A stretch of DNA of 64,000 nt from contig CAVQYV010000003.1 of NCBI GenBank assembly GCA_963718295.1, positions 434,001 through 498,000 on the forward strand. The letters run 5' to 3'. Positions 1 to 64,000 of this stretch are shown here, piece after piece; within the stretch, counting starts at the first letter, position 1; each line of letters opens with the position of its first letter. The notes under the pieces were generated by a model that had not been told where the DNA came from, did no database searches, and saw nothing but the letters and a program-made list of their open reading frames with translations. This DNA is from CAVQYV01 sp963718295 [NCBI: uncultured Methylomirabilota bacterium]. Lineage in GTDB: Bacteria; Methylomirabilota; Methylomirabilia; CAVQYV01. The position numbers and the translations under genes were made by a program.

Positions 1-128
1 GACTCCAGCGCAAGGCCCTGCGCCAGATATCCCTGCAAGCGGAACTCCTCAGGAGATTGCCCTGCTGCCAATGAGGCCAACAGCAACAATGAGGCAAAGG
101 GAGATAGAGATCCAAATAATATCTTCAT
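1..128 (-). CDS. N-terminus of an exported protein, cut by the window edge
   Basis: The minus strand is open from an ATG at 126-128 to the first base. The translation begins MKILFGSLSPFASLLLLASL and continues AAGQSPEEFRLQGYLAQGLALE. A short basic start, a leucine-rich hydrophobic stretch and an Ala-x-Gly-like end look like a signal peptide, so the product is probably exported. Only about 42 residues are visible and no family can be named. No strong ribosome binding site is seen upstream of this ATG, so the start is tentative. Confidence 0.45.
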   Translation of the reverse strand, partial: MKILFGSLSPFASLLLLASLAAGQSPEEFRLQGYLAQGLALE

Positions 129-479
129 TCGGTAAGCACCCATCGGAAGATCTTCAAGGTCGATTCGCCTCCTTTGGCCTGAAGAATGCCTTTCCTTTCA
201 CCCTTTCAGTCAGTTTGGCTCTCACTTCTTGCTACTGAGAGATTCGGAGCAACTTGTGGGAGGGGCTCTCGCACTTTATCGTGGGGGACTATACCATCTA
301 TCGAGAAAGTCCGCAAATGGCACGCCAGACCCTCGTCCCAGGCGGTCGTAGGGAGGGCTTTGCGGAAAGCCGAAGGAAATGGGATTTCCTAATGCCCTTT
401 CATTTGACAACCGGGCCGCAGGCAGGGATAATGAGGCAATTCCAGAACCTACTTTGATTGGGGAAGAGGAGACCCAGAA
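129..479. other. Intergenic region upstream of thiM
   Basis: No convincing gene is seen in this stretch. It separates a leftward partial gene from the rightward thiM gene, so it should hold divergent promoters, but I could not pick a clear -35/-10 pair. The purine-rich GAAGAGGAG before position 480 is the likely ribosome binding site of thiM. I looked for the conserved CUGAGA and ACCUGAUC blocks of a TPP riboswitch and did not find them. Confidence 0.5.
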
Positions 480-1298
480 ATGAACGGAATCAATCATCAA
501 ATTGCAGAAGCCTTATCCCGTATTCGGGAGACCAAGCCTCTGGTCCACCACATCACTAACCTGGTGGTGATGAACGACACCGCCAATGTCACCTTGCATG
601 TAGGGGCGTTACCAGTGATGTCCCGTGCACCGGAGGAAGTGGGGGAGATGGTCCGTATGGCCGGGGCCCTGGTACTCAACCCGGGAACCCTCACCACATT
701 CGAGATCGAGTCCATGTTCATCGCAGGCCGGGCTGCGAATGAGCTGGGAATTCCCATCGTGCTGGATCCCGTGGGTGCAGGCGCCACTCGGTTCCGGTTG
801 CAGATGAACGAGCGCCTGCTGGATGAACTTCGGATCTTCATCCTCCGGGGAAATGCGGGCGAGATCGGTGCATTGAGCGGTGTGGGAGGTGAGGTGAAGG
901 GCGTGGAGAGCATAAAAGGGGTGGATGATCCGGCAGCCGTGGCACGAGCCATGGCTCATCAACGACAGATGGTGATCGCTATCGGCGGCAAGCGGGATAT
1001 CCTCTCCGACGGCAAGCGAATCCTGGGGGTCGACAATGGTCACCCCTGGCTGACCACCATTACCGGAACCGGCTGCATGGCCACCACCATGATCGCAGCC
1101 TTTGCCGCCGTGGAGCGGGATTACCTGATCGCAGCAGCCGGAGGCCTGGCCTGCTTCGGCCTGGCGGCAGAAATGGCCTCCCTAAAGGCCAATGGCCCGG
1201 CCAGCTTCAAGCTCGCGCTCCTGGATCAGATCTACCACCTCAGCCCGGAACAGCTTTCCCAGGGCGCACGGGTAGTGGAATTAGACGCGGAGACCTAA
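480..1298 (+). CDS. thiM: Hydroxyethylthiazole kinase
   Basis: This 272-residue protein matches ThiM in length and motifs. ThiM phosphorylates 4-methyl-5-(2-hydroxyethyl)thiazole for thiamine salvage in the cytoplasm. Visible family signatures are KPLVHHITNLVVMNDTAN near the N-terminus, the VLDPVGAGATRFR stretch around residue 95-110, and GTGCMATTMIAAF near residue 195, which holds the nucleotide-binding GTGC motif. The ATG at 480 follows a GAAGAGGAG Shine-Dalgarno. No other thiamine synthesis gene is adjacent, so this is a stand-alone salvage gene. A family of putative thiamine-binding proteins occurs twice near 47 and 50 kb, but no functional link can be drawn from position. Confidence 0.93.
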   Translation: MNGINHQIAEALSRIRETKPLVHHITNLVVMNDTANVTLHVGALPVMSRAPEEVGEMVRMAGALVLNPGTLTTFEIESMFIAGRAANELGIPIVLDPVGAGATRFRLQMNERLLDELRIFILRGNAGEIGALSGVGGEVKGVESIKGVDDPAAVARAMAHQRQMVIAIGGKRDILSDGKRILGVDNGHPWLTTITGTGCMATTMIAAFAAVERDYLIAAAGGLACFGLAAEMASLKANGPASFKLALLDQIYHLSPEQLSQGARVVELDAET

Positions 1299-1330
1299 TG
1301 GAAAAGGAGGACGCAGAACACGATGCCCTC

Positions 1331-1930
1331 TCATTCCCATCCCAGGATCTGCAGGAATTCCATGATCAGTCGATAGGTCAGTCCCCACAAAACGGGCTTC
1401 TCCAAAGTCGGGAGGCGAATGGCAGGGGACTTCATCACCTCATCCTGAAAGCGGAACACGGCTGTCATTCGCGACTGGGGTTCGACCAAACAGTCAAGGG
1501 GAACCCAGAAAGCGTCTCTCACTTCTTCGCTGAGGCGGAGCAAGTCAACCTCTTTGACCCCATAGACAAAGCAGGAGACCCGAATGGGCAGGCGGACGCC
1601 GGCGATGTCAGACAGGCGGCCCAGACATCGGGCCTTTCGAAGATGGATACCAGTCTCCTCTTCTGTTTCCCTCTCTGCTGCGGCCTGGGGGCCGGCGTCA
1701 CTCTCCTCTACCTTCCCTCCGGGAAACCCCAGATCCCCCGACCAGGGATCGGAATCGCGGGCTGCCCGCTCCACAAAGAGGATCTCCAGGCCCGAGGCCG
1801 CCTCGCGCAGAAGGAGCGCCACCGAGGCGTGGGTGCGCTGACCCTGGGGGAGAAGGGTCGGCCTGTGAGAGGTCAGACAATGCTGAATGTCATCAAACGT
1901 GGTGACTCTTCGATTCCGGGTATGTTCCAC
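1331..1930 (-). CDS. Nudix hydrolase, CoA pyrophosphatase (NudL-like)
   Basis: The 199-residue product carries a Nudix box, GGKVEESDAGPQAAAERE followed by TEEETGI, around residues 75-100. The D in place of the usual first Glu, with one extra residue, is the arrangement I associate with the NudL/CoA diphosphatase group, which splits CoA into phosphopantetheine and 3',5'-ADP. The LLRLSEEVRDAFWVPL stretch further on also suits that group. The start is a GTG at 1930, just behind the stop of the upstream minus-strand gene at 1937, so the two are probably co-transcribed. Substrate is inferred from motif style only; another Nudix substrate is possible. Confidence 0.85.
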   Translation of the reverse strand: MEHTRNRRVTTFDDIQHCLTSHRPTLLPQGQRTHASVALLLREAASGLEILFVERAARDSDPWSGDLGFPGGKVEESDAGPQAAAERETEEETGIHLRKARCLGRLSDIAGVRLPIRVSCFVYGVKEVDLLRLSEEVRDAFWVPLDCLVEPQSRMTAVFRFQDEVMKSPAIRLPTLEKPVLWGLTYRLIMEFLQILGWE

Positions 1931-1936
1931 TTGTGG

Positions 1937-2512
1937 TCACTTCTCCACCCTGGGAAGCCTCCCCTGGTCCAGGTATGCCTCTCGTACAGCAAATCTCCAG
2001 CCATCTTCCGTTTTGACAAACTCATCCTCATAAAGGCCCGTGGATATCACTCGCGGCGTGGGCTCCCCCCGCACCTGTCCGAGCAACATCACATAAGTCA
2101 CACCCCGTACCTGGTCAGCGTTTACCCGGGTGAGGATGGTGTTCGTCTGCAAGTGCCTGGTCTGGATTCCCTGATCGGTGAAGTACTTGAGCCGGATCGC
2201 CACATGCTCCCGTAGCTTCGTTCGCGAATCCAGAACGATAGGTTTCTCCGGCAAATGCGCGACCCACCGGCAGTCCTCGGTGAACAGGGAGACGAAGCCC
2301 TCGAGATCCCGGGCGTCTACGGTATAGCTGTATCGATAGATGAGATCCATAATTTCGCTGCGGTCCGGGTCGCTGACGCTTCTGTACTGGGCTCTTTCAC
2401 TCGCCCGGGCCGTGGCATCTGCCGGTCCGTTTTTCGCTTCCGTCCCTTGGTAAGAAATTATCCCTATCACCACTGCCAAGGCGACTGCAGTCACCAGTTT
2501 CAGTTTGCTCAT
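1937..2512 (-). CDS. Exported SnoaL-like (NTF2-fold) protein
   Basis: The 191-residue product begins with a signal peptide (MSKLKLVTAVALAVVIGIIS). After a short linker comes a SnoaL_4-type NTF2-like domain: an N-terminal helix (EIMDLIYRYSYTVDARDLEG), then FVSLFTEDCRW and REHVAIRLKYF, and a beta-rich C-terminus ending WRFAVREAYLDQG. The fold is used by hydroxysteroid isomerases, dehydratases and many proteins without known activity, so no reaction is assigned. The start ATG follows AAAGGAGGA at good spacing. It lies just upstream of the Nudix gene on the same strand and divergent from the hydrolase at 2697. Confidence 0.82.
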   Translation of the reverse strand: MSKLKLVTAVALAVVIGIISYQGTEAKNGPADATARASERAQYRSVSDPDRSEIMDLIYRYSYTVDARDLEGFVSLFTEDCRWVAHLPEKPIVLDSRTKLREHVAIRLKYFTDQGIQTRHLQTNTILTRVNADQVRGVTYVMLLGQVRGEPTPRVISTGLYEDEFVKTEDGWRFAVREAYLDQGRLPRVEK

Positions 2513-2696
2513 GGAGTCCTCCTTTGGATATTTCCTGCCAATGAATGCCGGGCTTGGGTGGCATTTCCACTTGTCCCCGGCCTTTTTCTCGTTTGAATTT
2601 TAGGAGAAAAGCGGTATATGAGTTGAGGGCTGAAAATCCGGGATATGCGAAAACGAATTCGCCATGATCCGAACCACTTGAGAGGAGAGAAAACCC

Positions 2697-3452
2697 ATGA
2701 ATACCTATCGAATCCGGCCGCTGGCGCTTGCCAGCGTCGAAAATGATATGTCCGTTTTCACCTATCGATTTCACTATGGGAGAAAGATCCAGACCCCCTA
2801 CTATATCTGGTACATCGAGGGGGCGGACCAACACATCCTGATCGACACAGGTGCCGACGCCCAGATGGCCAGAGACTTCCGGGGATTCCCTGCCCAGGAT
2901 ATCGCTTCATTTGAGGATGCCCTGGCCAGCCTGGAATTGAAACCAGAGGACATCGATATTGTCATCCAGACTCACCTACAGTGGGACCACTGCGCCAATA
3001 CCGCCAAGTGTAAGAATGCGGAGGTGATCGCCACCGAGACGGAATTGCTCTTTGCCTTGTCTCCCCACCCGATCCTCGCCCCCACCTATCGGAGAGACCT
3101 GCTCAAGGGTCTGGACTTCACCCTCGTGAAGGGCCCCCATGAGGTTGCCCCCGGCATCGAGCTGATCCCCGCCCCTGGCCATACCCCCGGCACCCAGGCG
3201 GTCTCCGTCCAGACGGAGAAGGGCAAGGCGATCCTCACCGGGTTTTGCTCTGTCCGGGAGAATTTCGAGCCGCCGGAGGCGGTGCGGGAGATCCTGCCGG
3301 TGATCGCGCCGGGGATCCACCTCGATGCCGTGGAGGCCTTTGAGACGGCCCTGCGCATCAAGAGCATGGCAGACATCTTGATACCCATGCACGATCCCTC
3401 TTTTATGGGTCAAAAAGAGCATCCCGTAGCTTCTTCGCGAGTTTCAGGCTAA
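2697..3452 (+). CDS. Metallo-beta-lactamase-fold hydrolase, N-acyl homoserine lactonase family
   Basis: The 251-residue protein has the metal-binding motif THLQWDHCAN around residues 95-105 and later HTPGTQ, both typical of the AHL-lactonase (AiiA/AttM-like) branch of the metallo-beta-lactamase fold. The GADAQM and IDTG segments near residue 50 also belong to that branch. Members open lactone rings or hydrolyse other esters; the real substrate cannot be read from sequence. It has no signal peptide, unlike the related gene at 20042-20878, so it is probably cytoplasmic. Its stop overlaps the 3' end of the convergent NHL gene by a few bases. Confidence 0.85.
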   Translation: MNTYRIRPLALASVENDMSVFTYRFHYGRKIQTPYYIWYIEGADQHILIDTGADAQMARDFRGFPAQDIASFEDALASLELKPEDIDIVIQTHLQWDHCANTAKCKNAEVIATETELLFALSPHPILAPTYRRDLLKGLDFTLVKGPHEVAPGIELIPAPGHTPGTQAVSVQTEKGKAILTGFCSVRENFEPPEAVREILPVIAPGIHLDAVEAFETALRIKSMADILIPMHDPSFMGQKEHPVASSRVSG

Positions 3453-4397
3453 TCTCACCAGCTTACGGAAGCTTCGAAGCTCCCGCGGCGGATCGAGCTT
3501 GCTGCCGGCAAAGGCGAAGGAGACCTCCCCTACGTAGATACTGCCGCGGGAGTCAGTCGCGATGCCGTGAGGAGCCCAGAACTGATGGGGTTCGTCCCCG
3601 GGCCGGATGTCGCCCAGGCGCGCCAGGCGCTCTCCCTTCAGATTATAGATGCTCACCCGAGGGCCCAGATTGGGGTACTGCTCATTGATCGGCATCCCCG
3701 GCGCGAGTTCCCCAATGTAGCAAAGCTGCTCCCCACCCCCGCCGAGATGAAGGCCGCAGGGGCGGTGCAGGTTATTCCACTGGGCCATGTATTTCCCCTT
3801 CGAATCGAAAGTCTGAATCCGGTGATTCTCCCGGTCCGCCACATAGACATAACCTTCCTGGTCCACGCAGACACTGTGAACCAGGTTGAACTCTCCGGGG
3901 TCGGAACCGGGCTGACCCCAGGAAAAGAGGTATTTCCCATCTGGCGAATACTTGTGAATCCGGGAATTCCCATACCCATCGGCCACATATAGGTCGCCGG
4001 TCTTGGGATCCAGTGCCACCTTGGTGGGGCGATTGAAGGGCCGTCCTTCTTGAAAAGGGGTCGCCTGACCCGGCGTCCCCAGGGTCAGGAGCAACTTCCC
4101 TTCCGGCGTGAACTTCCGGATTACCTGGGCCAGATCATCTGCGCAATAGAGGCTATCATCCGGGCCGATGGTGATCCCGTGGGGCCGCTGAAATATGCCT
4201 TCCCCCCAGGAGTTGAGGAAGTTGCCCTCTTCATCGAAGATGGTCAGGGGGTGCTCGCCCCGGCAGAACACATAGACGCGGTCCTGGGTGTCGACCGCCA
4301 CGTCCACCACTTCCAGAAAAGACCAGCCACCCGGCAGCTTGGCCCAATCGGTCCGGACCTCATAGATAAAATTGCCACTCCCCATCTGAGTTGTCAT
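3444..4397 (-). CDS. NHL-repeat beta-propeller protein
   Basis: The product consists of consecutive NHL-type blades. Repeated patterns such as FQRPHGITIGPDDSLYCADD, FNRPTKVALDPKTGDLYVAD and FNLVHSVCVDQEGYVYVADR show roughly 45-residue blades each ending in a beta-strand. Such six-bladed propellers bind peptides or act as lyase-type scaffolds; no catalytic function is assigned. I place the start at the internal ATG at 4397 (MTTQMGSGNF), preceded by AAAGGGG, rather than at the upstream ATG at 4439 which overlaps the previous gene's end more closely. No signal peptide is visible. The gene follows the DUF362 gene on the same strand with about 50 bases between, so they likely form an operon. Confidence 0.85.
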   Translation of the reverse strand: MTTQMGSGNFIYEVRTDWAKLPGGWSFLEVVDVAVDTQDRVYVFCRGEHPLTIFDEEGNFLNSWGEGIFQRPHGITIGPDDSLYCADDLAQVIRKFTPEGKLLLTLGTPGQATPFQEGRPFNRPTKVALDPKTGDLYVADGYGNSRIHKYSPDGKYLFSWGQPGSDPGEFNLVHSVCVDQEGYVYVADRENHRIQTFDSKGKYMAQWNNLHRPCGLHLGGGGEQLCYIGELAPGMPINEQYPNLGPRVSIYNLKGERLARLGDIRPGDEPHQFWAPHGIATDSRGSIYVGEVSFAFAGSKLDPPRELRSFRKLVRLA

Positions 4398-4445
4398 CCT
4401 CGGTGCCCCTTTCTTGTCGGATCGAGATCGCCCTCCCATTCCGCT

Positions 4446-5363
4446 CTATCCTGTGTAGACCCCCAGGTCCTGATACTGCCCCTTGCTATCCTGCCGACGC
4501 ATCCTCAGAAACCTGGGCGCCATCTTGTAATGTCGGCGGCAGGCCTCAATCGCCTCGCCCACCACCTGGATCCTGCTTAAATCGCCCTCGCCGAAGCCTC
4601 TATCCCAGAGGTGGTTGAGATAGCGGATGTCATCGAAGTCCGCACCCATGACCTCGGTGCCCACCCGGTCCACGGCCAGAAAATCGGTGCCCGCGACCGC
4701 CATCCGGTGGTCCACCGGCTCTCCATCCACGGGCCCATTGCCCTCCATTCCCTCGAAGCCATCCAGGATCCCCAGGTCGATGTGCAAATGTTGCATCAAG
4801 GTGAAGAGGTTATGGTCGAGGACCCGATTGCCCGCCTCGCTCGGGTGCATCCGGTATTTGTCCATGACCATGATGGATCCCATGATCACATTTTTGGCAG
4901 TCAGGGTTACCCCCACCTGGAGATGGGTCTTTGGCCTGGTGAGGGAGATGATGTAGCTGTTGGAGTCCACCATAATCTGGGCAACCTTCACCGGGTGAGG
5001 CTTCATATCGGGATGGATCACGTAAACCACCTTCCAGGACTCGGGATCATTCAGATCGACGAGTTCAAGGCCATACTGCTTGGCCAATTCCAGGTAATCA
5101 TACTCCCGAAAGCCCCTCGCGGTGGTACCCCAGGTAGCCCCCTCCGCTACCGCGATCCTGCGCTCCCCTCGATCCTTGAGGAATTCCACGACCGCCCGCG
5201 TCGCATCCCGGTGTGTAGCACACAGGGGTATGTAGGTGGAAACGAAGTTGACTTTGATAATCGGACGCCGGCCCTTGAGGTCGATCTCATCGGCAATCAA
5301 CTCCAGGGCTCTTCGAATATTCGCCTTACGGTCATCACCTTTCATTAGGGCCACTCTCGCCAT
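4446..5363 (-). CDS. DUF362 domain protein
   Basis: From the ATG at 5363 the protein reads MARVALMKGDDRKANIRRAL and continues with the family hallmarks KVNFVST, the loop after FLKDRGERRIAVAEG, and SLTRPKTHLQVGVTLTAKNV. The family (COG2006) is of unknown role; some members carry ferredoxin clusters but no Cys-rich ferredoxin motif is present here. The reading frame is open further upstream to 5594, but that extension is low-complexity and arginine-rich and has no matching family sequence, so I chose the start with AGGGGG before it. A second DUF362-family C-terminus lies at the right edge of the window (63591-64000). Confidence 0.82.
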   Translation of the reverse strand: MARVALMKGDDRKANIRRALELIADEIDLKGRRPIIKVNFVSTYIPLCATHRDATRAVVEFLKDRGERRIAVAEGATWGTTARGFREYDYLELAKQYGLELVDLNDPESWKVVYVIHPDMKPHPVKVAQIMVDSNSYIISLTRPKTHLQVGVTLTAKNVIMGSIMVMDKYRMHPSEAGNRVLDHNLFTLMQHLHIDLGILDGFEGMEGNGPVDGEPVDHRMAVAGTDFLAVDRVGTEVMGADFDDIRYLNHLWDRGFGEGDLSRIQVVGEAIEACRRHYKMAPRFLRMRRQDSKGQYQDLGVYTG

Positions 5364-5571
5364 CCTTCTCATCCCCCTACTATCTTCCTCAATGCCGCCC
5401 CCCTTGCAGGTCTTTGGCTGCAAATCCGCAGGCAATCCCTGCATCCCTTCGTCTTGGTCATCACCGGCTCGTGGTCCGCGAGATGCGTCCTGTGGGCGGG
5501 GAGCCTCACTCCCGTCCACATTTTTTGCCGCCGCCCCCAGGAATGCCCACTGGAGCCTTCGCAGCGAAACG

Positions 5572-6437
5572 CTACTCCTTGCCTTGCTTCCCATACTCGA
5601 CCCTATTCTTTCCTTTGTTCTTCGCCGAATACATCAAGGCATCGGCCATCTTAATCAGCTCATCCACCGTGCATTCTCGATCCTCGCAGGTTACCACCCC
5701 GATGCTGAATGTGACGGCTGGCCTCTGGCTCTCATTGGAAAGCGCCTGGAGAACGACCTTCCGAAGTCCGTTCACCACAGCTTTTCCTTGCTCAAACCCG
5801 GTTTCCGGCAGAAGGACTGCGAATTCATCTCCCCCGAGCCTGGCCACGATGTCGCTGAGCCGCAGATTCTCTCTGACCGTGGCGGCAAACAAGCGTAAGA
5901 GCTTGTCGCCTTCGCTGTGCCCGAAATCGTCATTCACCTTCTTGAAGTCGTCCAGGTCGAGATAGGCAAGGGTCACCGGATGATTGTATCGATTGCTCCG
6001 ATAAATCTCGGTGCTGCCCAACTCGTAGAAGTATTTCCCATTCGCCACCCCCGTCAAACTGTCCGCCCTGGATAATTCCTTTTCCCGCTCCAACGCCTTC
6101 TTCAAAGCCGCCAGGGCAAAGGCAACCATGAGAAAATAGCCCAATCCCACTCCCACATCCACACATTCCACAAATGGAGGGAGGCATGTTGCAGGGTTCG
6201 TCCCAACATCAGATCAGTCCCTAACCAGACCATCCCGCTCAGGATAGAGGCTAGAATGCCCCATCCCCTTCCCACAAACCAAGCGAGCACCGAGATGGGA
6301 AGGGAATAGAAAATGGAGACGGCCAACTCCTCCCCGGTGAGGTAATCCATGATTCCCAGTATCGCCAGGAATAGGAGGGCGAACGTGATCAGAAACCACC
6401 TGGACTGCCTATCCAGATATTCGATGACCCTCTTCAT
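5572..6437 (-). pseudogene. Membrane-anchored GGDEF diguanylate cyclase, reading frame broken
   Basis: Two minus-strand frames together make one protein. The first (from 6437) encodes about four hydrophobic segments, beginning MKRVIEYLDRQSRWFLITFA, as in DUF4118-like sensor domains. The second (to 5572) encodes a hydrophobic segment, a linker helix LKKALEREKELSR and a complete GGDEF domain with RLGGDEFAVLLPE and the downstream ATFSIGVV-like TFSIGVVTCE. The active-site GGDEF is intact, so the domain should make cyclic di-GMP if translated. The frames switch between about 6140 and 6171, inside a GTGTGGATGTGGGAGTGGG-like run, by one missing base (or two extra). This could be true decay or an indel in the data. 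Confidence 0.78.
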
Positions 6438-6510
6438 GACTCGGCCTTACCTCCCATGCTGAAGACCTGCCAAAATGGACTTGTTCAGGAATTCTCCATC
6501 CCGGTCAGGG

Positions 6511-6726
6511 TCAGAACCCCTTACCCCTTTTTGTTGGGACCGGTTCATGGGCCTTACGGCCATAGACCCTCTCGTAGGCCTTGCAATACGGACAGAGGCC
6601 TGCCTCGATGCCCTTGACGAACCAGAAGGCGAGCCCTCGCTGTCTCTTCCGGGCATGGCTGCACACCGGGCACTGCAGGCACCGCTCTGCCATCTTCTTG
6701 TCTTTCTCAGTGATCTGTCTTTTCAT
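6511..6726 (-). CDS. Small zinc-ribbon-like protein
   Basis: A 71-residue basic protein with two CxxC pairs, CLQCPVC near residue 17 and LCPYCKAY near residue 45, separated by about 25 residues. This spacing looks like a zinc ribbon. The segment RQRGLAFWFVKGIEAGLCPY lies between the knuckles. No enzymatic domain is present; a nucleic-acid or protein-binding role is only a guess. The ATG at 6726 follows GAGGAGGGG and AAGGGG purine runs. It stands alone, upstream of the broken GGDEF gene on the same strand. Confidence 0.7.
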   Translation of the reverse strand: MKRQITEKDKKMAERCLQCPVCSHARKRQRGLAFWFVKGIEAGLCPYCKAYERVYGRKAHEPVPTKRGKGF

Positions 6727-7039
6727 CGTTTATCCCCTTATCCCCTCCTCGTGGCTTCTTCTTCTAAGATAAATCGCCCCCAAAAGCAATGAAAATCAGA
6801 AATGGCTGAGGCCATTCGGGCCGGGGGGAAATCCTTGGAAAAGAAAAATCCCACCCCCGAGGGCACATCCAATGGATTTAACCGGGGAACTTTCGGGACG
6901 GTCCGGTTGTCTAACCAGACACCAAGAAAAGAGCGGCCCTCTTTCCTCTGATCGATATGGGGCAAAAGCAAATAGCAGACCATTAGGTCCAGCTTCACAT
7001 TCTCCGTCTCACAATTCAAAACGCTAAAGGAGGAGGACC
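6727..7039. other. Intergenic region before the VIT/VWA gene
   Basis: No gene is visible. The region divides a leftward and a rightward gene and should hold both promoters. AAAGGAGGAGG at 7026-7036 is a strong ribosome binding site for the gene at 7040. Confidence 0.5.
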
Positions 7040-9451
7040 ATGAAACCGATCCGCTGCAAATTGGCAACTCTCATCTGGGGCACCCTGCTGTTGATGGCGG
7101 GCCCCGCCGTAACTCAGACCACCCCGGCCCAAGAGCCAGAGGAAGCCGACCGAACCCTCTCTCCCTATTTCTTGGTAAAGAGCGAGGATGCAGAGGTGGA
7201 CGCGCTCCCTCTGAAATCGACCTCTGCCCAAGTGAATGTGGCAGGCGTGATCGCCGATGTGGTGGTCACCCAGGTCTATCAGAATGAGGGCAAGAGGACG
7301 CTGGAGGCGATCTACGTCTTCCCTGGTTCCACCCGGGCTGCAGTCTATGGAATGAAAATGACCATTGGCGAAAGAACCATCGTCGCCGAGATCAAGGAGC
7401 GCGAGCGGGCGAGGCGGGAATACGAACAGGCCAGGCAGGAGGGCAGGAGCGCTTCCCTCTTGGAGCAGCAGCGTCCCAATGTATTTCAGATGAATGTGGC
7501 CAACATATTGCCAGGGGACACCATCAAGGTGGAGTTGAGATATACCGAGCTATTGGTACCGATGGGTGGGATCTATGAGTTTGTCTATCCTACCGTGGTC
7601 GGACCCCGATACTCCAATCAACCCGCCGCGGCGGCCCCGCCCTCGGAGACGTTCGTGAGCCTCAGTCGAACGATGTGGGTACAAAATCCTTACCTGCGCC
7701 AGGGGGAGCCTCCCACCTATTCGTTCCACCTCAGCGCCAACCTAACAGCCGGCCTCCCCATTTCCGAGATCACCTGCCCGTCCCACAAGGCAAGTATCCA
7801 CTATGGCCCCTCCTCCGCTTCCGTAACGCTCCATCCTTCCGAAAAATATGGAGGCAATCGCGATTTCATCCTCAAATATCGCCTGGCAGGCGGCAAGATC
7901 CAGTCTGGGATCCTCCTGTATGAGGGGGAGCGCGAGAAGTTCTTCTTGCTGATGATCCAGCCGCCCCGCCGGATCACGGCCAGTCAGATCCCACCCCGCG
8001 AATATATCTTCATCGTGGATGTCTCGGGATCGATGCATGGCTTCCCGCTGGAGATCTCCAAGAAACTATTGAAGGATTTGATCGGGAATCTCCGGCCCAC
8101 GGACAGGTTCAATGTGTTGCTCTTCGCCGGCGGATCCTCCCTCATGTCCGAACGATCCCTTCCCGCCACCCCTGAGAACATCGCCCGAGCCATTCAGGTG
8201 ATCGAGAACCAGCAGGGTGGAGGGGGCACCGAGCTCTTGCCGGCCCTGAAGCGAGCCCTCGCCTTGCCGAAGATGGAAGGGACCTCCCGCACCATGATCA
8301 TCGCCACCGATGGTTACGTGACCGTAGAGGAGGAGGCCTTCGACCTGATCCGGGATCATCTGGGCGATGCCAACATGTTTGCCTTCGGCATCGGATCTGC
8401 GGTGAACCGGCTCCTCATCGAGGGGATGGCCCGGGTGGGAATGGGAGAGCCCTTCATCATCACCAAGCCCGAAGGCGCGGGCGCCCAGGCAAATCGATTC
8501 CGAGAGATGATTCAGTCGCCAGCGCTGACTCACATCCGGGTGGATTTCGCGGGTTTTGGGGTCTACGAGGTGGAGCCACCGAGCCTTCCCGATGTGTTGG
8601 CAGAGCGCCCGGTCATCGTCTTCGGCAAGTGGCGGGGAAGACCCCAGGGCGAGATCATACTGCGAGGATTGACCGGAGGCCATCCCTACCAGGAAAAGAT
8701 CGAGGTAAGAGGGGAAAAGTCACTCCCTGCCAACTCGGCGCTCCGCTACCTGTGGGCCCGGCATCGCATTGCGGTATTGTCCGATTACAATCACCTGCGC
8801 CCCGATGATAAGAGGGTCAAGGAGGTCACCCGACTGGGCCTGAGCTACAACCTCCTGACCGCTTACACCTCCTTTGTCGCCATCGACACCCAAGTGCGAC
8901 TCGTGGATGGGAAGCCCGTGACCGTCAAGCAGCCCCTCCCCTTGCCGGAGGGCGTCTCCGATTATGCGGTGGGAGGGGAAGGGATGCATACAAAGAGCTT
9001 GCGCGCCCTTGCCCCGAGCATGGCCCTCCGAGGCTCCATCTCCGCCGATCAATCCCTGGCCGCTCAAGGCGCCCGGGAGGAGAATAAGGAGAGAGACAAG
9101 AAGGAGCAGGAGGCCTCCAAGCCAGCCACCCTGCGGGTAGGAAAGATCACGATCCAGGGAGGTTTGTCCAAGGAAGGGGTGGAAAAGGCCATCAAACAAC
9201 AAGTCAACTCGATGGAATCTTGCTTCCTCGAGGCCTGGAAGGAGAAACCGAATCTAACGGGTAAGTTGGTCTTCCTGCTCGCCATCGACGCCGAGGGACA
9301 GGTCGCTCGGGTCCAGGTATCGCAAAAAGAGAGCGAGCTACGGGATCCGGACCTGGAGCAATGCCTCATGCGACAGCTCAAGCAGATACGATTCCCTGCA
9401 CCCTCCAGCGGCAGTCAGGCAACCCTTGTCGTCTCCTTAATCTGGAAGTAA
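7040..9451 (+). CDS. Exported VIT and von Willebrand A domain protein with AgmX/PglI-like C-terminus
   Basis: The 803-residue protein starts with a signal peptide ending near AGPAVTQ. Residues about 45-180 form a VIT domain (STSAQVNVAGVIADVVVTQV, then EAIYVFPGSTRAAVYGMKM). A VWA domain follows, with the MIDAS motif DVSGSMHG near residue 326 and a conserved TDG (ATDGYVTVEE). The last 100 residues (INSMESCFLEAW-like VNSMESCFLEAWKEKPNLTG and VRFPAPSSG-like ending) resemble the AgmX/PglI/TonB C-terminal domain found in deltaproteobacterial envelope proteins. The architecture suggests an envelope adhesion or sensing protein that spans towards the outer membrane; function is inferred. Strong Shine-Dalgarno at 7026-7036. 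Confidence 0.88.
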   Translation: MKPIRCKLATLIWGTLLLMAGPAVTQTTPAQEPEEADRTLSPYFLVKSEDAEVDALPLKSTSAQVNVAGVIADVVVTQVYQNEGKRTLEAIYVFPGSTRAAVYGMKMTIGERTIVAEIKERERARREYEQARQEGRSASLLEQQRPNVFQMNVANILPGDTIKVELRYTELLVPMGGIYEFVYPTVVGPRYSNQPAAAAPPSETFVSLSRTMWVQNPYLRQGEPPTYSFHLSANLTAGLPISEITCPSHKASIHYGPSSASVTLHPSEKYGGNRDFILKYRLAGGKIQSGILLYEGEREKFFLLMIQPPRRITASQIPPREYIFIVDVSGSMHGFPLEISKKLLKDLIGNLRPTDRFNVLLFAGGSSLMSERSLPATPENIARAIQVIENQQGGGGTELLPALKRALALPKMEGTSRTMIIATDGYVTVEEEAFDLIRDHLGDANMFAFGIGSAVNRLLIEGMARVGMGEPFIITKPEGAGAQANRFREMIQSPALTHIRVDFAGFGVYEVEPPSLPDVLAERPVIVFGKWRGRPQGEIILRGLTGGHPYQEKIEVRGEKSLPANSALRYLWARHRIAVLSDYNHLRPDDKRVKEVTRLGLSYNLLTAYTSFVAIDTQVRLVDGKPVTVKQPLPLPEGVSDYAVGGEGMHTKSLRALAPSMALRGSISADQSLAAQGAREENKERDKKEQEASKPATLRVGKITIQGGLSKEGVEKAIKQQVNSMESCFLEAWKEKPNLTGKLVFLLAIDAEGQVARVQVSQKESELRDPDLEQCLMRQLKQIRFPAPSSGSQATLVVSLIWK

Positions 9452-9486
9452 TCCCCCCGCCACGGCGCCGGCTGTCTTTTTTGATC

Positions 9487-9516
9487 CGGAGGCGGCCGGC
9501 GCCTCCGCCTTTCTTT
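9487..9516 (+). terminator. Probable terminator after the VIT/VWA gene
   Basis: GGAGGCG at 9488-9494 pairs with CGCCTCC at 9500-9506 across a five-base loop, and is followed by a T-rich GCCTTTCTTTCCT. A larger competing stem (GGCGCCGGC with GCCGGCGCC) overlaps it. It lies 36 bases behind the stop codon. Confidence 0.55.
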
Positions 9517-9766
9517 CCTGCCGTCTCCTCCGCCTTCATGGCAACCCACATCGAGGCCTCATCTCAACCGCACCCGGCATACCGATATTTTCACCTCAGT
9601 AAGATTCGGGGAATCCTTCGTCCACCATTCTCATCTATTCGTATCGAGAAACGGTATTGATCTCGGACCGGTTTTCTGCTTTATTCTGCTTCAGTCCACC
9701 ATGGCACTTTGCACTTCGTGCGATCCAAAGTGCAATCTCACCCGTAAGCGAAAGGAGGCAACAGGA
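9517..9766. other. Leader region of the selenoprotein gene
   Basis: No gene seen. AAAGGAGG at 9751-9758 lies eight bases before the ATG at 9767 and is what fixes that start. Confidence 0.5.
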
Positions 9767-10345
9767 ATGGCAAAGCAAATTCCTTGGGAGACCAACATCG
9801 AAGTGGCCTTAGACCGGGGCGCCAAAGAACAGAAGCCGGTCTTCGTCGATTTCTGGTTCGATGGCTGAATTGGCTGCAAATTTATGAATACGGATACGTA
9901 TTCACAGGATGTGGTGGTGGATTTTCTGCTGCAACATTTCATCCCTGTTCGAAGCCAATGTTTCTTCGACCACTTCACGGCGATGATGCGGCGCTATCAG
10001 GTGAAGTGGACTCCAACCTTCCTGGTCTTAGATCAGGATGGGCGGGAGCACCATCGGGTCGTCGGATTCCTTCACCCGGAGGATTTCATGGCCCAGCTCC
10101 AATTGGGGAAGGCAAAGCTTCTTTACGATCAGGATCGGCTGGATAAGGCTGCTTCCGAGTTTCAGACCGTGATCGATCGGTTCCCCAAGACCGCTGCTGC
10201 CGAAGAGGCGACCTTCCTCCTCGGCGTCACGGGCTACAAGCGGACCCATCAGGCAGGCGAGCTCAAGAAGGGGTGGGAGAAGCTTTCCCAGGACTATCCC
10301 CAGAGCGATTGGACCCGTAGGGCCAAGCCCTATTCGGCATTGTAG
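9767..10345 (+). CDS. Thioredoxin-fold TPR protein, probable selenoprotein (UGA = Sec34)
   Basis: An ATG at 9767, eight bases behind AAAGGAGG, opens a frame that runs to the stop at 10343-10345 with one in-frame TGA at 9866-9868. Read through, the active site is VFVDFWFDG-Sec-IGCKFM, where the TGA sits exactly at the first cysteine of a thioredoxin CxxC. The cis-proline segment KWTPTFLVL follows, and residues about 115-190 are TPR-like helices (AKLLYDQDRLDKAASEFQTV). Frame and protein similarity continue on both sides of the TGA, which argues against a real stop. A SECIS-like hairpin lies at 9885-9904. The predicted 192-residue protein would be a UxxC oxidoreductase, probably cytoplasmic as no signal peptide is seen. 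Standard gene callers would report only 9884-10345. The sel genes themselves are not in the window. Confidence 0.85.
9885..9904 (+). promoter_or_regulatory. Bacterial SECIS-like hairpin
   Basis: TGAATACG (9885-9892) pairs perfectly with CGTATTCA (9897-9904), giving eight base pairs and a GATA tetraloop at 9893-9896. Twenty-four bases separate the TGA from the loop, within the usual 16-37 range for bacterial SECIS elements, and a G is the first base of the loop as the model expects. It lies inside the coding sequence, directly downstream of the UGA. Confidence 0.8.
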
Positions 10346-10474
10346 CTCTGCCTGGGTCGGCCGTTCTGGAGGGCCGCCAAAGCCGTTGCCAGGCAGACCG
10401 GAGGATCTGGGAGGAGACAGCCAAGTCCTCGAGCCCTTCGGGACCTTTGATATGGGGAAAGGCTGGGGGGCATC

Positions 10475-12499
10475 TCATATCGATTCCCGGGCCACAGTGA
10501 TCTCTTCGATGCGCAGGCTGATCTCCTCCCACTCTCCGTACAAGAGGCGTATGCGATCCTCCAATTCCTTCCTTTCTTCCAATACCTCCCGCGCCTTATC
10601 CCCGTTTCGATAGATTTCTGACCGGGTGAGCATGCCCATCACTTCTTGCAGCCGCTCTTCCCGGGAGTGAATCTCCTCCTCGATCCCGCTCAGCCGTTTC
10701 TTCAGCGGGAGGAGGATCCGACTTCGCCTCTGCCTCTCTTCTGCCTCCTGCCTCTTCTCTTCTTTGCTCTTTCTCCGGCCAGAGGCCGTCCCTGAATTCG
10801 TAATAAGGGGCTTCTCCTCCTGGGTAGACCGCTCGCCCCCATCTCCACCCATAATCTCCCTGGCCCCCCTTTCCTCTTCTTGGACCTTCTCCCGATAGTA
10901 GTCATAATTCCCCAGGAACTCCCTCAACCTACCCCCTTTGACCTCCACTACTTTGTTGGCAATCCGGTTGATGAAGTACCGGTCATGGGAAATGAAGATC
11001 ATGGTCCCTTCCCACTGCTCCAGGGCCTCCTCCAGGATCTCACGGGCATCCAGATCGAGGTGGTTGGTGGGCTCATCCAGGAGCAGGAAATTCACGGGCT
11101 TCAGAAGCATGCGGGCCAGGGCCAGGCGGCTTTTCTCTCCTCCAGAGAGGACTGAAACCTTTTTCTCCACATCCTCCCCCGAAAAGAGAAAGGCACCCAG
11201 GATGGTCCGAAGCCGAGATTGCATTTCGAAATCCGCCACCTCCGCCAGCTCCTCCAGGACGGTGTGGCCCGAGTGAAGCGCCTCCAACTGGTGCTGGGCA
11301 TAATAGAAAAGGGAGACGCTGGGGCCCAGGATGCGCTTCCCCTTCTCAAAAGGTAGAATCCCCGCCAATATCTTGACCAGGGTGCTCTTCCCCGCCCCAT
11401 TAGGCCCCACCAATGCGATGCGATCCTCTCGAAGCACCTGGAAATCGACGCCGGAATAGACCATCTTTTCTGCGTAGGACTTGTGAACTCCGATGAGTTG
11501 GGCCACATGAAGCCCGCTGCGAGGGACTGGGGGAAATTGGAAATGGAGGGTGCGGGTTGTCCGACGCTCGATCGCGATCCTGGGCATCTTTTCCAACATC
11601 TTGATTCGACTCTGGACCTGGGTTGCCTTGGTATTTTTGGCCCGGAAGCGCTCGATAAACCGCTCCACCTGCTCAATCCGACGCTCCTGGTTGCGCAGGG
11701 TCGCCTCCTGCAGCTTTCGCCGGTGCTCCCGGTTCATCCGATACTGATCATAATCCCCCTGATAGAGAGTCAGGGTCCCCGATTCCAGTTCGGCGATCCT
11801 TTTGACCATCCGGTTTAGCAGGTAGCGGTCGTGAGAAATGAGCACAAAGGTCCCCTCGTATCCAGAAAGGAACTCCTCCAGCCAGAGGACCGACTCCAGA
11901 TCCAGGTGGTTGGTGGGCTCATCCAGGAGCAAATAGTCCGGTCGGGTCAGGAGGAGCCGTGCCAGGGCCACCCGCATCTGCCATCCACCGGAGAGGGATT
12001 GGAGAGGGCACTCAACCTCCTGCACAGCAAAGCCCAGTCCGCTCAGGATGGACCGAGCCTGAGACTCCAACCCGTAGCCACCTTTCGTCTCATATTCGTG
12101 CTGCATCCTCCCGTGCCGCTCCAGAAGGGTTTTCCATTCCTGGGCATCCTCCCGGATCTTGTTTAGGCGTCGGGCTTCTTCGATCTCCTCATGCAAGCCC
12201 TCCAATTCCTTTCCCGTACGATAAATTTCCTCGAACCCACCCATCACGAAGTCCAGCACCCGATCATCCCCCAGGGTCTCCACCTCTTGGGGCAGATAGC
12301 CCAGCCGAATCCCCCGGGAACGATGAATCTCGCCCTCATCGGCCCCCTCCAGTCCCAGGATCATGCGCAACAGGGTGGTCTTGCCTGCGCCATTGGGACC
12401 CACCAGACCGAGGCGTTCTCCCTTCCTGAGCTGCCAGGAGAGGCTGCGGAAGAGGAACTTGCCCCCAAACTGCTTGGATATCGATCTCAGATCAATCAT
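10475..12499 (-). CDS. ABC-F family ATPase
   Basis: The 674-residue soluble protein has two ABC cassettes without membrane segments. The first shows GPNGAGKTT near residue 34, LSGGWQMRVALARLLL and LLLDEPTNHLD. The second shows GPNGAGKST near residue 370, LSGGEKSRLALARMLL and again DEPTNHLD. Between them is the charged ABC-F linker (EHRRKLQEATLRNQERRIEQ), and the C-terminus is a long coiled coil as in Uup/YheS-type members. Such proteins act on the ribosome rather than as transporters; the exact subgroup (Uup or YheS-like) cannot be fixed by eye. It is convergent with the selenoprotein gene. Confidence 0.93.
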   Translation of the reverse strand: MIDLRSISKQFGGKFLFRSLSWQLRKGERLGLVGPNGAGKTTLLRMILGLEGADEGEIHRSRGIRLGYLPQEVETLGDDRVLDFVMGGFEEIYRTGKELEGLHEEIEEARRLNKIREDAQEWKTLLERHGRMQHEYETKGGYGLESQARSILSGLGFAVQEVECPLQSLSGGWQMRVALARLLLTRPDYLLLDEPTNHLDLESVLWLEEFLSGYEGTFVLISHDRYLLNRMVKRIAELESGTLTLYQGDYDQYRMNREHRRKLQEATLRNQERRIEQVERFIERFRAKNTKATQVQSRIKMLEKMPRIAIERRTTRTLHFQFPPVPRSGLHVAQLIGVHKSYAEKMVYSGVDFQVLREDRIALVGPNGAGKSTLVKILAGILPFEKGKRILGPSVSLFYYAQHQLEALHSGHTVLEELAEVADFEMQSRLRTILGAFLFSGEDVEKKVSVLSGGEKSRLALARMLLKPVNFLLLDEPTNHLDLDAREILEEALEQWEGTMIFISHDRYFINRIANKVVEVKGGRLREFLGNYDYYREKVQEEERGAREIMGGDGGERSTQEEKPLITNSGTASGRRKSKEEKRQEAEERQRRSRILLPLKKRLSGIEEEIHSREERLQEVMGMLTRSEIYRNGDKAREVLEERKELEDRIRLLYGEWEEISLRIEEITVARESI

Positions 12500-12725
12500 G
12501 GCCCGCTATGATAGAAAGGTATGCCTTCCAAGGCAATCAAAAAAAAATTGACGGGTGGGGTTTTCCTGGTCTATTTTATCAAAGTTGGGAAAGAGGGTCC
12601 CAAGGAGAAGAAACTTTTGTATCTCGGGCCAAGGCTTCTCTATGGTGAAGCCAGCCCAGGGCAGAAAAAGAGAGCCGGCCATTGCAGGATAAGGCATCTC
12701 AGGAAGGAACCGGAAGGAAGGAACC

Positions 12726-13574
12726 ATGAGGAAAAAACTGGCAACCATTGCAGGACTGGGATTGGTAGTTGCCGTGATTGCAGTCCTGGTTATCTGGCCG
12801 TCCTTGAGAGCAAAGTCCACCGAGTCGACAAGGCGAGATTCGTCGGCATCCGAGCGCCAGACACCAGATGTGCGGGTCCAAACATCTCAAAATAAGACGG
12901 CTCAGGAGGAGGAGAAAGGAGTCGCAGTGCTGCAGGGAAAGCCAGGAGGCCGGGTCAAAGGAGCCGATGGAATCGAGCTCCCCTTTGCCTCCGCCACCTG
13001 GGTGATGGAACAGCAGCGCATCGATCCCAACGGCATGGTCAAGGAAAACAGCATATCCAGGGTCTGGGTCAAAGGGGTCCAAAAAAGGGTGGAGACCTTC
13101 AGGACGCTCGGAGCATGGTCAGGAACCGCCCAGCAGCCAGTCACCATTCTGATTGCGGACAAGGACTATGAATATGCCTACAATCCGAGTTTGGGAAGGA
13201 TTCTCAAATTCCCTCGAAATCTGAGCTTGGACGCCTTATCCGACAAGATGGTCAAGAAGAGGAGTGAAAGGAAGGTCGGCAGCGAGATCGTCGACGGGAA
13301 GACCTGCGAGACCTATCGTCTGGTCAACGACGTAAATGTGGCCGGGCTGGCCACAGTCAAGATGGAAGTCAAGGAGTCTCGCTGGCAGGGCATGGTCTTG
13401 AAGAGCGTCTCCAAGACCATGGGCTCCAAAACCGCCGATACCCTCGTGACCCAATTGAAGGATGTGTACCTGGACGTCGAAATCCCCGATGAGAAGTTCG
13501 TCCTTCCTGCAGGTGTACAGATCCAGGAAGTCAAGATCCCACCCAAGGCGGCCCTGGAGAAATCTCTTCGCTGA
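12726..13574 (+). CDS. Exported LolA-like/outer-membrane-lipoprotein-sorting family protein
   Basis: The 282-residue protein has an N-terminal hydrophobic segment (AGLGLVVAVIAVLVIWPSL), either an uncleaved anchor or a signal peptide, then a charged linker. From about residue 90 the sequence has the curved beta-sheet features of the LolA/LppX or DUF4412 group: WVMEQQRIDPNGMVKENSIS, VTILIADKDYEYAYNP, GKTCETYRLV, ending EIPDEKFVLPAGVQI. The IPDEKFVLPAGV-type ending is characteristic of that fold. It probably sits in the periplasm. The start follows GGAAGGAACC. It is convergent with the NicO gene, with nine bases between their ends. Confidence 0.75.
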   Translation: MRKKLATIAGLGLVVAVIAVLVIWPSLRAKSTESTRRDSSASERQTPDVRVQTSQNKTAQEEEKGVAVLQGKPGGRVKGADGIELPFASATWVMEQQRIDPNGMVKENSISRVWVKGVQKRVETFRTLGAWSGTAQQPVTILIADKDYEYAYNPSLGRILKFPRNLSLDALSDKMVKKRSERKVGSEIVDGKTCETYRLVNDVNVAGLATVKMEVKESRWQGMVLKSVSKTMGSKTADTLVTQLKDVYLDVEIPDEKFVLPAGVQIQEVKIPPKAALEKSLR

Positions 13575-13582
13575 AACGATCC

Positions 13583-15108
13583 TCAGAGGATTCCAGCGTC
13601 GATGAGGCCTTTCACGGCGATGCCAAAGCCGAGAAGGGTGATCACGACAGCGCTGGCAACTGGGAGGTAGCGGCTGACGATCCTGCCTTCCCCCGTGAAA
13701 CGGATCATCAGGGGCTTGGCCATGACCAGGAGGATCCCGATCACGACCAGGACACTGGCCAAACCCACACTGAAGCTGATGAGGATCACCAAACCCAAGG
13801 TAATCCGGTTCAAGGCGATCGCGATCAACAACACGATGAGCGCCTCCGGGCAAGGGACTAACCCTCCGGAGATGCCCAGGGACAGAAGGCTCCCCAAGGA
13901 GACCTCTGAGGCTTTGGAGCGTAAGGGACCTTCCATCACCTCTGCTCCATGGGTGTGATGGCCGGGCACACCATGATGATGGGGATGCACATGATCATGG
14001 TGGGAATGGTCGGCATGGTCGTGAGGCTGGACGTGGTCGTGATCATGGTGGTGGGGATGGTCGTGCCCATGGCTGTGACTGTGCCCAGGGGGTGAAGACC
14101 ACCGCCTCACCAGGAGCCAGATCCCCATTCCAGCCACCAGGGCGCCAGAGAGGGCCGTCAGCCAGGGGAAAAGCGTCTGGGGCATTATGTACTGGGAGGC
14201 GAAAAGCATCCCCAACCCGATCAGGAACACGCTGGAAGTATGGGTGATCGTAACGATCAGGCCCAAAAGGACGGCATCCCGCACTCGACCTTTCGTTCCC
14301 ACCAGGTAGGCCGCTACGATCGTCTTGCCGTGCCCAGGAGTGAGGGCATGCGCGCCCCCGAGTATGAAGGCGATGAGCAGGGTTGCCATCACAGCTTTGA
14401 TATCCCATCGAGGGTTGTTGATCATATCCCTCAGGCGCTCACGGATGCTTCCTCCGCCCAGGGTCGAGGCGATGAGAGTCTCCTTGTCCCTTCTCCGATC
14501 CATGGAGCCTCCAACCCCATCCATCACAGCCGTCCGGTAGCGCACCGTGATCGTCCTCACATCCTTACGGCCCTTTAGGATCGCCATCGCCTTCTGCTGT
14601 GGATTCTCAGGCAAGGGGCGGTCCTCCGGGATCTTCCACTCCAATGCCTGCACGCCCCCGGCGGCGATCAGCGAGGTCTTGAGCTGCCCGGGAAGGGCCA
14701 GAAACGTCCCGTCGTAGAAGGAGATATGGTGCTCGCCTGGGGGCAGGGCCGACAGATCGGCGACGAATCGATACCGTCTGGCACGGAGGCTGTGGAAGTC
14801 GACCTTCCCCTGCAGATCCACCGGTTGGTCATTCACGGACAAGGAGAGGAAGCCTTTCAGGTTGAGCAGCATCGCCCCCTTGAACATCTCCTCCTCCTCG
14901 GCAGAGACCTTGCCATTCATGTCCAGGTCCATCACCTCCAGATCAGCCGTCACCGCCCCCTCCTGCAAATAGGTCGAATAGGTGATGGCCACCTGATCTG
15001 GGAGGATCTTCACCTCCGTCCAGTGATCGACGCCGGGATCGGCGACGAAATTGTGGGCGAGGGCAAGAGAGGGCCAGCACAAGAGCAAAAAGAAGGAAAG
15101 AAGATGGA

Positions 15109-15112
<4 letters not shown>
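13583..15112 (-). CDS. NicO-family nickel/cobalt exporter with periplasmic EF-hand-like domain
   Basis: A frame of more than 500 codons. Its N-terminal 200 residues are exported-looking and hold DLDMNGKVSAEEEE, an EF-hand-like calcium loop. The C-terminal half has the NicO/RcnA features: GGAHALTPGHGKTIVAAYLV, a very long His/Asp-rich loop (GHSHSHGHDHPHHHDHDH), and GISGGLVPCPEALIVLLIAI. RcnA-type proteins export Ni2+ and Co2+. I prefer the TTG at 15112, which overlaps the stop of the upstream RND gene as TTGA and has GGGAGG six bases before it; it gives a clean signal peptide, MIHLLSFFLLLCWPSLALA. The ATG at 15163 would add a basic, less likely leader. Tight coupling with the RND pump suggests a metal-efflux operon. 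Confidence 0.85.
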
Positions 15113-18215
<3,103 letters not shown>

Positions 18216-18216
<1 letters not shown>

Positions 18217-19229
18217 CAGCGGCGTACTTTCACCGTTTGACCGTCATACACCATCCGGGCGCCGAGGGTGACCACCTCGTCCCCTTCCTTCACGCCCTCC
18301 TCGGGTCGAAAGGCGGTGTGTTCCCCGCTGACGCTGGGGTTCTCGGAGGATGCGGGGTTCAGGACCTGGACCCGAGTGCCGTCTGAGGCCCCAATCACTA
18401 CCTCCAGCTCATGGACGGTGTTATCCCTGACCACATAGACCAAGTGAGACTCATCCCCGGCGATGATCGACTCCTTTGGCGCCAGCAATACATTTTCCAG
18501 CCTCTCCCGCACCAGCCCCACCATGGCGAACATGCCAGGCCTCAGACGACCGTCTTGGTTGTCGATGGTGACTTCAGCCCTGGCGGTGCGACTCCCCACA
18601 TCCAGGCTGGGGCTGATGCTGGTGATCTTGCCCTTGAAAATGGCCAGGGGATAATGGTCCAGGGGATAGGCCTCGACCCTGACCCGGGCCTCCTTGCCCA
18701 CCCTCAGAAGCGGCATCAACGTCTCGGGCACCCCCACTTCAACCTTTACCACCACCGTATCCTCGATGGCAAACAGCGGCTTCGAGCCGGGCGCATCAGC
18801 TGCCAATGACATCTCCCCTGATTCGAAAGATCTTTGGGCTACGATGCCGGCCACGGGCGATCGAATGGGGATGACTTCTCCGTCCTTTCCCCGGACAATT
18901 GCCAGCAGATCGTCTTTGCCAACCTTATCGCCTTCCTTCGCCTTGATCTCTTGCAGTTGGCCGGTCACCCTCGGGAAGACCTCTACCCTGGTCCTGGGAA
19001 CGACCGTACCCGCCATGGAGATCATCTCCTCGATGCTCCCCCGGATGACCTTAGCTACCGCTACCGGGAAGGCGCCTTCCTTTTCTCGAGGTCCGACTAC
19101 TATTCCCTGCCCGGTAGGTCGGGATTGGAAGGCCCGATACCCGACCCGGAGCAAGAGTGCAAAAAGAAAGATGCCACCCAAGGCAACGAACAAGATCTTC
19201 TTGGATCTGACAAATCCCATGTCCTGCAT
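18216..19229 (-). CDS. RND membrane-fusion (periplasmic adaptor) protein
   Basis: A 337-residue adaptor. After an N-terminal anchor (KKILFVALGGIFLFALLL) it has a lipoyl/barrel-sandwich half (RVEVFPRVTGQLQEIKAKEG, then IPIRSPVAGIVAQRSFESGE), a beta-barrel part (VGVPETLMPLLRVGKEARV) and a C-terminal membrane-proximal part ending VVTLGARMVYDGQTVKVRR. No long coiled-coil hairpin lies between the lipoyl halves, so it belongs to the short-hairpin type. It links the RND pump to an outer-membrane channel; no TolC-like gene is in this block. Its stop overlaps the pump's start. Confidence 0.9.
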
Positions 19230-19256
19230 CTCCCTGGCAGCTGGTGAGTGAATACC

Positions 19257-19937
19257 CTATTGCACCTGTTTTTGCCTATCGGGTGAGACGAACCCGCTGG
19301 GCCGGCTCAACCAGGCCCGGTGGACGTTTTCCACGTAGAGGGTCTTGAGTGCGGCCAATTCCTGCTGCATCTCTTTGGCCTTGTCCTCGCCGAAGCCAGG
19401 GTCGTTGGGGAAGCGCGCTCGGCCTGATTCGAAGGCCTTGATCGCCTTCTCCATCGCCTTTACCTCCCATGGACCTACCCCCCCTTCGATCTCCCTCTCC
19501 ACCTGGAAGCGCTTGGGCAGGTGTGCCCGCTCCCGACAGGCCTCGACCATCTCTCGATACACCTCTATTGGCGCCCCAGCCTGACCGTGGAGCTCCAAGG
19601 CCTTCTCCCATTCCACGATAGCAAGGTTGTATATCTCCTCCGATTTGTCACGGCTCTGTTCGTTTTTCGCCTCTTTGATGTAACTCGACGCCAGGAGGGC
19701 GTGCATGCGGGCTGAATTGGGCTCGCTCTTTAGCGCTTCCTGGAGCGTGCTCTTCACCTCTCGAAGTGAGGCTGCATCCCCCTTGACCAACAGTCGCTCC
19801 GCCTTCTGAATGGGCGTCTCTTTCGGCCTTCCGCATCCCATGAGGATAACGGCTGAAATCAGGGCGACAGAAGCGCCCGCCAAAAACGCCTTTGCCTTCT
19901 TTGTCAAATTCTTATCACCTCTTCGGCGAAGCCCCAT
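19257..19937 (-). CDS. TPR lipoprotein at the head of the RND operon
   Basis: The 226-residue protein has a lipoprotein signal, ASVALISAVILMGCG, with the lipobox LMGC near residue 34. The mature part is helical and repeat-like (RLLVKGDAASLREVKSTLQE, then SEPNSARMHALLASSYIKEA), consistent with two or three TPR units. It ends just upstream of the adaptor gene on the same strand, with 27 bases between, so it is probably part of the same operon, perhaps as an assembly factor. That role is inference from position only. Confidence 0.75.
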   Translation of the reverse strand: MGLRRRGDKNLTKKAKAFLAGASVALISAVILMGCGRPKETPIQKAERLLVKGDAASLREVKSTLQEALKSEPNSARMHALLASSYIKEAKNEQSRDKSEEIYNLAIVEWEKALELHGQAGAPIEVYREMVEACRERAHLPKRFQVEREIEGGVGPWEVKAMEKAIKAFESGRARFPNDPGFGEDKAKEMQQELAALKTLYVENVHRAWLSRPSGFVSPDRQKQVQ

Positions 19938-19961
19938 CAGGCTGGGGCCGCATCTTGTAAG

Positions 19962-19994
19962 AAAAAGGCCCTCCCATCTGGGGATGGGAGGGCC
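19962..19994 (-). terminator. Intrinsic terminator for the lactonase-like gene
   Basis: A perfect 12-bp stem, GGCCCTCCCATC (19967-19978) with GATGGGAGGGCC (19983-19994) around a four-base loop. Read on the minus strand it is followed by TTTTTC. It lies about 48 bases behind the stop of the minus-strand gene at 20042. Confidence 0.88.
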
Positions 19995-20041
19995 TGGAGA
20001 GGGCCTCCCCTCTGGAGGGAGGCGTTTACAGAATCAGTGGG

Positions 20042-20878
20042 CTAGTCGATCCGGACGACGTTATTCGCCACCTTGGGGAATTTCCCAGCGAAGGTCCCCG
20101 GATCGTGTCCGGGAACCACCATGCCTCCGAGCTTTTTAATCTTCTCGAAGGAATCCAGCATCTGCACCAGGTTGTAGCCGAAGCCCAGCGGAATATTCTC
20201 ATTGAGATTCCGGTCAGTATAGACGGCATCACCGGTCAAGCAGATCGGTCCCTTCCGGCTGGGAAGCGTCGCAGTCTGGGTTCCCGCAGTGTGACCAGGG
20301 GTCAGATAAATGCTAATGCCTGGCAGAACATTCTGGACATCCCCGTCCACAACTTTGACTTTGCCTTCCCAGTTCAGCTTGACAAGGGTAAGGATATCAT
20401 TGGCATTGAAGCCGGCCATGGTGTGCTTTTTCTGGGTGATCTCGCCGGCGGCAAATTCGATCTCTTTTTTCTGAACGATGAAGTTCGCCTTCGGGAAATC
20501 GCCCAGGCTTCCAGCATGATCCCAATGGATGTGGCCCAGGATCACCGTTTCGATCTTGTCAGGGCTGGTGCCCAGCTTTCCCAGGTTGTCCGCCAAGCTG
20601 GACCATGCACCCTCGGGAGCGCCAAACTTGATCCCCAGGGCAACATCGTTATAGCCGCAGTCAAACATGTACTGATGGCCCCCTCCTTTGATCAATGTGT
20701 AGGAGAAGGGTACATCCATCACCTTGCCACGGTCGGTAGCAAACAGGATCGCATCGACAGGATACCCCTTCAGGCCGCTATACTGGATTTGGTATACCTC
20801 ATACTGTTGTGCCAGAGCGGACCCGACAAAGAAAACGCACAGAGCCGCCATCATTAGCCCGATGAATCGCCACCTCAT
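20042..20878 (-). CDS. Exported metallo-beta-lactamase-fold hydrolase, AHL-lactonase-like
   Basis: A 278-residue relative of the gene at 2697, but with a signal peptide (FIGLMMAALCVFFVGSALAQ), so it acts outside the cytoplasm. The metal site shows GHIHWDHAGS near residue 115 and LTPGHTAGTQ near residue 190, with a final histidine in VPGHDPG. The lactonase branch of the fold is recognisable from LKGYPVDAILFATDRG and MFDCGYNDVALG. Substrate is unknown. A strong terminator follows. The upstream region to 21697 is non-coding. Confidence 0.87.
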   Translation of the reverse strand: MRWRFIGLMMAALCVFFVGSALAQQYEVYQIQYSGLKGYPVDAILFATDRGKVMDVPFSYTLIKGGGHQYMFDCGYNDVALGIKFGAPEGAWSSLADNLGKLGTSPDKIETVILGHIHWDHAGSLGDFPKANFIVQKKEIEFAAGEITQKKHTMAGFNANDILTLVKLNWEGKVKVVDGDVQNVLPGISIYLTPGHTAGTQTATLPSRKGPICLTGDAVYTDRNLNENIPLGFGYNLVQMLDSFEKIKKLGGMVVPGHDPGTFAGKFPKVANNVVRID

Positions 20879-21697
20879 GATCTTCTCCCTCCTCTGCTGT
20901 TAGCTGCTCCTTGTGCACCGCGACAACGCTTCATCCATTCAGTCCTATCCTGCTCCGGTAGCGATCTCACCCCCCTTCTCTCCCTCGTGGTTGGGGCTGC
21001 GGACACCCAGGAGAGGCTTCGGCTCGGGCAACTCGTCCAAGCCAACGGCGGTCAATCTCTGGAAGGTGACCCACCCACCCTCGTTTCTGCCTGCCCCACC
21101 GGGAGATCTAAACTCATCCGCCAGCAAATATAATCCATCGAGATTACTTGTCAACAAGAAAATGGGGGGCAGAAGTGGGGCAATTCCCCATTTCACTTCC
21201 CCCCTCTCATCGGTATCCCAGCCGAACTTTGATGCAACTCCCTCATCCCTCATCTTGAGACAGGTAGTCCCACCCCTCCACGTGGTTTCCAGTTGATCCA
21301 AATCGATCCCCTCGCCTCCCCAATCCTGTCCCGCTTTCCTGGGCGGTTCCCCTCATCCGATCCTGCCCTTGGGCCCCATAAGCCTGCGTATGGGCGAAAT
21401 CATTCTCGAATTCGATCCTGAAGTTGAGAATCGTATGGTCATCCTGGACAGCTCCGATCAGCATTATACAGGTTCGGTGACGATCAGGCCGCGCGAAAGA
21501 TTTTTTGAAACCCATCTCTTGCCTCGGCATCTCTCCTACCGTGTAGCAGAAAAAAGTCTTGACAAATACGATATTATTGATATTTTTGACAAAAGTGAAT
21601 ATCCTCATTCGCATCGGCTGCACCTTTGAAACCAGACCTCACTTTCCCATTCTTACCCCAGTAATGATCCCAGGGAGCCAATAAGGAGGATTCAAGA
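20879..21697. other. Long intergenic region before the hydrogenase genes
   Basis: About 820 bases without a convincing gene. Open frames on the plus strand (21369-21629) and minus strand (20945-21301) exist but show no family features and have no good ribosome binding sites. The last 150 bases are AT-rich and hold the promoter-like sequence noted at 21559-21586. ATAAGGAGGA before 21698 is the hydrogenase ribosome binding site. Confidence 0.55.
21559..21586 (+). promoter_or_regulatory. Sigma-70-like promoter for the hydrogenase operon
   Basis: TTGACA at 21559-21564 and TATTTT at 21581-21586 are spaced by 16 bases in a locally AT-rich stretch, about 110 bases before the small-subunit ATG. Confidence 0.5.
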
Positions 21698-22588
21698 ATG
21701 AACATAACTCGTCGTGAATTCCTGAAGCTATGCGGCGCCTCGGCGGCGGCGATTGGGCTGAGCGCCACAGAACTTGGGCTCTTGGAAAAGGTCCTGGCCA
21801 ATCCCGGTGGGCCCACCGTCGTCTGGCTGCAAGGCAGCGGATGTACCGGGTGCACGGAGTCGTTTCTGAACAGGATATCTACCTCCGATCCCAAGACTGC
21901 CGCGGATGTGCTGATCAATTCGATCAACCTGGTCTATCATCCCAATCTGATGGCCGTGGCGGGAGAATCGGCAGTTCTCCAGGCCCAGAAGGCTTATACG
22001 GCTGGCAACTACATCCTGGCGGTGGAGGGAGGGGTTCCAACGCGGTTCGGCGGGAGCGCCTGCTGGGCATGGAGCGTCAATGGGAAGGATGTGACCTTCC
22101 AGCAAGCCGTCCTTTCCCTTTCCTCCCGGGCGGCCAAGATCCTCTGCATCGGAACCTGCGCGGCATGGGGAGGGATTCCCGCAGCGCCTCCCAATCCCAC
22201 TGCCGTCAAGGGCATCAAGGCCCTGACCGGGAAAACTACCGTCAATATCGCGGGTTGCCCTCCTCACCCCGACTGGATCGTCTGGGCAGTGGCCCAACTC
22301 CTGCTCGGGAAGACGATTACCTTGGACTCTTACGGCCGGCCCACGGCGCTTTTCAATAAGACGGTCCATGATCTATGCCCGCGGCACGAAGCGGAAGAGG
22401 CGAACACATACGGGGTGGACCATTTGTGCCTGGAAGAGCTGGGCTGTCGAGGACCCCATACCGTAGCGAACTGCCCAGTTCAGCTTTGGAATAACCGCGT
22501 CAACTGGTGCTGCGACGCCAACGCTCCCTGTATAGGTTGCGCTCACCCACAATTCCCCTTCACCCAGCTTGCCTCTTCCGACGACTAA
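21698..22588 (+). CDS. [NiFe] hydrogenase small subunit, Tat-exported
   Basis: The 296-residue protein starts with a Tat signal, NITRREFLKLCGASAAAIGL. The mature part binds the proximal FeS cluster through GSGCTGCTES, CIGTCAAWGG and GCPPHPDWIVW, and the medial/distal clusters through the C-terminal CLEELGCRGPHT, CPVQLWNNRVNWCCDANAPC and CIGCAHPQF-like endings. This is the periplasmic group 1 uptake layout. The large subunit would be carried across with it as a folded pair. Length and motifs are complete. The ATG follows AAGGAGG. No third membrane subunit gene follows, so electrons probably pass to a soluble partner. Confidence 0.93.
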   Translation: MNITRREFLKLCGASAAAIGLSATELGLLEKVLANPGGPTVVWLQGSGCTGCTESFLNRISTSDPKTAADVLINSINLVYHPNLMAVAGESAVLQAQKAYTAGNYILAVEGGVPTRFGGSACWAWSVNGKDVTFQQAVLSLSSRAAKILCIGTCAAWGGIPAAPPNPTAVKGIKALTGKTTVNIAGCPPHPDWIVWAVAQLLLGKTITLDSYGRPTALFNKTVHDLCPRHEAEEANTYGVDHLCLEELGCRGPHTVANCPVQLWNNRVNWCCDANAPCIGCAHPQFPFTQLASSDD

Positions 22589-22631
22589 GGGACGATTGAA
22601 GGACGGCTGAGATTTCCAAGGAGGCTACTCA

Positions 22632-24140
22632 ATGGCGATAACAACAGCGATTATTGACCCTGTAACCAGATTGGAAGGCCACCTGAAGATCGAAGTGAAG
22701 GTGGATACAGTGGACGGAGTTCAACAGGTGGTGGATGCCTATGCCACCGGGACCCTTTTCCGCGGTTTTGAAATGATCCTGGTCAATCGGCCCCCCAGAG
22801 ATGCCCAACACATCACCCAGAGGATCTGCGGTGTCTGCCCGGTTCCCCATGGGATGGCGGCAGTGATGGCACTGGATTCTGCATTTGGAGTGACAGCTCC
22901 GCCCAACGCAAGGATCATGCGCAATCTCGTGCTGGGGGCGAACTTCGTCCAGTCGCACATCCTGCATTTCTATCACCTGACCCTTCCGGACTTCATTGAC
23001 GGTCCGGCCATGCCCCCGTGGCAGCCCAGTTGGAAGGTGGACAAACGCATCGACGCCTCAACGACATCCACACTGGTGGGCCATTATGTGAAGGCCCTTG
23101 AGATGACCCGAAAGGCCCACGAAATGGGTGCCCTCTTTGGCGGACGGCTACCCGATCCGCCAGCCTACATCCCCGGTGGATTCACCACCACACCCCGACC
23201 CGAACGCATCACGAAGTTCAAGAATTATCTGGACGAGATCGTCCCCTTCATCCAAAATACCTACATCAAAGATGTGGAGTTCCTGGCTGGGGTTTACAAA
23301 GACTACTATGCCATTGGCCGAGGCCATGGAAACCTCCTTGCCTTCGGGGTATTCGATCAGGACGCAGCTGGCACCACAAAACTCCTGAGGAGGGGGCGGG
23401 TGAGAAACGGCTCAACCACTTTGCAGCCGGTAGATGTGACCAGGATTGCCGAGCAGGTCAACTCTTCCTGGTATGCGGACAGCACCAACAACCTCAATCC
23501 ATCGGTCGGCTCTACGATCCCCCAATATCCCAAGACCGGGGCCTATTCCTGGCTCAAGGCCCCCAGATACTGGGGAGCACCCTATGAGGCGGGCCCGCTT
23601 GCCAGGATGTGGGTGAATGGAAACTACCGTCGTGGGATCTCGGTGATGGATAGGCATATGGCGCGGGCCCAGGAGGCCTTGTTGATTGCCCAGTCCATGT
23701 ACCCCTGGGTGAATCAGCTCAGTGTCGGGGGCGCGGTGTACACCAAGCACTCGGCACCCTCTTCGGCCTCAGCGTACGGCCTGACCGAAGCGCCGCGGGG
23801 TGCCCTCGGCCATTGGGTCAAAATCTCCAATGGCAAGATTTCCCGCTATCAGGTTGTGACCCCAACCTGCTGGAATGCTTCGCCCCGGGACTTCGCCAGC
23901 GTGCGCGGTCCAATCGAGCAGGCCCTGCTGGGCACTCCGGTGCGGAATATCGACCACCCAACCGAGGTCGTAAGGGTCATCCACTCCTTCGACCCCTGTC
24001 TTTCCTGTGCAGTACATGTAATGAGGCCAGCCGAGGGCGCGAAGATCTTCGCCCTGGGCGACTGTCACGGGGAGCAGGGGCAGGCCGAAGAGACACATGG
24101 TGAAGCTCCCCGCCGCCAGGGTGGCGCTTCCCGGAAATGA
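22632..24140 (+). CDS. [NiFe] hydrogenase large subunit
   Basis: The 502-residue catalytic subunit holds the nickel-iron ligands in RICGVCPVPHG (residues about 64-74) and DPCLSCAVH (about 454-462). The C-terminal tail after that histidine is about 40 residues, longer than the usual 15 or so, and should be removed by the protease encoded next. The second motif has cysteine and not selenocysteine, so this is a standard [NiFe] and not a [NiFeSe] enzyme. It starts behind AAGGAGG 44 bases after the small subunit. It oxidises or makes H2; uptake is more likely given Tat export. Confidence 0.93.
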   Translation: MAITTAIIDPVTRLEGHLKIEVKVDTVDGVQQVVDAYATGTLFRGFEMILVNRPPRDAQHITQRICGVCPVPHGMAAVMALDSAFGVTAPPNARIMRNLVLGANFVQSHILHFYHLTLPDFIDGPAMPPWQPSWKVDKRIDASTTSTLVGHYVKALEMTRKAHEMGALFGGRLPDPPAYIPGGFTTTPRPERITKFKNYLDEIVPFIQNTYIKDVEFLAGVYKDYYAIGRGHGNLLAFGVFDQDAAGTTKLLRRGRVRNGSTTLQPVDVTRIAEQVNSSWYADSTNNLNPSVGSTIPQYPKTGAYSWLKAPRYWGAPYEAGPLARMWVNGNYRRGISVMDRHMARAQEALLIAQSMYPWVNQLSVGGAVYTKHSAPSSASAYGLTEAPRGALGHWVKISNGKISRYQVVTPTCWNASPRDFASVRGPIEQALLGTPVRNIDHPTEVVRVIHSFDPCLSCAVHVMRPAEGAKIFALGDCHGEQGQAEETHGEAPRRQGGASRK

Positions 24141-24161
24141 AATAGATGTTTGATTTTTGCT

Positions 24162-24203
24162 GTGCCCCTCGACCCCGCCTAAAAAGCGGGGCTTGCGGGG
24201 CAC
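24162..24203 (+). repeat. Nested hairpin between hydrogenase large subunit and protease genes
   Basis: GTGCCCC (24162-24168) pairs with GGGGCAC (24197-24203), and inside it CCCCGC (24173-24178) pairs with GCGGGG (24186-24191) around CTAAAAA. It lacks a T tract, so it looks more like an mRNA processing or attenuation structure than a terminator. Confidence 0.6.
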
Positions 24204-24224
24204 GATCCGGTTGCGATTCACGCC

Positions 24225-24752
24225 ATGAGCGATAAAGATAGCGTCCAAGGAGAGTGGGAAGAAAAGCAGGAGGGGCGAATTCTCATCGCAGGCCTGGGCA
24301 ATCTTTTGCTCCAGGATGATGGGATTGGCGTCCATGCAGTAAAGGAGCTGCAAAAGCAGGAGCCCGCTCTGCCAGGAGTCCTGGCCGTCGAGGTCGGGGT
24401 CGCCGTCCTGGACGCCCTCCACCTCTTTGAGCGGGCCCACAAGATCCTGGCGATCGACGCGATGCAGGCTGACGGCCCACCCGGAACGATCTACTCTTTC
24501 AGGGTGAGCGATGTAAAGGAGCAAGGCTGCCAGGATTCGCTTCACGAGCTGAGTCTCCTCGCTGCGCTCCGATTCCTCCCCCAATCCGTGAATCCTGAAA
24601 TCGTGATCCTGGGAATGGAACCGGGGACGATCGACTATGGACTGGAGCTTTCTCCAGCTTGTCAGGCTGGGCTACCCCAGCTGGTCCAGGCCGCCCGAGA
24701 GATCGTCACCGCCTGGAGAGAGAAAACGCGCTGCCTGAATCACGCCCGTTAA
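24225..24752 (+). CDS. Hydrogenase maturation protease
   Basis: The 175-residue protein matches the HyaD/HycI family, which trims the C-terminal tail of the [NiFe] large subunit after metal insertion. Diagnostic parts are ILIAGLGNLLLQDDGIGVHA with its nickel-sensing Asp/Glu region near residue 20-35, VAVEVGVAVLDALHLFE-like sequence and AIDAMQADGPPGTIY. It sits directly behind the large subunit, which fits its job. The start ATG has no strong Shine-Dalgarno and follows the nested hairpin, so its expression may be tuned separately. Confidence 0.9.
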   Translation: MSDKDSVQGEWEEKQEGRILIAGLGNLLLQDDGIGVHAVKELQKQEPALPGVLAVEVGVAVLDALHLFERAHKILAIDAMQADGPPGTIYSFRVSDVKEQGCQDSLHELSLLAALRFLPQSVNPEIVILGMEPGTIDYGLELSPACQAGLPQLVQAAREIVTAWREKTRCLNHAR

Positions 24753-24823
24753 TAGGATGCTGACCGGGCTCTGGGCAGCACGCTACGGATCGTGAAGAAA
24801 ACAGGCGAGCCAGCCGGACCGCC

Positions 24824-25882
24824 TCAATGCGGAAGATAGCGACGCGCCTCATCGTACATGGCCAGCACATTGCGGACTGGAACATCGTCCATCAGGGAGT
24901 GAGCTGGTCCCAGAATGTATCCCCCGTCCTTCCCCAACGCCTCGATCCGGTCCCTCACCTCGGCCCGCACCTGATGGGTGGTGCCGTAGGGAAGGGTGTA
25001 CTGGATATCGATCCCGCCGTAGAAGCAGAGTCGACCGCCATACTCTGCCTTCAGTTTTTTCGGATCCATCCCCAGGGCGGAAAACTGCAAAGGGTTCAAG
25101 ATGTCCATACCGATATCGAGCAAATCCGGGATGAACTCCTGGGCTGCCCCGCAGATGTGAAACATCACCTTCACCCCGCGACTTTTGATCACCTCGAAGA
25201 TCTTCGCCAGAGGATTCTTGAAGAAGCGGCGAAAGGTCTCCAGACCGAACAGTAATCCCTGCTGGCCGGAGAGATCGTCCCCGGTGAAGGCGATATCGAT
25301 CTGCCCGGGCGCGGCATCCAGGCTTCGACGGTAGAACTCCAGGTAGAAATCCGTAATGTGGTCCACCATCGCCTCCACCAGGGCCGGCTCCTGCACTAAC
25401 ATCATCAACGCCCTCTCCATGCCGCAGAGCTCACTGATGCGGCAAAATAAGGGACTCCACCAGGCAGGGGCGATGATTGCATAATCCTGATAGGTCCGGG
25501 CCAAGGTGGCGATGGCAGAGTAGTCGAAGCAATCCGCAGTGGGCCAGGGATAGCGATCCACTTCCGCCACGCTGCTCACATGGGCCAGTGGGCGTACCCC
25601 CACGTCATCGTCATAGGTCAGCAGGCCATCCGTGGCACCAAACCAGTTCAGCAAAGGGGCTCCCGGGGAGGTGACAGGCTCTTCCGGCCGCAGGTAGATC
25701 GGCCGGACCCAGCGCAGGTCGATGCCCAGTGCAACCCGGACCGCCTCGGTATCTCTGACCTCGTAATGAAGCCGGATCTTATCTTCCAGTTCGGAAAAGA
25801 TCTGGCCGTGGGTGATATCCACTGGCACCCGGTCTGGGATCTGATGATTCAAAGCCGCGAGCACGCGATCTTTTGGCCTCAT
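24824..25882 (-). CDS. Uroporphyrinogen decarboxylase-family protein
   Basis: From the ATG at 25882, seven bases after GGGAGG, the protein begins MRPKDRVLAALNHQIPDRVP, a standard opening for the URO-D family. FTGDDLSGQQGLLFGLETFR and KVMFHICGAAQEFIPDLLDI (with the HICG zinc-ligand-like motif) place it with the corrinoid methyltransferase branch and not with HemE. Members of that branch move methyl groups from methylated substrates to corrinoid proteins; no partner corrinoid protein is next to it. The alternative ATG at 25903 lacks a ribosome binding site. Confidence 0.86.
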   Translation of the reverse strand: MRPKDRVLAALNHQIPDRVPVDITHGQIFSELEDKIRLHYEVRDTEAVRVALGIDLRWVRPIYLRPEEPVTSPGAPLLNWFGATDGLLTYDDDVGVRPLAHVSSVAEVDRYPWPTADCFDYSAIATLARTYQDYAIIAPAWWSPLFCRISELCGMERALMMLVQEPALVEAMVDHITDFYLEFYRRSLDAAPGQIDIAFTGDDLSGQQGLLFGLETFRRFFKNPLAKIFEVIKSRGVKVMFHICGAAQEFIPDLLDIGMDILNPLQFSALGMDPKKLKAEYGGRLCFYGGIDIQYTLPYGTTHQVRAEVRDRIEALGKDGGYILGPAHSLMDDVPVRNVLAMYDEARRYLPH

Positions 25883-25929
25883 ATGATTGCCTCCCTGCTC
25901 CAAGGTTCAAACCTGCTCCACTCGCCGTC

Positions 25930-26910
25930 TTATACCAGGTCTCCCTGAAATTTGCCCTCCTTGAGGATCATTTCGCCATCGAGATAGATGGTGGGGCTGC
26001 TGATTATGCCATCCAAATGGATCTTGGCCCGCACCGTGCCCCCCGGGAAGGTGGCATTGCTGCCAGTGCTGACATGACACCAGCCATAAACGCGCTCCCC
26101 CTCAAAGCTGGGGTCCTCGCCCACCAGCACGGCTCCCGGATTGGTACCAATCCCCCAGGCAGCAAAAGCATAGGCGTTCTCATCCTCCAGGGAAGCGAGA
26201 AGCCTCTCCAGCCGTGCCGCCTCGCCCCCACCCTCGATCCGGGAGAGTCGTCCTTTCTCGAACGTCATGGTCACGGGAGAGGAAAGACGGCCAATCTGGG
26301 TGATGGCCCCATCCACCAGGGCTCGCCCTGAAACGCCACCCAGCTTTGGCACGCTCAGGAAAAGCCCGGGAGGGAAGAAGTCGAGCTCGCCGGGCTGGTG
26401 GCAAAGCCCGTCAATGGGCGTCACCGGATGGCCCAGTTCCAGCGAGACATCCGTTCCCAGCGGGGTGGTAATCCGAGCCGATTTAGCCTGGGCCACGCGT
26501 TCGGAGAGCCTATTGGTAAGACTGGCCAGGGCGTCGATGTCGATGGAAAGGGTGCGCAGGAATCCATCCTCGGTGACTCCCGGCATGGAGAGGATCCGGG
26601 CCCCTGCCTTCTGGGCCTGCACCCGGGCACTGGAATGAGAGAGTGAATAGGTTGTATAAAGGAAGACGACGTCCGTTGCTTGCATGGCTGCCGTGACGCA
26701 TGCGGGCGGCTCCTGCGGCGTCATCCGGCGAGTGGGGATGACCGCCAATACCGCCTCCGACCCTGCAGCCATTGCCGCCCCCACCAGGGCGTGTGCCACG
26801 CTCTGGTCCCGCATGGTGTCCGTCACCACCAGGGCCCGCTCCCCTGGCCGCAAGGCCACGCACTTCTCCATCGCCACCCGTGCACATCGCTGCAACTCAA
26901 CCTCTTTCAT
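25930..26910 (-). CDS. Aminopeptidase M29/dioxygenase-like metalloprotein
   Basis: From the ATG at 26910 the protein reads MKEVELQRCARVAMEKCVAL, matching the COG2309 (thermophilic aminopeptidase, family M29) group, which also contains 2,5-dihydroxypyridine dioxygenases. Characteristic parts are VALRPGERALVVTD, LTNRLSERVAQAKSARITTP, and the C-terminal AWGIGTNPGAVLVGE and GWCHVSTGSNATFPGG with possible metal ligands. I cannot choose between peptidase and dioxygenase function. The frame is open to 27201, but the extra 97 codons lack family sequence. It stands in line with the URO-D gene on the same strand, 48 bases apart. Confidence 0.75.
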   Translation of the reverse strand: MKEVELQRCARVAMEKCVALRPGERALVVTDTMRDQSVAHALVGAAMAAGSEAVLAVIPTRRMTPQEPPACVTAAMQATDVVFLYTTYSLSHSSARVQAQKAGARILSMPGVTEDGFLRTLSIDIDALASLTNRLSERVAQAKSARITTPLGTDVSLELGHPVTPIDGLCHQPGELDFFPPGLFLSVPKLGGVSGRALVDGAITQIGRLSSPVTMTFEKGRLSRIEGGGEAARLERLLASLEDENAYAFAAWGIGTNPGAVLVGEDPSFEGERVYGWCHVSTGSNATFPGGTVRAKIHLDGIISSPTIYLDGEMILKEGKFQGDLV

Positions 26911-27288
26911 CGCCTCAGCCCCTCCCCTCTCACAGATTGTGAAGTCGACTTCATTACTATCCCTTAGCCCACCACCTGTCAAGGCTGACCTTTCCTTTGA
27001 CAAAGAGAGTTCATTATTGAAGAATTGCCCGCCAAGCTTTATGGCAGGTAGTTGGGCCCCTCGTCTTTGCTGGTATGACTTTGCTGAGAATGAGAACGAC
27101 GCGGCGGCAGGAGATCTGATATCAAAGGCAATGGACGGGAATGAACGGATGCGACCTCGTCGCCGCCTGGATGGCGATAAGGACTTGAAAATGTCGGGCA
27201 TTGTGATATCTTGGGGTGCCTTATCCTCTAAGAGAGTTCAGAGAAAGACGGCTCAAAAGCTGATCGAACTTCAAAAGGAGGTGTGTTG
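26911..27288. other. Divergent promoter region before the lactate operon
   Basis: No gene is supported. The stretch is AT-richer than its surroundings and lies between a leftward and a rightward operon. AAGGAGG at 27275-27281 serves the permease. A TTGACA near 26997 has no convincing -10 partner. Confidence 0.5.
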
Positions 27289-28935
27289 ATGCCCTGGCAG
27301 CAGATATACAATCCATTGAACAGTGCCTTTTTCTCCACCCTCTTGGCCGCACTGCCCATCGTTGTCCTTCTGGGCACGCTGGCATTCTTTCGGATGAAGG
27401 CCCACTGGGCGGCCATCCTGGGCTTAGTCTCCGCCCTTGCCATCGGAGTCTTCATTTTCCACATGCCGGGCAAGATGGCCTTCGCCACCGCCGTCTTTGG
27501 GGCAGGCTTTGGTCTTCTGCCGATTGGTTGGATTATTCTCAATCTGATCTTCCTCTACAACCTGACCGTCGAGAAGGGGCATTTCGACGTTCTGCGAGAG
27601 AGCCTCACCGGCATCACCTCAGACAAGCGGCTGCAGCTTTTGCTGATCGCCTTCAGCTTTGGAGCCTTCTTCGAGGGGGCATCCGGTTTCGGCACCCCGG
27701 TGGCCGTTACCGCTGCGATCCTGATCGGACTGGGATTCTCGCCCCTCGCCGCCTCCGGTCTCTCCCTCATCGCTAACACCTCCCCGGTGGCCTATGGGGC
27801 ACTCGGCACCCCCATCATCGCCCTGCAAGCGGTCACCGGCCTGGATCTGCTCAAGCTGAGCGCCATGACGGGACGAATCCTCCCCTTCTTCTCGGTCATC
27901 GTCCCCTTCTGGCTGGTATGGGCCTTCGCCGGGTTCCGAGGAATGATGGAAGTCTGGCCAGCGCTGCTGGTGGCCGGGGTATTCTTCGCCGTCCCCCAGT
28001 TCCTGGTTTCCAACTTTCACGGTCCCTGGATCGTGGACATCGTTGCCTCCCTGGTTTCCATGGGAGCCCTGATCTTCTTCTTGTTGCGGTGGCACCCCAA
28101 AACGATCTGGGGCCTGAATGGGGCCTTGGAGGATCAGAATACCGAGAAACGGGTGGACCACGGCTATAGCGGCGCGGAATTGAGACGGGCCTGGATGCCC
28201 TGGATCATCCTCAGCGTCCTGGTCTTTCTCTGGGGACTGCCCCAGATGAAGAATTTCCTCAATGGGATCTCGCTGATCAAGATCCCGGTCCCGGAGCTGC
28301 ATAACATGATTATGCGCGTGCCTCCAGTGGTCGCCAAGCCCACGGCGGAGGCTGCGGTGTACAGCCTCAACTGGCTCTCGGCCACGGGTTCCGGCATCTT
28401 GGTGGCGGCGGTGATCTCCGCTGTTGTAATGGGCTTCTCGCCGGTGGCCATGGCGAAGGCCTATTGGAAGACCTTCCTGCGGGTGCGGTTTTCATTGCTC
28501 ACCATCGCCGCGATGCTGGCCCTGGGATTTACCACGCGCTATTCGGGGATGGATGCCACCATGGGTCTCGCCTTTGCCCGGACCGGCATGCTCTACCCCT
28601 TCTTCGGCACCATGCTGGGTTGGCTGGGGGTGGCGCTGACCGGATCGGACACCTCCTCCAATGTGCTCTTCGGAAGCCTTCAGCGCATCTCGGCCGAGCA
28701 GATCGGCATCAGCCCGACCTTGATGGCTTCGGCCAATAGCGCCGGGGGCGTGATGGGCAAGATGGTAGACGCCCAGAGCATCGTGGTAGCGAGCACGGCC
28801 ACCCAATGGTATGGTCACGAGGGGGACATCCTGCGCTACGTCTTCTTCCACAGCGTGGCCCTGGCTGTGTTGGTGGGCATCCTGGTTTTCCTTATGACCT
28901 ATGTGGCGCCCTTCACTTCATTGGTGGTGCGCTGA
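27289..28935 (+). CDS. lctP: L-lactate permease
   Basis: A 548-residue membrane protein of the LctP family (lactate:H+ symport) with about a dozen helices. The family motif SFGAFFEGASGFGTPVAVTA is present near residue 125, and SANSAGGVMGKMVDAQSIVV near the C-terminus. GTG, TTG and ATG starts lie in a row at 27283-27291; the ATG at 27289 has the best spacing (seven bases) from AAGGAGG. It heads an operon with the three lactate oxidation genes, so it supplies their substrate. Confidence 0.93.
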   Translation: MPWQQIYNPLNSAFFSTLLAALPIVVLLGTLAFFRMKAHWAAILGLVSALAIGVFIFHMPGKMAFATAVFGAGFGLLPIGWIILNLIFLYNLTVEKGHFDVLRESLTGITSDKRLQLLLIAFSFGAFFEGASGFGTPVAVTAAILIGLGFSPLAASGLSLIANTSPVAYGALGTPIIALQAVTGLDLLKLSAMTGRILPFFSVIVPFWLVWAFAGFRGMMEVWPALLVAGVFFAVPQFLVSNFHGPWIVDIVASLVSMGALIFFLLRWHPKTIWGLNGALEDQNTEKRVDHGYSGAELRRAWMPWIILSVLVFLWGLPQMKNFLNGISLIKIPVPELHNMIMRVPPVVAKPTAEAAVYSLNWLSATGSGILVAAVISAVVMGFSPVAMAKAYWKTFLRVRFSLLTIAAMLALGFTTRYSGMDATMGLAFARTGMLYPFFGTMLGWLGVALTGSDTSSNVLFGSLQRISAEQIGISPTLMASANSAGGVMGKMVDAQSIVVASTATQWYGHEGDILRYVFFHSVALAVLVGILVFLMTYVAPFTSLVVR

Positions 28936-28940
28936 GGCGC

Positions 28941-29000
28941 GGTGTTTCGACAAGCTCAACACGGGTTCGACAAGCTCAACACAGGTTCGACAAGCTCAAC
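28941..29000 (+). repeat. Three tandem 20-bp repeats
   Basis: Three units of exactly 20 bases share the core TTCGACAAGCTCAAC and lie directly between the permease stop and the lldE ribosome binding site. The first five bases vary (GGTGT, ACGGG, ACAGG). The frame upstream of lldE is open through them, but the real lldE start lies after them. Confidence 0.85.
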
Positions 29001-29022
29001 CCAGGAGGGACGAGACACTTCC

Positions 29023-29748
29023 ATGCGAATACAACTATTTGGCACCTGCCTGGTGGACACCTTCTTCCCGGAAACGGGAGAGGCTACCATCCGCCTTCTC
29101 CGTCATTTCGGGGTGGAGGTGGCCTACCCCAAGGGGCAGACCTGCTGCGGAAAGCCTCCTGACAGCGGCGGATACAACGATCAATCCCGGAAGGCCGCAA
29201 GGCACTTCATTGACCTTTTCGACGGGAACGACCCGATCATCATCCCTTCCGGCTCATGCGCCTCCATGGTGAAAACCCACTACCCGGAGCTGTTCAGGGA
29301 GGACGGGCGCATGAGAGAGAAGGCAGAGGCGGTGGCAATGCGCACCTTCGAGCTGTCGCAGTTTCTTGTCCATGTCCTGAAAGTCCACGAAGCGGGATTG
29401 GCCGGGAGAGGCAGGATCACCTATCATGCCTCTTGTCAGCTCACCCGGGAGTTGGGAGTCCGGGAGGAGCCCCTGCTCCTCCTCCGGTCCCTCAAGGGGG
29501 CGGAGTTCGTTCCCCTTCCCCATGCGGATCGCTGCTGCGGCTTCGGCGGGATCTTCATGGCCAAGCTTCCCGAGCTCTCCATGGCCATGGCGGAGGAGAA
29601 GGCGGAGAACATCATGGGCACGGGGGCAGATACGATCACTGGCTGTGACCATGGGTGTCTCATGAATATCGCCGATGCGCTGCGTAGGAAGGGCAGCAAA
29701 GTGCGGGTTAAACACATCGCAGCCGTTCTGGCGGAGGGATTGCCATGA
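29023..29748 (+). CDS. lldE: L-lactate oxidation complex subunit LldE/LutA
   Basis: A 241-residue protein with two CCG domains: QTCCGKPPDSGGY near residue 40 and DRCCGFGGIFMAK near residue 170, which bind a noncubane iron-sulfur cluster in related proteins. It is the first of three subunits that convert L-lactate to pyruvate. I set the start at MRIQLFGTC; the frame is open 27 codons upstream, but that part is the 20-bp repeat. The ribosome binding site AGGAGGG lies at 29003-29009. Its end overlaps lldF by four bases. Confidence 0.93.
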   Translation: MRIQLFGTCLVDTFFPETGEATIRLLRHFGVEVAYPKGQTCCGKPPDSGGYNDQSRKAARHFIDLFDGNDPIIIPSGSCASMVKTHYPELFREDGRMREKAEAVAMRTFELSQFLVHVLKVHEAGLAGRGRITYHASCQLTRELGVREEPLLLLRSLKGAEFVPLPHADRCCGFGGIFMAKLPELSMAMAEEKAENIMGTGADTITGCDHGCLMNIADALRRKGSKVRVKHIAAVLAEGLP

Positions 29749-31109
29749 GCTCCTCGAAAGGCACCCTTTCCTTCCGGGCTAACGCAACCCGGGCCCTGGC
29801 CAACCCCGAGCTTCGGGCGACTATGGACAATGTGGCCGAAACCTTCACCCAAAAGCGGGCCGATGCCATCTCCTCTCTGCCCTTCGAGGAGCTGCGAGAC
29901 CGGGGCTCCGCGATCCGCCTACAGGTCCTGGATCACTTGGAGGAGTATTTATCCCGCTTTTCAGCAAACGCTGCCCGGGCAGGAGCTACCGTCCACCGGG
30001 CGAAGGATGCTCAGGAAGCGCGAGAGATCGTCGCCTCTTTGTTGAAGGAGCGAGGGGTGAAGAAGGTGGTGAAGTCCAAGTCGATGGTCACCGAGGAGAT
30101 CCACCTCAACGAGTATCTGGAGAGACAGGGGATTGAGGCCCTGGAAACCGACCTGGGCGAGTATATCAATCAGCTCGCCGGCGAGGGACCTTCCCATATC
30201 ATCGTTCCTGCCATCCACAACAATCGCCGGCAGATCGGCCAACTCTTCACCCGGGTGCTCGGCTCCGCCTACTCGGACGACCCCACCGTCCTCACCCGGA
30301 TTGCCCGGGAAATCCTGAGGAAGGAATTCCTCTCCGCCCAGGCCGGCCTCAGCGGAGGCAACTTCGCCGTAGCCGATACCGGCAGTATCGTCCTCTTCAC
30401 CAACGAAGGCAATGGCCGCATGGTCACCACCCTCCCCCCGCTCCACGTCGCCGTGCTCTCCATCGACAAGGTGATCCCCTCCCTTGCCGATCTTCCCCTC
30501 TTCATTCGACTCCTTCCCCGATCCGCCACCGGCCAGGTCCTCACCAGCTATATGTCGGTGATCACCGGAGCCAGGAAGTCCGGCGAATCCACTGGGGCCA
30601 AGGAGCTTCATATCGTTCTGATGGACAACGGACGCTCGCGGGCCCTGGCCGGGCCCTATCGGGAGATGCTCAAATGCATCCGCTGTGGGGCCTGCCTGAA
30701 TGCTTGCCCCGTATATCGCCTCGTGGGAGGTCACTCCTACGGTTCCGTCTATCCCGGACCCATGGGAATCGTATTTACGGCGCTCCTCGATGGGATGGAG
30801 AAAGCTCATCCTTTGCTGGATGCCAGCACCCTCTGCGGTGCCTGTGCCGAGGTCTGCCCGGTAAAGGTGCCGCTGGTTAAGCTTCTGCGCACCCTGCGGG
30901 AGCAGAAAGTGGAGGGAGGGCTGACTCCATGGATGGAGCGAGAGGGAATGATCGGATTTGGTCTGGCGGCGCAGTCTCCACTCCTCTTTCGCCTGGGGCA
31001 GATGGCAGCGAGGATTTTCTGGCCCGTAGCAAAAAAGGTCGGCGGAGATGAGGTCGTCGGGCGCATGCCGGACCCTGCCCGACGGACGTTCAGGGAGAAA
31101 ATATCATGA
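29745..31109 (+). CDS. lldF: L-lactate oxidation complex subunit LldF/LutB
   Basis: The 454-residue iron-sulfur subunit. The N-terminal LUD domain includes KVVKSKSMVTEEIHLNEYLE and GISGGNFAVADTGSIVL-like sequence (LSGGNFAVADTGSIVLFTNE). The C-terminal part binds two [4Fe-4S] clusters through CIRCGACLNACPVYR and CGACAEVCPVKVPL. The overlap of four bases with both lldE and lldG points to coupled translation. Confidence 0.94.
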   Translation: MSSSKGTLSFRANATRALANPELRATMDNVAETFTQKRADAISSLPFEELRDRGSAIRLQVLDHLEEYLSRFSANAARAGATVHRAKDAQEAREIVASLLKERGVKKVVKSKSMVTEEIHLNEYLERQGIEALETDLGEYINQLAGEGPSHIIVPAIHNNRRQIGQLFTRVLGSAYSDDPTVLTRIAREILRKEFLSAQAGLSGGNFAVADTGSIVLFTNEGNGRMVTTLPPLHVAVLSIDKVIPSLADLPLFIRLLPRSATGQVLTSYMSVITGARKSGESTGAKELHIVLMDNGRSRALAGPYREMLKCIRCGACLNACPVYRLVGGHSYGSVYPGPMGIVFTALLDGMEKAHPLLDASTLCGACAEVCPVKVPLVKLLRTLREQKVEGGLTPWMEREGMIGFGLAAQSPLLFRLGQMAARIFWPVAKKVGGDEVVGRMPDPARRTFREKIS

Positions 31110-31603
31110 CTCGCGACCAGATCATCGATCTTTTCCTGGAGAAGGCATCCAAGGCGGGGGCAGAGGTGGTGCGAGTCAGGGGCCTGGAGGAGTTGAACCG
31201 AGCACTGGCAGGTATTCTGGATGGACGCGACTCCATCTTCTGTCCGGGCATCACGGAAAAAGAGAAGGCGGTCATCGTACCCGTGGATCGCCGCACCGAT
31301 GACTACCTAAGCGCTTCCGTCTGCGTCGAGGAGGTATTCGGCGGGATAGCGGAGACCGGCAGCCTCATCTGCTCCAGCCAGGGTAGGAGGGTAGTCCAGG
31401 CGGGCCTATTGCCCACCCACCATATAGCCATGGTTGCGGCGGAGAACATACAAGAGAGCCTGGATGACTTCTTCGCTGCCTGCGGCGATTCCCCACCTAC
31501 CAATATTACCTTCGAAACCGGCCCCAGCCGGACTGCGGACATCGAGTTGACCCTGACCCTGGGAGTCCACGGCCCCGAGCGGTTAAGCATCATTGTGGTT
31601 TGA
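31106..31603 (+). CDS. lldG: L-lactate oxidation complex subunit LldG/LutC
   Basis: A 165-residue LUD-domain protein, the smallest subunit of the complex. ASVCVEEVFGGIAETGSLIC and ITFETGPSRTADIELTLTLG are the typical conserved stretches. It overlaps lldF by four bases and ends the operon. The N-terminal half (RDQIIDLFLEKASKAGAEVV) is a shorter helix-strand region. Confidence 0.93.
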   Translation: MTRDQIIDLFLEKASKAGAEVVRVRGLEELNRALAGILDGRDSIFCPGITEKEKAVIVPVDRRTDDYLSASVCVEEVFGGIAETGSLICSSQGRRVVQAGLLPTHHIAMVAAENIQESLDDFFAACGDSPPTNITFETGPSRTADIELTLTLGVHGPERLSIIVV

Positions 31604-31798
31604 TGGATCGGGGAATTGCCCTCGCCCCAGGCTTGGGCGCTCGGGTGACTCGCCCTTACCACGACTCGAAATTGTCCGGGTTGTTCCTGCTGCCGTAGGC
31701 GCATCGGCGGTTCCTGGAGGTGTTGTTCCAGGAGCCGCCGCCAACCAACCTCTTTCCATCAGTCCAGACGTAAATAAAAGGACGTTTCTTCCAGACAG

Positions 31799-31827
31799 CT
31801 TGTTATGTTGCTTTAGAACCAACGTTA
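31799..31827 (+). repeat. Half-copy of the inverted-repeat element
   Basis: GCTTGTTATGTTGCTTTAGA followed by ACCAACGTT repeats the spacer and right arm of the perfect inverted repeat at 33796-33848 with few changes; the left arm is replaced by unrelated sequence. The two copies flank the radical SAM gene. Confidence 0.75.
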
Positions 31828-31837
31828 CCCCCCCCCC

Positions 31838-32026
31838 ATAAAGAAGTCTGAGCTTTCGGCAACGGAGTTCCTCGAAAAACTAACGACAAGAGGATACAGG
31901 GTCTATCTGAAAGACCTGAGGACACGCTATGCCTGGCAAACAGAGGTCCTTCTGGAGAAGAGGCTGCAAGAGATTCTCGAGCCCCTTGTTGCTTCTTTGC
32001 AGTGTATAAAACTGGGGGAAATTTAG
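31838..32026 (+). pseudogene. Start-less coding remnant, weakly TubC-docking-like
   Basis: Sixty-two codons are open from ATA at 31838 to TAG at 32024-32026, with protein-like composition: KKSELSATEFLEKLTTRGYR, then VYLKDLRTRYAWQTEVLLEK and RLQEILEPL. A short helix, a two-strand turn and a second helix in this order recall the TubC N-terminal docking domain, but the resemblance is by eye and weak. No ATG, GTG or TTG with a ribosome binding site precedes it; a run of ten C bases lies immediately upstream, so a start may have been lost. Confidence 0.35.
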
Positions 32027-32050
32027 GGTTATTACTCCCGGCAGCATACG

Positions 32051-33529
32051 TCAGTCATAAGCATGGTCATTGTAAGCAAGTAGCTGCAGGATTTTCGTGA
32101 TTCTGTAGCGCTTGCTGAAGATTTTCGGCATCACCCTGATGATAAACTTCGATCTCTCCCCCTGGGAGGAGAAGAGCAGACTGAACATCCGAAGCGCAAA
32201 GAGGATCCGATACTGCAACTTTATTGGATCAGCTTCGTTCTGATCGAGCCAGAATCCCGTATCTCCGAAATGTTTGAGCTTTCGATACATATGATCAAAC
32301 GAGTAGACGCTCTTGTTCACTTTTTCATATCCCGCCAAGAGCTCTTCGGGCGTCATATTCACAGGGTTGAAGACGACATGTTTTGTGTCGTATTTGCTCC
32401 AATCTTTGTGGATAATTCGTCCTTCTGCTTCAAACCGTTGAAAGAGCCTCGTCCCCGGGAAAGGAGTAAGAATGTTGATGACCGGTTCCAAGATGTTGGC
32501 TTCATCAATGAAGTGGATCAATTCATCAAAGGAGTCTCTCGTGTCAAAATCATACCCGACGATAAACGACCCGAGAATGAGCAAACCATGTGATTGAATT
32601 CTGTTGATCGCCTCCATGTAGTTATGCCGCATATTCACGCTCTTCGACATGGCCGACAGGTTCTTCTCGGATATCGATTCAAAACCGATGAAAACAGAAC
32701 CGCAGCCCGCCTCTCTCATCAGTCCCATCAGATCCTCATGCTGAGCGAGATTGATCGAGGCCTGACATCCCCATTTGACATTCAGCGGTCTTAATGCCTC
32801 AAACAACGTACGGGCATATGGTATATTCGCGATGATATTGTCATCCGCGAAGAAGATCGCCTTCCCTTTGCTTTTGTATCTACCACTCGCAAGGTTCAGG
32901 GCCTTTATTTCCTCGACCACGTTCTCAACTGGTTTATTCCTGATCTTCTGTCCGTCGAAGGCATGAACGGAACAGAACTCGCAATGAAAGGGACAGCCCT
33001 TCGTGGTCTGCACGAAATCATTGATGTACTTATTGCGCTGAATCAGCGACCTGTCCGGAGGCGAAATGGTCGACAGATCGACAAGCGCGTCAGCCTTATA
33101 CGTTCTTGCGAGTCTTCCGTTTTGAGCGTCCTCGAGAACCGTGTGCCATACCTTCTCAGCCTCGCCGACGACAACAGCGTCACAATGTTGAATCGACTCT
33201 TCCGGACACATGGATGGGTGTATTCCACCAAGCACCGTTTTAGCCCCGAGTTTCCGAAAGGTCGCAGAGATCTGATAGGCTCTTTTCGCCAGCATTGTGC
33301 TGACGCTTATTCCGACTAAGTCCGGCTTCCACCCATAATCGAGATCTTCTATGTTTTCGTCAAATACCCGTATTTCGTTCCCGGAAGGAGTAAGAGAGGC
33401 CAGAGTAGGTATTGCAAGCATATAGGAGTAATATATTCTTGTGAGCATGAATTTGGAGAAGAATTTGTAATCGTAATAACTCTTTTCGTTCTCTGAAACA
33501 TTTCTCGGAATAACAAGCGCTATTTTCAT
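32051..33529 (-). CDS. B12-binding-domain radical SAM protein
   Basis: From the ATG at 33529, eight bases after GGAGG, the protein is about 492 residues. Residues 1-150 form a cobalamin-binding-like Rossmann domain (DLVGISVSTMLAKRAYQIS and KTVLGGIHPSMCPEE). The radical SAM centre is CPFHCEFCSVHAF near residue 180, with GSFIVGYDFDTRDSFDE and LTPFPGTRLFQRFE further on. The C-terminal 100 residues are a variable helical tail. Such enzymes methylate or rearrange unreactive carbons; no substrate can be named. The gene is AT-richer than its neighbours by eye and is bracketed by copies of the inverted-repeat element, which suggests it was acquired. Confidence 0.9.
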   Translation of the reverse strand: MKIALVIPRNVSENEKSYYDYKFFSKFMLTRIYYSYMLAIPTLASLTPSGNEIRVFDENIEDLDYGWKPDLVGISVSTMLAKRAYQISATFRKLGAKTVLGGIHPSMCPEESIQHCDAVVVGEAEKVWHTVLEDAQNGRLARTYKADALVDLSTISPPDRSLIQRNKYINDFVQTTKGCPFHCEFCSVHAFDGQKIRNKPVENVVEEIKALNLASGRYKSKGKAIFFADDNIIANIPYARTLFEALRPLNVKWGCQASINLAQHEDLMGLMREAGCGSVFIGFESISEKNLSAMSKSVNMRHNYMEAINRIQSHGLLILGSFIVGYDFDTRDSFDELIHFIDEANILEPVINILTPFPGTRLFQRFEAEGRIIHKDWSKYDTKHVVFNPVNMTPEELLAGYEKVNKSVYSFDHMYRKLKHFGDTGFWLDQNEADPIKLQYRILFALRMFSLLFSSQGERSKFIIRVMPKIFSKRYRITKILQLLAYNDHAYD

Positions 33530-33605
33530 ATCAAGATCCTCCGGGGAACTGCCTGCCCAGCTGGTCAAGAAAGGTTAAGTGCCATCACTAACAAATAATA
33601 CGGAA

Positions 33606-33791
33606 CTATTTTCCACGTTTCGTATTGGGACGACTGAGGGGATGTTCCCCTCGACTGAGATCTTTCACATAGACAAGGATGGCTCCTCTACATTCCCTTA
33701 CTGAGGCGAAAGAGCTGTTCCGCAGGACATCCTGCTCGATATCGCCGAGTTTCCGTTCCACCAAGTTGAGATAGGAGGCATTCAAACACAA
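33606..33791 (-). pseudogene. IS630-type transposase C-terminal remnant
   Basis: The 61-codon frame contains NASYLNLVERKLGDIEQDVL and FASVRECRGAILVYVKD. This follows the C-terminal pattern of IS630-family DDE transposases, whose consensus is a SWLN-VER core followed by an FxSVxEL-xxAI-xxYI segment. The glutamate of VER would be the last catalytic residue. The rest of the transposase is absent, so this is a fossil fragment next to the inverted-repeat element. Confidence 0.6.
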
Positions 33792-33795
33792 ATGA

Positions 33796-33848
33796 GGGGA
33801 CGTTGGTTCTAAAACAACTTGTTATGTTGTTTTAGAACCAACGTCCCC
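33796..33848. mobile_element. Perfect 23-bp inverted-repeat element (MITE/REP-like)
   Basis: GGGGACGTTGGTTCTAAAAC and AAC (33796-33818) pair exactly with the arm at 33826-33848 around TTGTTAT. The element carries no gene. It abuts the point where the flavoprotein at 33852 loses its reading frame, and lies four bases from the IS630 remnant. Related copies are at 31799-31827 and, more diverged, at 35143-35179. It may be a non-autonomous element or a tip-to-tip pair of transposon ends. Confidence 0.8.
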
Positions 33849-33851
33849 TGC

Positions 33852-34466
33852 CTACTCCCTTAGCCCCGCGCCGCTCGACACCCCACCAGGCCCTTTGAAG
33901 GCCGAAGCGCCCGGTCCCTCCTGATCCCACCAGATGTAGTGATATGCCGAGGGTTGGCCCGATCCCGCCCAGGACATGAGAGTCTCCATGAACCGTACGC
34001 CACGTCGCTCCAACCAATCCAGAGTGCCTGGGTTGGCCTCACAGAAAGCGCGAAGCACTGCCGGGTCATCTCTTCTGTTGTAACGTTCCTTGTAATCCGA
34101 CATCCTCTGGAACAGAAGCTCGGGTGAATCCTGTACCTGGTTGAGCTTTTGTATTCGGGTGCCGCCTTGAAGATTCAGGAGGCCTGCCGTGATGACTCCG
34201 CAACCACCCACTTCCTTGCCCTGCTCCAGCACGATCACGGAAGCGCCCTTTTCCACCGCTGCGATGGCGGCTGGAAGTCCTGTCGGTCCGGACCCAACCA
34301 CGATTACATCGGCTTCCTTGTCCCAATTTTCCGGGACTGCGGCCGCAGCAGCCGGAGTCTGCACGAATGAGCCCAGCACACCGACAGCCGCTGCGCCCGC
34401 TCCAACAGCGACGGCTGTATCTTTGAAGAACTGCCGACGCGTAATCTCCCTCTCGTCTGACATCAC
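33852..34466 (-). pseudogene. Truncated Tat-exported FAD-dependent oxidoreductase
   Basis: The 204-codon frame has a Tat signal (EITRRQFFKDTAVAVGAGAA) and the FAD-binding dinucleotide fold ADVIVVGSGPTGLPAAIAAV near residue 53, then VIVLEQGKEVGGCGVITAG. It belongs to the flavocytochrome c/fumarate reductase-like family, as does the gene at 40285-42067. It stops after GGVSSGAGL, where homologues continue for about 300 more residues, three bases before the inverted-repeat element. The catalytic domain is therefore lost and the product is not expected to work. Confidence 0.8.
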
Positions 34467-34761
34467 ATTGTTCCTCTCTCGGATTCTCTCTTCATCGATA
34501 GTCTCCGCGAAAGCAGTGTCCTGTCGGGCTCAACCCGAGTCTCTGGGGTCCATCTCCTGTTCAGGGTCCACCAGCATCGCCATCGGACAGCCCACCTTGC
34601 GCCCTGTGTCGTTCATCCAATCCTCCAAAAGGCGTTCTCTGAATGTGACGAACCAAACCAGGCCAATACCATGCCTGCCGCCAAACGACCCACCACCCCT
34701 GAATATGGGCCGGAAAACCTCATCCCCAAAGTCCGCAGACGATAGGCCGGAAGGGAGAAAC

Positions 34762-35055
34762 TCAGTGGGCCTCTTTCTTGCTCCGATCAGCTATCCTTCG
34801 CATGGCCTCTGATATTTTTTGCTTATGTGCAGCTGACTTGGGTTTGTCCCTCAATGCCTCGGAGATTCTCCTCCGATGTTCCTCTGACATGGGGCCCATG
34901 CGCCTGCCCTTATTCCATGCCCTTTTCCCCTTCAACGACTCCGATAATCTCTTCCGATGCTCTTCTGACATGGGTTTCCGTTTGCGGACTGGCATCGAGG
35001 TTAGAACGCCCGGTTTCTCTTTTTGTCGTAGGCTATTTTTGGGTACGTATGCCAT
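34762..35055 (-). CDS. Orphan NUMOD3-repeat DNA-binding protein
   Basis: The 97-residue basic protein contains three NUMOD3 units: MSEEHRKRLSESLKGKRAWN, MSEEHRRRISEALRDKP and SAAHKQKISEAMRRI. NUMOD3 modules bind DNA in the tails of GIY-YIG and HNH homing endonucleases. No nuclease domain is encoded in this frame or nearby, so it is either a stand-alone binding protein or the remnant of a homing endonuclease. AGGAGG lies twelve bases before the ATG at 35055, a rather long spacing. It sits in the mobile-element island. Confidence 0.7.
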   Translation of the reverse strand: MAYVPKNSLRQKEKPGVLTSMPVRKRKPMSEEHRKRLSESLKGKRAWNKGRRMGPMSEEHRRRISEALRDKPKSAAHKQKISEAMRRIADRSKKEAH

Positions 35056-35142
35056 CTCTATAAGAATCCTCCTGTCGGAATCTCTCTTGCGTTATACGTG
35101 GAATCCTCCTGAGCCACTGCGCCCAAAGACCGCTGTTTCCAG

Positions 35143-35179
35143 GACAACTTATTCTGTCGCTTCGGAGCCATCCTACCCC
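35143..35179 (+). repeat. Diverged copy of the inverted-repeat element arm
   Basis: ACAACTT-TT-TGT-G-TT--GA-CCA-C---CCCC matches the spacer and right arm at 33812-33848 at about two thirds of positions. It looks like an old relative of the same element. Confidence 0.4.
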
Positions 35180-35392
35180 GACGTCCGGCCTAAAGCACCA
35201 AATGCAAACCTGGCGGATTCGTATGAAGGGGTGTATGGCGAAATCAAGTCAGATGGGACCTCTCGTACTGGCAACTTATTCCTCTCTCATTTCTTTGTCA
35301 ATACGTTACGCAAGTTCTCAAGGATGAAGACCTCACCCCTCTGTCTTTCGACCCCGTTGCCTTTCCCTCTCTCTTTCGTTCATCCGCGCGCG

Positions 35393-35414
35393 TGTGTCCT
35401 GCTCCCAGGACACA
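35393..35414. repeat. Nine-base-pair hairpin
   Basis: TGTGTCCTG pairs with CAGGACACA around CTCC. It has no T tract and is not near the end of a known gene. Confidence 0.5.
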
Positions 35415-36749
35415 GGATCTACCCCTCACGTGCCGTGCAAAGGGCGAGTGAGCCCGATCAAGAACTCGCGCAGTCCCTTGAAGAATGCCTGAAGCATGGT
35501 AAACATCCCGAACACCCAATCACTTCCCGCCATTTGGACCTCCCAAGCGCCTCAATCCGAGAACGCTAATATGCCTAACGCTGATATGTCTATGATGATC
35601 AAAATCAGCGGGGGCTTTTGGCCGTTCGCTGAAGTGGCCTGTTCAACCCTCCGCCAATCATGGCGATAATCTTCCCGATCCGATTGCCATCGAGGACTGG
35701 CCAATTCTTCCTTTGATCCGCTCAGCCCCTATTTAGGGAGAATCCTTTTGCATCGCTGCAGATTTGACGCAAACTCGAGTCCCTCAATCGAAAATGCCCA
35801 AATCTTATGCGGTACCCGCACAGGCCCCAATCCTGGCCGTTCGTAATGCGTGCAAGAGTGGGAGGGCAATGGGGAGCGATTAGACAGCCACAATCGGTTT
35901 ATACGACCACGAATTGGGCAAGTCAAGCAATAAATTCGGGTGAGGTTTTGAGGTCAGCGATCCCCGTTGGACAAAGGGCGAAAAGCGTGACCCAAAATAT
36001 CCGAAGAAAGTGGAAAGCATAAGGGAATACCGGAAGGGATAGAATGGGAGATCGCTTTGCGAATAGAGGACAATGTCTGGAAAGGAAAGCAGGAGGCCGA
36101 TCGGATCAAAATGGCTAATTTGAGATTTTCGAGGCGCCAGCATGGATACAAATCCCGTTGGGGACGCCAAGAAAAATCAAGGAGTTGCACAAGGTGCAGC
36201 CTCTCTGCTATTTTCAAACGTGGCCAGGGAAGCGAAAGACCCCAACTGGTGTCTCTCGTGAACAAGGATGCCTTGGGGCGCCTTAAAGAGACGAGATCAC
36301 ATATGAAGAATGCGACCCCGATTCTGCCGACATTTCGACGGCAAGGAATTTGCATCTTCATACTGCGCAGAACCAGTAAGGTCAAGGGAGCTTGATAAGG
36401 AAGCCATGAGGCGCAGGAGACGAGGTGGTGATTTGACTACAGAGTCCAGCCTGAATATCTCAGGTCCGCTTTCCTCCAGTTCGAACCGCAGGGGTTGCCC
36501 GAAAGGCTCTCGTCGTGGGGGGCGTTTCTCCTGAGAAAATCTTGCCCACTTCACTCCCATGACATGCCCCTTATCCCGCAGAGCGTTCTCCTGTTCCATA
36601 ACGAGGTTTGCCTATTGAAGCTCCTCGCAGCAGGGCATCAAGGGCTTCAAATGAGAGGGATTTGTCTGCCGGTACTGGCTCGCCGGCCCCGCAGCAAAAG
36701 CTACGGGGAATCCGCTCGCTACGCATTTCCAACGATAAGGAGGAAAAAG

Positions 36750-38225
36750 ATGGCTTGCTCCAAAAGAATCACGAGGTCAGGTATCTTTCAAGAAGCTATC
36801 CTGATTTTGACCGTAGGGCTCTTCCTGGCAGCCTCAGCAGGCGCTGCCTTTGCAGGGAATCCTCCATTGAGCTCTGCACCAACGAATCCAGAATTCTCGA
36901 AATATTACCAGGACAAGTTGATGGGAAGGATTACGGCCGTTACTCCGGAAGGACATCCGCTGGGGCTCATTCCACCGCCTTTTGAGCTTCCCAAGGTCCC
37001 CACGAGTCGGGGTCTGACTCCCGTTATCACCGCCCTCCCAGCAACATTTGACCTGCGAACTTCGGGCGGGGTCACCGATGTGAGAAATCAGGGCGGCTGT
37101 GGCTCCTGCTGGGCGTTTGCCAGTTTTGCCTCATTCGAGTCCTATCTGAAGTATAAGCTAACGCAAAGCTGGGATTTCTCGGAGGAAGACCTGAACGAAT
37201 ACCACCTCTGGGATTCTCGAGTTTGCGAGGGCGGCAACCACCTGATGTCAACGGCCTACCTTGCCCGCTGGGCCGGGCCCGTCAATGAATCTGACGTGCC
37301 CTATCCCTGGGCCATGTCAACTCCGGGAGTAGGGGTGAAGAAGCACGTGCAAAAGGTATGGTTTCTTCCCGACAGAAGCGGCTCCACGGATAACTCTACA
37401 GTAAAGCAGGCTGTTCAGTCCTACGGCGCCGTCTATGCAACCTTTCAATGGAATAGCTCCTATTATAACGCCACCTACCACTCCTATTACAAGGGCAGCA
37501 GCGGTTCGTCGAATCATGCGGTAGCCATCGTCGGCTGGGATGACGCCTATTCCAAGGCCAAATTCAACACTCCGCCTCCGGGCAATGGCGCGTTCATTAT
37601 GAAAAACAGCTGGGGAACGGGCTGGGGCGAGAACGGGTATTTCTACATGTCGTACTACGACGCGTCCTTGTGGATCGGTGTCATGTTTTGCAATGCAGGA
37701 TCGACCGCCAATTACGCTCGTGTCTACGAGTATGACCCGCTGGGGTGGACGAATTCCTTGGGTTTCGGTTCAAACGTAGGTTGGTTTGCCAACCTATTCA
37801 AGGCCAGTTCCTCGGCCCCGAAGATAAAGGGGGTGAGCTTCTATACTCCCGCCCCCAACTGCCCCTACGAGCTGCGCATCTATGACAATGTCACGGCTGG
37901 CCAGCCAAGAACCGGGACACTCGTAAAGTCCTTAACAGGAACCATAAGCAAAGGGGGCTATAGCACAATCGATTTCGGCGCGAGTCCAGCCACTGTTACC
38001 CCAGGCAAGAAGTTTTCGGTTGTGGTAAAGCTAACTGTCCCTCCCCAATATGATTATAATTACCCGATTCCCGTTGAGGGCAGCATCGAAGGTTATTCAA
38101 GCGGCGCCAATGCCTATGTGGGCCAGAGCTTCGTAAGCGGCGATGGCACTTCGTGGAGTGATCTCACCAGTCTATGGAGTTCTCGCGCAAACGTGTGCCT
38201 GAAAGCCTTCGGAGTCATTCCCTGA
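36750..38225 (+). CDS. Secreted papain-family (C1A) cysteine protease with lectin-like C-terminal domain
   Basis: The ATG at 36750, six bases after AAGGAGG, gives a 491-residue protein with a signal peptide (ILILTVGLFLAASAGAAFAG). The protease domain covers about residues 100-300: VRNQGGCGSCWAFASFASFE holds the oxyanion glutamine and nucleophile cysteine, SNHAVAIVGWDDAY the histidine, and IMKNSWGTGWGENGYFYMSY the asparagine. Residues about 315-485 match the lectin-like domain that follows C1A proteases in some archaea and bacteria (WFANLFKASSSAPKIKGVSF, VVVKLTVPPQY). No long inhibitory propeptide is seen. It is probably secreted for protein degradation. It lies at the right edge of the mobile-element island. 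Confidence 0.9.
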   Translation: MACSKRITRSGIFQEAILILTVGLFLAASAGAAFAGNPPLSSAPTNPEFSKYYQDKLMGRITAVTPEGHPLGLIPPPFELPKVPTSRGLTPVITALPATFDLRTSGGVTDVRNQGGCGSCWAFASFASFESYLKYKLTQSWDFSEEDLNEYHLWDSRVCEGGNHLMSTAYLARWAGPVNESDVPYPWAMSTPGVGVKKHVQKVWFLPDRSGSTDNSTVKQAVQSYGAVYATFQWNSSYYNATYHSYYKGSSGSSNHAVAIVGWDDAYSKAKFNTPPPGNGAFIMKNSWGTGWGENGYFYMSYYDASLWIGVMFCNAGSTANYARVYEYDPLGWTNSLGFGSNVGWFANLFKASSSAPKIKGVSFYTPAPNCPYELRIYDNVTAGQPRTGTLVKSLTGTISKGGYSTIDFGASPATVTPGKKFSVVVKLTVPPQYDYNYPIPVEGSIEGYSSGANAYVGQSFVSGDGTSWSDLTSLWSSRANVCLKAFGVIP

Positions 38226-38724
38226 GGGGGAGGCCAGCCTGGGCGGGGAACTCCCCAGAGCCTCTTTTCCCTCAGGGAATCGGGGAGGGTTCTTCCCGCT
38301 GATAGGCACCGAGCATATTTTCGTCAGGTCCATGATCGACCCAACTGATCGGGCGGGGGAATTGCCCCCGCCCGATATCTTATATGAGGAGACGCGCTTT
38401 GCACAGGACTCGGCGACTGAGGAGGCAGGAGAACGCATAGGAAAGCGGATGTTCACCAATCCAGACATTGCTGGTGCGGATCGTGAGCCTGACCTGAGTC
38501 GCGGTCGGCACCCGGGCACCAGGATATCCGTAAGTTCACAGTAGAATGCGCCGAGCTCCGAGGGCTCAACCAGGAACTACGGCTTCCTCCCCAAATGAGC
38601 TAACAGTTCATCTGGACGGATCCACGGTGAAGGGCATATCCATTCCCTTGCCCACATGTTGGGTGAGCTTCCGGATGGTCTCACTCAGACGAAAAGGCAG
38701 GGCCATTTCTGGCCCTGCCTCCAA
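38226..38724. other. Intergenic region after the protease
   Basis: No gene is supported. It contains an 11-bp hairpin at 38349-38375 (listed separately). Two short frames (38332-38544 and 38546-38758, plus strand) have no family features. Confidence 0.55.
38349..38375. repeat. GC-rich 11-bp hairpin
   Basis: TCGGGCGGGGG pairs with CCCCCGCCCGA around AATTG. There is no T tract on either side. A similar hairpin with ATT in the loop lies at 57677-57705. Confidence 0.6.
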
Positions 38725-39165
38725 TCACGCATCATGCCCCGATGTCGGGGCGGCTTGATAAAAGAGGAGATGCTCCACTGCCGTAGATATCACAAATATC
38801 ATGACGTTATTGCCCTCAGGATCTGGGGGTAAGAGGAAGAAGCCGGATCGGCGAGGGTAGGGATCCATCCTGTATCCTCGCACCACCTCCCCATCCCCAA
38901 AGGTCACCTCCACTTTATCCCCATAGGACTTATCCCCGTCGATGAACTCTCTCCGCGCACGGCAGCGGGGATTGCCGTCAAAAGTCCTTACAAAGAAGAT
39001 GGCCTTCAAGTCTCCCATCCACAACTCAGCGCGCAGTTCATCAGCAGTCGCCGTTGAAGCCCTGCGGAGATGGATGTGAGATCCGTCAGGGTCAAAATGC
39101 TGAGTGTAACCCTTTACAACCCGGCCATCGAGGTATCGCGCAACGATCTTAGAAAGTGGTTCCAT
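38725..39165 (-). CDS. Conserved protein of unknown function with two related halves
   Basis: The 146-residue protein holds two similar units, KIVARYLDGRVVKGYTQHFD near the N-terminus and KVEVTFGDGEVVRGYRMDPY near residue 85, each followed by a hydrophobic strand (HIHLRRA and GFFLLPPDP). This internal duplication suggests a small two-lobed beta-barrel. I recall similar unnamed proteins of this DGxxxxGY type in Desulfobacterota but assign no function. No signal peptide or membrane segment is present. Confidence 0.72.
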   Translation of the reverse strand: MEPLSKIVARYLDGRVVKGYTQHFDPDGSHIHLRRASTATADELRAELWMGDLKAIFFVRTFDGNPRCRARREFIDGDKSYGDKVEVTFGDGEVVRGYRMDPYPRRSGFFLLPPDPEGNNVMIFVISTAVEHLLFYQAAPTSGHDA

Positions 39166-39780
39166 TACACTGCTTCGGCCTCAGTTAAAGGAGAGAAGGG
39201 AAATCATTGACCCGAGCCTTTTTCTTTCGCTGCCCCCGCGCTTATCAATCAAGAGCAAGGGCCGTGCCGCGCGGCGACCTCCGACGTCCACCTTCGGAAA
39301 CCCCATGTTTGGCTGAGACGGCAGGCCAGTCCGGTTTTTGGCGATTGTCCTCTCAGGAATCCAAGGCGGCACAAAATGCCGCCTCAAATAGGAGGTTTCT
39401 TCCTTCACCGTTGGGATAAGAAGGGGGCATCGAGGTGCCAAAGTGCCCGCTGTCCCCATCACGCCTCCCTGAGGCTAAGACAGCATAGCCCCTGCGATAT
39501 CTTGCGCTGAATGATGGTCTCCAGCATTCGCAACATCTCACGTCATCCGGCATGCCGATATTGACCTGCACCCTAGTCCGCCCCTCCCAAGATTCAGTCA
39601 CGTATACAAAATGGATGGGGCGAACGCAGAGGGGGTGGACGGGGGGCGTCGCCGCCCCCCCGGCTGGGTTCAGTGGAATCATGCGACACGCAGGAGCGTG
39701 ATGGAGAGCGATGAAGGGGGGGTCAAGATCCTAATTCTTGGGGCAAGTTCTTCAATCCCTCGCCCTTGATGATGGTCGGG
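39166..39780. other. Intergenic region upstream of the cytochrome gene end
   Basis: No gene is supported in this 600-base stretch. A GC-rich purine run (GGGGGGCGTCGCCGCCCCCC near 39641-39660) forms a short hairpin that could terminate the cytochrome operon coming from the right. Confidence 0.5.
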
Positions 39781-40239
39781 TTACTGGTGGCACTCCTTGC
39801 ATGACTTGAAATTGTTGTCGTGGTGACAGGCACTGAAGCACCAGTCCACGCCCGCCTTGGGCGCTGCCGTCGGTGAGGGCGGCGGGACCGGATGTGGCTG
39901 ATGGCAATTGCTACATTCTGGGATGGCACTGGCATCTTTCTTTCCATGGGGAATGTAGCGGTGCGGCGTTCCCTTTTCCCCGCTCGGCGCCAGATAACCG
40001 GCGGATGATTTGGCGAGGTCATCAAAAGGCCCGTGACAATCCAGGCAAAGGTCCTTAGAGGCTCCGGCTGTCGAGGGGCTGGTCGGCAGGGGCTCAGAGG
40101 AAGCGGCGGTCGCCGCCTCGATCATCGCTGCAGGGGGTGGCCAAAGCCCGGGAGTTGGAGCCGAAGCAGAACCTCCCAGGCTCATAGTTAGCGCGAAAAT
40201 GCACAACCCCGTGTACACCAATCGAAATCGCTTGCTCAT
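39781..40239 (-). CDS. Exported tetraheme cytochrome c (flavocytochrome c heme subunit)
   Basis: The 152-residue protein has a signal peptide (LVYTGLCIFALTMSLGGSAS) and four heme-attachment sites: CLDCH near residue 65, CSNCH near 108, CFSACH near 132 and CKECH near the C-terminus. The third site has three residues between the cysteines (CX3CH), which is unusual but known. Two further histidines (PHRYIPH) may serve as distal ligands. It lies 45 bases behind the Tat flavoprotein gene, matching the split flavocytochrome c (fumarate-reductase-like) arrangement, so it would pass electrons to that flavoprotein in the periplasm. Confidence 0.87.
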   Translation of the reverse strand: MSKRFRLVYTGLCIFALTMSLGGSASAPTPGLWPPPAAMIEAATAASSEPLPTSPSTAGASKDLCLDCHGPFDDLAKSSAGYLAPSGEKGTPHRYIPHGKKDASAIPECSNCHQPHPVPPPSPTAAPKAGVDWCFSACHHDNNFKSCKECHQ

Positions 40240-40284
40240 AATATTCCTCTTTGTGAGAATTTTGCTGGGATCATCCCACAGCCG

Positions 40285-42067
40285 CTATTTCGCTCTTTCC
40301 CCGGCGGCGTTGCGGCCGGCGATGAGCCCCTGGACAATACATCGGGCCAGGCCATGCTGGCTGAATCCCCCGGCTGACTCGCCTCCACAGTAAAGGCCCG
40401 GGATGACCTGGCCGTAAAAGTCCACCACCTGGCACTTGGCGTTAATCCGGAGGCCCGTGCGGCAATCATGGATGACGGGCGTCGACCAAGCCGCATAGAA
40501 CGGCGGATGCTGGATCTTGTACAGAGGCTTGGGCTTCCCAAAGTCCTCGTCCGTTCCGGACTCCACGAAGGAGTTGTACCGGGCCACCGTCTCCTCGAGG
40601 GCTAAGGAGGGAATTCCATTGGGCTGGTATTTCATCACTACTTGGCTGGCCAATTCCGCGATGGTGTTGGCACGGAAGAAGAAGCCCGCCTCCATGTCCA
40701 CCTGGGGAGGCGTGGGATTCCATCTTTCCCGGGCCACGGCGTCTGCGTCGAAGATGGCCCAGATCGGCCCGCCTCCGTTTCGCGATTCCCCGGTTCCGGC
40801 CAGGGCCGCATTGATGAAATTCGAGGGGTTGTACTTGAGGTTCTTGGCATTGAGGTAGCTTCCCGGGACATAGGGGTCCAGGGACTTGTAGCTGTTGGAG
40901 GTAAACTGCTCTGCCGTCTCATCGTAGAATCTCTTGCCCGCTTGGTTGACGAGGATGACGTCCTGCCAGTTGGCGACCCGAAGGCCCGTGGCCCGGGCAA
41001 GGTGGAACACGGGGCTGCCCGGCATCCACTGCAAATAGCGATAGCCGTACTGGCACCCGATGCAGCCTGCTTTGGTCAGAACGAAACCGAACTCCCCGGT
41101 TTGGTTATAGGTGCCCCACAGCGAGGCCCCGATGGCGATGGCAGCCAGCTCTCCGCTGCCGTCCTGCGGAGACCAGGGCTCACCCGAGAGACCGCAGTAC
41201 TCCTCCGTCAGCCGCGGGTCGAAGATCATGCGAAAGTTCACGTTTCCGGTAGAGCCGCCGGTGGCAATGATGACACCCTTCCTCGCCCGGAGGTTCCGCT
41301 TTGCCCCTTTATGATCCACTGCGATGCCCAGGACCCGGCCCGAGGTGGGGTTCTCCCGGTAGATGCCGGTCATCCTATGCTCCAGCAGGATGGGCACCCC
41401 CAACCTTTTGGCCGTGGCTTCCAGGGGCCGCATGAGCCCCACACCGGAGTAGGTGGTCGCCCGCAGGGTGGGATCCACCGGCTTGCCGGTCTGGATCAGT
41501 GGATAGTCCAGCGCAGCGGTGTGCATCTCCCGGGGAACGGAGTTGCCCACCGAGGTCCCCCCATGGTTGTCAGGGGCTTTGTCCACAAAGGAGACCCCTT
41601 GGGCCAACAGCCAGTCGAAGGTCGAAACGTTGTTATCGGCGAAGGCACGAACGATCTCTTTGTCGTTGTACCGGTAGTCGGGGAACCCGTTGGGCTGGAC
41701 GATGGACCAGTCGGTGAGATCCGAGAAGATGAGGTCCGGCGAATCCTCGATGCCGTGACTTCCTCTGGGCGCTGGTCCCCCCACCCAGAGGGACATTCCC
41801 GCCGCTGACGATCGCGTGTCCACCGATGTCGAAGTTCCCTTCGACCAGGATCACGGAGGCCCCCTTTTGGACTGCCTCGATGGCGGCGGGGAGTCCTGTG
41901 GCGCCCGCCCCGATGATGAGGACATCTGCCTCCTGGTCCCACCGGACCGGGACCCCCTGGGCGGAGGCGGAGGATCGGGGAATGAGGCTACTGGTGGCGA
42001 CTGCCGCACCGGCAATGGCCGCATTTCTAAGGAACTCTCGACGGGTAAGGCCTTTCTTTTTAGACAC
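40285..42067 (-). pseudogene. Tat-exported flavocytochrome c flavoprotein, single-base frame break
   Basis: The GTG at 42067 follows AGGAGGAG and opens a Tat signal (GLTRREFLRNAAIAGAAVAT) and FAD fold (ADVLIIGAGATGLPAAIEAV). The frame runs to GGGTSAQRK, where one extra base (an A on the plus strand at about 41758) shifts it; the remaining 490 codons continue in the next frame with HGIEDSPDLIFSDLTDWSIV, matching the family exactly. The C-terminal half is complete (FAD-binding CGGESAGGFSQHGLARCIVQ). Repaired, the protein would be about 590 residues and act as the catalytic partner of the tetraheme cytochrome, reducing a fumarate-like or enoate substrate. Whether the gene is truly broken or the base is an error is open. 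Confidence 0.85.
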
Positions 42068-42264
42068 TTTGTCTCCTCCTGTATGAGATTTTAAAAAGCC
42101 AAGGGCACGATCGGGATTGCCGCATGATTCCAGGCGAAGATGGCACATTTCCCACCCTTCGCCATGTCTCCCCTTCTCAGGGCCGCATGCTTGTGGGAAT
42201 TAGCGAGCCTATCCTCCATCGACGGCAGGCTACAGAACTCGCATCCACATCTGCTAATAATAGC

Positions 42265-42642
42265 TCATGGCTTCCTCCCGCAATCCCCTGGATCCACCAG
42301 GGTTCGGCCCATGTCGGCGGATGCGTAGACCCAGAGCATGGACATCCTTTCGGTGGCGGAGGCATTGAGGAAGCGATGGGGGGTTCCGGCGGGCACATGG
42401 GAGGTATCATAAGGCTTCATGCGGGTCCGGTGGGCGCCTACATCCACCAAGGCCTCCCCTTCGATGATGGTGATCGACTCCTCGCAGCCGTGGATGTGGC
42501 AGGGCAAAGAGGCCCCCGGGTCAAAGGTCGCAACTCCCACGCTAATGGATTGGGTGCCAGTCTCCGGCACCGCCAGCTTCTTCACCCAGATACCTTCGCC
42601 GTATTCGTGAGGCTCTACCTGATCGCTATGAATGATTCCCAT
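42265..42642 (-). CDS. Small cupin-domain protein
   Basis: From the ATG at 42642 (after AGGAGGGTGAA) the protein is 125 residues. The cupin core shows CHIHGCEESITIIEGEALVD with two histidines and a glutamate as metal ligands, and HVPAGTPHRFLNASATE with the later histidine. It is a single-domain cupin, probably binding a metal and a small organic molecule. The gene lies upstream of the flavoprotein and cytochrome genes on the same strand and may share their promoter; the zinc dehydrogenase on the other side is divergent. Confidence 0.82.
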   Translation of the reverse strand: MGIIHSDQVEPHEYGEGIWVKKLAVPETGTQSISVGVATFDPGASLPCHIHGCEESITIIEGEALVDVGAHRTRMKPYDTSHVPAGTPHRFLNASATERMSMLWVYASADMGRTLVDPGDCGRKP

Positions 42643-42787
42643 TTCACCCTCCTGCCTTTTCATAACACAAGAGGCGAAATACTTCAATTGTCTGCCGATC
42701 CTTCTGCTTCTCATTTTTGCACGATTGAATTAGGCCTCCTTCGTCTGTATAATGCGCTTCGCATTTTATTTCCATCCGGAGGCCTTC

Positions 42788-44014
42788 ATGAAAGCCATCC
42801 AGTTCCAATATAGCCTGACCCGTTATGCCCTTTCCAAGGTGGTGGGCCATTTCTATCCGCCAGCCTTTTATGGACCCCTCTCCTTGCTGCGCTATCTGGA
42901 TGTGCCGCAGCCGAGCCTCCCTCATCCGGATTGGGTGAAGATCCAGGTGAAAATGGCGGGCATCTGCGGAAGCGATATCAATCTGATCCGCCTCCACGAC
43001 AGCCCTTCCACCTCTCCTTTCGTCTCCTTTCCCTTCGTCATCGGACACGAAAACCTGGGAATCATCTGCGAAGCAGGCTCAGCGGCGAAGGATTTCGAGG
43101 TGGGGGAGCGGGTGGTCGTGGATCCCTTGCTTACCTGTGCCACCCGAGGGATCGCCCCACCGTGCAAGCACTGTCAGCAGGGGGAATACTCCCGCTGCGA
43201 GAACTTCGCGAAAGGCAACCTCTCTGCCGGTCTGATCATTGGTTCCTGCCGAGATACCGGCGGGGGATGGGGCTCCCATTTCGTCGCCCATCGCTCCCAA
43301 GTCTTCAGAGTGCCCCCCGAGGTCACGGACGAAAACGCAACTCTGGTGGATGGGCTCTGCTCAGCCCTTCATCCGGTGATGCGGAATTTCCCTTCGAATC
43401 AGGATGCTGTGTTGATCGTTGGAGGAGGCTTGATTGGCCTCTGCGCCATCGCCTCCCTGCGAGCCCTCGGCAGCAGGGCTCGCATCCTGGCCCTGGTCAA
43501 ATACGGCTTTCAGGCAAATCTGGCAAGGCATTACGGGGCAAACCAGGTGTTCCAGATGGAGAGGGGGAGCGACTATTTCCGTGAGATTGCCGAGGCGGTG
43601 GGCGCGACTCTCTATAAGCCAGTCCTGGGAAAGCGGGTGATGATGGGTGGTGCGGATTGGGTCTTCGAGTGCGTGGGGAGCGACCCCAGCATCGATGATG
43701 CACTGCGTTTCACCAGGGCGGGCGGAACCATGGTGCTGGTGGGCCTGGCCGCAATTCCCCGCGGAATCGACTGGACGCCCATCTGGCTCAAGGAACTCAA
43801 GGTCACCGGCTCGTCTAGCAGCAGCACCGAGAACTATCGGGGAGGGTCAATTCGGACCTACCAACTGGCCCTCGATCTCATGAAAGAAGGCCGCCTCGAT
43901 CTATCCCCTCTATTGACCCATCGCTTTCGTCTCGAAGAATACAAGAAGGCGCTTGAGGTTCTTTTCCACAAGGAAAGAAACCAGGCGGTCAAGGTTGCCT
44001 TTTCCTGGGAGTGA
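42788..44014 (+). CDS. Zinc-type medium-chain alcohol dehydrogenase
   Basis: From the ATG at 42788 (CGGAGG six bases before) the protein is 408 residues. The catalytic zinc region shows MAGICGSDINLIRLHDSPST near residue 57 and GHENLGIICE; the structural zinc site has cysteines in CKHCQQGEYSRCENF. The NAD-binding fold is VLIVGGGLIGLCAIASLRAL near residue 205. It is somewhat longer than typical 350-residue members because of an N-terminal extension (FQYSLTRYALSKVVGHFYPP). Substrate is unknown. It ends four bases before the convergent aminotransferase gene. Confidence 0.88.
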   Translation: MKAIQFQYSLTRYALSKVVGHFYPPAFYGPLSLLRYLDVPQPSLPHPDWVKIQVKMAGICGSDINLIRLHDSPSTSPFVSFPFVIGHENLGIICEAGSAAKDFEVGERVVVDPLLTCATRGIAPPCKHCQQGEYSRCENFAKGNLSAGLIIGSCRDTGGGWGSHFVAHRSQVFRVPPEVTDENATLVDGLCSALHPVMRNFPSNQDAVLIVGGGLIGLCAIASLRALGSRARILALVKYGFQANLARHYGANQVFQMERGSDYFREIAEAVGATLYKPVLGKRVMMGGADWVFECVGSDPSIDDALRFTRAGGTMVLVGLAAIPRGIDWTPIWLKELKVTGSSSSSTENYRGGSIRTYQLALDLMKEGRLDLSPLLTHRFRLEEYKKALEVLFHKERNQAVKVAFSWE

Positions 44015-44017
44015 GAA

Positions 44018-45217
44018 TCAGCCGCTCTCATCGAACGCCGCCATTCCCATCTTCTCGCCCACCTCAGCAAAGGCAGCCAGAACCCGATCGAGCTGCGCCT
44101 CAGTGTGGGTGGCCATATAGCTGGTGCGCAGCAAGGACATCTTGGGCGGAACCGCCGGAGGCACCACTGGATTCACATAGACGCCCGCCGCGAAGAGCTC
44201 CTTCCACATGGCGAAGGTATTCATCATGTCTCCGATGATGATGGGTATGACGGGGGTCTGACTGGCTCCCGTGTCAAAGCCCATCTCCTGAAATCCCTTC
44301 CGCATCTTCTCCGCATTCGCCAGGACCTTCATCTGCCATTCTGGTTCCGTCTGCATGACTTCCAGAGAAGCCAGGACCGAGGCCAGGCAGGGCGGCGGCA
44401 TGCTGGCACTGAAGATCAGGGAGCGGGCAAAATGCTGGATATAGTGGATGACCGGCTCAGGCCCTGCAATGAAGCCCCCCAGAGAGGCGAAGGATTTGCT
44501 GAAGGTGCCCATAATGAGATCCACATCCTCCTCCACCCTAAAGTGGGAGCTGGTTCCCCTCCCCTCCTCTCCCAGAACCCCGATGGAGTGCGCATCATCC
44601 ACCATGAGCCGCGCTCGGTACTTCTTGCAGAGGGCAATGATGTCGGGCAAAGGGGCGATGTCGCCTCCCATGCTGAATACCCCATCCACGATGACCAGTT
44701 TCCCTACCTCAGGAGCGCAGGAGCGCAGGATCTTTTCCAGGCCTTCCATGTCATTGTGGGGAAAACGTTTGGTTTCACCTTGGGCCAGTCGGCAGCCATC
44801 GACGATGCTGGCGTGATCATCGTGATCCAAGATGACCACATCTCCCTTCCCCACCAGCGCGGAGATCGCACCCAGATTGGCCTGGAAGCCGGTGCTGAAG
44901 ACCAAGGCAGCCTCTTTGCGCACAAACTGCGCCAGCTTCCTCTCCAACTCTTGGTGCAACGTCAGGGTGCCATTCAGAAAACGAGATCCGGTGCAGCTGG
45001 TCCCATAACATTTCACCGCGTCGATGGCCGCCTGTCTGACCCTGGGGTGGGTCGTCAATCCCAGATAATTATTCGATCCGATCATGATCAGCCTGCGTCC
45101 ATTGATGACCACCTCGGTCCCGTCTGTCTGTTCCAGAGGGATGAAATAGGGATAGTATCCCTCGGCCATTGCGCGCTTGGCATCGGTAAACTGCACGCAC
45201 TTGTCGAATAGATCCAT
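44018..45217 (-). CDS. PLP-dependent alpha-oxoamine synthase (KBL/BioF/SPT family)
   Basis: The 399-residue protein has the family layout of enzymes that join an amino acid to an acyl-CoA. Visible parts are MIGSNNYLGLTTHPRVRQAA near residue 45, DHDDHASIVDGCRLA, VDDAHSIGVLGEEGRGT and the PLP lysine in GTFSKSFASLGGFIAG near residue 240. Candidates are 2-amino-3-ketobutyrate CoA ligase, 8-amino-7-oxononanoate synthase or serine palmitoyltransferase; the YYPYFIPLEQTDGTEV opening is most like the serine palmitoyltransferase-like group, but this is a guess. No biotin or threonine catabolism genes are adjacent. Confidence 0.88.
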   Translation of the reverse strand: MDLFDKCVQFTDAKRAMAEGYYPYFIPLEQTDGTEVVINGRRLIMIGSNNYLGLTTHPRVRQAAIDAVKCYGTSCTGSRFLNGTLTLHQELERKLAQFVRKEAALVFSTGFQANLGAISALVGKGDVVILDHDDHASIVDGCRLAQGETKRFPHNDMEGLEKILRSCAPEVGKLVIVDGVFSMGGDIAPLPDIIALCKKYRARLMVDDAHSIGVLGEEGRGTSSHFRVEEDVDLIMGTFSKSFASLGGFIAGPEPVIHYIQHFARSLIFSASMPPPCLASVLASLEVMQTEPEWQMKVLANAEKMRKGFQEMGFDTGASQTPVIPIIIGDMMNTFAMWKELFAAGVYVNPVVPPAVPPKMSLLRTSYMATHTEAQLDRVLAAFAEVGEKMGMAAFDESG

Positions 45218-45503
45218 GTCCGTCTCCTCCCCTCTCCTCGCAGCGCTTTCTTCGGCCCGTCATTACATGGATAGCCCATTCTGAAGGAAAATTCAACCCC
45301 CTTGATTCCCGGTGCGTCAAATCCTTCGGGAAACCACACATGACAAATCAGCCAGTTGCCTCATAATAAAATGTTACTCGAGGATAGCAAGCAGTAGGCA
45401 ATAATGGATTGACGGGATGCGGCAGGCGGTTTAATATGGGGCCGACCGACGCAGAGAACACAGAGAATAGACAAGTGCAATAGAGAGGAGCGCGAGAAAG
45501 ATC

Positions 45504-46628
45504 ATGAAGATCACCGATGTGGTAGCAACCCCAGTGAGCATGCAATTAAAGGAGCCCCGCTGGTGGGGAACCATGGCCTCCCCCTCGATCGGCTGCATCA
45601 TCGTGGAAGTGAAGACCGACGAGGGCATCACCGGGATCGGCGAGGCTGGCTTTACTTCCATGTACTGGCCCAGCGTGGGGCCCATCCTCAATCAGACCCT
45701 GAAACCGCTGGTGGTGGGCGAAGATCCCCTCCTGATTGAGCACCTCTTCACCAAGATGCATCGAGCCACCCACGGCTGGGGCCGCCGTGGTTTTCAGACC
45801 TACGCCGTCTCCGGGATCGAGATCGCCCTCTGGGACATCATGGGCAAGGCCACCGGCCTTCCCATCTGGCGTCTCTTGGGCGGATTCCAGGGGAGCATCC
45901 CCGCCTACTGGGCCCCTTGCCTCAAGCCGGCCAAGGTGATCGCCAGGGAATGCGAGGGGGCCGTCAACGCCGGCTTTTCGGCCATCAAGCTGCGGGTGGG
46001 TCTGGGTCTGGAGGAAGATGTGAAGATCGTGGCCGCGGTCCGCAAGGCAGTGGGAACCGAGATCGACTTGGTAGTAGATGCCAATATGTCCTACGATTAC
46101 CGAACCGCCGTCGCCATGGCCGAGGCGTTTCTGGAGTTGGGAGTCCAGTGGCTGGAGGAGCCCATTACGACCCACAGCCTAACCCAGTATATTGAGGAGC
46201 ATGCCAGGATGAATGAGGCAACGGATATGCCCCTGGCAGGAGGGGAGTCCCTCTTCACTCGATGGGAGTTCGTGGAGGTCCTCAATCGGCGGGCCTTCGA
46301 TTTTGTGCAGCCGGATGCGGTTTCGGTGGGTGGCATCGCCGAGACCAAGAAGATCGCCGCCATGGCCTCCGCCTACAATATCGCCTGCGTCCCGCACATC
46401 GCCTGCTCTTCCGTGGCGGGTATCGGTTTTGTGGCCAACCTCCACGTCATTGGCTCCCTCGACAACGCCCTCTATGTGGAATATGACGCCTATGACAGCC
46501 CGATCCGGGACGAGCTGTTCCAGGAGCCGATCAAGGCTGAAGATGGAATGGTGAAGATGCCCGAGAAGCCAGGCCTGGGACTGGAGCTCAACCGCAAGGC
46601 CCTGGCCAAATATGCCATGAAGCATTAG
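45504..46628 (+). CDS. Mandelate racemase/muconate lactonizing-like enolase-superfamily enzyme
   Basis: The 374-residue protein has the two-domain enolase layout: a capping domain (MKITDVVATPVSMQLKEPRW) and a TIM barrel. In the barrel the general-base region reads SAIKLRVGLGLEED, where the family's KxK appears as KLR; metal ligands are expected in VDANMSYDY, LEEPITTH and AGGESLFTR, and the second base histidine in CVPHIACSSVAG. It abstracts a proton alpha to a carboxylate; the sugar acid or other substrate is unknown. Divergent from the PLP enzyme gene. Confidence 0.88.
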   Translation: MKITDVVATPVSMQLKEPRWWGTMASPSIGCIIVEVKTDEGITGIGEAGFTSMYWPSVGPILNQTLKPLVVGEDPLLIEHLFTKMHRATHGWGRRGFQTYAVSGIEIALWDIMGKATGLPIWRLLGGFQGSIPAYWAPCLKPAKVIARECEGAVNAGFSAIKLRVGLGLEEDVKIVAAVRKAVGTEIDLVVDANMSYDYRTAVAMAEAFLELGVQWLEEPITTHSLTQYIEEHARMNEATDMPLAGGESLFTRWEFVEVLNRRAFDFVQPDAVSVGGIAETKKIAAMASAYNIACVPHIACSSVAGIGFVANLHVIGSLDNALYVEYDAYDSPIRDELFQEPIKAEDGMVKMPEKPGLGLELNRKALAKYAMKH

Positions 46629-46666
46629 TTCTGAAGCAACAGCGTAAAGGGCGCAAGGGGCACAGG

Positions 46667-47197
46667 ATGGATCCCCTCTCTCACATCACCAGTACAGCCC
46701 TGGCGGCCTCGGTCTTTGTCCAGGAGGAAAAGGAGAAATGGCCCCTGATCGGCGCCGCGGTGGTGGCTGGGATCGCGCCTGACCTGGATGCCCTCACCCT
46801 TCTGAGAGGATGGGATTCCTATGTGCGTTACCACCAGGCCCTGACCCACAACCTTTTTGTGGTCCCGATCCTGATCTTTCTGGTGGCCTACCTCTTTCAT
46901 CGTTTCGGCTGCTACCACAACTTGCCCGTCCTGTTGGGTTTCGCCGCCCTGGGGGGATTCTGGCATCTCCTCCTCGATTTGACCATCACCTGGGGACTGG
47001 CCCCCTTCTGGCCGTTCAGCTCCCGCACCTATTGCCTGGGCCTGATTCACCTTACCGATCCCCTTTTCCTCCTTGTCTGCGCTGGGGCCTGCTATCTCAT
47101 CTTTTTCCACACCTGGTGGGGCCTGCGCCGCAAGTTGGCGCTGATCATCCTGCCCTCCCTGAGCCTCTATCTTCTCTGTCGCTACCTCTTTTTCTGA
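46667..47197 (+). CDS. YdjM/DUF457-family membrane protein
   Basis: The 176-residue protein opens MDPLSHITSTALAASVFVQE and has about four hydrophobic helices. Conserved polar motifs between them are GIAPDLDALTLL, RYHQALTHNLFV and GFWHLLLDLTITWG, the His/Asp pattern of the YdjM (DUF457) putative membrane metal-dependent hydrolases. AAGGGG lies six bases before the ATG. It follows the enolase-superfamily gene by 38 bases and is likely in its operon; a terminator-like stem lies downstream at 47534. Confidence 0.85.
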   Translation: MDPLSHITSTALAASVFVQEEKEKWPLIGAAVVAGIAPDLDALTLLRGWDSYVRYHQALTHNLFVVPILIFLVAYLFHRFGCYHNLPVLLGFAALGGFWHLLLDLTITWGLAPFWPFSSRTYCLGLIHLTDPLFLLVCAGACYLIFFHTWWGLRRKLALIILPSLSLYLLCRYLFF

Positions 47198-47248
47198 GCG
47201 AGGTGGCACAGGATGGCCCACCAAGGACGTGGCCCGCCCCGGCACCGG

Positions 47249-47497
47249 TTATGCCCCTGGCACCGGGCAGGCGTTGGAGAGGGTGAGGACCCAGACGACC
47301 TGCCCTTTCTCCGCCGATCGGCGGAAGGCCTCCTGCAAGGCGGAGAATACCTGGTCTTCTTCTCCTAAAACCAGGCTGCTCATGATTCCCGTCTGCACCG
47401 TCAGGCCGTGATCCTTCAACGCCGACACGGCCTCCTCGATGGCCGGGCTGAGTCGCTCCTGTCGCAGGGGATAGAGGCTAAATTGCGCGCTGATCGC
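47249..47497 (-). CDS. Thiamine-binding (MTH1187/YkoF-like) protein, copy 1
   Basis: The 82-residue protein starts at MAISAQFSLYPLRQERLSPA, with GAGAAAGGAGAAAG-like purines before it, and continues to VVWVLTLSNACPVPG. This is the COG0011 family of small ferredoxin-fold proteins, some of which bind thiamine or its precursors. The left breakpoint of the duplication falls in the last codon: here the protein ends GA, in copy 2 it ends GV. Role is unproven. Confidence 0.78.
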   Translation of the reverse strand, partial: AISAQFSLYPLRQERLSPAIEEAVSALKDHGLTVQTGIMSSLVLGEEDQVFSALQEAFRRSAEKGQVVWVLTLSNACPVPGA

Positions 47498-47533
47498 CAT
47501 TTCTTTCTCCTTTCTCCACTCATACAAACAAGA

Positions 47534-47567
47534 AAGCCCGAGGACAGAGTTGCCCTCGGGCTTTTTT
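47534..47567. terminator. Bidirectional terminator, copy 1
   Basis: AAGCCCGAGG and CCTCGGGCTT form a ten-base-pair stem, followed by TTTTTT on the plus strand and TTTCTTG on the minus strand. On the minus strand it lies between the peroxiredoxin stop and the thiamine-binding-like gene; on the plus strand it could end the YdjM transcript. Confidence 0.8.
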
Positions 47568-47586
47568 CATCCATCCATCTCCCTCC

Positions 47587-48361
47587 TCAATGAGGAGCGA
47601 TCTGGGAGAGAGGGAGCTTTTTGGTGCAGAAGAACCAGTCGTAGCATTTCACATCTTTACCCGGGGCCTTCATGCGCTCCATGGCGGCACCGCAGGATCC
47701 AGGAGGCGGCACGATCACATCATCGCCCGGGCTGCCAGTCGGCCGGGGTTGCGACCTTGTGTACATCGGAGGTCTGCATGGCGATCAGGAGGCGCTTGAT
47801 CTCCTGGAAGTTCCGGCCATTGGAGAGGGGGTAGTAAAGCAGAGCCCGGATCTTGCTCTCCGGATCGATGAAGAAGACCGCCCGTACCGCCTTGGTGTCA
47901 CTGGCCGAGGGCTGGAGCATCCCGTATTTCTTGGCCACGTCCATCTTCAGGTCTGCAATGACGGGGAATAGCACCTGGACATTCTTCATGCCCTTGTACT
48001 CGACCCTCTCCTGGATGGTCCGCAGCCAGGCGATGTGGCTGAAGACGCTATCGATGGAGAGACCGATCAGCTTGCAGTTCAGGGCCTCGAATTCCTTCTC
48101 CATGGTGGCAAAGGTCATGAACTCCGTGGTGCATACCGGGGTGAAGTCCGCAGGATGACTGAACATGATCACCCATTTACCCTTGTAATCCGCGGGGAAG
48201 TTTATCATCCCCTGGGTGGTCTCCGCGGTAAAGGCGGGCGCCTCCTCGCCGATGAGGGGGATGCGGGGTGCATTTGATTCATCAGCGAATACCGAGGAAG
48301 AAAGAACAAAGGTGAGGCTCAAGGCCGCCAATAACATGGCAATGGATTGACTTCTCTTCAT
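47587..48361 (-). CDS. Exported peroxiredoxin, copy 1, needs a +1 frameshift for its C-terminus
   Basis: The ATG at 48361 (after AAGGAG) opens a signal peptide (SIAMLLAALSLTFVLSSSVF) and a peroxiredoxin of the Prx6-like group, with the peroxidatic cysteine in HPADFTPVCTTEFM near residue 70. In the first frame translation stops at a TGA (47720-47722) after TPADWQPGR. The expected C-terminus, DDVIVPPPGSCGAAMERMKA then KDVKCYDWFFCTKKLPLSQI, continues intact in the +1 frame to a stop at 47587. The shift lies at CAG-CCC-G-GGC (CCC at 47729-47731). The second copy has the same shift. It would reduce peroxides in the periplasm. Confidence 0.85.
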
Positions 48362-49014
48362 ATACCGATCTCCTTTTCCCAAGATCTGTCCTACGTGCAA
48401 TCCGACGCCGAATCATGCCCCTCCAAGTATCGCGATAAACACCTCCCTTCTCAAATTCGCCCAACTTGTACAGCGGATTTCGCCGGCATCAATGACAACG
48501 ATGCCTGACCTCGAAAATGGATTCACGATTTTTTGGGAAATGACGAGATCCCTTTTGCAACATTCCTGTCCTTTCCTCACCCCTCGCCCGCCTCAAGATG
48601 GTTGGAGGATTCACGATGGTCATATTCCAAAGATCATCCTCACTCAAGCATCTCTGCGGTCGCCATTTTGGTGAAAGCAAGTATCAGGATGGAACGGAAG
48701 GTTCCAAGGAATCGAACACGAGACTACCTTGACTGGCGAGAGAATACTTACGGGCACGGCTTGCGATTGACAGTGAGCTGTTTGGTTCCCTGAGTACTTG
48801 TTATGCGTGCCTTGCGGGCGAATCCTTCGTCTTGGAAGGTTAGATTCATCGAAGGAACCTGAAAAGGGGAAAGGTGATCAGTCTTCTCCCCTTTTCTCAT
48901 TATTGATCCGGTCCCCGAACCTTTTGCCGAATCCAGGGATAGAAAAATCGAGGGAAATCGAATATAAGGAATTGGGCCCGTGTGGGCCCAGCAAAGAGCA
49001 AAGGGAGGAAAAGT
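48362..49014. other. Intergenic region of duplication copy 1
   Basis: No gene is supported. The stretch is kept nearly unchanged in copy 2. It contains a ten-base-pair stem (GAAAAGGGGA with TCCCCTTTTC, about 48859-48896) and a smaller TGGGCCC/GGGCCCA hairpin just before the Sir2 start, which may act on the Sir2 transcript. Confidence 0.6.
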
Positions 49015-49839
49015 TTGGAAGGGGAAATGGTCCGTCAAGCCGCCTTGAAGATTGCTCGCGGCCAGGGCATGGTTGCCTTTACCGGCGCGGGGATCTCGGA
49101 AGAGAGCGGGATACCCACCTTTCGCGGGAAGGGAGGGCTCTGGGACCACTATCCTCCCGAGCGCTTTGCCAATATGGGTGGCTTGATCGCCGAATTTCTC
49201 CTGCGCCCAAAGAAGGTTGCGGGATTTCTGCGGGAGATCCTGGAATCCTGCCTGGATGCAAAGCCGAATCCCGCCCATCTGGCCCTGGCGCAATGGGAAG
49301 CAGAAGGGAGGCTGCGGGCCGTCATCACCCAGAATATCGATACCCTTCATGAGCGGGCCGGCACCCAGAAAGTGATCAAGCTGCATGGTAGCATCGACCG
49401 GCTCCGCTGCACGGATTGTGGGTTCAAGCAGAATTTCGATGAAGCCCGGCTTCGGCGATGGGTCGAGGCACTATCAGCGGAGGGGATCGGTCGGAGGCAA
49501 CTCTGGCATGCTCTCAAGCAGATACTGTCTCCCTGCCCATACTGCGGCGGGAAACGCCGGCCGGACGTGGTCCTTTTCGGCGACCTCCTCCCTCAGGATG
49601 CCTGGGCAGAGGCCCAGCAGGCGGCCTCCCTTTGCCGGGTCTTCCTGGTGATCGGCACCTCCGGGCTGGTCCTTCCGGCTGCCGAGATCCCGCTGATGGC
49701 CAAGAGATCGGGTGCGACCCTGATCGAGATCAACCCCGAGCCCACCTCCCTGACCGCCCATGCCGATCTCTTTCTCGAAGGAAAAGCAGGCCAGGTCATG
49801 CAGGAACTGGCCAGCCAGGTAACGTCGATCAAGCAATAG
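49015..49839 (+). CDS. Sir2-family NAD-dependent protein deacylase, copy 1
   Basis: About 275 residues with the full Sir2 set: MVAFTGAGISEESGIPTFRG near the N-terminus for NAD, ITQNIDTLHERAGTQKVIKL with the catalytic histidine in KLHGS, zinc cysteines in RCTDCGFK and CPYCGGKRRPDVVLFGD, and LVIGTSGLVLPAAEIPLMAK. It removes acyl groups from lysines using NAD. I choose the TTG at 49015 because AAGGGAGG lies six bases before it; the ATG at 49027 has its purines too close. Copy 2 is at 52355. A sirtuin next to a peroxiredoxin may reflect stress control, but that is inference. Confidence 0.9.
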   Translation: MEGEMVRQAALKIARGQGMVAFTGAGISEESGIPTFRGKGGLWDHYPPERFANMGGLIAEFLLRPKKVAGFLREILESCLDAKPNPAHLALAQWEAEGRLRAVITQNIDTLHERAGTQKVIKLHGSIDRLRCTDCGFKQNFDEARLRRWVEALSAEGIGRRQLWHALKQILSPCPYCGGKRRPDVVLFGDLLPQDAWAEAQQAASLCRVFLVIGTSGLVLPAAEIPLMAKRSGATLIEINPEPTSLTAHADLFLEGKAGQVMQELASQVTSIKQ

Positions 49840-49904
49840 GCGGGGGCACCCAGTTAAGAGAGAAAGCAGTGTGTTTGGAGCAGATGTTGGCATGAAAAAA
49901 AGAT

Positions 49905-50000
49905 GGAGGGTCACCACGGAGACACAGGGAGCACAGAGAGATTTGCATAAAAAAGATACCCCTCCGTGAACTCTGTGACTCTGTGGTCAGAGTAGGTTTT
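49905..50000. repeat. Dispersed CACAGAG-type inverted repeat
   Basis: ACCACGGAGACACAGGGAGC and, after 40 bases, CTCCGTGAACTCTGTGACTC form long loose inverted arms. Similar sequences recur at 53250-53330 and partly at 45450. This is the widespread 'cacagag' interspersed repeat seen in many bacterial genomes. Confidence 0.6.
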
Positions 50001-50109
50001 ATCAGTGCCCCCTGACTTGAGTAGCTCTAAGTCGCCGATTATGCCCGTCGAGGGAGGGGGCGCCGTCCCACTGGAAGCCCAGATGAAACCAGAGGAACTG
50101 AGGAGGCGC

Positions 50110-50590
50110 GTGAGGGAGGAGGCAGACTGAGAAACCGATTCCCATCACTCCCCAATACCAGGAGGAGCAGGATATCGACAGCCAGGAGAGAAAGCAGCAT
50201 ACCCTGGGGGAAGGGACCCGTGTCCTCATCCTTTCCCGCCTGGCCCACAAATTCATCCCTCTATAGTCCGTTAGAATCCATCCAGGTCGTCGAATTCGCG
50301 CCCCAGGCCTTCGGCCCCGCGGATGCCTTTCCCCATTCTTTTCCCCTATGAGGATTGATTTGGAGCCCGGGCAGCCTTCCATAGCTCTACTTCCATCAGC
50401 CGAATGCCTCGGGATCTCGCCAAGCCCAATTTCAAGGAGCTCCGGCCCGCAATCCCATGCCTGCCTGCGCCCAACCGGGAAATCCAGTGTCACCAAACCG
50501 GTGCCTCCATCGTTGGTCATCCCTGCGGTTTTCATCCCATAGCACGATGGGCGGCTCGATCTTCGCATGCGGATCGGTCTTTTCGTCAGA
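50110..50590. other. Unique spacer between the two duplication copies
   Basis: About 480 bases present only once. Protein-like fragments appear on the minus strand (for example MLLSLLAVDILLLLVLGSDG near 50190, a possible membrane segment), but no gene is complete. It may be the remains of genes cut by the duplication. Confidence 0.45.
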
Positions 50591-50837
50591 CCCCTGGCAC
50601 CGGGCAGGCGTTGGAGAGGGTGAGGACCCAGACGACCTGCCCTTTCTCCGCCGATCGGCGGAAGGCCTCCTGCAAGGCGGAGAATACCTGGTCTTCTTCT
50701 CCTAAAACCAGGCTGCTCATGATTCCCGTCTGCACCGTCAGGCCGTGATCCTTCAACACCGACACGGCCTCCTCGATGGCCGGGCTGAGTCGCTCCTGTC
50801 GCAGGGGATAGAGGCTGAATTGCGCGCTGATTGCCAT
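50586..50837 (-). CDS. Thiamine-binding (MTH1187/YkoF-like) protein, copy 2
   Basis: Almost identical to the gene at 47249-47497, with AVSVLKDHG for AVSALKDHG and a final GV in place of GA. The last residue and the stop codon come from the flanking spacer, because the duplication junction lies in the last codon. The start follows AAAGGAGG. Confidence 0.77.
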   Translation of the reverse strand: MAISAQFSLYPLRQERLSPAIEEAVSVLKDHGLTVQTGIMSSLVLGEEDQVFSALQEAFRRSAEKGQVVWVLTLSNACPVPGV

Positions 50838-50870
50838 TTCTTCCTCCTTTCTGCGCTCGCGCAAACAAGA

Positions 50871-50904
50871 AAGCCCGAGGACAGAGTTGCCCTCGGGCTT
50901 TTTT
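50871..50904. terminator. Bidirectional terminator, copy 2
   Basis: Same ten-base-pair stem AAGCCCGAGG/CCTCGGGCTT with T6 on the plus strand as at 47534. On the minus strand it follows the second peroxiredoxin gene. Confidence 0.78.
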
Positions 50905-50923
50905 CATCCATCCATCTCCCTCC

Positions 50924-51701
50924 TCAATGAGGAGCGATCTGGGAGAGAGGGAGCCTTTTGGTGCAGAAGAACCAGTCGTAGCATTTCACATCTTTACCCG
51001 GGGCCTTCATGCGGTCCATGGCCGCACCGCAGGATCCGGGAGGCGGCACGATCACATCATCGCCCGGGCTGCCAGTCGGCCGGGGTTGCGACCTTGTGTA
51101 CATCCGATGTCTGCATGGCGACCAGGAGGCGCTTGATCTCCTTGAAGTTCCGGCCATTGGAGAGGGGGTAATAGAGCAGAGCCCGAATCTTGCTGTTCGG
51201 ATCGATGAAGAAGACCGCTCGGACCGCCTTGGTGTCACTGGCCGAGGGCTGGAGCATCCCGTATTTCTTGGCCACGTCCATCTTCAGGTCTGCAATGACG
51301 GGGAATAGCACCTGGACATTCTTCATGCCCTTGTACTCGACCCTCTCCTGGATGGTCCGCAGCCAGGCGATGTGGCTGAAGACGCTATCGATGGAGAGAC
51401 CGATCAGCTTGCAGTTCAAAGCCTCGAATTCCTTCTCCATGGTGGCAAAGGTCATGAACTCCGTGGTGCATACCGGGGTGAAGTCCGCAGGATGACTGAA
51501 CATGATCACCCATTTACCCTTGTAATCCGCGGGGAAGTTTATCATCCCCTGGGTGGTCTCCGCGGTAAAGGCGGGCGCCTCCTCGCCGATGAGGGGGATG
51601 CGGGGTGCACTTGCTTCATCATTAGCGAATACCGAGGAAGAAAGAACAAAGGTGAGGCTCAAGGCCGCCAATAACATGGCAATAGATTGACTTCTCTTCA
51701 T
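50924..51701 (-). CDS. Exported peroxiredoxin, copy 2, same +1 frameshift
   Basis: Near-identical to copy 1: signal peptide, PVCTTEFM active site, and an in-frame TGA at 51057 after TPADWQPGR. The C-terminus DDVIVPPPGSCGAAMDRMKA and KDVKCYDWFFCTKRLPLSQI again lies in the +1 frame to 50924, with the shift at CAG-CCC-G (CCC at 51066-51068). In the shifted part the two copies differ at four bases: two silent in the +1 frame, plus Glu/Asp and Lys/Arg changes. That is what selection on the +1 frame would leave, though the numbers are small. Start at 51701 after AAGGAG. Confidence 0.85.
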
Positions 51702-52354
51702 ATTCCAATCTCCTTTTCCCAAGATCTGTCCTACCTGCAATCCGACGCCGAATCATGCCCCTCCAAGTATCGCGATAAACACCTCCCTTCTCAAATTCGC
51801 CCAACTTGTACAGCGGATTTCGCCGCCATCGATTACAACGATGCCTGAATTCGCAATTGGATTCACGATTGTTTGGGAAATGACGAGATCCCTTTTGCAA
51901 CATTCCTGTCCTTCCCTCACCCCTCGCCCGCCTCAAGATGGTTGGAGGATTCACGATGGTCATATTCCAAAGATCATCCTCACTCAAGCATCTCTGCGGT
52001 CGCCATTTTGGTGAAAGCGAGTATCAGGATGGAACGGAAGGTTCCAAGGAATCGAACACGAGACTACCTTGACTGGCGAGAGAATACTTACGGGCACGGC
52101 TTGCGATTGGCAGTGAGCTGTTTGGTTCCCTGAGTACTTGTGATGCGTGCCTTGCGGGCGAGTGCTTCGTCTTGGAAGGTTAGATTCATCGAAGGAACCT
52201 GAAAAGGGGAAAGGTGATCAGTCTTCTCCCCTTTTCTCATTATTGATCCGGTCCCCGAACCTTTTGCCGAATCCAGGGATAGAAAAATCGAGGGAAATCG
52301 AATATAAGGAATTGGGCCCGTGTGGGCCCAGCAAAGAGCAAAGGGAAGAAAAGC
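51702..52354. other. Intergenic region of duplication copy 2
   Basis: Counterpart of 48362-49014, with the same hairpins and no supported gene. Confidence 0.55.
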
Positions 52355-53350
52355 TTGGAAGGGGAAATGGTCCGTCAAGCCGCCTTGAAGATCGCTCGCG
52401 GTCGGGAAATGGTTGCCTTTACCGGCGCGGGGATCTCGGAAGAGAGCGGGATACCCACCTTTCGCGGGGAGGGAGGGCTCTGGGACCGCTATCCTCCTGA
52501 GCGCTTTGCCAATATGGGTGGCTTGATCGCCGAATTTCTCCTGCGCCCGGAGAAGGTTGCGGGATTTCTGCGGGAGATCCTGGAATCCTGCCTGGATGCA
52601 AAACCGAATCCCGCTCATCGGGCCCTGGCGCAGTGGGAAAGCCACGGTATCCTGCGGGCGACCATCACCCAGAATATCGATACCCTTCACGAGCGGGCCG
52701 GCACCCAGAAGGTAATCAAACTGCATGGCAGCATCGACCGGCTCCGCTGCACGGATTGTGGGTTCAAGCAGAATTTCGATGAAGCCCGGCTTCGGCGATG
52801 GGTCGGGACACTATCAGCGGAGGGGATCGGTCGGAGGCAACTGTTGCGTGCTCTCAAGCAGATACTGTCTCCCTGCCCTTACTGCGGGGGGAAACGCCGG
52901 CCGGACGTGGTCCTCTTCGGAGACCTCCTGCCCCAGGATGCCTGGACAGAGGCCCAGCAGGCGGCCTCCCTTTGCCGGGTCTTCCTGGTGATCGGCACCT
53001 CCGGGCTGGTCCTTCCGGCTGCCGAGATCCCGCTGATGGCCAAGAGATCGGGTGCGACCCTGATCGAGATCAACCCCGAGCCCACCTCGCTGACTCCCCA
53101 TGCCGATCTCTTTTCTGGGAGGCAAGGCGGGAGAGGTCATGCAGGAGCTGGCCATCCAGGTAACGTCGATCAAGCACTAGGCGGGGGCCCAAGTTATGAG
53201 AGGAAGCAGTGTGTTTGGAACAGATGTTGGCATAAAAAAAGATGGAGGGTCACCAGACACAGGGGGCACAGAGAGATTTGCATAAAAAAGATACCCCTCC
53301 GTAAACTCTGTGGTGGTGAGAGCAGGATTTATAACTGGCCCCTGACTTGA
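52355..53350 (+). CDS. Sir2-family deacylase, copy 2, C-terminus frameshifted
   Basis: Same sirtuin as at 49015, with all NAD, catalytic histidine and zinc-cysteine motifs intact. After SLTPHADLF one extra T in TTTT (53111-53114) shifts the frame. The normal end (LGGKAGEVMQELAIQVTSIK H) is still readable in the next frame to a stop at 53178-53180, but the actual frame runs on to 53350 through unrelated sequence, giving 56 foreign residues. The catalytic core should still fold. The ribosome binding site is weaker (AAGGGAAG) than in copy 1. Confidence 0.8.
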   Translation: MEGEMVRQAALKIARGREMVAFTGAGISEESGIPTFRGEGGLWDRYPPERFANMGGLIAEFLLRPEKVAGFLREILESCLDAKPNPAHRALAQWESHGILRATITQNIDTLHERAGTQKVIKLHGSIDRLRCTDCGFKQNFDEARLRRWVGTLSAEGIGRRQLLRALKQILSPCPYCGGKRRPDVVLFGDLLPQDAWTEAQQAASLCRVFLVIGTSGLVLPAAEIPLMAKRSGATLIEINPEPTSLTPHADLFSGRQGGRGHAGAGHPGNVDQALGGGPSYERKQCVWNRCWHKKRWRVTRHRGHREICIKKIPLRKLCGGESRIYNWPLT

Positions 53351-53440
53351 GTAGCTCTAAGTCGCCGATTATGCCCGTCGAGGGAGGGGGCGCGTCCCAC
53401 TGGAAGCCCAGATGAAACCAGAGGAACTGAGGAGGCGCAT

Positions 53441-53605
53441 GCTTTTGCCAACACCTCCCTTGCCTGAGAGGACAAGGATCTTGTGCCGTATATTTTTCAT
53501 GCGCCACAAAAGGAGCTTTTCCCCCGAGGACTCCTCTGCGCTGGTCTCCTCATCCCTGCGTGCGGTGGGAACTCTAATGCCGCCGGTCCTCGAATGCGGT
53601 TCCAC
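53441..53605 (-). pseudogene. N-terminal fragment of an Mrp/NBP35-type ATPase
   Basis: Reads LLLWRMKNIRHKILVLSGKG then GVGKS, the start of an Mrp-type P-loop ATPase, which is a typical partner of the MinD/NifX-like genes next to it. Right after GKS the sequence switches to the end of the duplication unit and the match is lost. The remaining 230 or so residues are not found in the window. The fragment follows the MinD gene by 36 bases on the same strand, as an operon member would. Confidence 0.78.
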
Positions 53606-53641
53606 CCTCGTCCATCCTTTCCTGTCTCAAATTCTCCGATA

Positions 53642-54529
53642 CTACCGCGATAGGACATCAGCCAACCTTTCCCAAAGCGACTTCACTGCCTGGGCGGTCT
53701 TGCCTCCTGCATACTCCACCAGGCTCAGGTGCTTCATCTGGGCCTCTGTGAATCGAGTGTCATAGGGGATCTCCCCCAGGACCGAAATCTCCTTCATGCA
53801 ACACCACCGGCGGATCTCTTCGGCCATCTCCTGATTGAGATCATACCGATTGATACACAGGACCACCGGGACACGGAAGTGTCGGGCCAGCTCCACAACC
53901 CGCTCCATGTCGTGCTGGGCGGAGAGGGAAGGTTCGGTCACGATCAGAACCAGATCGGTTCCGCCAATGCTGGCGATCACCGGACAACCGATACCCGGTG
54001 ATCCATCGATGATCACCCAATCCAATCCCCTCTCCATGGCGATTTTCCGAGCCCCCTGTCTGACCAAAGAGACCAGCTTGCCGGAATTTCCCTCACCCAC
54101 CCCAAGGCGCGCATGGACCATGGGGCCATAGTGAGTCTCCGAGACGTACCACTCCCCGGCCTTGTGCTCCACGAAATCGATCGCCTGTGGAGGACAGAAA
54201 TGGGCGCATACGCCGCAGCCCTCGCACGACAATGGATCTATGCGGAAGATCGCTGCCCCCGCCCCGGCACCGTCCATTTTCACCGCTTCAAATCGGCACC
54301 AGGCGATACAAGCACCACATTGGATACAATCATCCTGTCGAATGGTGGCTCGTTTACCTGCATAGAAGTCTTGCCGCTCTTGGATCTTGGGCAACAACAA
54401 GAGATGCAGATCTGCTGCATCGACATCGCAATCTGCCAATACCTTCTTTTCCGCCAGGGCGGCGAAGCAACCTACTAAACTGGTTTTTCCCGTTCCGCCT
54501 TTCCCGCTGACAATCACCAGTTCTTTCAT
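53642..54529 (-). CDS. MinD-family ATPase with two ferredoxin clusters (first of pair)
   Basis: A 295-residue protein with a deviant Walker A, VSGKGGTGKTSLVGCFAALA, near residue 8. Inserted after residue 60 are two [4Fe-4S] motifs, CIQCGACIAWCRFEA and CEGCGVCAHFCPPQA. DWVIIDGSPGIGCPVIASIG is the switch II region. Such ferredoxin-MinD proteins always come in pairs next to NifX-like proteins and Mrp, and probably handle FeS or metal cofactor assembly; function is unproven. Its start overlaps the second gene by four bases (ATGA). Confidence 0.92.
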   Translation of the reverse strand: MKELVIVSGKGGTGKTSLVGCFAALAEKKVLADCDVDAADLHLLLLPKIQERQDFYAGKRATIRQDDCIQCGACIAWCRFEAVKMDGAGAGAAIFRIDPLSCEGCGVCAHFCPPQAIDFVEHKAGEWYVSETHYGPMVHARLGVGEGNSGKLVSLVRQGARKIAMERGLDWVIIDGSPGIGCPVIASIGGTDLVLIVTEPSLSAQHDMERVVELARHFRVPVVLCINRYDLNQEMAEEIRRWCCMKEISVLGEIPYDTRFTEAQMKHLSLVEYAGGKTAQAVKSLWERLADVLSR

Positions 54530-55374
54530 GGCTGCACACGCTCGCAGATGGCCTCAAAAAGGCGGCGGAATACTTGCTCATAATCCGGCACTGCCTTGAC
54601 GGCCATCTCTCCTCGGGAATAGGCCAGGGCAATCCTTTGATCCTCTCGGATCTCACACAGGATATCGATCTTCTCCTCCCGGCAGTAACCTCTAAGCGCA
54701 TCATTCCCTAAGTCGCAACGATTCAAGAGAACCGCATACGGGATTCCCAAGGCTCGCACTACTTCTACGGCGATTTTCAAGTCGTTGAGTCCGAAGGGGG
54801 TCGGCTCTGTGACCAATAGCACGAAATCCGTCCCTTTGATCGCCTCGATGACAGAGCAGGAAGTTCCGGGTGGCGCGTCAATAATGGTCACTCCCTTTGC
54901 CAGAGCGCGGCGTTTCACCTCCCGGATGAGTGGAGGGGCCATTGCTTCGCCGATCCTCAGCAGGCCACGCACAAATTCCACGCCATCCCGGCTGCCCTCC
55001 TCCACCTGTCCCACCTCCCGCGGAACTTCCGAAATCGCTTTCTCAGGGCAGATCAAGAGGCAACCGCCACACCCGTGACACAGCTCAGGAAAGGTCAATA
55101 CCTTCTTTTGGATGCAGACGATGGCGCTGAATTGGCAAATCAGGCCACATTGTCCACAGCCGGTGCACCTTGCCGTCTCGATATGCGGGATTGGGACTGA
55201 GACTTTTTGGGTGCGTTGAATCTGCGGCCTCAAAAAGATGTGTCCGTTGGGCTCCTCCACATCGCAGTCCAGGTAGCGGACCCTCTTCTGCTCCTTGCTT
55301 AGGATCAGCGCCAAGTTCGTCGCTATTGTGGTCTTGCCCGTTCCTCCCTTGCCACTCGCCACCGCAATTCGCAT
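54526..55374 (-). CDS. MinD-family ATPase with two ferredoxin clusters (second of pair)
   Basis: The sister of the preceding gene: MRIAVASGKGGTGKTTIATN at the start, CTGCGQCGLICQFSAIVC and CHGCGGCLLICPEKAISE as cluster motifs, VTIIDAPPGTSCSVIEAIKG and VLLVTEPTPFGLNDLKIAVE. The ATG at 55374 has AAAAGGA upstream; the longer TTG start at 55398 is less likely. The four-base overlap with its neighbour suggests the two proteins form a complex. Confidence 0.92.
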   Translation of the reverse strand: MRIAVASGKGGTGKTTIATNLALILSKEQKRVRYLDCDVEEPNGHIFLRPQIQRTQKVSVPIPHIETARCTGCGQCGLICQFSAIVCIQKKVLTFPELCHGCGGCLLICPEKAISEVPREVGQVEEGSRDGVEFVRGLLRIGEAMAPPLIREVKRRALAKGVTIIDAPPGTSCSVIEAIKGTDFVLLVTEPTPFGLNDLKIAVEVVRALGIPYAVLLNRCDLGNDALRGYCREEKIDILCEIREDQRIALAYSRGEMAVKAVPDYEQVFRRLFEAICERVQP

Positions 55375-55416
55375 CTTCAGTCGAATCCTTTTCAGCAAGA
55401 AATTGGACCTCGAATC

Positions 55417-55719
55417 TCATCCTCCATCTGGTCGCGGGTTGGAAAAGACCTGACGGATCCAACTCCAGTGCAGACACAGATGGATGGCCGCCAAACCGAT
55501 CAGCGCCAGTGCCAGGTAGAAATGAACCCCTCCCCATTCATGACGAGTGAGGCCCCAGAATGCGAACAGACTGTCCCCGCCTGATCCATAGATCCTCCGG
55601 CGCCCCCCTCCAGTTCCGGGCGGAAGCCTGAATTTCAATATCAGCCCCGTGAGGATGACCAAAACGAGATCGAAAAAGATCAATAGATTCACGACGATGT
55701 TTTTTAGCCTACGGTCCAT
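55417..55719 (-). CDS. DUF4405-type small membrane protein
   Basis: A 100-residue protein with two hydrophobic helices, IVVNLLIFFDLVLVILTGLI and HFYLALALIGLAAIHLCLHW, and several histidines near the membrane faces (TRHEWGGVHFYLA, IHLCLHW). This is the DUF4405/cytochrome-b-like fold, where histidines may bind heme. It lies just upstream of the MinD pair on the same strand and is likely part of the same operon. Confidence 0.8.
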   Translation of the reverse strand: MDRRLKNIVVNLLIFFDLVLVILTGLILKFRLPPGTGGGRRRIYGSGGDSLFAFWGLTRHEWGGVHFYLALALIGLAAIHLCLHWSWIRQVFSNPRPDGG

Positions 55720-55826
55720 TTATTCTCTGACTCAAGACCCGCGTTTGGCTTCATTCATCGATGGCAACCCGGGGCTCATCAGGGAAATCGGTTTGCTCAA
55801 ATCCGCTCTATTCCCTTTCCTTATGG

Positions 55827-56399
55827 TCAATTCTCATACCCATTCACCACCACCTCCACCTTGCCGGTGGCCAAATCCAGCAATAGCCCATGGGCAATGA
55901 CATCAGGAGGGACCAGGGGATGATTCCTAAAATTTTCCACTCGCTTCTTCACCTCTTCTCGGGGATCCTCAAAGGTATCCAGCCAGTTCAGGATCTTCTG
56001 CTCCAGGGGCTCACCGATCAGGGCTTTGGCCTTCTTGAATCCCTCTTCGCCCAACCGCTCCTTCATGCCATCGATGGCCCGCTGCGGGTCTTTGTTGATC
56101 TTGGTCAGACCACAGTCGGTGTGGGTCATGAAGGCAAACTCCTTCATTCTTGCCACAAACAGAAGAACGAAAAGGGAGGCCATATCCGGGACCCCACCCC
56201 GGGTGAGAACGACCCGCTCGACCTCTTCCCCTTCGCGCTTGGGCCTGGCTCCCACCGCCTCCAGGTTGACCCGGGGATCCATGCAGGTAACCAACGCCCT
56301 TTGCCCAGGGAGGATGCCGGTGGGCTGGCGAAGGAAATCGGGCTTGCTGGCATAGACTTCGTTCTTTTCCAGAATCTCATCAAGCCATCTCTTGGACAT
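55827..56399 (-). CDS. Beta-class carbonic anhydrase
   Basis: The 190-residue protein has the zinc ligands in ALVTCMDPRVN near residue 39 and THTDCGLTKI near residue 93, with the Asp-Arg dyad of DPR. It converts CO2 and bicarbonate. It lacks a signal peptide. Members of this short beta-class group occur beside anaerobic carbon metabolism genes; no such link is visible here. The start ATG at 56399 has weak upstream purines. Confidence 0.88.
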   Translation of the reverse strand: MSKRWLDEILEKNEVYASKPDFLRQPTGILPGQRALVTCMDPRVNLEAVGARPKREGEEVERVVLTRGGVPDMASLFVLLFVARMKEFAFMTHTDCGLTKINKDPQRAIDGMKERLGEEGFKKAKALIGEPLEQKILNWLDTFEDPREEVKKRVENFRNHPLVPPDVIAHGLLLDLATGKVEVVVNGYEN

Positions 56400-56464
56400 C
56401 TACATTCTCCGTTTCATGAAGCGTTCAACACAATGGACCGAATTGAGTATTGTCGGATGCGGGA

Positions 56465-56502
56465 CAAAAACCCGGCCGGTGCTCCCAACACCGACCGGGT
56501 TC
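56465..56502 (-). terminator. Intrinsic terminator after the SMP-30 gene
   Basis: On the minus strand AACCCGGTCGGTG and CACCGGCCGGGTT form a nearly perfect 13-bp stem (one mismatch) followed by TTTTTG. It lies about 45 bases behind the stop of the minus-strand gene ending at 56546. Confidence 0.85.
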
Positions 56503-56545
56503 CCGCTAAGCGAGCCTGGAAAGACTTCGAAACAGCTCGCCTCGC

Positions 56546-57523
56546 TTACTTCAGATACCACTCCTTCATCCCCTTCACCTTCATGGGGACCTTCCAGATC
56601 ACATTGTCGCCCGCCTCGGTGATGTAAAGCACATTGGCGGTTGGACCTACGCCAAAGCAGCAGTTGGTGGTCTCGCTACCCGCTCCCACGGGCAGCTTGA
56701 TCTGGCCGATGGTGTTTCCCTCGGGCGCGATCACCACCACTTCACCGCCTCCGTAATGGGCGGCATAGAGATTGCCCTTCTCGTCCACGCACATCCCGTC
56801 CGGGCCCCATCCCCCATTGGGCAGGACATTGAAGATGTGGGAGAACCCGACATGGATGACCCCGGGAGATACGATCGGGCAGGCCCACACCTGGTTCCGC
56901 ATGCAGTCTGCAATGTAGAGGGTGTTGAAATCCGGGGACAGCGCGATGCCGTTGGGAAATGCCATGTTGTCGATCAGCCTACTGACTTGCTTCCCGCCGG
57001 GGCTGACATAGTAAACGCCACCGCGGGGATTGACCGGGCTGGTGCCCCAGGGATCGGTGAAGTAGCAGCCGCCCTGCCCGTCGAAGATCAGGTCATTGGG
57101 CCCGTGGAAGTTCTCATTCTGGAAGTAGCGACAATAGTCGTCTACCTTGCCCGTCTTCGGGTCATAGACAAAGACCCCGCGCTTCCGGTCCGTGCCATAG
57201 AGCTTGCCGTCCTTGCCCAACTCCAGACCCTGGGGCTGGCCGCCGGAGTGAAAGACATCCTTCCAGGTGCCGTCCGGGGCGATCTTGGAGATCCATCCCG
57301 AGGCGATGCTCACCACCCAGAGGTTGCCCTGCAAATCCATGATCGGGCCCTCGAGGAAGGCACCTCCTCTGACGAACTCCTGCGGCGCGCCGGCGACCAG
57401 GTCGTCGAGGCTCACAGGAGGGGCAACCTTCATGCCGGCCAGGGCAGTGCCCGAGAAAGTGAAGAACATAAGCGCTGTCATGACCACAGCCAGTGCCGCC
57501 ATGTTATGAACCGTGGGTTTCAT
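56546..57523 (-). CDS. Exported SMP-30/gluconolactonase-family protein
   Basis: From the ATG at 57523 (AGGAGAGG before it) the 325-residue protein starts with a signal peptide, AALAVVMTALMFFTFSGTAL. It is a six-bladed propeller with GPNDLIFDGQGGCYFTDPWG and PNGIALSPDFNTLYIADCMR, which hold the metal-binding asparagine and aspartate of SMP-30 lactonases. It may hydrolyse a sugar lactone in the periplasm. A clear terminator follows it. It divides the NifX-like genes from the carbonic anhydrase on the same strand. Confidence 0.86.
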   Translation of the reverse strand: MKPTVHNMAALAVVMTALMFFTFSGTALAGMKVAPPVSLDDLVAGAPQEFVRGGAFLEGPIMDLQGNLWVVSIASGWISKIAPDGTWKDVFHSGGQPQGLELGKDGKLYGTDRKRGVFVYDPKTGKVDDYCRYFQNENFHGPNDLIFDGQGGCYFTDPWGTSPVNPRGGVYYVSPGGKQVSRLIDNMAFPNGIALSPDFNTLYIADCMRNQVWACPIVSPGVIHVGFSHIFNVLPNGGWGPDGMCVDEKGNLYAAHYGGGEVVVIAPEGNTIGQIKLPVGAGSETTNCCFGVGPTANVLYITEAGDNVIWKVPMKVKGMKEWYLK

Positions 57524-57676
57524 TCTACCTCTCCTCCTTTTCATTCGGTCATCAGCAGCCCCCGAGACAAGTTAGGGGGATTTGCAGAGGTGTTTGCCTA
57601 TAGGACCACCTCCCTTCGCCATTCCCCTGCTTCGGTTGAAAGCAGGGGCAGAGCGTTTCAATGCGACAAGGAATTC

Positions 57677-57705
57677 CTGGAGTGGGGGCATTGCCCCCAC
57701 TCCAG
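57677..57705. repeat. GC-rich 13-bp hairpin
   Basis: CTGGAGTGGGGGC pairs with GCCCCCACTCCAG around ATT. No T tract. It resembles the hairpin at 38349 in its GGGGG/ATT/CCCCC centre. Confidence 0.6.
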
Positions 57706-57790
57706 TGGGCCCAGCCTCTGCACGGCTTTTCGTTTATGTCGGCAGCGAGTTTTAGGCATCCCAGTTTCCAAAGGGTACGGGCCCGGCCCT

Positions 57791-58186
57791 TCACGCTTTC
57801 TCCCTTGGTTGGCTTTCCAGCTCTTCGATGCGCTTTCTGATTTCTTCCAGGGCGCCCTCGAAGTACTCCGCCTGCCCCTTCAGGATTTCAGTCTGCTGCT
57901 CTGAAGTCAGGGGAGGACCGAATGGGGCCAGGTGGGGGTCCACAGGCATACCCCACGCTGGTGCCCCTGCTCCAGCTCGAGCCCAGCCGGGGAGGCCAGT
58001 GGCATAGTAGCAGTGTCTCCACCCTCGACCGCCCCCACGGCCCCAGAAGCCACGGCCCCAACCCCAGAATCCTCTTCCGGGAAGGGGATCCATGAATCCC
58101 GGCACCGGATACCCGGCGCAGTATCCTGCCCCGCGTCCTGTCATTGGGCCCCAGCCCATAGGTCCAGTACGATCTCCGAATGGCAT
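57791..58186 (-). CDS. DUF5320 Gly/Trp-rich small protein
   Basis: Starts at 58186 as MPFGDRTGPMGWGPMTGRGA, after AAAGGAGG, and continues with GYCAGYPVPG, GFWGWGRGFWGRGGGRGWRH and a C-terminal coiled coil (EQQTEILKGQAEYFEGALEE then IRKRIEELESQ). This is the DUF5320 pattern, found again and again with NifX-like and MinD-ferredoxin genes in anaerobes. Role unknown. The frame is open to 58282, but the 32 extra codons overlap the preceding gene's end and lack family sequence. Confidence 0.82.
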   Translation of the reverse strand: MPFGDRTGPMGWGPMTGRGAGYCAGYPVPGFMDPLPGRGFWGWGRGFWGRGGGRGWRHCYYATGLPGWARAGAGAPAWGMPVDPHLAPFGPPLTSEQQTEILKGQAEYFEGALEEIRKRIEELESQPREKA

Positions 58187-58244
58187 TCTCCTCACCTCCT
58201 TTCTTGACAATGACTCCTCTTTGTCCCGGGGGAAGGAAACTCTC

Positions 58245-58614
58245 TTAACCCCAATGGCTCTCGACATCGGGCCCCTCTGCAAGTTTCAATTCCCCTCGCC
58301 GAAACTTCTCCAATGCCTCGCTTACGGTTCCTTCCGCCCCCAAAGCGACTTTGATCCCGGCGGCGGTCAGCGCCCGGAAGGCCTTGGGCCCGCAATGGCC
58401 GGTAATCAAGTAGGCCGGGGCGTGGCGGGCGACAGTTCCCGCGGACTGGATCCCCGCACCTTGGGCTAAAGCCAAGTTCTGATCATTGCTGACGGCCTGA
58501 TGCTCACCCGTATCGAGGTCAGCGAGGATGAACCATGGAGCCCGTCCAAAGCGGAGATCCACCGGGCTGTTGCAGATCCTGTCCTTGGGCCGTGATAGCC
58601 ACTTTCATGGACAT
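58245..58614 (-). CDS. NifX/NifB-like cofactor-binding protein, needs a +1 frameshift
   Basis: Starts at 58614 with MSMKVAITAQGQDLQQP and should continue VDLRFGRAPWFILADLDTGE. Between them one extra G follows CCC, so the zero frame ends early at MVHPR and the family sequence lies in the +1 frame (58562 to 58245): NLALAQGAGIQSAGTVA, ITGHCGPKAFRALTAAGIKV. The site CAG-CCC-G-GTG (CCC at 58564-58566) is the same octamer as in both peroxiredoxin genes. Read in full, the protein of about 120 residues is a typical NifX-like metal-cluster carrier. Confidence 0.83.
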
Positions 58615-58646
58615 ATTTCTCCTCTTTTTGATGAAGCAGACACAGT

Positions 58647-58865
58647 TTACTCCCGTATCATTTTGACATTGCATGTCGGACAAGATAGGCTCGTACAGGG
58701 CATTCCCCGGTCGTGGGACATCCGAAATCCACATTTGGGGCAGACACAGAATCCGCTCGGCCCCGCTGCGAAGCCACCCATGCGACCCCTCCCCGGACCC
58801 TGAGCCCCGCCTCCTTGTCCCCTCCTGCCTCCTCCTGGAGGTCCAGTCCCATCTCCTCTAGGCAT
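58647..58865 (-). CDS. Small Gly-rich zinc-ribbon-like protein
   Basis: A 72-residue protein starting MPRGDGTGPPGGGRRGQGGG after GGAGGAGG. The C-terminal half has four cysteines and a histidine in CVCPKCGFRMSHDRGMPCTS and CPTCNVKMIRE, a zinc- or iron-binding pattern. It is a usual member of the NifX/MinD/DUF5320 neighbourhood. Function unknown. Its start overlaps the end of the upstream small gene. Confidence 0.8.
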   Translation of the reverse strand: MPRGDGTGPPGGGRRGQGGGAQGPGRGRMGGFAAGPSGFCVCPKCGFRMSHDRGMPCTSLSCPTCNVKMIRE

Positions 58866-59106
58866 GTTTCTCACCTCCTCCCTCCACTGCCGGCGCAAGA
58901 TCCTTACCATCTGTCAATTCTCTCCTCGGGGGCCGAAGCAGGCTCTGGATCCGGCGAACGAGATAGATAGCGGCTACCGCGATCTCCGCCACTTCCACCA
59001 CCCAATCTCCCATCCGGCTCATTGACGATGAGATGACAGGTCTGCTGTCGGAAGGCGGAGTTTCCCTCCCTTGTCCTCCCCTCTCAGTCCCGCGCCGATA
59101 TCTCAT
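58858..59106 (-). CDS. Small membrane-associated protein of the NifX-like cluster
   Basis: The ATG at 59106 follows GGAGGG at good spacing and opens a frame of 82 residues: an Arg/Gly-rich head (MRYRRGTERGGQGRETPPSD) and one amphipathic or transmembrane segment (WVVEVAEIAVAAIYLVRRIQ). I do not recognise the family. Overlap of eight bases with the next gene and the good ribosome binding site favour a real gene, although codon content is not decisive. Confidence 0.55.
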   Translation of the reverse strand: MRYRRGTERGGQGRETPPSDSRPVISSSMSRMGDWVVEVAEIAVAAIYLVRRIQSLLRPPRRELTDGKDLAPAVEGGGEKHA

Positions 59107-59110
59107 CTTT

Positions 59111-59515
59111 CTACCCTCCAATCCCTGTCAGACTTCTTCCTCTGGCCTCAGCCAGGGAGGGCCCCACCTGCAACGACCTCGATGCAACCGTCCCGGGCAT
59201 ATGGAGCCGGGAGGCCAGATTTCCCTCCGAATAGAGCCTCAATGCCTCCTCTGCCTCTCCGATCACTCCCGATAACACGGGAATGCCTTTACACTCCAGG
59301 TAATGGAGGAGGCTTCCATGGATCCCTCCACAGATCAGGACGCTGACGCCCAATTGACACAACGAAGCTATCTTGTGCATCGGATCCAGTTTCCCCCAGT
59401 AGAAGGTCTCGCGAGTCCAATCGCCTCCCTTCTGCTTTGTAACTAATAGCAGCTCCTGTGCATAAGAGAAATTAGGGGAAACCCGGGAACAAAACAAAGG
59501 GATAGCAATGCGCAT
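59111..59515 (-). CDS. NifX/NifB-like protein at the head of the cluster
   Basis: A 134-residue protein of the dinitrogenase Fe-Mo-cofactor-binding fold. It has the opening MRIAIPLFCSRVSPNFSYAQ and the conserved VLICGGIHGSLLHYLECKGI, followed by PVLSGVIGEAEEALRLYSEG. It lacks the C-terminal cluster motifs of NifB. It is the first gene after the sigma-54 promoter at 59539-59554, so it probably opens an operon of small cofactor-handling proteins. No nif structural genes are in the window, so nitrogen fixation is not implied. Confidence 0.82.
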   Translation of the reverse strand: MRIAIPLFCSRVSPNFSYAQELLLVTKQKGGDWTRETFYWGKLDPMHKIASLCQLGVSVLICGGIHGSLLHYLECKGIPVLSGVIGEAEEALRLYSEGNLASRLHMPGTVASRSLQVGPSLAEARGRSLTGIGG

Positions 59516-59538
59516 AAGCACCCCCTGCCTGATATAGG

Positions 59539-59554
59539 TGCAATGCCGATGCCA
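59539..59554 (-). promoter_or_regulatory. Sigma-54 (-24/-12) promoter
   Basis: On the minus strand TGGCATCGGCATTGCA matches the TGGCAC-N5-TTGCA consensus, with GG and GC exactly ten bases apart. It points to the NifX-like gene whose ATG is at 59515; GGGGG at about 59521-59525 would be the ribosome binding site on a short leader. Confidence 0.75.
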
Positions 59555-59655
59555 CCATCAAAAAGGAATGAACGAAAGGGGATATTTAGAGGAAATATGG
59601 GTAGTTACAGCGAGGAGGAAAACCCAAAGGGGACATCGGAAAGGGCGTCGAGGAG

Positions 59656-59689
59656 TTTCACTTATGAAATAACTACTGAAACATGTTTC
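59656..59689. promoter_or_regulatory. Two palindromes, probable activator-binding sites
   Basis: GAAACATGTTTC (59678-59689) is a perfect 12-bp palindrome and TTTCA-N4-TGAAA (59656-59669) a second, about 100-150 bases upstream of the sigma-54 promoter. Both share the TTTCA/TGAAA half-site. This is where an enhancer-binding protein such as the one encoded next door would bind. Confidence 0.55.
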
Positions 59690-59696
59690 GTATCTG

Positions 59697-61088
59697 TTAC
59701 TGACTGTCTGCCATGTGGCCCCGTGTCCTAGAGAGGCTCAGTTTTTTCATTTTTCGCCACAGGGTGATGCGGCTGTAGCCCAGCTCCTGGGCTGCCTGCA
59801 CACGGGACCCTCCATGCCTGCTCAAGGCATCCTGGATGAGGACTGCCTCTGCCTCCTCCAGAGGCTTCAATTCGGGTCTTCTACTCCCTGCTCCCCTGTG
59901 GATGGAGAGTAGATCCGGGGGCAGATGAGGGATGTGGATCAGTCCCCCTCGACAGAGCACAAAGCTATGTTCAATAATGTTTTGGAGCTCCCGCACATTC
60001 CCTGGATAATCATAGTTCATGAGCAACTCCATCACTTCCTCATCCACCCCGGCAATCTCTTTCCCTTTACTGAAATTGAATTGGCGTATGAAATGCTCCA
60101 CCAGCAAAGGGATGTCCTCACGCCTTCCGGACAGCGGAGGAAGCGTGATCTTCACCACATTGAGGCGATAGTACAGGTCCTCCCGGAATTGGCCGAGCTT
60201 CACCATCTCATAAAGGTCGCGGTGGGTGGCCGCCAGCATCCTCACATCCGCCTTGATGGTGAAAGTCGCCCCTAAGGGTTCATACTCCCGCTCCTGGAGG
60301 ACGCGCAGCAGTTTGACCTGGATTGAAGGGGACAGATCGCCGATCTCATCCAGGAAGAGGGTCCCCCCCTCTGCCAGGGCGAAACGACCCGGTTTATCCT
60401 TCCGCGCGTCGGTGAAGGCACCTTTTACGTATCCGAATAGCTCCGATTCCAGGAGGGTCTCAGGGACTGCGGCGCAGCTGACTTTGACGTAGGGCTTCCT
60501 CTTGCGCCGGCTCAGATTGTGGAGAGCCCGCGCGAAGAGCTCCTTCCCTGAGCCGGTGGGGCCCTGTATCAAGACGGTGCTGTCGCTCTCTGCGATGTCG
60601 GGCAGGATCTGAAAGAGATCCAATATCTTGTGGTTCTTGCTGACGATATCGGAGTATGAATACTGCTTGGAAATTTCCTTCTTCAAAGACTCCAGGGCGG
60701 AGAGGTCGCGAAAGGTCTCCACCGCTCCCAGCAACTTGGCTTTGTCATCTCTCAACACCGAGGTGGAAATGCTGATTGGGACCGCTCTGCCCTCTTTCGT
60801 CAGGATCTCCGCCCGCAGATGCGTCACGGGCCTTCCTGTGCGGAGGCTCTTCTTCAGTCCGCACTCCGTCTGGCATAGATTGGCCCGAAAGACCTCGAAA
60901 CAGTACTGGCCAATCGCCTCCCGACGTGCAAATCCGGTGATCTTCTCCGCTGCCTGATTGAAGGAGGTGATGCGACCCTCGGCATCGGTGGTGAACACCC
61001 CGTCAGCGATGCTCTCCAAGATGAGGTGGAAGAAGGGATCGGCCTCGTCTCTATTCTTCAACTTCCCGCCCCTCAACGCAGGTTTCAC
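59697..61088 (-). CDS. PAS-domain sigma-54-dependent transcriptional activator
   Basis: A 463-residue NtrC-type activator. Residues 15-130 form a PAS domain (LILESIADGVFTTDAEGRIT) with three cysteines in EVFRANLCQTECGLKK. The AAA+ domain shows IQGPTGSGKELFARALHNLS (Walker A), the sigma-54 loop as GAFTDA where most have GAFTGA, LAEGGTLFLDEIGDLSPSIQ (Walker B) and NYDYPGNVRELQNIIEHSFV. The C-terminus is a Fis-like helix-turn-helix (QAAQELGYSRITLWRKMKKL). It ends close to the palindromes and sigma-54 promoter of the NifX-like gene, so it likely controls that operon. The PAS cysteines hint at redox or metal sensing. Confidence 0.93.
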   Translation of the reverse strand: MKPALRGGKLKNRDEADPFFHLILESIADGVFTTDAEGRITSFNQAAEKITGFARREAIGQYCFEVFRANLCQTECGLKKSLRTGRPVTHLRAEILTKEGRAVPISISTSVLRDDKAKLLGAVETFRDLSALESLKKEISKQYSYSDIVSKNHKILDLFQILPDIAESDSTVLIQGPTGSGKELFARALHNLSRRKRKPYVKVSCAAVPETLLESELFGYVKGAFTDARKDKPGRFALAEGGTLFLDEIGDLSPSIQVKLLRVLQEREYEPLGATFTIKADVRMLAATHRDLYEMVKLGQFREDLYYRLNVVKITLPPLSGRREDIPLLVEHFIRQFNFSKGKEIAGVDEEVMELLMNYDYPGNVRELQNIIEHSFVLCRGGLIHIPHLPPDLLSIHRGAGSRRPELKPLEEAEAVLIQDALSRHGGSRVQAAQELGYSRITLWRKMKKLSLSRTRGHMADSQ

Positions 61089-61916
61089 TCTCTGATCTCC
61101 AAGATATCGCCCACATTCAGGGGACGAACCCGGGAGCCAAATGCGTGATAGAGCTGAGCGGATGCGACAAACCCGATGCAGTGGCTCAAAGCCAATTGAG
61201 GGATGTCCATCTTGCTGAGGGCCTCGATGGTCCAGGAGATACGCTCCGAAGAGGCTCCCAGCAGGTGAGTCCCCCCGATCACTGCCTGGATCCGATCGCG
61301 CCCGGTAAGCTCCCGGGCATAATCCAGGGTATTGATCAATCCCGCATGGCAGCAGCCCAGGATCACCACCAGTCCCTGCTCGTCTTCCACGATGAGGGCT
61401 TGGTCATCTGGAAACAGGTCGGAGGAGAACCCATCTCCCTGGGGGACCAGAAAATCCTCCGTAGGGACCTCGATGAGGTGGCGTCGGGAGATGGGGCCGG
61501 TCAGAGACATGCCCTTTGCCGATCTCGACCGAAGAGGAATGGAAATGCAGGAGGGCCCCCATTTTCTCTAAATCCTCCGCCTTCCAGGGAGGACCAATCC
61601 CTATGATTTCTCCTTGACGGGTCCTTTTGAACCGAGGAGATGCGGCCTCGGGATGCAGAAAGACCTCTGGCCGGATCTGGGAGAGGACCTGGGGGAGTCC
61701 TCCCGTGTGATCGTAATGGCCATGGCTGATGACGACCTTTTTGATCTTCTCCCAATCCACTTCCAAGGCCCGGGCGTTATGAAGGATCGCCAGGCCCTGC
61801 CCCGCGTCAAAAAGAACTGTCTCGCCCCCACCTTCGAGCAGGAGAGAAAAGCCATGCTCTCCCAGATGGCCCCGGGAGGGGGCCGTATCTTCCACCAGGA
61901 CTTTGATGCGCAGCAT
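61085..61916 (-). pseudogene. Metallo-beta-lactamase-fold hydrolase (RFA-P-synthase-like), frame broken
   Basis: The first frame from 61916 encodes MLRIKVLVEDTAPSRGHLGE, the metal motif VVISHGHYDHTGGLPQVLSQ, and runs to SSSVEIGKG. The second, from 61510, goes on MSLTGPISRRHLIEVPTEDF and VVILGCCHAGLINTLDYARE, ending overlapping the activator start by four bases. One extra base near 61511 (AAA-GGG-C-ATG) separates the halves. Joined, they make a typical 277-residue protein of the group named for 7,8-dihydropterin-6-methyl-4-(beta-D-ribofuranosyl)-aminobenzene-5'-phosphate synthase. It neighbours the sigma-54 activator in many anaerobes. Confidence 0.8.
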
Positions 61917-61939
61917 GAATGACCCCCCGGTAGCCCTAC

Positions 61940-62698
61940 TTAGCGGACTCCGGACAGCAACTGATTGACCGCCCCCGCCAGAATCACGACATCGCTGCCC
62001 AGAGAGATCCAGCGGAAGCCTTCGCCTAAACGCTTCTGGATGGCCTCGGGCGTGGTGGCCGCGATCCCCACCGGCACATTGTGGCGCTTCCCGGCGGCCA
62101 GGATCTCTGACATGGCCCCCGCCACCTCGGGATGGGTGATCTGTCCCAGGAGTCCGTAGGATCCGGAGAGGTCCATGTGGCCGATGATGGCCGCATCGAT
62201 CCCGGGCACGGAGAGGATGGCGTCGATGTGCTTCACCGCCTCCTGGTGCTCGATGAGGAGGAGGCAGAGGACATTATCATTAGCCCAGGCCGGGTAATCC
62301 GCCACCGTGAGTCCCTGCCGAAGGGCTGCCAGGGACGGGCTGAAACCTCTGACCCCCTGGGGTGGATATTTGACCGCGGCCACTGCGGCCTCCGCTTCCT
62401 CCCGGGTCATGATGAAGGGAAAGACCACCCCCATGGCCCCTGCATCCATGACCCGCTTCGCCATCCAATCTTCCTTCCAGGGGATGCGCACCACCGGAAC
62501 GGCCGGAGTCCCCTGAGTGGCCAGGATCAGGGCGTGGGCGGACTCCAGATTGATGGGGCCATGTTCCATGTCGATCCAGACCCAATCGAGCCCGGAGCGG
62601 GAAAGGACCTGCATATTTCCCAGACTGGGGGTACCCATCACCGCCCCCATCACCGGCTTGCCTTCTCGTAACTTCTGCTTCACTGGATTGATCGCCAT
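61940..62698 (-). CDS. HpcH/HpaI-family aldolase
   Basis: A 252-residue class II aldolase starting MAINPVKQKLREGKPVMGAV. Landmarks are LDWVWIDMEHGPINLESAHA, VPVVRIPWKEDWMAKRVMDA with the catalytic arginine, AGAMGVVFPFIMTREEAEAA and CLLLIEHQEAVKHIDAILSV with the metal-binding glutamate, and IGHMDLSGSYGLLGQITHPE. It cleaves or forms 2-keto-3-deoxy-type hydroxy acids with pyruvate. Substrate unknown. AAGGAAAGG precedes the ATG. Confidence 0.9.
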   Translation of the reverse strand: MAINPVKQKLREGKPVMGAVMGTPSLGNMQVLSRSGLDWVWIDMEHGPINLESAHALILATQGTPAVPVVRIPWKEDWMAKRVMDAGAMGVVFPFIMTREEAEAAVAAVKYPPQGVRGFSPSLAALRQGLTVADYPAWANDNVLCLLLIEHQEAVKHIDAILSVPGIDAAIIGHMDLSGSYGLLGQITHPEVAGAMSEILAAGKRHNVPVGIAATTPEAIQKRLGEGFRWISLGSDVVILAGAVNQLLSGVR

Positions 62699-62770
62699 AA
62701 TGTTTCCTTTCCTTTCTGTAATTATTCTAGTTCACTATCATCAGGGACACAGAGGCCGCCGGACCCAACG

Positions 62771-63541
62771 TCACAGGTTCACCGCAATCCCTTTGCCCTT
62801 GAGGTAGTCCTTGGCCTCCCGGATGGTGTGTTTTCCGAAGTGAAAGACCGAGGCCACCAGCACGGCATCGGCCTTGGCCTCGGTGATCGCTTGATAGAGG
62901 TGCTCCAGGGTGCCCGCCCCTCCCGAGGCGATCACCGGGATCTTCACCGCCGTCGCGATCGCCCGGGTCATGGGGATGTCATAGCCCGCCTGAGTCCCAT
63001 CCGTATCCATGCTGGTGGGCAGGATCTGGCCGGCCCCCATCCCCTCGACCTCCTGGGCCCAGGCCACCGCATCCTTGCCGGTCCTGGCCCGGCCGCCGCT
63101 CACCATCACCTCGAACCCCGAGGGGAAGGCGGGGTTCTGGGCGGTATCGATGGCGACCACAATCTTGTCGCTCCCAAACCTCTTCGCTGCCTCCTCCACC
63201 AAGCTGGGATTCCTGACCGCAGCGGTATTGATCGAGACGGCAGACGCTCCCGCCGCCAGGAGACCTTCCATATCGGAAAGCTCGGAGATGCCGCCTCCCA
63301 CCGTAAGGGGCACCGTGAGGCGCGGGGCCGTCCTCTTCACCACGCCCATGAAGATTTTTCTCCCCTCCACGGTGGCGGTGATGTCCAGGACCACGATCTC
63401 ATCCGCTCCGGCCCGGCAATAGGCCTCGCCGATCTCCGCCGGGTCCCCCACATCCTTGAGATTGACGAAATTTACCCCCTTGACCAGCCTTCCATCCTTG
63501 GTGTCCAAGCAGGGAACGATCCTACGATAGCGATATTGCAT
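62771..63541 (-). CDS. hisF: Imidazole glycerol phosphate synthase cyclase subunit
   Basis: From MQYRYRRIVPCLDTKDGRLV (start 63541) the 256-residue protein matches HisF, the TIM barrel that closes the imidazole ring in histidine synthesis. The two catalytic aspartates are in PCLDTKDGR (Asp11 region) and VVAIDTAQNP (Asp130 region); phosphate-binding loops are TVGGGISE and PVIASGGAGTLEHLYQ. It should pair with a HisH glutaminase, and no other his gene is visible here, which is unusual for histidine operons. Confidence 0.9.
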   Translation of the reverse strand: MQYRYRRIVPCLDTKDGRLVKGVNFVNLKDVGDPAEIGEAYCRAGADEIVVLDITATVEGRKIFMGVVKRTAPRLTVPLTVGGGISELSDMEGLLAAGASAVSINTAAVRNPSLVEEAAKRFGSDKIVVAIDTAQNPAFPSGFEVMVSGGRARTGKDAVAWAQEVEGMGAGQILPTSMDTDGTQAGYDIPMTRAIATAVKIPVIASGGAGTLEHLYQAITEAKADAVLVASVFHFGKHTIREAKDYLKGKGIAVNL

Positions 63542-63590
63542 GAATGCTCCTCCATCCTTCATCCTTGGGGATTAGTCTGCGTCCCTTCCA

Positions 63591-64000
63591 TCAGTTTTCG
63601 CTCTTTGCCTTGATGATCTCCTCCACCACCCAGGCATTGTTGGGGGGGCAACCACTCACAAATCGCTTGCCCCGGCGATCCTTGCCCACGCAGACCCCGA
63701 CCGAAATCAGGGCCTCTGCCGGGATGCCGGCCGGGACCTTCACCTCCGGCCCGGTGATGATGGTGAGACCCTCCAGATATTCCAACTGGTTGGCATTTTT
63801 CATATCGAAGAGGGCAGAGAGCACCGTATTTCGGCATCCGGTGCAGGATCCTTCGGCATGCAGGATCTGCAGGCCTTTGACCTGCACTCTCCGATCTTCC
63901 GCCAGCTTCATGAACCGTCTTTTCACCTTCTCCCAGGGCTCACCCCTCATCTCAATTCGATCCAGATCCAGGTTTCCCAGACCCCTCTCTGCCCCCCACA
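63591..64000 (-). CDS. C-terminal part of a DUF362-family protein, runs off the window
   Basis: The frame is open through the right edge. The visible end reads GLGNLDLDRIEMRGEPWEKV then EGSCTGCRNTVLSALFDMKN and SVGVCVGKDRRGKRFVSGCP. The GSCTGCRNT and GCPPNN motifs are the conserved C-terminal cysteine region of long DUF362 (COG2006) proteins. The N-terminal two thirds lie outside. The ATG at 63950 is internal, not the start. Confidence 0.78.
   Translation of the reverse strand, partial: WGAERGLGNLDLDRIEMRGEPWEKVKRRFMKLAEDRRVQVKGLQILHAEGSCTGCRNTVLSALFDMKNANQLEYLEGLTIITGPEVKVPAGIPAEALISVGVCVGKDRRGKRFVSGCPPNNAWVVEEIIKAKSEN

What the first reader, a model, noticed from the sequence alone, without database searches (positions are those of the whole stretch)
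9767..10345. Selenoprotein with a Sec-x-x-Cys thioredoxin site fused to TPR helices
The in-frame TGA at 9866-9868 sits exactly where the first cysteine of a thioredoxin CxxC belongs (Sec-Ile-Gly-Cys). The frame has a strong ribosome binding site 99 bases upstream, and family sequence continues after the TGA. An eight-base-pair hairpin with a G-first loop lies 24 bases downstream, as bacterial SECIS rules require. Annotation pipelines would split or truncate this gene. I do not recall this thioredoxin-TPR type as a standard selenoprotein family.
Basis: partly seen in the sequence, partly recalled or inferred. Interest (0 to 1): 0.9.

Follow-up and report, generated by a model that had tools for sequence, protein, structure and literature searches.

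The report
Selenocysteine thioredoxin with TPR tail
A bacterial gene that looks broken by a stop codon very probably encodes a small redox protein in which that codon is read as the rare amino acid selenocysteine, and relatives in at least three bacterial groups carry the same codon at the same place, so this is a widespread protein family that standard annotation would cut short.

Summary
Confirmed. Window 9767-10345 (+) is one 192-residue frame with an in-frame TGA at codon 34. It reads UIGC in a DsbD-gamma-like thioredoxin domain (PF13098, 3.6e-12), followed by about 80 residues of TPR-like helices. Searches of whole genomes gave 50 further full-length relatives with one in-frame TGA, always at the first position of the CxxC, and six with Cys there. 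In 32 divergent Sec members a hairpin at fixed distance from the TGA pairs at 172 of 192 positions, against 128.4 +/- 5.3 for synonymous-codon shuffles (0 of 2000); ten Cys relatives show no excess. All 47 genomes with a Sec form have selB or a strong tRNA-Sec match; none of 5 Cys-only genomes does. The window's own genome is not held, so its sel genes are untested. UxxC thioredoxins of this type are a known selenoprotein kind; the fusion with TPR is not named in the 119-family inventory that I read, nor does an NCBIfam model match above cut-off for the window protein. Likely role: a reductase whose TPR part holds partner proteins, analogous to the chaperedoxin CnoX. That role is inferred, not shown.

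The parts
9753..9758 (+). Shine-Dalgarno sequence AGGAGG, 8 nt before the start codon
   Evidence: read from the sequence
9767..10345 (+). complete selenoprotein gene, 192 codons plus TAG: thioredoxin-like domain fused to TPR-like helices, no signal peptide evident by eye
   Evidence: 50 full-length relatives with one TGA
9821..10096 (+). DsbD-gamma-like thioredoxin domain (residues 19-110, PF13098)
   Evidence: 3.6e-12; PDB relatives DsbD gamma and 2kuc
9866..9868 (+). TGA codon read as selenocysteine, first position of the UIGC (CxxC) motif
9885..9904 (+). SECIS-like hairpin UGAAUACG[GAUA]CGUAUUCA, loop G at 9893, 24 nt after TGA
10091..10330 (+). TPR-like helical region (about residues 109-188): one TPR_6-like repeat at 113-142, two further helices and a cap
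   Evidence: YbgF-type TIGR02795 match in 8 of 8 members; helices, block pLDDT 74-87 over residues 111-180

Best explanation
The gene makes one 192-residue selenoprotein. A ribosome that reaches UGA codon 34 meets a hairpin that begins 16 nt further on; by the general bacterial mechanism (inferred here, not shown) SelB bound to it delivers Sec-tRNA-Sec, so translation goes on to the TAG. The product is a thioredoxin-fold protein, probably cytoplasmic, with a Sec-x-x-Cys active site and a short TPR tail. Supported by comparison: the TGA is conserved, the hairpin is kept beyond what the protein sequence requires, and the TGA form goes with the Sec machinery. Inferred: the selenolate attacks disulphides, sulphenic acids or similar oxidation products on client proteins, the second Cys resolves the Se-S bond, and the TPR part docks the client or a chaperone. 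It would work like a chaperedoxin (CnoX/YbbN: Trx plus TPR) with selenium in place of sulphur. I put the selenoprotein reading at about 0.97 and the client-holding reductase role at about 0.4.
For: Family: 13 full-length TGA relatives (G018; 12, phylum of G002); 10 of 10 places and 29 of 29 places hold a TGA. Extraction of 50 full-length ones shows it each time at the first position of CxxC, identity to the window 25-46%. Cys at that place in 6 full-length relatives (L100-L103, L105, L174; 29-31%). SECIS; loop G in 50 of 51 Sec genes, and an NCG codon at the base of the hairpin's 3' arm in 44 of 51. Machinery: selB over cut-off in 42 of 47 Sec genomes; tRNA-Sec at E <= 1e-10 in 45 of 47; one or the other in 47 of 47; neither in 5 of 5 Cys-only genomes. 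Tree: three Sec/Cys changes suffice over 67 rows. Architecture.
Against: The window's own sel genes could not be looked for. selB is also common in genomes without the family (27 of 49), so the association tells mainly through the Cys-only group, which is five genomes, four of them close kin in the tree. My tRNA-Sec line (E <= 1e-10) is stricter than Rfam's gathering score; by that score 3 of the 5 Cys-only genomes (48.6-49.7 bits) and 5 of 14 control genomes also match. The search profiles were built from Sec members, so Cys relatives may be under-sampled. In one search, pairs with changes on both sides (3 against 2.1) and further pair types (8 against 7.4) did not clearly exceed shuffles, and the slide of -2 columns also had 16 cells changed on both sides; the -2 slide also exceeded its null (113 against 95.5). 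The published SECIS model is permissive: 51 of 51 Sec genes pass, but so do 5 of 10 Cys genes. No conserved operon points to a function. The thioredoxin part of the single-sequence structure model is unreliable.
Confidence: 0.9

Rival explanations
1. A pseudogene or sequencing error: an ordinary CxxC thioredoxin gene whose TGC/TGT has become TGA, with translation of the second half starting at ATG 9884 or not at all.
For: Table 11 gives an intact second half; the gene stands alone, and the contig's reads cannot be seen.
Against: The same TGA at the same place in 50 full-length relatives of 25-46% identity to the window; the hairpin is conserved beyond what the protein requires. One relative, L149, does carry an extra TAA and may really be broken.
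Confidence: 0.02
2. TGA is reassigned in this organism (to Cys, Trp or Gly), so no selenium is involved.
For: In-frame TGA within a conserved domain, by itself.
Against: TGA ends 23 of 42 ORFs of 200 codons or more in the window (ORFs picked by length only); among full-length relatives the aligned residue is Cys in five genomes without selB over cut-off and in one second copy (L174) of a Sec genome; and the position carries a SECIS-like hairpin.
Confidence: 0.01
3. It is an ordinary soluble thioredoxin-like reductase of the known PF13098/cd02953 UxxC selenoprotein family, and the TPR helices are a structural cap without a function of their own.
For: Best Pfam and PDB matches are of the DsbD-gamma/Thioredoxin_2 type; shorter Sec forms without the tail exist in the phylum of G002 (L107-L109, L182, L183); the known family is listed with the same motif.
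Against: The tail is kept in the 50 full-length Sec relatives and in 6 Cys relatives over great divergence, with several invariant residues (W182, R185, A186, Y189 in 8 of 8 rows). The full-length set was defined by having the tail, so this shows its breadth, not its necessity.
Confidence: 0.4
4. It is a selenium-dependent peroxidase, or the reductant of one dedicated partner enzyme such as a peroxiredoxin, rather than a general client-holding reductase.
For: Single relatives stand near Ni-superoxide dismutase, OsmC, Hsp20, DJ-1/PfpI, Usp or a pyridine nucleotide-disulphide oxidoreductase; the window holds two peroxiredoxin-like gene copies (47720-48400 and 51057-51740; AhpC/TSA shown for the first).
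Against: No partner recurs: the commonest neighbour families reach 3 of 102 proteins; the window copies lie about 37 kb away.
Confidence: 0.2

Closest known systems
Selenoprotein family 'Thiol:disulfide interchange protein' (PF13098, UxxC, WP_011366075.1), in the GOS survey 'Trx-like 2', cd02953
   Same: Same thioredoxin domain type and the same UxxC motif.
   Different: Neither source mentions a TPR tail in the parts read; the sequence of WP_011366075.1 was not available here, so whether it bears one is untested. That the two names mean one family is my reading.
CnoX (YbbN) chaperedoxin
   Same: N-terminal thioredoxin domain plus C-terminal TPR domain (PMC8129009, passages); a chain titled 'putative thioredoxin protein from Salmonella' (3qdn; that it is YbbN is recalled) is a weak fold match, rank 43, E 0.069.
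   Different: No YbbN chain among the PDB sequence matches; CnoX has SxxC or CxxC in the passages read; its TPR has two five-helix subdomains, here about five helices in all.
DsbD gamma domain
   Same: Among the best PDB and NCBIfam sequence matches.
   Different: No membrane domain in 192 residues; NF001419 scores 48.7 against a cut-off of 330.
TsoB rhodanese/DsbD fusion selenoprotein (NF045694)
   Same: Shares the DsbD-gamma-like part and is listed as a selenoprotein.
   Different: 47.3 bits against a cut-off of 805; model of 572 positions; motif UxxxxU.
TPR domains of YbgF/CpoB
   Same: Best named matches for the tail: TIGR02795 in 8 of 8 members; 6g5s and 2xev.
   Different: Those are periplasmic proteins without a thioredoxin domain (recalled).

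Membership tests
Bacterial selenoprotein | in-frame UGA at a position held by Cys or Sec in homologues | tested here: met
   50 full-length TGA relatives and 6 full-length Cys relatives (after dropping L167 and L176)
Bacterial selenoprotein | bSECIS: loop of 3-9 nt, stem of 4-16 bp, G in the first two loop places, 16-37 nt from UGA, MFE <= -7.5 | tested here: met
   8 bp, loop GAUA, 24 nt, -14.5 kcal/mol; model from PMC13188914, passage
Bacterial selenoprotein | selA, selB, selC, selD in the same genome | not testable with these tools
   no genome is held for the window; no tRNA-Sec in the window. In relatives: selB or strong tRNA-Sec in 47 of 47 Sec genomes; selA and selD not searched
Bacterial selenoprotein | selenium shown in the protein | not testable with these tools
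   needs 75Se labelling or mass spectrometry
PF13098 thiol:disulfide interchange selenoprotein (Trx-like 2) | PF13098 domain with UxxC | tested here: met
   47 bits against a cut-off of 27; UIGC
PF13098 thiol:disulfide interchange selenoprotein (Trx-like 2) | same domain architecture as the type sequence WP_011366075.1 | not tested
   type sequence not available here
CnoX/YbbN chaperedoxin | Trx domain followed by TPR domain | tested here: met
   the TPR of the window protein alone is below the Pfam cut-off
CnoX/YbbN chaperedoxin | TPR domain of two five-helix subdomains | tested here: not met
   about five helices in all from residue 104 on (single-sequence model); definition from PMC8129009
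CnoX/YbbN chaperedoxin | recognisable sequence homology to CnoX | tested here: not met
   no YbbN chain (3QOU, 3QDN) listed (E <= 1; E <= 1e-5)
CnoX/YbbN chaperedoxin | holdase activity and transfer of clients to GroEL | not testable with these tools
   bench assay
DsbD | over the NCBIfam cut-off, membrane domain | tested here: not met
   48.7 of 330 bits; 192 residues only
TsoB (NF045694) | over the NCBIfam cut-off | tested here: not met
   47.3 of 805 bits

The most novel reading that the evidence does not exclude
A selenium-based chaperedoxin: a widespread, mainly selenocysteine-containing family of Trx-TPR proteins that binds oxidation-damaged or unfolded clients through the TPR tail and reduces them with a Sec-x-x-Cys site, evolved separately from CnoX from a DsbD-gamma-like thioredoxin, and with Sec kept through most of the family's known history.
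Probability: 0.3. Interest if true: 0.8.

Novelty: new variant of a known kind. Interest (0 to 1): 0.62.

Why it matters
Thioredoxin-type selenoproteins are known, but most of the Trx-TPR relatives extracted here are Sec-containing (50 of 56 full-length; the profiles were built from Sec members), in three sampled phyla and one small further one. With the standard code these genes are cut at the active site, so it would be missing from the annotation. It adds a well-supported candidate family to the 119 listed in PMC13188914 (or a hidden subfamily of one of them), gives a sharply conserved natural SECIS-like hairpin across proteins of 25-46% identity to the window for work on SelB specificity, and makes a selenium-dependent chaperedoxin directly testable.

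Tried and rejected
Taxonomic placement: the window's organism was not identified. P0001 found no relative in genome contigs or viral contigs. The second genome-contig scan, with HisF, gave 65 loci of many phyla, the best 73% identical. In the tree the window joins five relatives from the phylum of G002 (100/99), which does not prove kinship of the organism.

Searches without a full-length relative: plasmids (42 records, none covering 80% of the query), phylum of G026 (2 of 64 genomes, domain matches only), phylum of G032 (0 of 398 at 1e-20), phylum of G001 (0 of 84 at 1e-20), the 8 other genomes of the phylum of G018, and 38 of the 39 genomes (24 of these 38 had partial matches). For some searches the tool warns that an empty answer without a known positive shows nothing. 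Desulfobacterota and other phyla were never knowingly reached, for want of a centre genome.

Operon or partner: neighbours of 38 Sec loci gave 125 proteins (up to two genes on each side, 700 residues or less, simple ORF picking); I put 102 of the 125 into. No family reaches more than 3 of 102 (pirin, epimerase, several TPR models; first 25 of 149 families shown). The stress-gene neighbours named are single cases picked by eye. A sigma-70 scan of 9400-10500 found nothing.

Other Sec candidates in the window: one search printed the read-through contexts of the main ORFs; by eye none but this one looked convincing. No domain search was made on them. Rfam gave no match in the window at gathering scores.

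Structure: the single-sequence AlphaFold model has mean pLDDT 59 and a poor thioredoxin part; no Foldseek match reaches E 0.001.

Rows dropped before counts: L167 (same gene as L150), L176 (short form run past its TAG), L181 (a DsbD-like frame with CIPC whose TGA is near its own end). Because of L181, genome G298 is not counted among the Sec genomes, although it has selB and tRNA-Sec. L175 is cut by a contig end and counted as short. The second copy in G759 was not extracted by itself. L149 (extra TAA) was kept in the Sec count. One search used 19 Sec representatives under 70% identity (short forms included), one search used 32 full-length ones under 60%.

Full report
What is there. The frame 9767-10345 (+) starts at ATG 9767 behind AGGAGG (9753-9758), has a TGA at codon 34 (9866-9868) and ends at TAG 10343-10345. 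Read through, it is a 192-residue protein: residues 19-110 match PF13098 Thioredoxin_2 (3.6e-12, 47 bits, cut-off 27), and residues 113-142 match TPR_6 below its cut-off (20.2 of 26.3 bits). NCBIfam puts the first part nearest DsbD and TsoB and the tail nearest YbgF, all far below their cut-offs for the window protein. The gene stands alone, between a VIT/VWA protein upstream and a convergent ATPase of two ABC domains (ABC-F type by my reading) downstream.

The TGA is conserved. No relative turned up in genome contigs or viral contigs. A search of 39 genomes reached through HisF loci gave one full-length relative, in G018 (record titled Pseudomonadota bacterium CSMAG_150), 36-37% identical, with its TGA also at U-I-G-C. 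A two-row profile over 295 genomes of the phylum of G002 (centre record titled Thermodesulfovibrionales, so presumably Nitrospirota) matched 27 genomes at 1e-15; 12 of the full-length places carry the TGA. An eight-row profile matched 9 of 251 genomes of the phylum of G034 (centre record titled Dehalococcoidia, presumably Chloroflexota), 10 places, all with a TGA, and 21 of 199 genomes of the phylum of G036 (not identified), 29 places, all with a TGA. Altogether I extracted 50 full-length TGA relatives (13, 10 and 27), 25-46% identical to the window. In each, the TGA is the first residue of UxxC: UIGC in 11 (the window included), UGGC in 10, and eleven other versions. Six full-length relatives have Cys there: L100-L103, L105 and L174, the last a second copy in G177, a genome that also has a TGA copy. 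Shorter forms exist in both states: six with TGA (L107-L109, L182, L183, and L175, which is cut by a contig end) and four with Cys (L177-L180). The profiles were made from Sec members, so Cys relatives may be under-sampled.

The hairpin is kept as RNA. The window has UGAAUACG[GAUA]CGUAUUCA at 9885-9904; its loop G (9893) is 24 nt after the TGA. That meets the published bacterial SECIS model (loop 3-9, stem 4-16 bp, G in the first two loop places, 16-37 nt, MFE <= -7.5; PMC13188914, passage). For 32 full-length Sec members under 60% identity to each other, 172 of 192 positions of a six-pair core at these columns pair, against 128.4 +/- 5.3 in 2000 shuffles that keep the protein and draw synonymous codons; 19 are fully paired against 2.4 expected; no shuffle reached either value. 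Without the window: 166 of 186 against 125.1, again 0 of 2000. Ten Cys relatives: 29 of 60 against 26.7, with 485 of 2000 shuffles at least as high (all). The loop G is present in 50 of 51 Sec genes, and the codon just before the next aromatic or Cys codon in the 3' arm is NCG in 44 of 51. Counter-evidence: sliding the partner by -2 also gave an excess (113 against 95.5), though no fully paired sequence. In the alignment of 27 sequences the covariation score (0.298 against 0.176, 0 of 500) and both-side cells (15 against 4.7, 0 of 500) exceed shuffles, but the number of pairs with both-side changes (3 against 2.1) and of pair types (8 against 7.4) do not clearly, and the -2 slide has 16 both-side cells. 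The general SECIS model alone is weak evidence: 51 of 51 Sec genes pass it, but so do 5 of 10 Cys genes. Some members of the G034 phylum (L115-L117) pair at only 2 of the 6 core positions and have another hairpin a few bases earlier.

The machinery goes with it. Sec genomes are those with an extracted TGA form: 17 in the first set, 30 in the second. selB (TIGR00475 over cut-off): 16 of 17 and 0 of 5 Cys-only genomes, then 26 of 30 and, without the family, 27 of 49. tRNA-Sec: RF01852 rings in all 14 control genomes and passes Rfam's gathering score in 5 of them, and it passes that score in 3 of the 5 Cys-only genomes (48.6-49.7 bits), presumably on other long-armed tRNAs; I therefore set my own line at E <= 1e-10. 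By that line 45 of 47 Sec genomes pass (G572 with only 59 bits; G258 and G282 fail but have selB), and 0 of 5 Cys-only genomes. Each of the 47 has at least one of the two. The genomes are of unknown completeness, and the Cys-only group is small and partly close kin.

History. In a tree of 67 rows three changes between Sec and Cys suffice; the short Cys forms nest among short Sec forms; the window groups with L094-L098 (100/99). The root is not inferred, so the direction is not shown; Sec as the old state is my preferred reading.

How it probably works. No signal peptide is evident by eye in the window protein, so it is likely cytoplasmic; in L175 the frame upstream of the domain looks like one, so the place may vary in the family. 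The Sec-x-x-Cys site is that of a reductase (inferred). The tail is predicted as about five helices, the part of the model with fair confidence, and resembles TPR chains such as those of YbgF, CpoB and BamD. A Trx domain followed by TPR is the plan of CnoX, which holds clients and protects their thiols (PMC8129009 and PMC6282202, passages; 'selen' occurs 0 and 1 times, the one in a substrate's name). The TFP2 chaperedoxin-like protein of Leptospirillum lacks the TPR domain (PMC11241051, passages). The window protein is not a CnoX by sequence or TPR size, but could work like one. Genes near single relatives (Ni-SOD, Hsp20, OsmC, DJ-1/PfpI, Usp, a pyridine nucleotide-disulphide oxidoreductase) hint at oxidative stress, but no neighbour recurs.

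What is known. PMC13188914 (section 7, parts 1-2 of 3; passages) lists 119 prokaryotic selenoprotein families or subfamilies; none is named as Trx plus TPR, and 'TPR' and 'tetratricopeptide' do not occur in its main text. The nearest entry is 'Thiol:disulfide interchange protein, PF13098, UxxC', which I take to be the 'Trx-like 2, cd02953' of the GOS survey (PMC2398784, passages). PMC9312934 and PMC1088965 were read in passages. Full-text searches (listings seen) showed no title or abstract start that describes such a protein; subscription papers and supplements were not searched. It is possible that members were already counted in the PF13098 family without mention of the tail.

Noticed in passing
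window 47254-50109 and 50591-53438: A direct duplication of about 2.86 kb, 95.5% identical, carrying an AhpC/TSA peroxiredoxin gene (Pfam for the first copy) and, by eye, a Sir2-type deacetylase gene in each copy.
   Followed up: partly
window 9704-9735: Inverted repeat GCACTTTG ... CAAAGTGC upstream of the selenoprotein gene, about 30 nt before the start codon; possible operator or leader hairpin (seen).
   Followed up: no
L066:1915-2367: A Ni-containing superoxide dismutase gene (PF09055, 7.3e-33) directly downstream of the G018 Sec-Trx-TPR gene on the same strand.
   Followed up: partly
L107, L108, L109, L182, L183: A set of short thioredoxin-only proteins with UGAC or UEAC and a hairpin at the same place; Cys forms (CEAC, L177-L180) nest among them in the tree, which looks like loss of Sec.
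   Followed up: partly
G821 (L146, L166, L171): Three Sec-containing Trx-TPR copies in one genome; G702, G723, G759, G775, G806 and G655 have two each.
   Followed up: partly
L175 (G835): The frame upstream of the thioredoxin domain looks like a signal peptide, so some members may be exported.
   Followed up: no
L149 (G791): A Sec relative with an additional in-frame TAA in the thioredoxin domain; broken gene or assembly error.
   Followed up: no
window 59697-61916 (-): The ORF at 61404-61916, by eye the start of a metallo-beta-lactamase-fold protein, ends early at a TGA behind which the frame stays open into the next ORF; the residues around the stop do not look coding, so a frameshift seems likelier than Sec.
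   Followed up: no
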